From: Alphaproteobacteria bacterium
GTDB lineage: Bacteria; Pseudomonadota; Alphaproteobacteria; RF32; CAG-239
Assembly (NCBI GenBank): GCA_017961285.1
Contig: JAGCXO010000026.1
Span: forward strand, 1-35,231
DNA: 35,231 bases
Reading direction: 5' to 3'
The translations under genes were made by a program, and so were the position numbers. The notes under the pieces are model-generated. The model saw only the letters and a program-made list of their open reading frames with translations. It had not been told where the DNA came from and searched no databases. Below are positions 1 through 35,231 of the stretch, in pieces; positions within the stretch are counted from its first letter, which is position 1; each line of letters begins with the position of its first letter.

Positions 1-543
1 GCTTATTTCGGCAAAGAGTTTTATACCTTCTGCTTTTTGAGGTTCACTTATAAGTGCTTTTTTTGCGAGCGCATATGCTTGGGAAGATTTTTTTTGCTGA
101 TAATATATGTCAGCCAAATTGATGTTGGCGGTATAAAAATTTTTTTCTATCCCTATAGCTTTTTGATATAATTTTATGGCTTTTTCATATTGTTTTTTTT
201 CTTTATATATATTTCCCAAAAGGGTAATCGAATTATAATTTTTGGAATTTATATGCAAAAGTTTTTTTATATAAAATTTTGAGAGCATATATTTTTTTTG
301 CTCAAAATATATTATTGCCAAATATAATAGTGCGGCTTGAGATTGTTTGTTTTTTTTATATGCTTTTCTGTAGAAACTTTTAGCAATTTCTTTTTTGCCG
401 AGAGAATCGTAGCACTTTCCGGTAAAAATCAGAATGTTTTCTTCTGACTTATATTTTTTATCCAGTTTTGATATTTCACCTAAAGCCTGATTATACTTTT
501 CTTCTTTATATAATTTTGCAGCTTTGGTAAAAGCTGAAAGCAT
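1..543 (-). CDS. TPR-repeat protein, N-terminal part (runs off left edge)
   Basis: The minus-strand frame stays open from an ATG at 543 to the window edge, giving 181 codons with no stop. GGAG lies 8 bases upstream of the ATG, so the start is well supported. The translation is an alpha-helical solenoid of roughly 34-residue repeats with the TPR pattern, for example a unit containing LLGNIYKEKKQYEKAIKLY near residues 105-125 and a following unit with NLADIYYQQKKSSQAYALA. No signal peptide is seen; the N-terminus (MLSAFTKAAKLYKEEKY) enters directly into the first repeat, so a cytoplasmic scaffold is likely. It is lysine-rich and very AT-rich. TPR proteins mediate protein-protein contacts, and the partner cannot be told from sequence. 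A C-terminal catalytic domain may lie outside the window. Confidence 0.8.
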   Translation of the reverse strand, partial: MLSAFTKAAKLYKEEKYNQALGEISKLDKKYKSEENILIFTGKCYDSLGKKEIAKSFYRKAYKKNKQSQAALLYLAIIYFEQKKYMLSKFYIKKLLHINSKNYNSITLLGNIYKEKKQYEKAIKLYQKAIGIEKNFYTANINLADIYYQQKKSSQAYALAKKALISEPQKAEGIKLFAEIS

Positions 544-602
544 CTTTGTTCTCCATTAAAGATTGGTCGGGCCTATTATTTCATTTTTTAGTAAAAAAAC
601 TA

Positions 603-631
603 TTGACGTTTTGAAAATATTAGGTTATTTA
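603..631 (+). promoter_or_regulatory. Promoter of tRNA-Leu
   Basis: TTGACG at 603-608 and TATTTA at 626-631 are separated by 17 bases, a good sigma70-type match. Initiation would fall about 12 bases before the mature tRNA 5' end at 650. Confidence 0.6.
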
Positions 632-649
632 TCATTTCGCAATGTAGAT

Positions 650-735
650 GGGGGTATGGCGGAACTGGTAGACGCGCTAGACTCAAAATCTTGTGGCCAC
701 AAGCCGTGTCAGTTCGAGTCTGACTACCCCTACCA
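650..735 (+). tRNA. tRNA-Leu(CAA)
   Basis: The 86-base sequence folds as a class II tRNA. The acceptor stem 650-656 (GGGGGTA) pairs with TACCCCT, with a G-U pair at the end, followed by discriminator A and an encoded CCA at 733-735. The D arm contains AACTGGTAGAC, the anticodon loop is CTCAAAA with anticodon CAA, the variable arm is long, and the T arm is GTCAG-TTCGAGT-CTGAC. The anticodon stem has one internal T-T mismatch. It reads UUG codons. The long variable arm together with the CAA anticodon fixes the leucine identity. Confidence 0.95.
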
Positions 736-743
736 TTTTTCAG

Positions 744-775
744 AACCTTGATTTGCGTCAAGGTTTTTTGTTTTT
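744..775 (+). terminator. Rho-independent terminator after tRNA-Leu
   Basis: AACCTTGA (744-751) and TCAAGGTT (758-765) form an 8-bp stem with a 6-base loop, followed by a T-rich tract to 775. It separates the tRNA transcript from the acyltransferase gene starting at 792. Confidence 0.8.
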
Positions 776-791
776 GAAGAGGAAATAACTG

Positions 792-1367
792 ATGAAATTT
801 TTAGCTAAAGCACTAAGCCAGCTTATGCCAATAAAAAAATATCGCAAACCGTTTTTGCGTTATTTAGAAAATATTTTATGGTGTAGCGAATCGAGAAATA
901 TATATATTCGGAAGATACAAAAAACAGCAAAAACTGTTGGAGTAAATTTACATGTTTCCGCCCCTTCAAAAGTCAATAAAAATACAATTCTTGGTGATAA
1001 TATTTGCCTTTTGGGTTGTAAAATTGCCGGAAGAGGAAATGTAAAAATCGGAACAAATGTTATTATTGCCGGTGATTGTCTAATTGTAACAGAAAATCAT
1101 AATTATGAGGGTGAAACTCTTCCTTATGATCCGACACCTGTTTGTCGCGATGTTGAAATCGGTGATTTTGTGTGGATTGGCACGCGTGTTTTGATATTGC
1201 CCGGAACAAAAATCGGCGAAGGTGCTATTATTCAAGGTGGTGCCGTTGTTCACGGGGAAATTCCTCCTTGTGCCATTGCCGGCGGCAATCCCGCAAAGGT
1301 CTTCAAATACAGAGATATTGAGCATTTTCAAAAATTGAAAAGTGAAAAAAAGTTTTATATAAAATAA
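792..1367 (+). CDS. Left-handed beta-helix (hexapeptide) acyltransferase, maltose O-acetyltransferase/WbbJ-like
   Basis: This 191-residue protein is probably an acetyl- or acyltransferase acting on a sugar or other small hydroxyl/amino acceptor. Residues about 60-170 show imperfect hexapeptide repeats with [ILV]-G-x-x motifs (ILGDNI, KIGTNV, EIGDFVWIG, KIGEGA, IQGGAVV) that build a left-handed beta helix. The insertion ENHNYEGETLPYDP carries His103, at the place of the catalytic histidine of the CysE/NodL/Mat family. The C-terminal signature GGNPAKVFKYR is typical of the family. The first 50 residues are basic and helical, without a signal peptide. An AGAGGA-like ribosome site lies about 10 bases before the ATG. 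The acceptor is unknown; lipopolysaccharide or capsule sugar modification is the usual role of such proteins. It stands alone between the tRNA terminator and the transglutaminase gene. Confidence 0.85.
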   Translation: MKFLAKALSQLMPIKKYRKPFLRYLENILWCSESRNIYIRKIQKTAKTVGVNLHVSAPSKVNKNTILGDNICLLGCKIAGRGNVKIGTNVIIAGDCLIVTENHNYEGETLPYDPTPVCRDVEIGDFVWIGTRVLILPGTKIGEGAIIQGGAVVHGEIPPCAIAGGNPAKVFKYRDIEHFQKLKSEKKFYIK

Positions 1368-1426
1368 CCTCCTTTTTACTTAATTTTAAATTTATATATC
1401 TTATACTTGGTATAAAAGAGGTATAT

Positions 1427-2116
1427 ATGCGGGTTTCTACATTTTTATTTGCGTTGCTTTTATTTGTTTTTGGAGCGGGAGTTTGTAATGCTACACATTA
1501 TTCTTCATCAAGAATAAAGCGTTATGCCACAAGCACCCCTCGTAAAGTTGAAAATAATTTGAATAGTCTGACAAGGTATCTGGTAGCCCCCCTTGATGAT
1601 GATTATGACAAGGCAAAAATTATTGCGTATTGGATTGCCAGCCATATAAATTATGACGAATATCTTTATAATGGCAGTGAAGTTACAAAACTTATGGCAT
1701 CCCATAGTTTGCAGTCTCCCGAGCAATTATTAGAATCGAGAGTTGGTATCTGTAGCGAATTTGCAATGCTTTTTGATCAAATGTGTAAAATTGCCGGAAT
1801 TAGAGGGAATATTGTGAGGGGTTATGCCTATCCTGCTAAACAAAAGATAAGGGGTAAAGAAAAAAGAAATTATGCTCATGCTTGGAATTATTTTTTTTAT
1901 GACGGTGAAAAAATTTATGTTGATACAACCTTTATGGCCGGCGGAACAACCTCTCCGACATGGCGAGCGTCCGAAGTATCGCATAAAAGAGCTTTACATA
2001 AAGTTCAGCGCGATAATAAATATAAAAGTATGGTTAATGATTTTGATGACTATTATTTCAATTTTAGTTATAGAAATGAAATTAAGGAAATGAACTATAA
2101 ACACGTGGAAAAGTAA
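1427..2116 (+). CDS. Exported transglutaminase-like (papain-fold) protein
   Basis: The protein has 229 residues. Residues 1-22 form a signal peptide (hydrophobic core FLFALLLFVFGAGVC, probable cleavage near CNA-T), so it acts outside the cytoplasmic membrane. The transglutaminase core fold is shown by the triad in order: Cys109 in GICSEFA, His151 in YAHAWN and Asp166 in YVDTT. The preceding helix with AYWIASHINYDEY (about 67-79) is also characteristic of the family. Bacterial members of this superfamily include proteases and amidases as well as cross-linking enzymes, so substrate and reaction are not predictable. An AGAGG ribosome site stands before the ATG. The gene converges with the glycosyltransferase/PIG-L gene, the stops being only about 10 bases apart with no clear terminator. 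All three catalytic residues are present, so it is probably active. Confidence 0.8.
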   Translation: MRVSTFLFALLLFVFGAGVCNATHYSSSRIKRYATSTPRKVENNLNSLTRYLVAPLDDDYDKAKIIAYWIASHINYDEYLYNGSEVTKLMASHSLQSPEQLLESRVGICSEFAMLFDQMCKIAGIRGNIVRGYAYPAKQKIRGKEKRNYAHAWNYFFYDGEKIYVDTTFMAGGTTSPTWRASEVSHKRALHKVQRDNKYKSMVNDFDDYYFNFSYRNEIKEMNYKHVEK

Positions 2117-2126
2117 TAATTTTATC

Positions 2127-3764
2127 TTAGATATATGCTCTAAATTTATTAAATAATTTGATTTTTATTTTCTGTATAAGCCCTTGTTTTTGAGCGATAT
2201 AAGATGTTTGCGGTGTTTCTATAAGCTTATCAAATTCTTTTTTCATAGAATGGTAGCCGATTGCATATTGCTTATTGCCGGGGTTCCACTTTTTGTATGC
2301 ATTTACGGCTTGTTTGATTTTGCTAATTATGTTTTTGTCTGCGACCTTCTTTCTTGTTTGTTTTTTGCAATCGTCCAGACAATATGGCTCAATAAAGAAT
2401 TTAATCTTATGAAATTTTCCTTGTTTGAATAAATTATTTGCAGCCATCCCCAAAGCTTTGTGGTCGCTGTGTTGCTTGCTGCCTGTGTTATAATATATTG
2501 TGTTAATGATAACTTTGCTTTGTTTTTGATATTGTAAAATGTGATAGTTTATAAATTTCTCGGCTTCTGTAACTGATAATTTTCCGTCCTTTACACGATT
2601 GAACGGAATATGTATATTTGAGCGTTGAACGCCCATTGCAAGGCAACTGTTAATAAATTCTTGGTCACGAGCCTGTGTAAATTCTTCTTTTGTCAGGCAA
2701 TATTTATGTTCCTCCTTGTGTAGCGGACAATGTCGTTGATCATTCAATCGCTCTTTTATGGAAGACTCTGAGCCGTCTGTGCACAAAACAACATGCACGT
2801 CTTGTTTCTTGATTATTGATGAACATATATCTATTCCCATAGTTAAAAGCTCATCATCTTGGTGGGGGATAAAATATATGGATGTCATAGTATTATGGGG
2901 ATTTTTTTTATTATATTTTTTGCTAAATGCGAGGCATATATCCTTGATATTATAAAAATTATTACCAATATTTGTGTCAAATATTTTTGACATAAAGTAA
3001 CCCTCGCCAAATTTATTATCCACCCAATCCGTAATATCTTTTAGGTAATCATCATTTTTAGTTTTATTCATTGACCATAGGCTGAATTCTTGTGATTCTT
3101 TTATTGTTTTCAATCCGTGAAATTCTGCCGCTTGAACAACAGGAATATCTGATAAAACTTCTACAGCTTTCAACCATAGATCATCCGCATTTAAGGCTGT
3201 ATTTTTAATTATATCTTCTTGTAAATATTCCATATTTAAGAGATGTGGCGGAAACAATGCGCCTGCTCCATTTGTGGCAAGCAGCTGCATGGAGGGTTGT
3301 CCGATAAATGAATTTGTTTCTTTGGGCCATATTCCATATGGTAGTAGTTTATTGTTTTCATCTTTTATCATTAAATGTGTTCTAAGTGCTGATATTGCTC
3401 TTGGAAATTGTTGGTAGGAAATGAGAAGGCTTTCTACCATTGTGCTCTCATATATTAAGTCATCATCAACAGTAATTATTATGCTGTCGGGATATTTTTT
3501 CATTGCATAAAAATATTTTTTATGCGGTCTTAAATCATTGCACCATTCTATGCAAATTTTACCCTTTTTTACCAATCTTAAAAGATATGACGGCAGATCT
3601 TTCTCTTGTTTTGGAAATTGAGAATCGGCAAGCCATAAAATTATGCGGTCAGGCTGTATGGTTTGAGAAAAGATGCTTGCTAATGCCGGTTTCAAATTTG
3701 CAATTCTCTGAGGGAAAGAGGTCATTGAAATAATAATTTCTTGATTTGTTTGTTCTCTATTCAT
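2127..3764 (-). CDS. Two-domain protein: GT-A-like glycosyltransferase fused to PIG-L (LmbE-type) deacetylase
   Basis: The protein has 545 residues. Residues about 8-280 look like a nucleotide-sugar glycosyltransferase of the type that begins IIISMTSFPQRI; they carry DLRPHKKYFYAM and the metal-binding VDDD at 99-102, with a second acidic motif NADD near 192-195. Residues about 293-530 are a PIG-L/LmbE zinc deacetylase: PHQDDE at 300-305 (H301, D303, D304) and HSDH at 432-435 supply the metal ligands and catalytic residues. PIG-L enzymes remove acetyl from N-acetylglucosamine-type sugars, so the fusion could add and then deacetylate a sugar on an envelope polysaccharide or glycolipid; that role is inference. 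There is no signal peptide, so it is cytoplasmic. The ATG overlaps the stop of the yibQ-like gene by one base (TAATG), indicating coupled translation. No terminator is obvious downstream. Confidence 0.85.
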   Translation of the reverse strand: MNREQTNQEIIISMTSFPQRIANLKPALASIFSQTIQPDRIILWLADSQFPKQEKDLPSYLLRLVKKGKICIEWCNDLRPHKKYFYAMKKYPDSIIITVDDDLIYESTMVESLLISYQQFPRAISALRTHLMIKDENNKLLPYGIWPKETNSFIGQPSMQLLATNGAGALFPPHLLNMEYLQEDIIKNTALNADDLWLKAVEVLSDIPVVQAAEFHGLKTIKESQEFSLWSMNKTKNDDYLKDITDWVDNKFGEGYFMSKIFDTNIGNNFYNIKDICLAFSKKYNKKNPHNTMTSIYFIPHQDDELLTMGIDICSSIIKKQDVHVVLCTDGSESSIKERLNDQRHCPLHKEEHKYCLTKEEFTQARDQEFINSCLAMGVQRSNIHIPFNRVKDGKLSVTEAEKFINYHILQYQKQSKVIINTIYYNTGSKQHSDHKALGMAANNLFKQGKFHKIKFFIEPYCLDDCKKQTRKKVADKNIISKIKQAVNAYKKWNPGNKQYAIGYHSMKKEFDKLIETPQTSYIAQKQGLIQKIKIKLFNKFRAYI

Positions 3765-4771
3765 TATTCCCCCTCATTATAGTTATTTATTTTACTTATC
3801 GGTGTCAGTTTTAATCCTTTATCCTGCAGTGTCGGCAACCAATCTTTTAAGGCTTGATAAGTTTGTTCTTTCGGATGACCTATGGCAATTGCCAATACCG
3901 TCTCGTGCGCTATTTTTTCAGCTTTTTGCAGTTGTGACAATATATAATCGTAGTCATTTTTATTATCTAAAAATATGTCTCGTGTAAATGACTTTATACC
4001 AAAAAGTTGCGATTGTTTATACCCTGTTGTTTGCGCTGTGGTTTTGGAATCAACAAATATCAGTTTTTTTTCAGCCAAAACTTGCATAACAACACCCATA
4101 CGATGCTCATCTTCAGTAAATTTACTCCCCATATGATTATTAATACCGACAGCTTGCGGAACTTGTTGCAACATAGTATTCAATAACCTGACAATTTCTT
4201 CATCTGTCATATCGGTTGTTAGCATTTGTTCGGTATAGTTCTGCATAACATTCGGTTCCATCGGAACATGAACCATAATCTCCTGTCCACTGTTTTGCGA
4301 TTGTTCTATTTGCTCTTTTAAGTGCGGTGCATAAGTTAAAAAAGAGGCCGTAATCGGATATTGTAAACTGGAAATTTTTTGTGTTTTGTCGCGATTTACC
4401 CCCATGTCGTCGATTATTATGACAATTTCGGCATAATTATTCTGTTCAGAAAAGTCTTGCGTTTGAGGGGTATCGTTTGGCAATATCTCTTCCGTCGGCT
4501 CTTTTGGCTGTTGCGTTTTTTCAGGTTCAACTTGCAATTTTGAAGCGGGCGAGAAATATGGGGTTTGATGTTTTATGTATTTATTTAAGTCATTAAAATA
4601 TGTTAAATTTTTTTTATATATCAGATCACGCAATATAAAGTCTGTGTTGCCATTTGTCGGATAAAAATATATATCCTGTTCATGGGCAAAAGATTGCGGT
4701 AAAAAAAGAAAAAAGCTAAAAATAAGTTGTATAAATAAGCAAATATAGCGATATCTTTTTAATACAAACAT
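3764..4771 (-). CDS. yibQ: Divergent polysaccharide deacetylase, YibQ/DUF610 family, exported
   Basis: The 335-residue protein has a signal peptide or N-terminal anchor (CLFIQLIFSFFLFLPQSFA, residues 11-29), a low-complexity Pro/Gln/Glu linker (about 80-110), and a deacetylase-like NodB-fold domain from about 113. Motifs are IIIDDMG (D121, D122), HVPMEP (H168), NNHMGS (H213) and AIGHP (H299), the conserved set of the divergent polysaccharide deacetylase family. Family members are periplasmic; the enzymatic substrate is not well established, peptidoglycan or other envelope glycans being the usual suggestion. It lies 17 bases after lysS and its stop overlaps the next start by one base, so it is the middle gene of lysS - yibQ - GT/PIG-L. 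The Shine-Dalgarno before its ATG is weak, so translation may depend on coupling to lysS. Confidence 0.85.
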   Translation of the reverse strand: MFVLKRYRYICLFIQLIFSFFLFLPQSFAHEQDIYFYPTNGNTDFILRDLIYKKNLTYFNDLNKYIKHQTPYFSPASKLQVEPEKTQQPKEPTEEILPNDTPQTQDFSEQNNYAEIVIIIDDMGVNRDKTQKISSLQYPITASFLTYAPHLKEQIEQSQNSGQEIMVHVPMEPNVMQNYTEQMLTTDMTDEEIVRLLNTMLQQVPQAVGINNHMGSKFTEDEHRMGVVMQVLAEKKLIFVDSKTTAQTTGYKQSQLFGIKSFTRDIFLDNKNDYDYILSQLQKAEKIAHETVLAIAIGHPKEQTYQALKDWLPTLQDKGLKLTPISKINNYNEGE

Positions 4772-4788
4772 ATTTTTAGCTTTTGTTG

Positions 4789-6255
4789 TTACTTGTTACG
4801 CAATGTCGGAAAAGCAATTACGTCACGAATCGTCTCGGCACCGGTTAGAAGAATGGCTAAACGATCAATTCCCATACCCATACCACCGGTCGGAGGTAAA
4901 GCATTTTCAAGTGCTATGACATAGTCTTCATCCAACATCTGTGCTTCATCATCTCCAGCCTCACGCTCAGCACATTGAGCATCGAATCGGGCTTTTTGAT
5001 CCAACGGATTGGAGAGCTCGGAATATGCACAGCCAATTTCCATGCCGCCGACATAAACATCAAAGTGCTCAACCAAACGAGGATTGGAACGATGAACTTT
5101 GGCCAGTGGAGAAATGTCACGAGGCATATCCATAATCAGAATCGGCTGTATCAAATGCGGCTCAACTTTTTCATCAAACATCAGCTGAACCACTTTACCC
5201 CAATTGCTGCAATCGGAAGCGTCAACGCCGACAGATTTTGCCATTTCTTTGGCCTGCTCTGCATTTTCGGCCTGCATAAGGTCTTGTCCGGTATATTCTT
5301 TGACCAAATCAACAATGGATTTGCGCTCAAAAGGCTTTGATAAATCAATTTCTTGTCCGTTTACAACAATCTTTTCGTTGCCATTAACCTCACGACAGAC
5401 AAAACGCAACATATCTGGAATTAATTCTGCCATATCATTATAGTCTGCATAGGCTTGATATGCTTCCAAAGCCGTAAACTCCGGATTATGTTTTTTATCA
5501 ATACCTTCATTACGGAAATTGCGACCAATTTCAAATACACGGTCAAAACCACCGACAACCAGGCGCTTTAAGAACAGTTCCGGGGCAATACGCAAATATA
5601 GGTCCATATCCAAAGTGTTGTGATGAGTGATAAACGGCTTAGCATTGGCGCCTCCCATAATGGTTTGCAACATAGGAGTTTCAACCTCCAAAAAGTTATG
5701 TTGCTCAAAATAGTGACGAACTGCTGAAGTTATTTGACAACGTTTCTTAAAAATTTCACGGCTGTCATCATTCATAATAAAATCGACATAACGCTGACGA
5801 TAACGCGCCTCAACATCTGTAAGACCATGAAATTTTTCTGGCAACGGCTGTAATGATTTGCCGATAATATCAAATTTTTCGGCAGCAACAGAAAGCTCTC
5901 CTCTCGGGGTGCGACGCACAAAACCGCTGATACCAACCAAGTCGCCTACATCCAAATTTTTTAAGAGTTCAAGACCTTCTTCCGGCAGGTGGTTTTTGTG
6001 GCAAAAAACTTGTATTTTCCCTGATATATCTTTCAAATCAATAAACATTCCGCTATTGCGAACAGCCATAGCTCGTCCGGCGATAGTTACTCTATCTTCG
6101 GTATTTTCTCCGGCCGGCAGGTCAGCATATTTAGCTTGCAAATCTGCGGCAAATGCATTGGGCTTAAAGCAATATGGATAAGGATTATAACCCTTTTCCT
6201 GTAAAGATTGCAACTTTGCCAATCTTGATTCTCTATGAATATTTTCTGTAGCCAT
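4789..6255 (-). CDS. lysS: Lysyl-tRNA synthetase, class II
   Basis: The enzyme charges tRNA-Lys with lysine using ATP; at 488 residues it matches the usual class II bacterial enzyme. An N-terminal OB-fold anticodon-binding domain (about 55-150, with [15 protein letters not shown]) precedes the class II catalytic core. Core motifs are [12 protein letters not shown] (motif 1 region), [20 protein letters not shown] (motif 2) and the terminal [15 protein letters not shown] (motif 3, with the ATP-binding arginine). AGGAAGAAAATAA precedes the ATG. It heads the minus-strand unit with yibQ and the GT/PIG-L gene and has its own promoter at 6299-6327. Most alphaproteobacteria use the unrelated class I LysRS, so the class II type here is notable given other alphaproteobacterial traits in the window. 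Confidence 0.97.
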
Positions 6256-6298
6256 TTATTTTCTTCCTATTTTATATCAAATTAAATCATTCTGAGGT

Positions 6299-6327
6299 AA
6301 TATAAACAAATATTGAAAAACTTGCAA
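6299..6327 (-). promoter_or_regulatory. Promoter of lysS unit
   Basis: On the minus strand TTGCAA (6327-6322) and TATATT (6304-6299) are 17 bases apart, about 45 bases before the lysS ATG. It is divergent from the lexA promoter only 17 bases away. Confidence 0.55.
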
Positions 6328-6343
6328 CCTAAAATAAAAACTC

Positions 6344-6372
6344 TTGACGTTATAAAAGAACTAAAGTAGAAC
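6344..6372 (+). promoter_or_regulatory. lexA promoter with overlapping SOS box (GAAC-N7-GAAC)
   Basis: The -35 TTGACG is at 6344-6349 and the -10 TAGAAC at 6367-6372, spaced by 17 bases. GAAC at 6358-6361 and GAAC at 6369-6372 are separated by exactly 7 bases, which is the complement of the GTTC-N7-GTTC direct repeat known as the alphaproteobacterial LexA box. The second half-site is inside the -10 element, so bound LexA would block RNA polymerase. This indicates autoregulation of lexA and a DNA-damage response. Confidence 0.85.
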
Positions 6373-6400
6373 ATTTATATAATTTGGAGGAGATTAAAGT

Positions 6401-7054
6401 ATGCTGACACCTAAGCAATATAAGCTGTTGATGTTTATTGATAATTCTATTAAAGAAAACGGAGCATGCCCATCATATGATGAGATGAAGGAAGCGGTCG
6501 GAATTAAATCAAAATCTGGTATCCATGCTTTGATAGAAGAATTGATTGAGCGCGAGTTTGTGCGCAAAATTCCACATAAAGCGAGAGCATTGGAGGTTTT
6601 GAGAATTCCGCGTTTTAAGCCAAAGGATATTATTGAGGAAGAAAAGAAAATTAAGGTTGCATTACAGAATTCTTCAGCCCAAATTCCTCTATACGGCAAA
6701 ATCGCCGCCGGCACTCCAATTGAGGCTATTGCTTATGAAAATGAGACAATTCCGGTTCCATTTGAGATGGTCAGTAAAGGCGCTTTTTATGCTTTGCGCA
6801 TTGAAGGAGAATCGATGATTGAAGCCGGAATTATGGATGGTGATTTAGCGATTATTAAGAGGACTGAAACTGCTGAAAATGGGCAAATCGTTGTGGCTTT
6901 GGTTGATGACAACGAGGCAACATTAAAAATTTTTGAGAAAAAGCAAGATGAAATTTGTCTTGTTCCGTGTAACAAAGCTTATAAAACACAGCATTTTCAT
7001 CCGTCGCAAATAAAAATTCAGGGTGTTTTGAACGGAATAATTCGTAAATATTAA
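6401..7054 (+). CDS. lexA: LexA repressor (SOS response), S24 autopeptidase
   Basis: The protein has 217 residues. Residues 1-70 are the winged-helix DNA-binding domain, with PSYDEMKEAVGIKSKSGIHA as recognition region, close to the alphaproteobacterial LexA pattern (SFDEMK...RSKSGIH). Residues about 93-217 are the S24 latent protease: self-cleavage site Ala103-Gly104 in IAAGTP, catalytic Ser138 in GESM and Lys176 in EATLKIF. It represses DNA-repair genes until RecA filaments trigger cleavage. The start is supported by GGAGGAG 9-15 bases upstream. The promoter carries its own SOS box. Alternative members of the family are phage CI-like repressors, but the recognition helix, length and autoregulatory box favour true LexA. 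Confidence 0.95.
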   Translation: MLTPKQYKLLMFIDNSIKENGACPSYDEMKEAVGIKSKSGIHALIEELIEREFVRKIPHKARALEVLRIPRFKPKDIIEEEKKIKVALQNSSAQIPLYGKIAAGTPIEAIAYENETIPVPFEMVSKGAFYALRIEGESMIEAGIMDGDLAIIKRTETAENGQIVVALVDDNEATLKIFEKKQDEICLVPCNKAYKTQHFHPSQIKIQGVLNGIIRKY

Positions 7055-7058
7055 TTTT

Positions 7059-7088
7059 TTGACAAAATAACTTGATTTTTTGTATAAA
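7059..7088 (+). promoter_or_regulatory. Strong promoter before the 708-residue gene
   Basis: TTGACA (7059-7064, perfect consensus) and TATAAA (7083-7088) are 18 bases apart. It starts 5 bases after the lexA stop and gives a leader of about 40 bases, so the downstream gene is transcribed independently of lexA. Confidence 0.7.
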
Positions 7089-7135
7089 TATGTTATTATT
7101 GCATTTAGGATAAGTTAGTTAATAGGAGAGTTGAT

Positions 7136-9262
7136 ATGGATACTAAGTGGCCCTATTTTGATGTAGAATATGGCGGGGCGCGTTTTTTTACTTCTATTGA
7201 AGCTGTTGAGCAGGCCTTGCGAGACGGGTATGTCGTTTCGGATGATGCTGATGAAGAAACTATAGGAAACGGACTTGGAGGTCCGAGCAAGAGTTTCAAA
7301 AAAAGACATAATAACACTATTGAGCAGCATCTTAAGGCATTAAAAGATCATCCGGAAGAATATATGCTTTTGTATAACCTGCAATATACAATAAATCACT
7401 TTACGCTGGAAAGACCGACAGAAGAGGGATCGGAAAAATTTCAGCCGGCTAGAGCTATGGTCTTTATTGATGACAAAACCAACAATATTAAGGTTGATGT
7501 TGAAATGTTTGAGCCGGTCGGCGCTGATTTGGTTATTGATGAAGGTAAAGCAAATTTTGATATCAAAAACTTTAATGTTCCAAAAGCAAAGGCAATTCTT
7601 GACTTGTTGCAGAGACACAAATTGGTCAGCGGACTTGATAATTTGAAACTTAATGATGCTGATGAAGAATGCCAAAATATTGTTTCGCAAGCGGTCGAAG
7701 AATTGAAAAAAGAGAAAAACAGACCTTCAAGTGGTTTTATGCGAGGAGAATCGGAAGATTATAACGGAAATTCTCCGGTTGGTGATGATGCTTTTGAAAA
7801 ATTTTCTTCGTCTAATGAAGGCCGAGCAAGTCAAGGAATGCCTACTCCCCCGCAAGAAACCGAAAAACGCGGCCTGAGAGGTTGGTGGGCAAAAAGACGT
7901 GAAGGGAAAAAATTATCATCTGAAGAATTGGAAAATATTCGTAAAGCAGATAAAATTTTTGAAAACTGGCTGAATAAGAACAAAGTAAAAGGTCGCAGCT
8001 GGCAGCTTGGATATGATTGGAATGGCGGTTGGACAACATATACAGCCTATCCGAATGAAAGCACAAAAAGGAGACAGCACGATATTGAGGCCAATGAAAA
8101 AGGCGAATTGAAGTATAACTATGAGTTTAAGATTTATACCAGAGTTAAAAACGGCAGGGTAGAAATTGCATATTCTTTGCCGCCGGGAAAGATTTTGACC
8201 AATACTCAAGCTGCACTCATTGCGGCAGCTTTTAAGGAAGCAGGTGTAAAATATGTTTCTTTCAACGGCTTGACCGATGATAATGAAGCCGCCATGAGAA
8301 CAGGTTGTGCATTCAAAGGGCTTATTCCTGTTAATCATACCATCAATTTTGAAAAATTTGACAAGATGGTTGATTCCGCAAGAACAAAATTGAGAAACAA
8401 CAGCCCTCAGTTCTGTGAATATGTACACGATTTGGCAATGCAAATTGATAAAAACTTACAAAAGAAGGGTATTGATTGGCGAGATGAGAAAAATCATAAT
8501 GATCCTGATTGTTTATGTATAATTTGGGCTGAAAAATACTACAAATTATATCCGTTTAGCATATTTTGGAATAGCTACTACGGATTGGAAAATACATTTA
8601 ACAATCGCGTTAATGAAGCTATTACTCTTTCACCAAAGAATAATGCCGCGCAAATTATCGGGGCAATTAATGCTGTTGCAAGAATATCTGAGATATATTC
8701 TGAAACTAATGGAAAGGACTTTGCTTATTTATTGAATGATAATTGCCAGTTACTGACAAGTGATGAAAAAAATATTTTAATCTCCTCATTAAGAAATGCG
8801 GGAATTAGCACAAAGTCTCTTGTAAGAGATAATGGTGCTCGTGTTTTGAAACCGGTTTATGAGAGAATGTGTGCTACTCAAGAAGAATTAGCGAAAAAAG
8901 ATATAGAAGCAAAATATTTTGAGGATTTAGGCGATCGCGAAAAAGGCAATAAAATTGATAATCCGAAGCAGCATGCTATAGAAAGTTGCTATAAGGTTGC
9001 TCGAGGAAAAATTGACGATATAAATAGAACTTTTGATGGATCAAAACTTGAGACTATCGGCTTGAGCCTTGGAAAAATTGGTCTCACCTATGATTATAGT
9101 TTGGCTGATGAGCAAGCTATTAAAATGGGTTTAATTAAATCTTATAAAAATAGAAATCGCCGCGATAATGACAGCAATGACGATGACGAAAATAGAAATA
9201 ATAATTTCAGAAGAAGAAATTCTTTGCCGTATGCTCATAGCGGGCGTGGCGGTATGGAATAA
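7136..9262 (+). CDS. Large soluble protein of unknown family (708 aa)
   Basis: I do not recognise this protein. It has no signal peptide or membrane segment, so it is probably cytoplasmic unless secreted by a dedicated system. Residues 1-190 form a first acidic domain; 193-255 are a Ser/Gly/Pro/Glu-rich low-complexity linker; a very basic patch with GWWAKRREGKK follows at 249-259. Residues about 265-430 form a compact region with LPPGKILTNTQAALIAAAF, a possible alpha/beta motif VKYVSFNGLTDDNEAAMRTG, and AFKGLIPVNH. Residues 430-655 are helix-rich. The tail 660-708 is Asn/Asp/Arg-rich, with runs such as NDDDENRNNNFRRRN. AGGAGAG lies 8 bases before the ATG, and a consensus promoter precedes the gene. 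The 311-430 region faintly recalls domains attached to conjugative relaxases and polyvalent proteins, but this is a weak impression only. Confidence 0.75.
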   Translation: MDTKWPYFDVEYGGARFFTSIEAVEQALRDGYVVSDDADEETIGNGLGGPSKSFKKRHNNTIEQHLKALKDHPEEYMLLYNLQYTINHFTLERPTEEGSEKFQPARAMVFIDDKTNNIKVDVEMFEPVGADLVIDEGKANFDIKNFNVPKAKAILDLLQRHKLVSGLDNLKLNDADEECQNIVSQAVEELKKEKNRPSSGFMRGESEDYNGNSPVGDDAFEKFSSSNEGRASQGMPTPPQETEKRGLRGWWAKRREGKKLSSEELENIRKADKIFENWLNKNKVKGRSWQLGYDWNGGWTTYTAYPNESTKRRQHDIEANEKGELKYNYEFKIYTRVKNGRVEIAYSLPPGKILTNTQAALIAAAFKEAGVKYVSFNGLTDDNEAAMRTGCAFKGLIPVNHTINFEKFDKMVDSARTKLRNNSPQFCEYVHDLAMQIDKNLQKKGIDWRDEKNHNDPDCLCIIWAEKYYKLYPFSIFWNSYYGLENTFNNRVNEAITLSPKNNAAQIIGAINAVARISEIYSETNGKDFAYLLNDNCQLLTSDEKNILISSLRNAGISTKSLVRDNGARVLKPVYERMCATQEELAKKDIEAKYFEDLGDREKGNKIDNPKQHAIESCYKVARGKIDDINRTFDGSKLETIGLSLGKIGLTYDYSLADEQAIKMGLIKSYKNRNRRDNDSNDDDENRNNNFRRRNSLPYAHSGRGGME

Positions 9263-9283
9263 AAAATTGAAGTCCACTATTAC

Positions 9284-9317
9284 AAAAACACCTGCCAGTA
9301 AATGACAGGTGTTTTTT
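9284..9317. terminator. Two-way intrinsic terminator
   Basis: ACACCTG (9288-9294) pairs with CAGGTGT (9306-9312); the stem can extend by CA/TG around a mismatch. It is flanked by AAAAA on the left and TTTTTT on the right, so it works on both strands, ending the 708-residue gene and the tolC-popZ-valS unit. Confidence 0.85.
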
Positions 9318-9340
9318 GTTGGATAATTTGAAAGATATTA

Positions 9341-11977
9341 TTACAATCCGACAATGCGGGCGAGTGCTTCTTCGACTTTTGCTTTGTTTTCCATAGCTTC
9401 AGCTTGGCGGCGGCGTTCTTCTTCGACCACCGCGGCGGGAGCTCTATCTACAAAAGACGGATTGCTCAATTTGCGTGCATAGCCTTCGAGATTTTTGTTC
9501 AAGCCGTCCAATTCTTTTTGCAGACGTTCGCGCTCGGCGGCAAAATCTACAACCCCTTTCAAAGGAATGAGAATTGTGTTTTCTCTGAAAACGGTTTGAA
9601 CCATATCAGGAGTTGCTTCGCCGTTATAAACCTCGGCTTTTTCAAGACGGGCAAGTGCACAGATAATATCATTAAACTGTTGCATATTCTCAACTGATTG
9701 TGCATTGCCACCTTGTAATAGGGCGGTCAATTTTGCGCCTGCCGGCAAATTCATTTCCGCACGCAAAGAGCGAATGGCGCTAATCATATCTATTGCCCAA
9801 TCTATTTGGGTAATATCTGCGGTATTGATATTTTCTTTCTCCGGCCATGCGGCTGAGATAATATCTTGTTCTGCGGAGTGCGAATTATTCCATAACTCGG
9901 CGGTTACAAAGGGCATAAAAGGATGTAAAATGATTAAAATGCGGTCTAAAACCCAAGCAAATGTGGCTCTGGTTTCTGATTTCAAGTTCTCATCTGTGCC
10001 GTAAAAAATCGGCTTGGTCATCTCGATATACCAATCGCAGAACGAGCCCCAAACAAATTGATAAACAGCATTTGCCGAATCTGAAAAACGGAAATTATTC
10101 AAGTTTTCGGTCAGTTCATTTGAGGTTTGTTTTACTTTGGCAACAATCCATTTATTGACAGGATGTTTTATCGTATTAAGGTCAAAATCTTTGGGCAAAA
10201 CGCATTCGTTCATCTCACCAAAACGAGCGGAATTCCATAGTTTGGTTGCAAAATTCCGATAACCTTGAACGCGGGATTCCGAAACATTGATGTCACGGCC
10301 TTGGGTTTCCATTGCAGCCATGAAAAAGCGCAGAGCATCAGCGCCGTATTTCTCAATAATCTCCATTGGGTCAACGGTATTACCTTTGGATTTTGACATT
10401 TTGCGACCTTGTTCGTCACGGATAAGACCATGTAAATAGCACTTTTTGAAAGGAACTTTTTTCATAGCATACATGCTCATCATCATCATGCGGGCAACCC
10501 AGAAAAAGATGATGTCAAAGCCGGTTACCAAAACAGATGTGGGATAAAAAGTATCAAGATATTCGGTTTTGTCCGGCCACCCGAGAGTTGAAAAAGCCCA
10601 AAGACCGGATGAAAACCATGTATCCAAAACATCTGTTTCACGTCTTAGCTCAACGTGTTTGCCATAATGTTTGTCGGCTGAGGCTTGTGCTTCTTCTTCA
10701 GTTTCTTCGCAGAAAATGGTTTCATCAGGTCCGTACCAAATCGGCATTTGATGTCCCCACCACAGTTGGCGCGAAATACACCACGGCTGAATGTTGCGCA
10801 TCCATTCAAAATAAGTTTTTTCATAGCTCTTGGGAACAAACTGCATCTCGCCGTTTTCAACCACACGCATGGCTTCAACTGCCAATTTTGGCGCATCAAC
10901 AAACCATTGATCGGTCATCAAAGGCTCAATAATAACATTGGAACGATCACCATAAGGAATTACCATCGGGTGATCTTCAATCTTGTCCATAAGACCGAGA
11001 CCATCCAAAGTTTCAATGGTTTTTTGGCGGGCAGTTTGTGTATCCATGCCGGTAAAAGGAGTATTTTCATTTAAGGTTGCATCGGGGTTCAAGATATTTA
11101 CCAGCGGTAAATTGTGACGCTTGCCAACTTCAAAGTCATTGAAATCATGTGCCGGCGTAATCTTAACCGCGCCGGTGCCTTTGGTCGGATCGGCGTGCTC
11201 ATCGGCAATAATCGGAATGGCTTTATTGATAATCGGGATAATACATTCTTTGCCGATAAGGTGTTTTAACTTTTCATTGTCTTTGGAAACGGCAACCGCG
11301 GTATCACCGAACATGGTTTCAGGACGAGTGGTGGCAATATGAACAAATGCTCCTTCTTCGCCTTTAATCGGATATTTCAAATAATACATTTTTCCGACCG
11401 CTTCTTTTTGAATTACTTCCAAATCGGAAACGGCAGTCATAAATTTCGGGTCCCAGTTTACCAGCTTTTTAGCTTTGTAAATCAAGCCGTCTTTATAAAG
11501 GCGAACAAAAATTTTGCGAACAGCACGTGATAAACCTTCATCCATGGTGAAGCGAGTTCGCGACCAATCGCAAGAAGTGCCGAGGCGTCGCAGTTGTTTG
11601 CAAATGCCGTCGCCGCAACTCTCTTTCCATTGCCAAACTGTTTCAACAAATTTTTCGCGTCCTAAATCATGACGGGTAATACCCTGTGCGGCGAGATTAC
11701 GCTCAACAACCATTTGGGTAGCGATACCGGCATGATCCGTTCCGGGTTGCCAAAGAACATTTTTGCCTTGCATACGGTTATAGCGAATCAATATATCTTG
11801 CAAAGTGTTGTCCAACGCGTGCCCCATGTGCAAAACACCGGTAACATTGGGAGGCGGAATAACAACGGCGAAAGCTTCTTTGTTTTTGTTCATATTGGGT
11901 TTGAAAGCGCCTTTTTCTTCCCAGGCGGCATAAATTTTTTCTTCAAAATTCTTCGGATCGTAAGTTTTTTCTAACAT
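9341..11977 (-). CDS. valS: Valyl-tRNA synthetase
   Basis: This class I synthetase of 878 residues charges tRNA-Val and edits mischarged threonine. HMGH at 50-53 and KMSKS at 526-530 are the two ATP-binding signatures. Residues about 200-340 are the CP1 editing domain (TTRPETMFGDTAVAV; GTGAVKITPAHDFNDF). DTWFSSGLWAFSTLGWP is the usual motif before the second half of the catalytic domain. The C-terminus has the ValRS coiled-coil arm (about 805-875, rich in Glu/Lys/Arg heptads). AGGA lies about 8 bases before the ATG. It is the last gene of tolC - popZ - valS and stops just before a two-way terminator. An 89-base gap with a hairpin separates it from popZ. Confidence 0.98.
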   Translation of the reverse strand: MLEKTYDPKNFEEKIYAAWEEKGAFKPNMNKNKEAFAVVIPPPNVTGVLHMGHALDNTLQDILIRYNRMQGKNVLWQPGTDHAGIATQMVVERNLAAQGITRHDLGREKFVETVWQWKESCGDGICKQLRRLGTSCDWSRTRFTMDEGLSRAVRKIFVRLYKDGLIYKAKKLVNWDPKFMTAVSDLEVIQKEAVGKMYYLKYPIKGEEGAFVHIATTRPETMFGDTAVAVSKDNEKLKHLIGKECIIPIINKAIPIIADEHADPTKGTGAVKITPAHDFNDFEVGKRHNLPLVNILNPDATLNENTPFTGMDTQTARQKTIETLDGLGLMDKIEDHPMVIPYGDRSNVIIEPLMTDQWFVDAPKLAVEAMRVVENGEMQFVPKSYEKTYFEWMRNIQPWCISRQLWWGHQMPIWYGPDETIFCEETEEEAQASADKHYGKHVELRRETDVLDTWFSSGLWAFSTLGWPDKTEYLDTFYPTSVLVTGFDIIFFWVARMMMMSMYAMKKVPFKKCYLHGLIRDEQGRKMSKSKGNTVDPMEIIEKYGADALRFFMAAMETQGRDINVSESRVQGYRNFATKLWNSARFGEMNECVLPKDFDLNTIKHPVNKWIVAKVKQTSNELTENLNNFRFSDSANAVYQFVWGSFCDWYIEMTKPIFYGTDENLKSETRATFAWVLDRILIILHPFMPFVTAELWNNSHSAEQDIISAAWPEKENINTADITQIDWAIDMISAIRSLRAEMNLPAGAKLTALLQGGNAQSVENMQQFNDIICALARLEKAEVYNGEATPDMVQTVFRENTILIPLKGVVDFAAERERLQKELDGLNKNLEGYARKLSNPSFVDRAPAAVVEEERRRQAEAMENKAKVEEALARIVGL

Positions 11978-12012
11978 ATTTTTTTCCTGTTTTTTATTAA
12001 AATTCCAACAAT

Positions 12013-12032
12013 CCGCTCTTGTTAATGAGCGG
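12013..12032 (-). other. Hairpin in the popZ-valS intergenic region
   Basis: CCGCTC and GAGCGG form a 6-bp GC-rich stem with an 8-base loop, about 35 bases before the valS start on the minus strand. No T-run follows it, so it is not a typical terminator; it may protect or process the message or modulate valS expression. Confidence 0.4.
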
Positions 12033-12067
12033 AACTCAAAAAAACGGGAGGCCGAGACTAAAATGCT

Positions 12068-12619
12068 TTAGCGTGGTCCGGCCTTTGCCATCACTCGTTT
12101 GATTTCTTCTCTGACAATTAGGGGCAGGCTTTCGTTGAGCCACTGTTGCAAAACCGGCACAATTTCATTGATAACCGCTGTTTCGGCAAGTCCTCTTATG
12201 GAACTGTCGAGTTGAGGATTTTGTTTGCGGCGTTCGGCAAAATATTTTTGGAACTGATTGATAATGACTGCCGAATAATCTGCGGGTTTTGCCGCTTGCG
12301 GTTGAACATATTGCCGCGGAGTAGCTTGTTGTTGCGCATTAGCATTGACATTGAGCGAAAATACTTTTTCACTCATCTGTTCCGGTTTTTGAATAATCTT
12401 ATTGATGTTGCGACAAATGGCATTGACATCATTTTCAATATTTTCTTCTGTTGCCGAAGAAAATTGAGCGGATTTTTTCTCGGCGGGGCGATTAAAAGGT
12501 GATGTCATTTCATTTTTATCAAATGCCGGATGATAGGGTTTTTGATTGTCGCGCATAATATTGCGGATTGAGGCTAAAACCTCGTTCATCGGTATTTCTT
12601 TTGCATCTTGTTCTGCCAT
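12068..12619 (-). CDS. popZ: PopZ-like polar organising protein (DUF2497)
   Basis: The protein has 183 residues and the three-part layout of PopZ/DUF2497. A short N-terminal helix (MNEVLASIRNIMRDNQ, residues 11-26) corresponds to the conserved EILASIRRII partner-binding helix. A disordered Pro/Gln/Ala-rich middle follows (about 30-120). The C-terminal helical region ends in LQQWLNESLPLIVREEIKRV (about 157-177), which drives oligomerisation. In Caulobacter PopZ forms a polar scaffold that anchors the chromosome origin through ParB; that role here is by homology. The ribosome site AGGA overlaps the tolC stop (TAGGATAAAACATG), so it is coupled to tolC. The family is confined to alphaproteobacteria and is one of the best lineage markers in the window. 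The middle region is short compared with other members. Confidence 0.85.
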   Translation of the reverse strand: MAEQDAKEIPMNEVLASIRNIMRDNQKPYHPAFDKNEMTSPFNRPAEKKSAQFSSATEENIENDVNAICRNINKIIQKPEQMSEKVFSLNVNANAQQQATPRQYVQPQAAKPADYSAVIINQFQKYFAERRKQNPQLDSSIRGLAETAVINEIVPVLQQWLNESLPLIVREEIKRVMAKAGPR

Positions 12620-12627
12620 GTTTTATC

Positions 12628-13986
12628 CTAATCGATTGAAGTTGATATCCATTTGTTGCGAGTATCTTTATAATATTGCTTTGCATTATATAAATCAACA
12701 TTAAGTTTTAGGTTCTTGGCGGTAAGTTTTCCCATTGCCTGCATTACTTGCATTGAAGATAAGTAATAATCTCTGCGGGCTGTAACCACCTGAACCTGCG
12801 AATTTAATAAGGTTTGGAAAGCTGTTAAAACATCTAAAATGGTGCGATTTCCTAAAGCTTCTTCTTTTTTCACGCCTTCCAGGGCAATTTTGTTGGCATC
12901 GACCTGTTCTTCCAAAGCCTTAATTTTGGCATCGTAGGCAACCATCGCTTCCCAACTGCCGGTAATGGCTGATACAGCGGCACGCTGTGCGCTTAGAACA
13001 TTTTCTTGGGCCTGCCATTTGGCATATTTGCTCTGACGGATACGAGCTCTGCTTTCACCGGCATCATAAAGAGGAATACTGGCATTTAAGCCCCAGCTCA
13101 TTTCATCTACTTCACCGTTAGGGTCGCCGTGATGCTTGGAATTGCTTTTGCTTTTTCCTGCTGTTCCGGTTGCGGAAAGTTGCGGCGATAAGGCGCCATA
13201 ATTGGCTTTTACGGCATATTCTTTTGATTTTAAGGCTTCTTTTGCCTGCAACAAACCAAAATTGTTTTGCTCGGTATATTCCAAAGCTTTAGCAAAAGTA
13301 GGAGGTAAAAATGTGTGAATATTGGAAGGTTCACTTAAATTTTGCGGATTTTTACCAATGATTTGTTTGTATATTGCTTTTGAAACTTCTAATGTGCCTT
13401 CGGCACTAATTCTATCTGCAACAGCTTGCGAATGACTTGATTTTGCTTGAGCAACATCTGTGCGTGTCAGTTCGCCGACATTAAAACGCTCTTGGGTTTC
13501 ATCCAATTGTTTTTTTAATAATTTTTCGTTGTTTTTTTGCAAATTGACAATTGCCTCGTCGCGGACAACATTGAGATATGCCTCGGAAGCACTCAAAAAT
13601 ATTGTCTGCTCATAGTTTGAAAGATTGTATTGTTCGGAACGAGAGGCGCTATCTGCCGATTTTACGGAATTGACCGTTGAAAAACCAGAGAAAAGCGGCT
13701 GTGATACAGTGGCTCCGTAACTGGTGTTAACGCTGCCGTCTTCGGCGGGGTTAATATTGCTGTCGCGATTGGAATTACTGTATTGTCCGGTGAGAGCAAC
13801 CGTCGGGCGGTAGCCGGATTTTGCAATTGCAACGTTTTCATCGACAGCGCGAAGGTATGCGCGTTGCGCCTGCAAATCAGGGTTGCTGCGATAAGCTTCT
13901 GCCATGGCTTCAAAAATTGTCTCTGCCTTTGCGGAACAGCAAAATAGTGTTCCTACCAGGATGGCAGGGATAATATTTTTTCTCAT
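12628..13986 (-). CDS. tolC: TolC-family outer-membrane efflux/secretion channel
   Basis: The 452-residue protein has a signal peptide (residues 1-21, cleavage after SAKA). The mature part shows two OEP repeats with the long amphipathic helices of TolC: residues about 25-215, with SGYRPTVALTGQYSNSN, QPLFSGFSTVNSVKSA and NVGELTRTDVAQAKSSHSQA, and a second repeat about 230-430 with SIPLYDAGESRARIRQSKYA and ALGNRTILDVLTAFQTLLNS. TolC trimers form the outer-membrane duct for type I secretion and drug efflux. AGAGGTGT stands before the ATG and a TTGCAA/TATAAT promoter upstream. No inner-membrane transporter or adaptor gene is adjacent, so partners lie elsewhere. It heads the tolC-popZ-valS unit. 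Confidence 0.93.
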   Translation of the reverse strand: MRKNIIPAILVGTLFCCSAKAETIFEAMAEAYRSNPDLQAQRAYLRAVDENVAIAKSGYRPTVALTGQYSNSNRDSNINPAEDGSVNTSYGATVSQPLFSGFSTVNSVKSADSASRSEQYNLSNYEQTIFLSASEAYLNVVRDEAIVNLQKNNEKLLKKQLDETQERFNVGELTRTDVAQAKSSHSQAVADRISAEGTLEVSKAIYKQIIGKNPQNLSEPSNIHTFLPPTFAKALEYTEQNNFGLLQAKEALKSKEYAVKANYGALSPQLSATGTAGKSKSNSKHHGDPNGEVDEMSWGLNASIPLYDAGESRARIRQSKYAKWQAQENVLSAQRAAVSAITGSWEAMVAYDAKIKALEEQVDANKIALEGVKKEEALGNRTILDVLTAFQTLLNSQVQVVTARRDYYLSSMQVMQAMGKLTAKNLKLNVDLYNAKQYYKDTRNKWISTSID

Positions 13987-14018
13987 AGATACACCTCTTT
14001 CAAATATAAACTGCGGTG

Positions 14019-14046
14019 ATTATATAACATTTTTCAGCGATTGCAA
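14019..14046 (-). promoter_or_regulatory. Promoter of tolC-popZ-valS
   Basis: On the minus strand TTGCAA (14046-14041) and a perfect TATAAT (14024-14019) are 16 bases apart, about 33 bases before the tolC start. Confidence 0.7.
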
Positions 14047-14145
14047 TTATATTTTTTTTTAATTTTTTAACTTCGTTAACCTTATTTCAAACAATTTACG
14101 GATAAAATGGCGGCAAAATTTATGAAAATACGTTGGAGAGGTAGG

Positions 14146-16620
14146 ATGGAAGAAAAAAGCTCTATGATTTTGAACGAAATTGATAAAGCTCGTCTAAAAT
14201 TGTCGATTGAGCATTATATAAACTATTTTATCGGCAAACGTGTTTGTGAGATTACCAAAGAAGAAGCTCTGAAAGCTATTTGTCTGGCCGTGAGAGAATT
14301 TGCCATGGACAGAATGTATAAAACTATTGCCAGATATAACAAGAAAAACTCTAAGCGAGTATATTATCTGTCGGTCGAATATCTTTTGGGACGCTCTTTG
14401 GAAAATAATCTTCACAGTTTGGGGCTTTTTGATGCTTTGAATAGTATAAAAATTGAGGGGTGGCCTTGGAAAAATATGGAGGAAATTTTTGATACCGAAT
14501 ATGATCCGGCTCTCGGTAACGGCGGATTGGGAAGATTGGCCGCTTGTTACCTTGACTCTATGGCATCGCTCGGTATTCCGGGTTTTGGTTATGGTATAAA
14601 CTATGAATATGGTTTGTTTAAGCAAAAATTTGAGAACGGATATCAGATAGAACAAGCAGACAGCTGGGATGGAGAAAACTCTCCCTGGCAGTTTGCGAGA
14701 AATGACCGTAAAGTTACAGTGCCATTGTATGGAGAAGTTGAGACAACAATTAATAAGACCACTGGCGAACCTGCTTTTATTTGGAAAAACACGAGACCTA
14801 TTTTTGGAATTCCATTTGATTTTCCGATTGTCGGTTATAATGGAAAATCAGTAAACTATTTGCGTTTATTTTCAGCAGAAGGTGATGAGCAACTTAATAT
14901 CGAAATATTTAACAAGGGCGGTTATATTGATGCTTTGAGCGATAAGATTGAAAGCGAAACGGTTTCTAAAGTTTTATATCCGTCAGATGCTATCGAATCG
15001 GGAAAAGAGTTGCGGTTGAAACAGCAATATTTCTTTGTTTCGTGTGCTATTCAAGATATTATCAGGCGCTTTTTGGAAAAGAGTAATGATTTTCATAAGA
15101 TGCCGGATTATATTTGTATTCAGCTCAATGATACGCATCCGGCTTTGGGAATTCCGGAGATGATGCATCAACTTGTTGATGTTTACGGTCAATCTTGGGA
15201 TTCTGCCTGGGCAATTACAACCAAGATTTTTGCATATACAAATCATACCTTGTTGCCGGAAGCATTGGAAACCTGGAACGCCAATATGCTCGGGAGGATG
15301 TTGCCCAGACATTTGCAGATTATTTATGAAATTAATCGCAGATTTATTGAATTTGCAAAACAACATTTTGGTAATGATAAACAAAAACTGGATAGAGTTT
15401 CTATTGTATTCGGTGAGGGAGAAAATCAGATTATCAAAATGGCAAACTTGTCTATTGTCGGATCTTTTTGCATTAACGGTGTGGCAAAACTGCATTCTGA
15501 GTTGTTGAAAAAGAGCCTTTTGCCGGAATTTTTCGAGTTGTGGCCGGAAAAGTTTTTGAATATTACCAACGGCATTACCCCGAGACGTTGGTTATATCAT
15601 GCAAACAGCGATCTTGCGGCTTTGATATCCTCTAAAATTGGCGAAGATTGGGTTACTGACTTAGATTTGTTGCAAGAACTTGAGGATTATGCCGACAATC
15701 CTGCTTTTGTGAAGAAATTTATGCAAATTAAACTGAAGAACAAAGAACGTTTGGCGCAAGTAATTCTTAAAACTACCGGTGTCGTTGTTAATCCGAAGAG
15801 TATATTTATTGTTCAAGCCAAGCGTATTCATGAATATAAGCGCCAGTTGATGACAATTTTGCAGGTGATCGGCGACTATTTGGCTATAGTTAAAGATAAT
15901 ATTTATCCCACTCATCCAAAAACCTATATTTTTGCGGGTAAAGCTGCTCCTTCTTATCAGTTTGCCAAAATGATTATTAAGTTGATTAACAATGTCGCTG
16001 ATGTGGTCAATCATGATCCTATGGTAAACGATATGATTAAGGTTGTATTTATACCTGATTATAAAGTTTCTTTGGCAGAAATTTTGGTTCCGGCGGCAGA
16101 TATCAGTATCCAAAATTCTACCGCAGGTTTTGAAGCTTCGGGCACTGGCAATATGAAATTTGCTCTCAACGGAGCTTTGACGGTCGGCACTTATGATGGA
16201 GCTAATATCGAAATTAGAGAAGCGGTAGGAGAAGATAATTTTTATCTCTTTGGTTTGCGTGATAAAGAAATTAATAATATGCATTGTTCGGGAACGTATA
16301 GGCCATATGATATATATGATAATTCCGATTATATCAAAAGAATTTTGAATACGCTAAATTCCACTATGTTCTGCGAAAAGGACTATATGCTTTTATTTAA
16401 GGTAATTTTTGAAGAATTATTGTCGCGCGATTACTATATGGTATTGGCGGATTTGCAAAGTTTTAATGATGCCTTGCATGCTGCCGAAGCAGATTATCAT
16501 AACAAAGAAAAGTGGGCGCATAAAACCATTCTTAATGTGGCTAGAATTGGCAAATTTTCCAGCGACAGAGCAGTTATGGAATATGCAAAATATATTTGGC
16601 ATATAAAACCTGTAAAATAA
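14146..16620 (+). CDS. glgP: Glycogen/alpha-glucan phosphorylase
   Basis: The enzyme releases glucose-1-phosphate from alpha-1,4-glucan with phosphate and pyridoxal phosphate. Signatures include YYLSVEYLLGRSLENNL, EYDPALGNGGLGRLAACYLDS, NDTHPALGIPEMM, NITNGITPRRWL and the pyridoxal-phosphate region EASGTGNMKFALNGALTVG, where the lysine is residue 671 from this start. I chose the ATG at 14146 because GGAGAGG lies just upstream; it gives 824 residues, the usual family length. An in-frame ATG at 14107 would add 13 residues (MAAKFMKIRWRGR) not expected in the family and has no clear ribosome site. No other glycogen gene is adjacent. It is divergent from tolC and followed by a VirB8-like gene about 100 bases downstream. 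Confidence 0.95.
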   Translation: MEEKSSMILNEIDKARLKLSIEHYINYFIGKRVCEITKEEALKAICLAVREFAMDRMYKTIARYNKKNSKRVYYLSVEYLLGRSLENNLHSLGLFDALNSIKIEGWPWKNMEEIFDTEYDPALGNGGLGRLAACYLDSMASLGIPGFGYGINYEYGLFKQKFENGYQIEQADSWDGENSPWQFARNDRKVTVPLYGEVETTINKTTGEPAFIWKNTRPIFGIPFDFPIVGYNGKSVNYLRLFSAEGDEQLNIEIFNKGGYIDALSDKIESETVSKVLYPSDAIESGKELRLKQQYFFVSCAIQDIIRRFLEKSNDFHKMPDYICIQLNDTHPALGIPEMMHQLVDVYGQSWDSAWAITTKIFAYTNHTLLPEALETWNANMLGRMLPRHLQIIYEINRRFIEFAKQHFGNDKQKLDRVSIVFGEGENQIIKMANLSIVGSFCINGVAKLHSELLKKSLLPEFFELWPEKFLNITNGITPRRWLYHANSDLAALISSKIGEDWVTDLDLLQELEDYADNPAFVKKFMQIKLKNKERLAQVILKTTGVVVNPKSIFIVQAKRIHEYKRQLMTILQVIGDYLAIVKDNIYPTHPKTYIFAGKAAPSYQFAKMIIKLINNVADVVNHDPMVNDMIKVVFIPDYKVSLAEILVPAADISIQNSTAGFEASGTGNMKFALNGALTVGTYDGANIEIREAVGEDNFYLFGLRDKEINNMHCSGTYRPYDIYDNSDYIKRILNTLNSTMFCEKDYMLLFKVIFEELLSRDYYMVLADLQSFNDALHAAEADYHNKEKWAHKTILNVARIGKFSSDRAVMEYAKYIWHIKPVK

Positions 16621-16721
16621 TCGTTGCCTTTTTGATATTTTTTTACAAGTTGACAGATTTGTTTGATTTTATTTAACTTTGATGATATAAACTGGTTTGA
16701 GGAGTGATTTTATAGTTTAAA

Positions 16722-17501
16722 ATGTTAGATATATTTACAACAGTATTCAAATATAAAGAAAAAGAAAGTCCGGATAAATTGGGGCTGTATCCGGAGCATG
16801 TGCATGTCAACGCAATGCCGGAAAGAAGATATTTGTGGACCTCTTATATTTTTGTTATTTTGATTTGTTTTTCGGTGGCACTGAATATGATTTTATCCCT
16901 ATCTTTATATGTTATGCTGCCTTTGAGAAAAAGTAAGCCGCAACTTTTTACGGTGAACAAATATTTTAGTCAGGTGGATCCGGTGCAGCCGGCAGAGATG
17001 ACCTATCCGGTAAATAATTTAATTGCTGAAGAAAATATAACAAATTATATAATGATGCGCTATTTAATAACCACGGATTATTATGAATTGGAGCGCAGAT
17101 GGGGCGTTTCGTCACACATTTTTTGGATGTCTTCGCCTTCGGTATATTCTGCATTCAGGAGTTCGGAAGCGGATAATAACATTTCACAATTCAAAAGTAA
17201 GAACATGGCTAGAAATGTTGTAATTGATTGGATTAGGGCGTTGACAGGCGCTTTGTGGCAGGTGCAGTTTGAGACACTGGATTATCTGCCTGATAATCCT
17301 GATCCAATTGTTAATATATGGCGGGCAAATTTGAGAATTACATTCACGAAGTTTAAGGATATTTCTCCTGCAAACGCTTTGAAGAATCCCTTCGGATTTT
17401 TGGTTACGGATTATCAGCTTGCTTATGTGGGCAAGCCGACAACCTCCGAATCGTATATGTCGCAGGCAAAGAAGATTACCAACAAGATGTTTTTGAAGTG
17501 A
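16722..17501 (+). CDS. VirB8-like inner-membrane protein (type IV secretion component family)
   Basis: The protein has 259 residues. A short cytoplasmic N-terminus ends in RR at 35-36, followed by one transmembrane segment (about 38-67) and a periplasmic domain of about 190 residues. The order of features fits VirB8: a strand with FTVNKYFSQVDPVQP, the helix ENITNYIMMRYLITTDYYELE (from residue 104), then WMSSPSVYSAF (about 135-145), resembling the VirB8 ...RY...R..Y...SSP.V...F pattern, and a C-terminal NTF2-like sheet (ANLRITFTKF). VirB8 nucleates the inner-membrane complex of type IV secretion systems. No other virB gene is nearby. The ribosome site is poor: GAGGAG lies about 17 bases before the ATG, and in-frame codons between give a stop. 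TTGACA at 16650-16655 may be part of its promoter. The assignment is from pattern only. Confidence 0.6.
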   Translation: MLDIFTTVFKYKEKESPDKLGLYPEHVHVNAMPERRYLWTSYIFVILICFSVALNMILSLSLYVMLPLRKSKPQLFTVNKYFSQVDPVQPAEMTYPVNNLIAEENITNYIMMRYLITTDYYELERRWGVSSHIFWMSSPSVYSAFRSSEADNNISQFKSKNMARNVVIDWIRALTGALWQVQFETLDYLPDNPDPIVNIWRANLRITFTKFKDISPANALKNPFGFLVTDYQLAYVGKPTTSESYMSQAKKITNKMFLK

Positions 17502-17514
17502 TATTTTATGTTTG

Positions 17515-17547
17515 AAAAAAATGCCGCTGTTGTGCGGCACTTTTTTT
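17515..17547. terminator. Two-way intrinsic terminator between convergent genes
   Basis: TGCCGC (17522-17527) pairs with GCGGCA (17534-17539) around a 6-base loop, with seven As before and seven Ts after. It ends both the VirB8-like gene and the oligopeptidase gene. Confidence 0.85.
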
Positions 17548-19333
17548 ATAGTTTTAATTTTTTATCCAATCGTTCAAGTTCGTCGATATAACTGCTTATC
17601 AGACTCAAACCTTTGTTCCAAAAATCTTTGTCTTCAGGGTTTAAGTTAAAAGGTTTGAGAAGTTTTTTATAATCGGTTATTGCTGTTTGCGACAACATAT
17701 GCATATATTTATCGGCAAAATTGTTTTGTTTTTTATCTTGTGAAACCTGATATAACGAATTGACCAAACAATCTGCAAAAGAATATGCATAAACATAAAA
17801 AGGAAGCACGAAGAAATGTCCGACTTGCGACCATATGTAAGCGCAATTTTCATCAACTTCAACATATTTGCCGAGGCTTAATTTCATTTCTTCTACCCAA
17901 ATTTGGTTAAGTCGCTCGGTGCTGAGTTCTCCTTGCTGACGCTCTTGATGAGCGCGGCTTTCAAAAAAGTGAAAAGCAATTTGTCTTATGGCTGTATTTA
18001 TCATATCACCGACTTTTGAAGCTATTAAAGCCAATTTTGCTTCGTTGTCGGGAAGTTTTTTGACCATGGACTGAAATGTTATCATTTCTCCGAATACCGA
18101 GGCAACTTCTTCGGTGGTCATTCGGGAATATTCGTTTAGCTCGCCGTTTTTAATTCTGGTTTGGTGGTGGCAACCATGCCCCAACTCGTGAGCAAGAGTT
18201 AATACATCATTTTGTTTGCCGACGAAATTGAGCAATAAATAGGGATGAGATTCCGCGCAAACGGGGGCACAAAAAGCACCGCTGACTTTGCCGTCACGAG
18301 GGGGAACATCTATCCAATTGTGAGTGAAGAAGTCTTTGGCTATTCCATAAAGCTTGGGAGAAAATTGTTTATATGCCTCCAAAACTGTTGAAACAGCAGC
18401 ATCCCACGTGTAATGAATATCTTGGCTGAACGGAAGCGGAGCATTGCGGTCCCAATATGATATTTTATCCATTTTGAGCCATTTTGCTTTCAGCTTATAA
18501 AAGCGGTGTGCAATTTTGGAATAGTTTGCGCGGACGGTTTGAGCCAAGGTTTCAACTGTTTTATCGTTGACATTTTCTGACATATTGCGAGAAGATACAG
18601 GCGTTGAAAAACCTCTTTTTTTATCTTCAATCGCTTTATCTTTGATAATCATATTATAGATAAATGTGAACAGTGCCGAATTTTCTTTTGCCACACGGTT
18701 AATCTCTTGGCCGGCAGCTTTTCGCAAAGAAGCATCTTTATCCAAAAGGAGTTTTGATACTTCGGCGTCATTATATTTTTTGCCCTTTACGGTATATACT
18801 AAACGTGATGATGTTTCTTCATATAAGCGAACCCATGCATTGGATGAAGTTAAGGATTTTTCAAGCAAAACTTCTTCTACCGGTTCGGGAAGCTCATATT
18901 TTTTGAAACGACGAACTCTCTCAAGCCATGGTTGATAATGTTTCATATTTTTGTTCTGCAACCAAGATTTTACTTTTTCCTGAGGTAGAGAATTTATTTC
19001 CAAGCTAAAGAATACCAAAGGTTTGCTGTATTCGGTGATTTTTTCGACAATATCCTGATAGAAAGCAACTGCAGATTGGTCTTTCATTTTTGTTACCATA
19101 TTTAAGTTTGCAAATCCGCCAAGTTTTCCGGCAAGAGAAGAATGTTTTTCATAATTTTGCAAAATTTTTGCTATTTCCGCGCCATCAAGAGAATTTAGTT
19201 TTCCTTTATATTTGCGGGCAAATGATGCACAGAAATTGCGATATTTGATCAAATCTTTATTGATTTTGGGATCTTTTGTATCTTTGTATAGATCGGAAAG
19301 ATCCCATGTCGGTAATTGCTTACTTGTTTTCAT
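17546..19333 (-). CDS. pepF: M3-family oligoendopeptidase (PepF-type)
   Basis: This zinc oligopeptidase of 595 residues matches PepF/M3 enzymes in length. The active site is HELGH at 382-386 in LTLAHELGHGCHHQ, with the third zinc ligand expected in the following TTEEVASVFGEM helix. Other family blocks are the N-terminal helical lid (WDLSDLYKDTKDPKI) and FCAPVCAESHPYLLLNFVG before the active site. It probably degrades short peptides in the cytoplasm; there is no signal peptide. Its ATG lies inside the upstream 141-residue gene (14-bp overlap), so it is the last gene of a three-gene coupled unit with that membrane protein and the GlmU-like pyrophosphorylase. It stops inside the two-way terminator. 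Confidence 0.95.
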   Translation of the reverse strand: MKTSKQLPTWDLSDLYKDTKDPKINKDLIKYRNFCASFARKYKGKLNSLDGAEIAKILQNYEKHSSLAGKLGGFANLNMVTKMKDQSAVAFYQDIVEKITEYSKPLVFFSLEINSLPQEKVKSWLQNKNMKHYQPWLERVRRFKKYELPEPVEEVLLEKSLTSSNAWVRLYEETSSRLVYTVKGKKYNDAEVSKLLLDKDASLRKAAGQEINRVAKENSALFTFIYNMIIKDKAIEDKKRGFSTPVSSRNMSENVNDKTVETLAQTVRANYSKIAHRFYKLKAKWLKMDKISYWDRNAPLPFSQDIHYTWDAAVSTVLEAYKQFSPKLYGIAKDFFTHNWIDVPPRDGKVSGAFCAPVCAESHPYLLLNFVGKQNDVLTLAHELGHGCHHQTRIKNGELNEYSRMTTEEVASVFGEMITFQSMVKKLPDNEAKLALIASKVGDMINTAIRQIAFHFFESRAHQERQQGELSTERLNQIWVEEMKLSLGKYVEVDENCAYIWSQVGHFFVLPFYVYAYSFADCLVNSLYQVSQDKKQNNFADKYMHMLSQTAITDYKKLLKPFNLNPEDKDFWNKGLSLISSYIDELERLDKKLKL

Positions 19334-19745
19334 TGTATATTTTCTCCAATTCTAAATTTTGCTGTTTTAATAATTCCATTTGTTCGGCAATATTCGGATT
19401 TTCTTTATAAAACTCTTCCAGTTCAGGGGTTATTTCTTGAGCTGTTTCAGAATAGTAATATTCTGACCATGGTGTTTTGGAATCTCCAATGAGCCAGTTT
19501 TTGAAGCCTTTGTATATCACTTTGTTGTAACAAATATAATTTTTGCTGACCGCTTTGAAAACACACCAAGTTTTTTGGTTGCAGTTATAGACATCCTCTA
19601 TCATTTTCTGGGTGCATATAGAAAAACCTCTGCCATTTTCGTCTTGGTGCGGGGCATATAAAATGAGAAAGAATTCGGCTATAAACAAAATCACAATTAA
19701 AGTTATAGTTGTTCCTAACCAATGGTTTTTAATATAATTACGCAA
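19320..19745 (-). CDS. Single-pass membrane protein with four-cysteine periplasmic domain, unknown function
   Basis: The protein has 141 residues. Residues 10-30 form one transmembrane helix (LGTTITLIVILFIAEFFLILY). By the positive-inside rule the remainder is periplasmic. It has four cysteines (C44, C55, C61, C72), all within a 30-residue span, suggesting two disulfides. The C-terminal 40 residues are a Glu/Gln/Asn-rich helix (EQMELLKQQNLELEKIYNENK). I do not recognise the family. It overlaps the upstream pyrophosphorylase by 8 bases and the downstream pepF by 14, so the three proteins are translated in a coupled manner. Its presence between two cytoplasmic enzymes gives no direct functional clue. 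Confidence 0.75.
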   Translation of the reverse strand: MRNYIKNHWLGTTITLIVILFIAEFFLILYAPHQDENGRGFSICTQKMIEDVYNCNQKTWCVFKAVSKNYICYNKVIYKGFKNWLIGDSKTPWSEYYYSETAQEITPELEEFYKENPNIAEQMELLKQQNLELEKIYNENK

Positions 19746-20481
19746 TATTTTTTCCCTGTCTTTTAATTAAGAATTGTTCCAGCAATGCTAATTCTTCTCT
19801 GGTATTGGCACTAGCTACATCTTCAGCTTTACATTCAACAACCGCACATTTTAAACCCTTTTGACGTGCTATTGCTATAGCATCTGTAAGATAATATTCT
19901 TTTGCAGCATTGTCATTTTTTATCTGCGATAGGATATCAAACATAGTTTTGCCATCAAAACACATAATACCGGAATTGCACAATTTTATGGCTTTTTCTT
20001 CTTCTGTAGCATCTTTAAATTCTACAATTTGAGTTAATTCGCCATTTTCAATTTTTAATCTTCCGTATCTTCCGGCATCTTCAAGCACAAATCCCAAAAC
20101 TACCACAGCATATCCCTCTTGGCATTTTTGAAGCATTTTTTGATATATGGATATGGGAGTAATAGGAGTGTCGCCGTATATAACCAAGACATTGCCGTCA
20201 AAACCTTGCAACTCATCTTTTGCGGCGAGCACAGCATTTGCCGTTCCGAGTTGTTGTTGTTGAACACAAGTTTTATACGGGGCAACTTCTTTTTTTACTA
20301 AATCACCGTCGGGAGCTATTACGGTAACGATTTTATCGGCTTTCATTTCTTCCATTGAATCAATAATATAACGAATCATAGGCCTGTTACGTAAGGGCAT
20401 TAAGACTTTCGGCAGGTCGGATTTCATTCTTGTGCCTTTTCCAGCACCGAGGACAATTGCGGCTAATTTGGTTTTGCTCAT
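19738..20481 (-). CDS. NTP-transferase homologous to the uridylyltransferase half of GlmU
   Basis: The protein has 247 residues. The N-terminal nucleotide-binding motif LGAGKGTRMKSDLPKVL (11-27), QQQLGTANA (75-83), YGDTP (102-106), GRYGRLKIENGELTQIVEFKDA and the KEYYLTDAI motif are those of GlmU-N, which makes UDP-GlcNAc from UTP and GlcNAc-1-phosphate. Full-length GlmU is about 450 residues with a C-terminal left-handed beta-helix acetyltransferase. Here the protein ends after ANTREELALLEQFLIKRQ, exactly where the helix domain would begin, and the next gene is unrelated. So GlcN-1-P acetylation, if needed, must be done by another protein. Strong ribosome site AAAGGAG. It is the first gene of the unit with the four-cysteine protein and pepF. 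A different sugar-1-phosphate substrate cannot be excluded. Confidence 0.85.
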   Translation of the reverse strand: MSKTKLAAIVLGAGKGTRMKSDLPKVLMPLRNRPMIRYIIDSMEEMKADKIVTVIAPDGDLVKKEVAPYKTCVQQQQLGTANAVLAAKDELQGFDGNVLVIYGDTPITPISIYQKMLQKCQEGYAVVVLGFVLEDAGRYGRLKIENGELTQIVEFKDATEEEKAIKLCNSGIMCFDGKTMFDILSQIKNDNAAKEYYLTDAIAIARQKGLKCAVVECKAEDVASANTREELALLEQFLIKRQGKNIA

Positions 20482-20522
20482 TATTTAGCTCCTTTCTAAC
20501 ATTTTTTTAATAACTTTAATAT

Positions 20523-20550
20523 ATATTACCATCTATATTTTATTTGTTAA
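20523..20550 (-). promoter_or_regulatory. Possible promoter of the pyrophosphorylase unit
   Basis: On the minus strand TTAACA (20550-20545) and TAATAT (20528-20523) are 16 bases apart, about 42 bases before the gene start. The region is very AT-rich, so the match may be by chance. Confidence 0.35.
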
Positions 20551-20565
20551 CAAAGGTGTATGTTT

Positions 20566-22674
20566 ATGAAAAAACTTTTTTTTGCAATATATTTCATTGT
20601 TTTTGCTATATCAATCGGCTTGGTGCGCTCTGCTCCAACAGAAATTGTTAATATGGAAGAAGCTCAGAAAATAAAAAACAGCAGAAAGGTGGTGTTGCAG
20701 CAAGATCGTCCCGAGCTGCCAAAAACGCGTGAAGAGTTGATTAAATTAATAGATGCCAAAAACAGGGTTATTCCCGTAACAACTATGGATGAGATGGATA
20801 AATATAGCGGAATGAGTGTTATTCATAGCGAAGAATATCTTTCACAGCAGGCTCAACAAGAAAAATCTACTTTTCAAAAAATTTATGAAGAGACAATGAG
20901 CAAAATCGGGATTGATGAAGTTAGAGCTCCGGAAAATATTGCTTTTTCAGATAAACCTTCTGATGCAAAACTGTATTCTGAATTGGCTTTGCAAAATGCT
21001 ATTACTAATCCTAACGAATCGGATATTGAGGTTATAAATGTTCAGCTTCCAAACGGGCAAAGTATTGTGGCGCCGGCAAAGGAACATATACCTTATTTGT
21101 CAAGCACTATTGAGATTATGCCGGACGGACTGGTGCGTATCAGAGAAACAGTTATGGTTATTGCTAACGGGCAAAAGCTGAAATATGGACTGATAAAAGC
21201 TTTGCCTAAGTATTCTATTTCGAGAGACGGCGTGCGGGAGAGCACTATTCCGTATCTTAATAAGGTTACAATCAACGGGACCGAAACTGATTATATGCTG
21301 AAGGACGGATATGACAGATTTTTGATTGCACCGAGAAAAGTTTTGCCTTTGCAATCCGGTATATATACTTATGTTTTTGATTATATTTTGGATAGAAAAC
21401 TTTGGTATTATGACGATTTTAATGAGTTTTATTGGGATGTTACAGGTAGCTTTTGGAATTTGGCGATAAATTATGCAACCGCAGTCGTGAGATTGCCTTC
21501 GGATGTTGAATCTTTGGGAGAAACATTGATGCTTGGTTATTTGCCTGACCAAATATCTGATGAAGATGGGGTTGTTGTCGCTAACAGAATTACAAATGCC
21601 TTGGGGTTCGCAACATTGCGACCAATGTTTGCCGGCGAAGGCATGCATATGCTAATCAGAATTCCGAAGGAAGGTTTTTTTGATCCTGATATCAATAAAA
21701 AAATTAAGTGGTTTATTGAAGACTATGGCGATATTTTGCTGGCTGCTTTTGCATTTTTGGCGATTTTGCTGGCTTATATAATTTCGTGGAAAAATATTGA
21801 TGCATCTGCGGCAGAGACTGCAAAGATTAGTTTTCAAAAAACTCCGTCATTATACAGATTGTTAGCGAAAGGCGTTTATGATAAAGTTTCTTTTGGTGCT
21901 TTTCTGTTGGATATGAGGAAAAAAGGAATTGTTGATATCGTTGACGAAGAAAAAGGTATTTCAATTGTCAAGCGCACACAAAAATTATCTAAGCTAAACT
22001 CTTTGGAAAAAAGGGCTATAAAATCGCTTTTCGGCAACAAACAAAACAGTTTATCCATTTCTCCTCGATCCACAATACTTTTAAATAAGGCTTCACACTA
22101 TATTGAAAAAGATACAAGCCGACGTTTTAAGCGTTTGTTACTGAGGCTGAATTTTTCATATATTTTCCTGAGTGCTTTGATGGTCGTTTTGACCGAATTG
22201 GCTATATCTTATTTGAAAGTTGATATGTGGTCAGTTTTCGGTATTTTGTTGGCATCAACCGTTACTATTGCTTTTTATTGGTCATTTTTGGTAATGAAAA
22301 TTAATAAAAAATTTTTACGTTTTATATTACGTTTGTTTGCTGTGGCTTTGATTTTGCTGTCTATATTGATGATGACAAATCAGGTCCATTTTGTTACGGT
22401 ATTATTTATTGTTGCGATGATTTATACCATATTTAGATATGGACGCCTCTTTTCCAAGCGAGACGGGCTTATCAGACATAACATAGCTGAGGCAAAAAGA
22501 ATTTCTCAGCAACTGAAAGATAATGCTCAAGCTATTGTGCTTGGTAATCAGTTTGCAACACAGCAAGCAAATATTTTTGCATTGGATGCCGGTGATAGCT
22601 ATAAAGATTTGCAAGAGCTGGCAGGAATTTGCAAAATAAATTTGGTTGAAAAAATTATAACTTATTGCGACTGA
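20566..22674 (+). CDS. DUF2207-family membrane protein
   Basis: The 702-residue protein has a signal peptide (MKKLFFAIYFIVFAISIGLVRSA), a coiled or disordered stretch to about residue 165, and then the DUF2207 extracytoplasmic domain (about 175-370; key blocks STIEIMPDGLVRIRETV, YTYVFDYILDRKL and FNEFYWDVTGSFWNLAI). A membrane segment follows at about 388-408 (ILLAAFAFLAILLAYIISW), then a cytoplasmic winged-helix-like segment, then further membrane helices around 530-625. DUF2207 proteins are widespread, with no established function. I chose the ATG at 20566 because AAAGGTG sits 8 bases upstream; an in-frame ATG at 20560 is too close to it. The gene is divergent from the GlmU-like gene with about 80 bases between them, and its stop abuts the opposite-strand stop at 22675 with no gap. 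Confidence 0.8.
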   Translation: MKKLFFAIYFIVFAISIGLVRSAPTEIVNMEEAQKIKNSRKVVLQQDRPELPKTREELIKLIDAKNRVIPVTTMDEMDKYSGMSVIHSEEYLSQQAQQEKSTFQKIYEETMSKIGIDEVRAPENIAFSDKPSDAKLYSELALQNAITNPNESDIEVINVQLPNGQSIVAPAKEHIPYLSSTIEIMPDGLVRIRETVMVIANGQKLKYGLIKALPKYSISRDGVRESTIPYLNKVTINGTETDYMLKDGYDRFLIAPRKVLPLQSGIYTYVFDYILDRKLWYYDDFNEFYWDVTGSFWNLAINYATAVVRLPSDVESLGETLMLGYLPDQISDEDGVVVANRITNALGFATLRPMFAGEGMHMLIRIPKEGFFDPDINKKIKWFIEDYGDILLAAFAFLAILLAYIISWKNIDASAAETAKISFQKTPSLYRLLAKGVYDKVSFGAFLLDMRKKGIVDIVDEEKGISIVKRTQKLSKLNSLEKRAIKSLFGNKQNSLSISPRSTILLNKASHYIEKDTSRRFKRLLLRLNFSYIFLSALMVVLTELAISYLKVDMWSVFGILLASTVTIAFYWSFLVMKINKKFLRFILRLFAVALILLSILMMTNQVHFVTVLFIVAMIYTIFRYGRLFSKRDGLIRHNIAEAKRISQQLKDNAQAIVLGNQFATQQANIFALDAGDSYKDLQELAGICKINLVEKIITYCD

Positions 22675-23532
22675 TTAATCACTGTCTTTTTCTGAAGGAA
22701 AGAGAACATTACGCAGATTAAAGAGGTAGTTTGTTATAAGAGTGACAAAAACTAAAATCACTATGTTATAAGAAATTTCAAACATAATTGCTTTGGTAAC
22801 TGAAATCTGCCCTGTATAGGGGACGATTGTTGCGATGTAGTATACAATCAACAAAAGCCCGAGTGTGATTGTAAACAGCGTTGATACCATAATTTTTCCG
22901 GTATTATTAAAGACAGCCGAGCTCATTTGTTTGAACGGCGGCAATTTTTTTCCTGCTATTATGTAGGGGAGAATTACATAGTATAGTAATACAATAAACG
23001 GAATGATGAAGCCGATGGATACAAAGGCAAAATACAGGCTTTCAATCCGCCAATCGGGATTTGGTTCTCTTTTTATGAGTGTATAATAGGAAACAGATGG
23101 AACAAAATTTATCAAAATAATAAATATCAAGCTGAAGAAAACCTTGGCATCTCGCCATGTCGGAACAAACATATCAGATAAATTTGCTTGTTTTGCGATT
23201 GCACATTTATACCAAACTTTGATAAAGAATGTGATAATTATGAGTCTTAAAATCTGAAAAAGAAAAAAAGTCCATTCAGTCGGAGCTGCACATGAAAGAA
23301 TATTTTTATTGAGATCACATAATATGCTGTTGCCTAAAAGCAATGATAGAGCTGCTATAATAAAAGAAAACGGCAATGTAACTAATATAAATGTTTGGAA
23401 ATTTATAAACAACATTTTCAATGGTGACCATAATAAATTTCCAAATTTTACCTTTTGTATATTTGGGTTTTGGTTTTTATCATTATTTGAATAAACATTT
23501 TTTATAAATTCGCTAATTGTTTCTTTTAACAT
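22675..23532 (-). CDS. Six-TM integral membrane protein, unknown function
   Basis: The protein has 285 residues with about six hydrophobic segments (approximately 40-66, 87-107, 130-152, 166-194, 214-238, 250-271). The amino terminus is hydrophilic and cytoplasmic. No catalytic motif is visible. The ATG comes one base after the dnaE stop (TAAAATG), so it is translated with dnaE as the last gene of that unit. Layout and length recall proteins of the glycerophosphodiesterase membrane-domain/YciC-like group, but I cannot support a specific assignment. It converges end to end with the DUF2207 gene without a visible terminator. Confidence 0.75.
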   Translation of the reverse strand: MLKETISEFIKNVYSNNDKNQNPNIQKVKFGNLLWSPLKMLFINFQTFILVTLPFSFIIAALSLLLGNSILCDLNKNILSCAAPTEWTFFLFQILRLIIITFFIKVWYKCAIAKQANLSDMFVPTWRDAKVFFSLIFIILINFVPSVSYYTLIKREPNPDWRIESLYFAFVSIGFIIPFIVLLYYVILPYIIAGKKLPPFKQMSSAVFNNTGKIMVSTLFTITLGLLLIVYYIATIVPYTGQISVTKAIMFEISYNIVILVFVTLITNYLFNLRNVLFPSEKDSD

Positions 23533-23533
23533 T

Positions 23534-26500
23534 TTATATTTCCTTTACTGCTGATATTCCGGGAATTGACTTAATTTGACTTATCATTTTGTCGTCGGCA
23601 AAGGCAAATCCCCCTGCCAGTTCTATTCTTATATCCCAATCGTTATTTTCTGGTTTGATATAAATTTTATTTGGACCATTGTGGTCATGCTGCAAAATTT
23701 CGTGCAAACTTTTGAGAGCTTCCGCATTGCTGATATATATAACTATACCTTTAGATATGTCGGCAATTGCCTTATCTAAATTTTCCAGATATTCGATCAT
23801 AATTTTAGGATTGGCTTCTTCGGCTTGCTTTTCAATTTTTACCGTTGCCAAAAGAGGATTTCCGGACTTTATTATCTCTTCACTTTGCGATAATGTTTCT
23901 GAAAAAATTATACCTTCAAAACCGTCTGATGCGTCTGACAAACCAAGAAATGCAAATTTGTTGCCTTTTTGAGAGATGCGGGTTTTAAAAGAAGTAACAC
24001 AACCGGCAAGTTTGGCACGAACCGTATCACCGACTTGTAAGCCTCTAAATATTTCACTACAGCTTTTTAGTCCCAATTTTTCCATGCCTTCAGCATAGCT
24101 ATCTAACGGGTGGGCGGAGAGATAGAATCCTATTGCTTCTGATTCCAGTTTCAGCCTTTCCAATTCAGGCCAGTCAGGGGCATCTTTTAAGCGAACTTGC
24201 GAGCTGATTTCCTCTGCACCAAATAGCGAGCTTTGGCTGCTGTTTTTTAGTTCACAACTTGAATTTATATGTTGAATGATGTTATCAATGTTAGCAAATA
24301 ATTTGCCGCGATTTTTATCCAAACAGTCAAATGCTCCGGCTTTTATGAGCTGTTCAAGTTGCTTGCGGTTAATTTGTTTGATGTCCATGCGATGGATAAA
24401 ATCAGACATATCCTTAAATTTGCCATGAGCTTCTCTTTCGGCTACAAGGGCTTTCATATTGGCTTCGCCGACACCTTTTATTGCTGATAATGCATATAAT
24501 ATTTGGTTATTTTTTACCGTAAATTCGTAGCTTGAGTTATTGACATCCGGTGGTAAAACTTTTATCCCCATCTTGACGCATTCATCTTTGAAAAAGTGCA
24601 ATTTATCGGTATTGATTATATCCATACTCATCGTAGCACTCATAAATTCTACCGGATAGTGTGCTTTGAGATATGCGGTTTGATAAGAAATCAAAGAATA
24701 TGCAGCTGCGTGCGACTTGTTGAAACCATAAGAAGCAAATTTTTCCATTTGGTCATAAATGCTTGTTGCTGTGTCACGATCTATGCCGTTGGCTACTGCA
24801 CCTTCCACAAATATGCCGCGGTGCTTGATCATTTCTTCTTTCTTTTTCTTACCCATAGCTTTACGCAGTTTATCCGCTCCGCCTAAAGTATAGCCGGCAA
24901 GTTCCTGCGCAATTTTCATAACCTGCTCTTGGTAAATCATAATACCGTAAGTATTTTTCAGTATCGGCTCAAGTTTCGGGTGTAAATAGGTAATTTCTTC
25001 TTCGCCATGCTTGCGGCGGATATAGCTTGGAATATTGTCCATAGGACCGGGACGATACAGCGAAACAATAGCGATAAGATCTTCAAAGCGGTCAGGTTTT
25101 ATCTGTCTATGCACGTCTTTCATTCCGGCTGATTCAAACTGAAAAACTCCTGCTGTATCACCTCTTTGCAAAAGTTCATATGTTGGTTTGTCATCCAGAG
25201 ATATTCTTTCCATATCAAGCTCTATACCATGGTTCAACTTGATGAGATCGAGGGCTTTTTTGATGGTAGTAAGTGTTTTCAATCCCAAAAAGTCAAACTT
25301 TATCAAACCGGTTTCTTCAATATATTTCATATCATATTGAGTTACCGGCATATCGGCACGAGGGTCTTTGTATAGCGGCACGAGTTGGTCAAGCGGACGA
25401 TCTCCAATAACTACGCCGGCGGCATGCATACCGGTGTTACGATAGAGACCTTCCAGTTTCATTGCAATCTCAAACAGTGTGTTTATTTGCGGGTCATTTT
25501 TGCGCATTTCTTCAAGTTCGGGGACTTGGTCCAAAGCTTCTTGCAGGCTCGGTTGTTTTCCCTGAACCGGAGGTGGTATCATTTTGCTGATGCGGTCTGC
25601 TTGAGAATATGGCATTTGCAAGACTCTGGCAACATCACGGATAACGGCTTTGGATTGGAGTTTGCCATAGGTGATAATTTGCGCAACATGGTCAATGCCA
25701 TATTTGTTCTGCACATATTCAATGGTTTTATAACGATTTTCTTGGCAAAAGTCGACGTCAAAATCCGGCATGTTAACGCGTTCCGGATTCAAAAAACGCT
25801 CAAAAAGTAAATCCAACTTCAGTGGATCTAAGTCGGTAATAAATAATGACCATGCAACAATGGAACCCGCTCCGGAACCACGTCCCGGTCCGACAGGAAC
25901 TCCGTTTGCCTTTGACCAGCGAATAAAGTCGGACACGATAAGAAAATATCCGGCAAAGCCCATCTTTTCGATAACGCTCAACTCATATTCCAAACGCTCA
26001 TGGTAACGCTTGTCAATATCTTGTTTTTGCTCGTCGGTCATACCTTCAAAATATACTTTTGCCTGCAATCGTTGGGTTAAGCCTAAATTGGCCTGTTCTC
26101 TAATATACTCATTTTGAGTTTTACCTTCCGGACATTCAAAAATCGGCAGCAACGGCGCAACAAATTCCAACATAAAATTGCAACGCTTGGCGATTTGAAC
26201 CGTGTTGGCAGTTGCTTCTGGCAAGTCGCTGAACAGTTCAAGCATTTCTTCTGTGGTTTTGAGGCGCTGCTCTTGCGAATAGTGCAATCTGTTTTCGTTA
26301 GAGACATATTCTCCCATGGAAATACAAACCAGCGCATCATGAGCTTCATACATTTCGGCATCAAAGAAAAAAGCCTCATTGGTAGCAACAAGAGGAATGT
26401 TATATTTGTATGCCATCTCCAAAAATATCGGCTCGGTTTTGGTTTCTTTTTCCAAACCGATGCGTGAAATTTCCATATAGAGCCTGTCGCCGAAAATTGC

Positions 26501-27010
26501 TTGAAGGTCTTTTATGAAATTGTGAGCTTCATCCAAGCGATTTTCCAATATCAGCCGTCCGGCTTGTCCGTCTGCGCCGGCGGTCAATGCAATTAGTCCT
26601 TGATTGTGTTCTCTCAAGTCATCGAGAGTAATTTGCGGTTTTTCGACAACTGTTGTCAAACCACCAAGATACGACTTATTCATCAATTTTATGATGTTTA
26701 AGTATCCGGTTTTATCTTGTATCAAAAGCACAATTTTATCAGGTTCAACTATTCTGCCTTTTGATTTTAGAACATCATCGGCATCAGGATTGCGCAAATA
26801 CATCTGCGTACCTAAAATGGGTTTTACTCCGTTTTGGGGGGCGTTTGCCGAAAAATCTTTGGCACCAAACATGGTGGCTGTATCGGTTATGGCAACCGCA
26901 GGAAAACCCATTTCCGCAATTTTTTTTGTTAGCTCCGGCATTTTCATTGCTCCTTCAAGCAACGAATATGCCGAGTGGACCCTGAGATGTATAAATTGCG
27001 GATTTATCAT
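23534..27010 (-). CDS. dnaE: DNA polymerase III alpha subunit
   Basis: The replicative polymerase subunit has 1158 residues, the same size as E. coli DnaE. The N-terminal PHP domain starts HLRVHSAYSLLEGAM (residues 7-21) and continues to about 270. The catalytic palm contains PDFDVDF with Asp418 and Asp420, preceded by PVGPGRGSGAGSIVAW. Then come the fingers (YEEQVM-like YQEQVMKIAQELAGYTLGGAD), the helix-hairpin-helix region (SAIKGVGEANMKALVAERE) and a C-terminal OB/tau-binding region. It is the DnaE1 type, not PolC or the DnaE2 mutasome form. AAAGAG precedes the ATG. It lies 13 bases after a small lipoprotein gene and one base before a six-TM protein gene, forming one transcriptional unit. 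Confidence 0.98.
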   Translation of the reverse strand: MINPQFIHLRVHSAYSLLEGAMKMPELTKKIAEMGFPAVAITDTATMFGAKDFSANAPQNGVKPILGTQMYLRNPDADDVLKSKGRIVEPDKIVLLIQDKTGYLNIIKLMNKSYLGGLTTVVEKPQITLDDLREHNQGLIALTAGADGQAGRLILENRLDEAHNFIKDLQAIFGDRLYMEISRIGLEKETKTEPIFLEMAYKYNIPLVATNEAFFFDAEMYEAHDALVCISMGEYVSNENRLHYSQEQRLKTTEEMLELFSDLPEATANTVQIAKRCNFMLEFVAPLLPIFECPEGKTQNEYIREQANLGLTQRLQAKVYFEGMTDEQKQDIDKRYHERLEYELSVIEKMGFAGYFLIVSDFIRWSKANGVPVGPGRGSGAGSIVAWSLFITDLDPLKLDLLFERFLNPERVNMPDFDVDFCQENRYKTIEYVQNKYGIDHVAQIITYGKLQSKAVIRDVARVLQMPYSQADRISKMIPPPVQGKQPSLQEALDQVPELEEMRKNDPQINTLFEIAMKLEGLYRNTGMHAAGVVIGDRPLDQLVPLYKDPRADMPVTQYDMKYIEETGLIKFDFLGLKTLTTIKKALDLIKLNHGIELDMERISLDDKPTYELLQRGDTAGVFQFESAGMKDVHRQIKPDRFEDLIAIVSLYRPGPMDNIPSYIRRKHGEEEITYLHPKLEPILKNTYGIMIYQEQVMKIAQELAGYTLGGADKLRKAMGKKKKEEMIKHRGIFVEGAVANGIDRDTATSIYDQMEKFASYGFNKSHAAAYSLISYQTAYLKAHYPVEFMSATMSMDIINTDKLHFFKDECVKMGIKVLPPDVNNSSYEFTVKNNQILYALSAIKGVGEANMKALVAEREAHGKFKDMSDFIHRMDIKQINRKQLEQLIKAGAFDCLDKNRGKLFANIDNIIQHINSSCELKNSSQSSLFGAEEISSQVRLKDAPDWPELERLKLESEAIGFYLSAHPLDSYAEGMEKLGLKSCSEIFRGLQVGDTVRAKLAGCVTSFKTRISQKGNKFAFLGLSDASDGFEGIIFSETLSQSEEIIKSGNPLLATVKIEKQAEEANPKIMIEYLENLDKAIADISKGIVIYISNAEALKSLHEILQHDHNGPNKIYIKPENNDWDIRIELAGGFAFADDKMISQIKSIPGISAVKEI

Positions 27011-27023
27011 TTTTTACTCTTTG

Positions 27024-27179
27024 CTAGCGAGATACTCCATTGATGCAACGTTCGGGCGATTGAGCACATATTTCTTTGTCAGAATTCATTTCATAAAGGC
27101 GATCGCGCTTTGGACCAAAATTGCCGGCAGTGCAACCTAACAAAAACAAGAATATAAACAAAATAAAAAAATTACGCAT
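27024..27179 (-). CDS. Small lipoprotein (51 aa)
   Basis: The minus-strand reading frame from ATG 27179 to TAG gives 51 residues. Residues 1-15 are a lipoprotein signal (MRNFFILFIFLFLLG) followed by Cys16, a lipobox LLGC. The mature peptide is only 36 residues, with a basic stretch GPKRDRL and two further cysteines (SDKEICAQSPERCINGV) that could form a disulfide. The ATG overlaps the stop of the upstream 123-residue membrane protein by one base (TAATG), and the stop lies 13 bases before dnaE. That coupling plus the clear lipobox supports a real gene. Small alphaproteobacterial envelope lipoproteins are common; no function can be inferred. Confidence 0.75.
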   Translation of the reverse strand: MRNFFILFIFLFLLGCTAGNFGPKRDRLYEMNSDKEICAQSPERCINGVSR

Positions 27180-27550
27180 TATTTTAGCCCCCAAAAAACT
27201 ATTTTTATTGAAAGAAACACAAGTATTACCGTGATAATCCGTGATAAGTGGCGCAACCAGATACTGCGGTCATAGGAGGCGGAACTTCGCCATATACCCA
27301 AAAGCAAAGAACAGCAATAGAAAAGCAAAAAGCTTGTCAAAGAAAGGTATAAAACTATCAGAAAAGGAGTTGAGCCATCTTCTACCTTGAACGAAAACAA
27401 ATATGATAATATTGTTTGTTTGCCAAGCTTGTGAGCAAGAATTTTGCCTATTATGCGGGTAAATAACGTTAAAGACAACAAACCTAAAACGGCAAATTGC
27501 CAAAATGTTGCGACTATCCCCAACTCACCATTTATCAATTTTTTGAACAT
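27179..27550 (-). CDS. Small three-TM membrane protein, unknown function
   Basis: The protein has 123 residues with three hydrophobic helices (about 14-38, 61-87 and 101-120). A polar loop with LGIWRSSASYDRSIWLRHLSRI lies between helices two and three. I do not recognise the family, although the LG[VI]WRSA..Y...W pattern occurs in small proteobacterial inner-membrane proteins. It is the first gene of the unit that continues into the lipoprotein, dnaE and the six-TM protein. An inverted repeat at 27552-27578 covers its ribosome-binding region, and 88 bases separate it from the end of the M49-like gene upstream. Confidence 0.75.
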   Translation of the reverse strand: MFKKLINGELGIVATFWQFAVLGLLSLTLFTRIIGKILAHKLGKQTILSYLFSFKVEDGSTPFLIVLYLSLTSFLLFYCCSLLLGIWRSSASYDRSIWLRHLSRIITVILVFLSIKIVFWGLK

Positions 27551-27551
27551 A

Positions 27552-27578
27552 GCAAATTTCCAATTACACCAAATTTGC
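27552..27578. repeat. Inverted repeat over the ribosome site of the 123-residue gene
   Basis: GCAAATTT (27552-27559) and AAATTTGC (27571-27578) are perfect 8-base arms around 11 bases, directly next to the ATG at 27550 on the minus strand. It could be a DNA operator or an mRNA hairpin hiding the ribosome site. Confidence 0.4.
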
Positions 27579-27638
27579 TTTATATTGCTCTAAAATCAAT
27601 CTTTCTGCAAGCAGATTCTATCTTTTTTACTATCACTT

Positions 27639-29351
27639 TTAAAAGTAGCGCACAATCTTTTTATATGGCTTTAGACCAAGTTCACGATGAACTTTGGCAA
27701 TATGTTGCGAGTGTCTGCCCCATTTGGTATATTTATCAATGAATTCTTTGGCTTTTTGCGGAGATTTGGAAAGCTGAACCTCTATTGTGTCGGCCAATAA
27801 TTTATTAAACACTATCGGTAAGCGATCAAAATCTATGCTCAAAAGGCCTTGGGCATTGAAGGATACTGCCTTGTTCTCTAGGAGATAATTAAACTGTATC
27901 AGATCGGCCATACGGTGCGGCAACATATCGTGCGGGCGAGCACGCAAAAACATTCCGCCGACAATGCAACTGACATATATCTTTTTGAGTGTTTCGCGGC
28001 TTATGATGCCTTTTTTGACATATTCGGGCATAAAAGTTAAGGAAATGGTATCAGCTTTGTGCTCTTCTATGATATGTTTATATTTGCCTAATGCTCCTTG
28101 ATATTGGCTATCCGGCCCAAGGGAATGTCCGTTTTCGTGTCCGATAACAAATATGTGTATAGCCTCGGAATCGTAATATTTATGCAAATCTTTAGAAACA
28201 AGTCTTTGCAATATTTTCTTTTCTTTTTCTTTGTCTTTTCCCATACGCACCTGTCGGTGATATACATTGCGACGCCCGCCTCCGGTTTTGACCGACAATT
28301 TGTCGTTATTTGGCAGATTTTGGGCAGTGGTAATGCCTCCGCGGCATTGTGCATAATCGCCTTCTAAGTCGACAAGATCAACATCTACCATGGTTTGTTT
28401 TATTTCTTCACCATCCAATATATGTTGATGGTATTTGTCTTTATAGGGCATTAAATTCGCCAATTCCTTTATATGTTGCTTGAACTTCAAGATAAGTTCG
28501 GTTCCTTCTTTGTTGACAATTCCCACGCGAGCACCAAGCATATCTTTGGCAACAGGCTCAATATTATGCTTTTCAAGAAGTGAAGAAAGTTTTTTATTAT
28601 TGAAAACAGTTGATGTGATTTCATCATCATAATTTTCGCGACTGATGGTAAACTCCAAATTGTTGTCTTGCAAAACTGCCCAATGTTTGTCGGCAAGCAT
28701 ATCCATATCAGGATTATTTTGCAAAAATGCCTGCGCCTGCCAACCGAGATAGTCCTTGAATTCTTCTTCGTCGCAATAATGAGCGGCTACTTCAAGCTCA
28801 TTAGCAATTAAGGAAAACTCATTGCGAAAATATTCGATATAATCTATTGCTTTCAACTCTTTACCGTTACGTCTTACCATGGTGCGGGCGCTTAATATCT
28901 GGCGAACTTCTTCGATTTTTCCGACCTGCAACATATTGATAAGAATTTGATGAAATTCTTCAACACTCAAGTCTTGCGGATAAAAATTGTGACCTTTCAA
29001 GAGATGGATATCCTCAAAAATCTCTATCGGTTTGGAATCAACACCGTTAAAACCGGCTACTCCGTTGAGAGAATTGAACATCTCTAAAGCTAATTTTGCT
29101 TGTTTGTTTGAAGAAGCTGCTTTTTGCAAAGCCTTTTTCATATCCAAATTATACGGATTGTCCTGCTCCAATGACACATCATTGATGATTTTGGCGGCGG
29201 CGACAAGATGTTCCAAAGCCTTCTTATTGCCGGCGGACAAATTTTTATATCCCGCAAAGTTTTTATCTATAAGTTTAATTTCAACGCTTTTTGAAAGCAT
29301 ATCCTGCAGTTTTTCTGCGGTATAATTGATTTTATGTCCGTTAATTTGCAT
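27639..29351 (-). CDS. Zinc metallopeptidase of the dipeptidyl-peptidase III (M49)-like type
   Basis: The protein has 570 residues and no signal peptide. The zinc site is HENGH at 405-409 in FVIGHENGHSLGP, with a downstream acidic ligand in EEHKADTISL (about 429-437), the equivalent of EECRAE/EELKAD in M49 relatives. The C-terminal part (GGMFLRARPHDMLPHRMADLIQFNYLLENKAV...) follows the pattern of bacterial DPP III-like proteins (R...R.G...AH..A...NYL...GA). Classic M49 enzymes have HELLGH (one residue longer); the shorter H-E-x-G-H form appears here. DPP III removes dipeptides from peptide N-termini; the substrate here is unknown. The first 300 residues are helical and poorly conserved to my eye. 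Its start lies inside the last codons of the MEMO-AMMECR1 gene (11-bp overlap), so the two are translationally coupled. Confidence 0.75.
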   Translation of the reverse strand: MQINGHKINYTAEKLQDMLSKSVEIKLIDKNFAGYKNLSAGNKKALEHLVAAAKIINDVSLEQDNPYNLDMKKALQKAASSNKQAKLALEMFNSLNGVAGFNGVDSKPIEIFEDIHLLKGHNFYPQDLSVEEFHQILINMLQVGKIEEVRQILSARTMVRRNGKELKAIDYIEYFRNEFSLIANELEVAAHYCDEEEFKDYLGWQAQAFLQNNPDMDMLADKHWAVLQDNNLEFTISRENYDDEITSTVFNNKKLSSLLEKHNIEPVAKDMLGARVGIVNKEGTELILKFKQHIKELANLMPYKDKYHQHILDGEEIKQTMVDVDLVDLEGDYAQCRGGITTAQNLPNNDKLSVKTGGGRRNVYHRQVRMGKDKEKEKKILQRLVSKDLHKYYDSEAIHIFVIGHENGHSLGPDSQYQGALGKYKHIIEEHKADTISLTFMPEYVKKGIISRETLKKIYVSCIVGGMFLRARPHDMLPHRMADLIQFNYLLENKAVSFNAQGLLSIDFDRLPIVFNKLLADTIEVQLSKSPQKAKEFIDKYTKWGRHSQHIAKVHRELGLKPYKKIVRYF

Positions 29352-30900
29352 TTTCTTTTATCTCCACAGTATAGAAACGATAAACTTGAATATCATTAGA
29401 CCAGAAACTAGGGCTCATTCCGGCTTTTAGTTTCAAATTGTCCAAAAATGCTTTTTTATCCGGAAGTTGCACCCATACAGATGGCAGAAACAGACCTTGA
29501 CGACTGCCGTCACGGATAATTACACCATCAACGTTGGGAACAAGTTGATTTAATAAATCCTGCTCATCGGTATATCTGATTTTTTCAAAGCCGGTTAATA
29601 ATGATATGGAAATTGCAATATCCGGCAATTCTTCAGCCGTAAGCGGTGAGAATCGCGTATCATTCAGGGCAGCGGCACGGGCATTATCAACAACGTCAGC
29701 AACAACAGCTTTGCGAGGATATAGAGAACCGATGCAACCTCTGAGTTCGTTTTGTTTGGTCAAAGTTACAAAAGAAGCTCCGCGGTCAAACAAATGGTCA
29801 TCATAACTGCCGCGGTCAGGATGGTAGTTTTTGCCTTTAACAGATTGTTCTAGTGATTTATGTGCGGCTGCTATCAACGGCTGTCCATATTCGGATGCAA
29901 ATTTCAACAGCCCTTCTCTTTCTCTTGCGATTTTGGTGATTTTCAGGCCTTTTTGACTGAAGCTCCAAGCTCCGTATCCGACAACGCGACTTTTATCATT
30001 GCTAACATCGCCAGAATTTATCAGTGCCAAAACTTCGGGTTTGTAATTGAAAGCTTTGGCAAGTTTCAATGCTGTATTTATACCTCCGGCACCGCAAGAG
30101 TGGTGATAATCTATATCATCTTGCCCCTCTTCTACCTTGAGAGCGGTCTCGGTATCCATCTGTACTGCCTCATTATAAGGATGATAGTGTGATAAATCGG
30201 CAGAAACAACAAGCAAAGTATCATCTTTTTGCAGATATGGCTGCAAAGCATCCGCCATTTCCTGAGGATTCATATTTCCATAAACGATAGGCACTATTTT
30301 GAGATTGGGAATAAGTTTTTGTAAAAATGGTAGTTGAACCTCTAGAGAATGTTCTTTTTCATGGGCTTTGTCATTGACTTTTATCATATTGTTTTTTAGC
30401 AAGGCACTTGCTATCTCGGTGTTCACTTCAACAACTCCCAAAGGTGTTTTGAAATATTGGGCTTTGGGTAAGGCGGCTCCTTCCAATGCCTCATAGTGAG
30501 ACGGCCCAAGTAAAATGACATTTTTTATGTTTGAGGCAAAATCTTTCAAAGGAAGATAGGCTTGTGCCGCGGCAACGGCTGAAAATTGGTATCCGGCATG
30601 GGGAACAACAATGATTTTTGGTTGAGACAGATGTTGCTGATAGTTAAGCGACAAAAGTTCATCCATGGCTTGGTTTAGAACTGTGCTGTCAACAGGATAA
30701 AAATATCCGGCAACTGCGGGATTGCGATATTTTTCCATTGGATCTCCTTTGCTGGTATAGTGTGAAGCCAGTGAATGATTTGATGAAACTTGGTGGCGGA
30801 AATAAATTACGTTAACAACGGCTAGAACCACAACAATTAACGATATAATTATGTATCTGCGGATTTTGCTGCTGTTTTCATCTTGAGATTTTTGTTTCAT
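29341..30900 (-). CDS. Membrane-anchored MEMO-AMMECR1 fusion protein (AmmeMemoRadiSam components B and A)
   Basis: The protein has 519 residues. Residues 15-33 are a transmembrane helix preceded by KIRR, which predicts the rest lies outside the cytoplasm. Residues about 58-318 form the MEMO domain: AGYFYP, PHAGY (H101), GPSHYE (H135), VSADLSHYHPY and HHSCGAGG (C259), matching the metal-site and dioxygenase-fold residues of MEMO. Residues about 328-515 are AMMECR1: RGASFVTL, LRGCIGSLYP (C389), DTRFSPLTAEEL and the GVIIRDG..QGLFLPSVW block. The AmmeMemoRadiSam set of AMMECR1, MEMO and a radical SAM protein is conserved in many bacteria and archaea. The radical SAM partner is not in this window. 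AAGGA precedes the ATG; HAD upstream (12 bases) and the M49-like gene downstream (overlap) share the transcript. Confidence 0.88.
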   Translation of the reverse strand: MKQKSQDENSSKIRRYIIISLIVVVLAVVNVIYFRHQVSSNHSLASHYTSKGDPMEKYRNPAVAGYFYPVDSTVLNQAMDELLSLNYQQHLSQPKIIVVPHAGYQFSAVAAAQAYLPLKDFASNIKNVILLGPSHYEALEGAALPKAQYFKTPLGVVEVNTEIASALLKNNMIKVNDKAHEKEHSLEVQLPFLQKLIPNLKIVPIVYGNMNPQEMADALQPYLQKDDTLLVVSADLSHYHPYNEAVQMDTETALKVEEGQDDIDYHHSCGAGGINTALKLAKAFNYKPEVLALINSGDVSNDKSRVVGYGAWSFSQKGLKITKIAREREGLLKFASEYGQPLIAAAHKSLEQSVKGKNYHPDRGSYDDHLFDRGASFVTLTKQNELRGCIGSLYPRKAVVADVVDNARAAALNDTRFSPLTAEELPDIAISISLLTGFEKIRYTDEQDLLNQLVPNVDGVIIRDGSRQGLFLPSVWVQLPDKKAFLDNLKLKAGMSPSFWSNDIQVYRFYTVEIKENAN

Positions 30901-30912
30901 ATCTTTTCCTTT

Positions 30913-31572
30913 TTAGTCTATGGATTCCAAAAGAGAATAATAATCCTTGAAGAAAATTATATTTTTACAATTTGTATTGTCATTAAGATTTTTATCATTA
31001 TTAACACGGATCGGTAATGCATTTACTGCAGAAGCACACAAATTATCCAGTTGGCTATCGCCTATTATCCAAACAGTTTCGGGCGAAATATCCGCAAAAT
31101 CAATCAAATCTTTCAAGGTATAAAGGGCTTGGTCACCATAGGGTTTGTCTTTGGGAGCTTCGTGTCCGCAGACGATTTTATCGAACATATCTGCAGAATA
31201 CAGCATCGGCAACTCATATTCCAAAAGGTGTCTGTCCTTATTGGTCATTATCGCGATTTTTATTCCTTTAGCGCGGAAAAAGTTTATAACTTTGTCGGCA
31301 TTATTGAAGCCTTGGAAATTATTTTTCACATATTGCTTATAATATCGGCAGAATTTTGTGTATGCCGAATGAGATTTTTGCCCGAATATGTTGGGAAAAT
31401 TGTCAAGAAAAGAAAGCATTTCATCACGCAGATTTTTGACCTCGTCCCAGCATGGCATTTCATATTCTTTTAGGACTCGGTTTATGGCCTGCACTCTCGG
31501 GATGTCACTTTGGGCTAAAGTGCCGTCCCAATCAAAAATCACCACTTTCAGTTTTTTGCTGCTTAATTTCAT
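30913..31572 (-). CDS. HAD-superfamily phosphatase (phosphoglycolate phosphatase-like)
   Basis: The protein has 219 residues. Motif I is FDWDGTLAQSD (nucleophile D14, D16), motif II is MTNKDR, motif III is the lysine of APKDKPYGDQAL and motif IV is IIGDSQLDNLCASA, all present. A helical cap lies between residues 20 and 95, the layout of Gph/PGP-like type I HADs. It probably hydrolyses a small phosphoester such as phosphoglycolate; the substrate is not determinable. GGAG lies about 9 bases before the ATG. It follows serS by 81 bases and precedes the MEMO-AMMECR1 gene by 12 bases. Confidence 0.88.
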   Translation of the reverse strand: MKLSSKKLKVVIFDWDGTLAQSDIPRVQAINRVLKEYEMPCWDEVKNLRDEMLSFLDNFPNIFGQKSHSAYTKFCRYYKQYVKNNFQGFNNADKVINFFRAKGIKIAIMTNKDRHLLEYELPMLYSADMFDKIVCGHEAPKDKPYGDQALYTLKDLIDFADISPETVWIIGDSQLDNLCASAVNALPIRVNNDKNLNDNTNCKNIIFFKDYYSLLESID

Positions 31573-31653
31573 CTATAATTCTCCTTGTCTGCAAATAAGA
31601 TAAAGCAATATGAAAAAATTACAAGACAAAGAAGAAAAAAACCCGTCAAGCGA

Positions 31654-32934
31654 CTATTTTTGAGAACCTTTAATAAAGGTCTTTCCCATCATATAAGGCT
31701 GGAGTTTTTCCGGTATGCGGATTGAGCTATCGGCTTGCTGGTGATTTTCCAAAAACGGAACCAATGCGCGAGGAGTTGCAATACCGGTATTGTTCAGAGT
31801 GTGAACAAAACGGACTTTTCCTTCGGCATTATCACGATAGCGTAAATTGGTGCGGCGAGCCTGCCAATCAGTGATATTGGAACAGCTATGTGTTTCACGA
31901 TAGCAGTTTTGGCTCGGGACCCAAGCTTCCAAATCATATTGACGATATTTCGGGGCACCCATGTCGCCGGTGCAAACTTCCAAAACCTGATACGGCAATT
32001 CAAAATCCTGCAAAATCTCTTCGGAAATCTGCAACAATTTTTGGTGCCATTTTTCGCTTTCGTTAACGTCATTTTTGCAGATAACAAACTGCTCGGTTTT
32101 CATAAATTGGTGAACTCTGGTCAGACCTCTGGTATCTTTGCCGGCGGCTCCTGCCTCACGACGAAAACACGGAGAAAAACCGGCATAGAGAATCGGTAAA
32201 TCATTTTCGGTCAAAAGCTCGTCAGCGCGCAATGAATTCAAGATAAGCTCGGCTGTGCCGGAAAGATAAATATCATCTTGCGGCATATAATAGATTTCAT
32301 CTTTAGCAAAAGGCAGATAACCCTGACCGTATAAGGGTTTTTCTTTGGATAATGACGGAACGGTGATAACTCTGAATCCGTTGGCGGCAAGCTTATCCAT
32401 AACGTATAAATGCATAGCAAGCTCCAAGCGAGCTAACTCGTTGGTGATGGCATAACTGCGGGAACCGCAAACTTTTGCAATTCGCTCGCACTCGGTCCAG
32501 CCGTTTATTTCCATCAATTCGACATGGTCTTTGGGCTCAAAATCAAAGTGCGGGATATCACCAACCTTGCGAACAACAACATTCTCGGTATCATCAACAC
32601 CGACAGGACTTTGCGGAGACGGAAGATTGGGCAAGCGCCACATAATGTCGTCAAATTTTGCCTGCTCTTCAGCAAGTTTTTCTTGTTCAACCTTTAATTG
32701 TTCGCCAAGTTCGCGACTTTTGGCGATTATGTTCGGACGTTCTTCCGGACTGGCGGATTTTATGGAATTGCTCAAACGATTTTTTTCTTCAGCCAAAGCT
32801 TGGGAAGAAGTTTTGAGCTGATTTACTCTTTTGTGGAGAGCTAACAACCCGTCAACATCAATATTAAAATTTTTCTTGGCAAAACCTTCTTTTACCAACT
32901 GTGTGTTCTCGGCAATAAACTTAATATCCAACAT
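31654..32934 (-). CDS. serS: Seryl-tRNA synthetase
   Basis: This class II synthetase of 426 residues charges tRNA-Ser (and tRNA-Sec if present). Residues 1-105 are the two-helix coiled-coil arm that reads the long variable arm of tRNA-Ser. Core motifs are the motif 2 block FRREAGAAGKDTRGLTRVHQF with the catalytic arginine, TGDMGAPKYRQYDLEAWVPSQ, and the C-terminal motif 3 NNTGIATPRALVPFLENHQ. Length and order are typical of bacterial SerRS. A promoter with an embedded palindrome lies at 32966-32994. It heads a series with the HAD, MEMO-AMMECR1 and M49-like genes; no strong terminator separates it from the HAD gene. Confidence 0.98.
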   Translation of the reverse strand: MLDIKFIAENTQLVKEGFAKKNFNIDVDGLLALHKRVNQLKTSSQALAEEKNRLSNSIKSASPEERPNIIAKSRELGEQLKVEQEKLAEEQAKFDDIMWRLPNLPSPQSPVGVDDTENVVVRKVGDIPHFDFEPKDHVELMEINGWTECERIAKVCGSRSYAITNELARLELAMHLYVMDKLAANGFRVITVPSLSKEKPLYGQGYLPFAKDEIYYMPQDDIYLSGTAELILNSLRADELLTENDLPILYAGFSPCFRREAGAAGKDTRGLTRVHQFMKTEQFVICKNDVNESEKWHQKLLQISEEILQDFELPYQVLEVCTGDMGAPKYRQYDLEAWVPSQNCYRETHSCSNITDWQARRTNLRYRDNAEGKVRFVHTLNNTGIATPRALVPFLENHQQADSSIRIPEKLQPYMMGKTFIKGSQK

Positions 32935-32965
32935 TGTTCCAGTCCTAAATTATTAAACTTGTGCG

Positions 32966-32994
32966 ATATTAGCAATTATCAGAGATAATTACAA
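32966..32994 (-). promoter_or_regulatory. serS promoter with a palindromic operator candidate in the spacer
   Basis: On the minus strand TTGTAA (32994-32989) and TAATAT (32971-32966) are 17 bases apart. The spacer and -35 contain a perfect palindrome, AATTATC-AGA-GATAATT (32974-32990), with 7-base arms. A protein bound there would cover the promoter. The regulator is unknown. Confidence 0.5.
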
Positions 32995-33052
32995 TCAAAA
33001 AATTTAGATTAATGCGTAAGCTCAAATGTTGTACAAAAATTACAACTTTAGC

Positions 33053-33081
33053 TTGACAAATATATTTTTATATTGTATTAA
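33053..33081 (+). promoter_or_regulatory. Promoter of the 33-34 kb cassette
   Basis: TTGACA (33053-33058, perfect) and TATTAA (33076-33081) are 17 bases apart. The start codon is at 33191, leaving an untranslated leader of about 100 bases. Confidence 0.65.
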
Positions 33082-33190
33082 TTGAGCAACAAAAGAATAC
33101 CGATGTAGTTGTTTTGGCTTAAATGTTGATAAGATAGGAGCGGCAACCTTTTGTTAACTTAATAGCAATAATTTTAACGAAAGGATTTTA

Positions 33191-33778
33191 ATGATGAACT
33201 ATGATAATGGCACGCAATCCAATAATTATGCCAATATGACTATACGAGAAGAATTACAGGCTCGTTTTGATGAGCTTAATAGAAGGCAAAGCAAGAATGG
33301 CCTTGTAAATGATTTTGCGAATAAGTATTCAAATCTTCTAGAAAAAGGCGCTAATATTTATAATGATGTTGAAAATGTAAGTTATGATTTGACGCAGAGG
33401 GCTTTGAATAAAAAATGGGCAGATCCGAGTTTTGATAATAAATCTTCTATGGGATTAGCTTTGAATGAGGCTAGTAGAATTTCTCCCCTTAATTTTTCTG
33501 ATGTTAACAAACATCGCTATATAAGTTGTGTCGGTGCAAATGATGGTTATGCCTCTGCCGTTGCTACTTTAGCGGGAGGAATTTTAGTTAAAGAAGGTAA
33601 AGATTTGTATAGTAAGCTGCGTAATGAAAAAAATGATCCTAGATATCGCAATAAATTCGGGGTTGTTGGCGATAGCTTAAAAGATATTGGTAATGATATA
33701 ATCGGAACTGTTTATGGAGTGACGGCAGATAGTGTCAATGATTGCAGTATATTTTTACCAAACTGGGCGAGAAGATAA
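33191..33778 (+). CDS. Soluble protein of unknown family (195 aa)
   Basis: I do not recognise this protein. It has no signal peptide. Residues 1-75 are polar and helical (IREELQARFDELNRRQS, a possible coiled coil). A Gly/Ala-rich stretch, ANDGYASAVATLAGGILV (about 115-132), is the only moderately hydrophobic region and could associate with membranes. The end, NDIIGTVYGVTADSVNDCSIFLP, is again mildly hydrophobic. AAAGGA lies about 6 bases before the ATG at 33191 (a second ATG follows at once). It is transcribed from a strong promoter with a long leader and followed by a 10-bp hairpin and two small membrane-protein genes that may share its transcript. Base composition is similar to its neighbours but more AT-rich than the synthetase genes. 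Confidence 0.65.
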   Translation: MMNYDNGTQSNNYANMTIREELQARFDELNRRQSKNGLVNDFANKYSNLLEKGANIYNDVENVSYDLTQRALNKKWADPSFDNKSSMGLALNEASRISPLNFSDVNKHRYISCVGANDGYASAVATLAGGILVKEGKDLYSKLRNEKNDPRYRNKFGVVGDSLKDIGNDIIGTVYGVTADSVNDCSIFLPNWARR

Positions 33779-33786
33779 CTAACTAC

Positions 33787-33811
33787 GAGCGGTAGATTTT
33801 TTCTACCGCTC
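33787..33811 (+). terminator. Perfect 10-bp hairpin after the 195-residue gene
   Basis: GAGCGGTAGA (33787-33796) pairs fully with TCTACCGCTC (33802-33811) around TTTTT. The T-run that should follow is weak (CATTTATC), and an AAGGGG ribosome site starts about 10 bases later, so it may be a weak terminator or attenuator that lets some transcription into the next gene. Confidence 0.5.
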
Positions 33812-33834
33812 ATTTATCAGAAGGGGATTTTGTA

Positions 33835-34203
33835 ATGAATATTGCAATAAATTTTTTGTGTAAAATTTGGAAAACGGTAAATAATCTAGCTTTTGTGCTT
33901 GTTTGTTTGGTAGGATTTGGAATGCTATTTCCGATTAATCCGTTTATGACCATAATTCCAAATGAAGCTGACTTTGCTTTGCATGAGGCAAGGATGATTG
34001 AATGCGGCATCTACGTATTGACTGCTATATTGACAATTTTTTTCTGCATTAGCCAAAAGCATAGATGGGGAAAAAATGTTTTATATGTGCTGTGGGTGTT
34101 ATATTTTATCGGAGTTATTAAATTTTTAGATAATGTTCCTTCTGTTAGTCAAGCAAAAGTAATTTATTCAACATCTGCAAATGGAGAGCAATATGAGAAA
34201 TAA
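33835..34203 (+). CDS. Small three-TM membrane protein A of the cassette, unknown function
   Basis: The protein has 122 residues with three hydrophobic segments (about 17-38, 56-72 and 79-97) and a hydrophilic tail of about 25 residues (DNVPSVSQAKVIYSTSANGEQ). There are no catalytic motifs. AAGGGG precedes the ATG. It shows the same arrangement as the next protein, with matching landmarks (LDNVP here, IDKLP there, then a K-V/I-x-Y tail), suggesting tandem divergent paralogues. The two genes overlap by 11 bases, indicating coupled translation. Confidence 0.7.
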   Translation: MNIAINFLCKIWKTVNNLAFVLVCLVGFGMLFPINPFMTIIPNEADFALHEARMIECGIYVLTAILTIFFCISQKHRWGKNVLYVLWVLYFIGVIKFLDNVPSVSQAKVIYSTSANGEQYEK

Positions 34204-34546
34204 AGTTAATACCTTTTTTGATATATTTTTCTTGTTTTCATGGTGTTTAGGAGCGTGTTATACACTTTACACTTGGTTAAATTGGCATGATTCAGAAGTT
34301 TTATCCGTCAAAGTCAATGTGTGCATTTTTATACTTATATGGGCAGCACTGTCAAATTTAAGAAAAGAATTTGGAGTTGCGATTATATGGCTGATTGGAT
34401 GCTATGAAATATTTTTAATAATTGATAAACTTCCAGAGTTTGATTTGATAAACAAAATAGAAATATGCTACGATTCTAAGGACTGTGAAGCGGTTAAAAA
34501 CATAAAAGGTATGGAACATTATATTGATAACAACGAACAATTGTAA
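34193..34546 (+). CDS. Small three-TM membrane protein B of the cassette, unknown function
   Basis: The protein has 117 residues from the ATG at 34193, chosen because GGAGAG lies 4 bases upstream; an ATG at 34181 lacks a ribosome site. Hydrophobic segments are about 8-29, 40-55 and 61-80. The tail (about 37 residues) is acidic, with two cysteines (EICYDSKDCEAV), so it may be periplasmic with a disulfide. It overlaps gene A by 11 bases and resembles it in layout. It converges with the glycyl-tRNA synthetase gene, 30 bases apart, with no clear terminator. Confidence 0.7.
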   Translation: MRNKVNTFFDIFFLFSWCLGACYTLYTWLNWHDSEVLSVKVNVCIFILIWAALSNLRKEFGVAIIWLIGCYEIFLIIDKLPEFDLINKIEICYDSKDCEAVKNIKGMEHYIDNNEQL

Positions 34547-34576
34547 AAAATATAACAACAAAATATAGCTTTAATT

Positions 34577-35231
34577 TTATAAGAAATATTCTCTTAAATA
34601 CGTGGGCAGGTCAGCAACATTTACCCTTTGTTGTTCCATAGTGTCGCGGTCGCGGATGGTAACAGATTCCGGCTGTTGCTCTATGGTTTCAAAGTCAACA
34701 GTAACGCACAAAGGCGTGCCAATCTCGTCGTGGCGGCGATAAGCTTTGCCGATATTGCCGGTATTTTCCAAAGCCACACGTCCGATACCGAGTTTTAAGA
34801 GATTTTGTTTGATTTCGTGGCATTTTGCCATAATTTGCTCATTATTCTTTTTGAGCGGAATGACAGCAACCTTAATCGGAGCAAGATGCTTTTTGAGCTT
34901 TAAGACTATGCGGCTATTGCCCTCACCCAAGTCTTCTTCAGTATAGGCTTCGGTCATAATTGCCAAAACGCCGCGGTCAATCCCCATAGAAGGCTCAATT
35001 ACAAATGGAACAACCCATTTATTGTTATCATCCATAATGCAGAGTTTTTGGGTAGAATCGGGATTTTTATGACAATGAGAAGTTAAATTCATTTCTTCTT
35101 GAGCTTTGGTGTGGTTGCCAAGGTCATAGTCGGTGCGGTTGGCGATGCCTTCCAGTTCTTCCATACCATGCGGAAACTGATATTCTATATCGTAGCATGC
35201 TTTGGCGTAGTGTGCCAAATCTTCTTTCGGA
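34577..35231 (-). CDS. glyS: Glycyl-tRNA synthetase, dimeric (alpha2) type, C-terminal part
   Basis: The minus-strand frame is open from the right edge to the stop at 34577, giving 218 codons; the N-terminal part lies outside the window. Motifs are those of the class II alpha2 Gly[55 protein letters not shown] (motif 3), then an anticodon-binding domain ([14 protein letters not shown]... [34 protein letters not shown]). The enzyme charges tRNA-Gly. Most proteobacteria, including alphaproteobacteria, use the unrelated tetrameric GlyQ/GlyS, so this type is notable. Apparent internal start codons near the edge are not real starts, since the family extends further upstream. Confidence 0.93.

Follow-up and report, generated by a model that had tools for sequence, protein, structure and literature searches.

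Why is a protein built from MEMO and AMMECR1 domains tied to a membrane, and on which side of it do these domains work? The question is raised by the window, a stretch of 35,231 nucleotides from an alphaproteobacterium (contig JAGCXO010000026.1), which encodes a fusion whose N-terminal tail, MKQKSQDENSSKIRR, is followed by a hydrophobic helix (residues 16‒34), a linker, MEMO and AMMECR1 (Table 1). We consider this to be an inner-membrane protein whose MEMO and AMMECR1 domains probably face the periplasm as one catalytic unit, and which gained an anchor with a scaffold role and lost its radical SAM partner; for this explanation as a whole we estimate a probability of about 0.55.

The MEMO domain matches NCBIfam TIGR04336 over residues 59‒313 (E 5e-73) and the AMMECR1 domain matches TIGR04335 over residues 342‒511 (E 5e-55), both far above the curated cut-offs (246 bits vs 26 and 185 bits vs 99, respectively). 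The Pfam profiles Memo (PF01875) and AMMECR1 (PF01871) match at 1e-51 and 8e-45. The boundaries proposed in a sequence-only reading of the window (MEMO 58‒318, AMMECR1 328‒515, helix 15‒33) are correct within a few residues, and the four motifs that it had described as intact, PHAGY, GPSHYE, HHSCGAGG and LRGCIGS, are all found. In the AlphaFold2 model (58 sequences, mean pLDDT 89), both folds are well formed and confident, one helix spans residues 7‒37, and the linker at residues 52‒66 is of low confidence. The model superposes with human MEMO1 (Z 31.9 over 248 residues) and with the archaeal AMMECR1 protein PH0010 (1vaj; Z 22.9 over 186 residues). The metal pocket of human MEMO1 is formed by His49, His81, Asp189, His192, and Cys244 (PMC9477392), and an alignment of shared motifs assigns these residues to H101, H135, D235, H238, and C269 of the window protein, all of them present. 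The protein thus combines the PF01875 profile, the fold and the five pocket residues of the MEMO family with the LRGC(I/V)G motif and the PF01871 profile of the AMMECR1 family.

Table 1 Features of the MEMO-AMMECR1 locus, in positions of the window
Feature	Position	Strand	Remarks
Conserved small membrane protein, 123 aa	27179..27550	-	68 loci
M49 (dipeptidyl peptidase III-like) metallopeptidase, 570 aa, downstream	27639..29351	-	HENGH...EEHKAD; 11 bp overlap with MEMO-AMMECR1
TM-anchored MEMO-AMMECR1 fusion, CDS with stop	29341..30900	-	ATG start, 519 aa; profiles and model
AMMECR1 domain, residues 342-511	29368..29877	-	TIGR04335; fold match to PH0010 1vaj
Cys389 of LRGCIG	29734..29736	-	Lost jointly with MEMO ligands
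MEMO domain, residues 59-313	29962..30726	-	TIGR04336; putative metal ligands H101, H135, D235, H238, C269
Internal ATG (M55) past the helix, possible second start	30736..30738	-	SD-like sequence upstream
SD-like AAAGGAG ahead of the M55 ATG	30744..30750	-	4 nt from ATG
Asn41, SSN motif just past the helix	30778..30780	-	Nearly invariant; L099 is the only exception
Hydrophobic TM helix, residues 16-34, KIRR on N-side	30799..30855	-	Kyte-Doolittle mean 2.79; AlphaFold2 helix 7-37
Asn30, invariant, inside the TM helix	30811..30813	-	Alignment of relatives
HAD-family phosphatase, conserved upstream neighbour	30913..31572	-	61 loci
serS, conserved upstream neighbour	31654..32934	-	Locus comparison

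The single N-terminal helix with KIRR on its N-side, noticed earlier from the letters alone, is a constant feature of the window's bacterial family, since a survey of homologues found it in every protein examined (53/53). Cytosolic homologues in other alphaproteobacteria have no helix, and their sequences begin directly with MEMO. A profile built from the anchored proteins matches 134 of the 152 genomes of the family (103 of the 109 good genomes), with a few of the 134 matches being soluble LigB-AMMECR1 proteins instead, such as the sole match in genus g14. By named records, this family groups with Azospirillum sp. CAG:239 and with gut and rumen alphaproteobacterial MAGs. Across the first ~55 codons, dN is well below dS in nearly all close pairs, including those from degenerate lineages, which lack the MEMO ligands and the LRGC cysteine. 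The values for the anchor codons are 0.075 vs 0.79 in L072/L073 and 0.016 vs 0.31 in L115/L118, and the least constrained pair, L070/L071, still has a dN of 0.41 vs a dS of 1.19. These comparisons indicate that the anchor is under purifying selection within the family. A wrongly assigned start codon as the source of the helix is ruled out by the conserved residues, the presence in all 53 proteins, and dN well below dS. Asn30 and Asn41 are retained in all 11 long and all 6 short degenerate proteins and also in diverged members. The anchor is probably more than a tether, and these two residues probably keep a membrane partner, or the two halves of a dimer, together with it.

As for the side of the membrane, the protein has a single hydrophobic helix of ~20 residues at its N-terminus, as in single-pass N-in/C-out proteins. 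Counting Lys, Arg, and the N-terminal amine within 15 residues on either side of the helix gives 6 on the N-side vs 1 on the C-side, a distribution of the N-in/C-out type. Of the 53 family proteins, 45 have more of these charges on the N-side, 7 have equal numbers on both sides, and 1 has more on the C-side; the bias toward the N-side is strongest in the window's own genus. The net-charge difference over the same 15 residues is much less one-sided, with 28 proteins favoring N-in, 8 equal, and 17 opposing it. The earlier argument from the positive-inside rule for a periplasmic location therefore stands in its Lys/Arg part and loses force on net charge. As a rule of thumb, the positive-inside rule favors a location of the MEMO and AMMECR1 domains on the periplasmic side. 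The family tree and the joint-loss data described below bear on anchoring and catalysis, not on the membrane side.

The neighboring genes also have to be considered here. The gene order serS, HAD phosphatase, MEMO-AMMECR1, M49 peptidase, (dehydratase-like), 123 aa membrane protein is kept; the gene after M49 in many loci is presumably L-serine dehydratase-like, a name given by sequence recognition, and profile searches with the 123 aa membrane protein gave no family match. The M49 gene adjoins MEMO-AMMECR1 in 81 of 87 family loci, and wherever the junction was measured (76 loci) the two genes overlap, in most cases by 11 bp. Its product matches the Caldithrix DPP III-type structure 6eom_A (E 9e-29), and this relationship to solved DPP III, together with the HExxH and EExxAD motifs, assigns it to M49; the motifs HEN[GA]H and EExKA[DN] occur in all 77 sequences. 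No evident signal peptide was seen in the M49 peptidase, which is probably cytosolic. The helix of the fusion could then be N-out/C-in or lie on the membrane, with the domains facing the cytoplasm, possibly alongside the M49 peptidase. This arrangement agrees with the gene overlap kept in most loci, with the M49 catalytic motif that is intact throughout, and with the weak or balanced flanking charges in a part of the family (L017, L021‒L025, and L071). However, the overlap speaks for joint expression, not for a common compartment, the Lys/Arg bias points the other way in most of the family and above all in the window's genus, and exported relatives elsewhere have apparent signal peptides. We consider a cytoplasm-facing protein unlikely.

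A gene serving both sides of the membrane is another explanation, in which a membrane form is made from the ATG at 30900 and a soluble form from the ATG at 30738. A start codon downstream of the helix was among the findings that, according to the sequence-only reading, would speak against it; the M55 ATG is such a codon and is preceded by AAAGGAG. A similar GGAG-ATG layout recurs in most of the window's genus, not across the family, and a soluble second product is therefore possible within this genus. On the other hand, a start codon is missing at this position in 34 of 78 family genes, roughly half, the spacing between the SD-like sequence and the ATG is short (4 nt), and AGGAG-like strings are common because of acidic codons. 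The stronger family-wide constraint falls on the anchor itself, and the codon comparisons thus point to the anchored form as the one that is constrained across the family. Production of two forms seems quite unlikely to us.

The preferred explanation, an anchored unit on the periplasmic side, includes the loss of the radical SAM partner. The TIGR04337 profile gave no match in the window's genome (G000, 92% complete), and it scores above the cut-off in 13 of the 152 family genomes, all within genus g3. In several g3 genomes the radical SAM gene lies on the same contig and adjoins the soluble LigB-AMMECR1 gene, and both active sites are gone from L098, the anchored protein of the g3 genome that was examined. 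In outgroup alphaproteobacteria, the radical SAM gene is found beside the MEMO gene. The genome search suggested by the earlier reading thus yields an absent partner here and in nearly all of the family. The same reading had called the locus a branch of the AmmeMemoRadiSam system; since the radical SAM part, which together with A and B defines that system, is missing, the window locus is not a working branch of that system.

The manner in which active sites are lost in the family suggests how the two domains cooperate. In complete genes, the MEMO ligand set and the LRGC cysteine of AMMECR1 are either both present or both gone, and no discordant case was found. The intact set is enriched by the search pattern, and an unselected sample gives the same pattern with no exception. 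The starred branches in the tree of the neighboring genes (M49 and SerS) force at least 6 changes, and independent pairs agree in 5‒6 of 6 comparisons. The sole disagreement, L151, is a gene cut at residue 150 by the contig end; the MEMO sites that it retains are all intact, and it is not counted as discordant. A first tree clustered most of the degenerate proteins, probably because they evolve fast, and the neighboring-gene tree separates them. An origin of the degenerate copies as paralogues or transferred genes was ruled out, since the same locus, serS-HAD-MEMO-M49, is found throughout. The 57 intact proteins share 39 invariant AMMECR1 positions. Of these, 19 persist in every one of the 11 long degenerate proteins, and C389 is the only one that none of them retains; H238 of MEMO is likewise kept in 0 of 11.

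Since neither the MEMO ligand set nor the LRGC cysteine is ever lost without the other, we infer that the two domains catalyze one reaction. MEMO and AMMECR1 probably form one catalytic unit that acts without radical SAM and has a scaffold role in addition. The anchor and the AMMECR1 core remain in lineages without the MEMO ligands and the LRGC cysteine, and from these lineages we infer a further role of the anchored scaffold that outlives catalysis. It is very unlikely that the protein is a non-catalytic membrane scaffold throughout the family and that the window protein has kept its intact motifs merely as leftovers, since, although at least 6 lineages retain the protein without either active site, the five ligands and C389 are invariant in 57 intact sequences up to ~55% diverged, and in intact pairs both domains have a dN far below dS.

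MEMO and AMMECR1 proteins had been taken as normally cytoplasmic, a premise with apparent exceptions in several phyla. On visual inspection, apparent signal peptides are present in fusions from Desulfosarcina, Omnitrophota, Elusimicrobia, TM6, and several further genomes of the Pseudomonadota group; one exported-type fusion has a lipobox, and the copy of an archaeal MAG has a TM anchor. In the family tree, the window's gene falls inside the alphaproteobacterial branch. A common origin of its anchor with the exported Desulfosarcina/Omnitrophota/Elusimicrobia branch was rejected (single clade, p-AU 0.010). Since the exported fusions and the window's family lie on separate branches, anchoring or export has evolved repeatedly. 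L079, a signal-peptide copy of another alphaproteobacterial family, is possibly sister to the window's family; the tree with this arrangement is not rejected (p-AU 0.62) and scores 6.3 lnL better than that of the free quick search.

Most genomes with exported fusions retain a radical SAM gene. The adjoining radical SAM proteins of Desulfosarcina and the archaeal MAG carry a Tat-like signal (SRRxF) at the N-terminus, keep the CxxxCxxC motif intact and reach a full TIGR04337 score, and a weak Pfam Tat-signal match agrees with the signal. The earlier expectation that a radical SAM partner would be cytoplasmic or absent is thus borne out in the window's genome, where it is absent, and is too narrow elsewhere, where some of these proteins carry Tat-like signals. 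A Tat-targeted radical SAM enzyme working outside the cytoplasm would be a surprise, since one would expect neither SAM nor low-potential electrons in that location. Our literature search found no paper on membrane-bound or exported MEMO or AMMECR1 or on Tat-exported radical SAM proteins; Burroughs et al. 2019, cited in PMC7159879 and describing Memo-AMMECR1 contexts, may already note some of these points.

Comparison with known systems sets the window protein apart in each case. Like AmmeMemoRadiSam, the fusion has the A (TIGR04335) and B (TIGR04336) domains with intact motifs, and its alphaproteobacterial cousins have A and B, fused or split, beside a radical SAM gene; unlike that system, the window's version has no radical SAM, has an N-terminal anchor and shares an operon with an M49 peptidase. 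Human MEMO1 (PDB 7kq8, iron-bound; 7l5c, copper-bound) has the same fold and ligand set as the MEMO domain here, but it is a single soluble domain, whereas the window's MEMO is anchored and fused to AMMECR1. The signal-peptide fusions of Desulfosarcina, Omnitrophota, Elusimicrobia, TM6, and the archaeal MAG are also fused A/B proteins that are apparently exported, but they form a separate tree branch, and most of their genomes keep the radical SAM protein, some with a Tat-like signal. PH0010 shares the AMMECR1 fold but stands alone, and its solved chain has no predicted anchor.

In the mechanism that we propose, the single N-terminal helix would hold MEMO and AMMECR1, as one catalytic unit, at the periplasmic face of the inner membrane. 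The protein would descend from an alphaproteobacterial cytosolic fusion that worked with radical SAM, with the anchor gained and the partner lost in the window's family. The MEMO pocket (H101, H135, D235, H238, and C269) may, like that of human MEMO1, bind a redox metal, and C389 of AMMECR1 may join the same reaction, which would act on an envelope substrate. Asn30 within the helix and Asn41 after it would hold the membrane partner or dimer, a scaffold role that could survive the loss of catalysis. More tentatively, MEMO-AMMECR1 could also be an extracytoplasmic enzyme in a wider sense, with one two-domain active site outside the cytoplasm that would act without radical SAM here and with a Tat-exported radical SAM protein in other phyla.

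MEMO and AMMECR1 are both present in humans and both linked to disease, and to our knowledge the chemistry of neither is known. That the AMMECR1 cysteine disappears together with the MEMO ligands points to a single reaction shared by the two domains, and this family, which naturally lacks radical SAM, offers a reduced system in which to seek it. With outward-facing domains, the substrate would have to be a component of the envelope, which would narrow the search.

The M49 peptidase gene beside the MEMO-AMMECR1 gene was not recognized by Pfam or NCBIfam, and the two genes overlap in all loci measured in the window's family. In Azospirillum sp. CAG:239 (locus L130), a frameshift or sequencing error breaks the M49 gene into two ORFs of 262 and 313 residues. 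Since the alphaproteobacterial serS-HAD-MEMO-AMMECR1-M49 locus is present in records titled Lactobacillaceae (L137) and Lactobacillus (L161), these MAGs appear to be misnamed.

Genera g3 and g14 of the family carry a soluble LigB-AMMECR1 fusion (L089, L090, L092, L094, L096), in which a LigB-type dioxygenase replaces MEMO, and a radical SAM gene adjoins the fusion gene in several g3 genomes. Elsewhere, the presence of 20 in-frame TGA codons in the radical SAM gene of L187 (genome G223) suggests that TGA is decoded as an amino acid in that genome.

Genes neighbouring MEMO-AMMECR1, by locus
Feature	Location	Remark
M49 (DPP III-like) peptidase	window 27639-29351	five-residue HENGH motif
AmmeMemoRadiSam radical SAM enzyme, Tat-like N-terminus	L156:1048-2241	
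same	L159:9531-10736	
same	L162:9399-10664	
same	L164:9477-10646	
same	L165:9624-10808	
same	L170:9462-10568	
Membrane protein with spermidine synthase domain, 700-760 aa	L164:7376-9490	
same	L167:4976-7267	
NapH/MauN-like gene, Elusimicrobia	L171:7398-8549	tested
same	L173:7401-8552	assigned by similarity

In other phyla, exported MEMO-AMMECR1 is adjoined by a spermidine synthase-domain membrane protein in Desulfosarcina and Omnitrophota (L164 and L167), and is followed in Elusimicrobia (L171, L173) by a NapH/MauN-like gene, whose product, a membrane ferredoxin, could serve as an outward electron carrier. At six loci (L156, L159, L162, L164, L165, L170), the exported fusion adjoins radical SAM genes whose products have Tat-like N-termini, such as SRRQFILATA and SRREFIKKAA, and an intact CxxxCxxC motif. 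If these enzymes are exported, they would be radical SAM enzymes outside the cytoplasm, which would be unusual.
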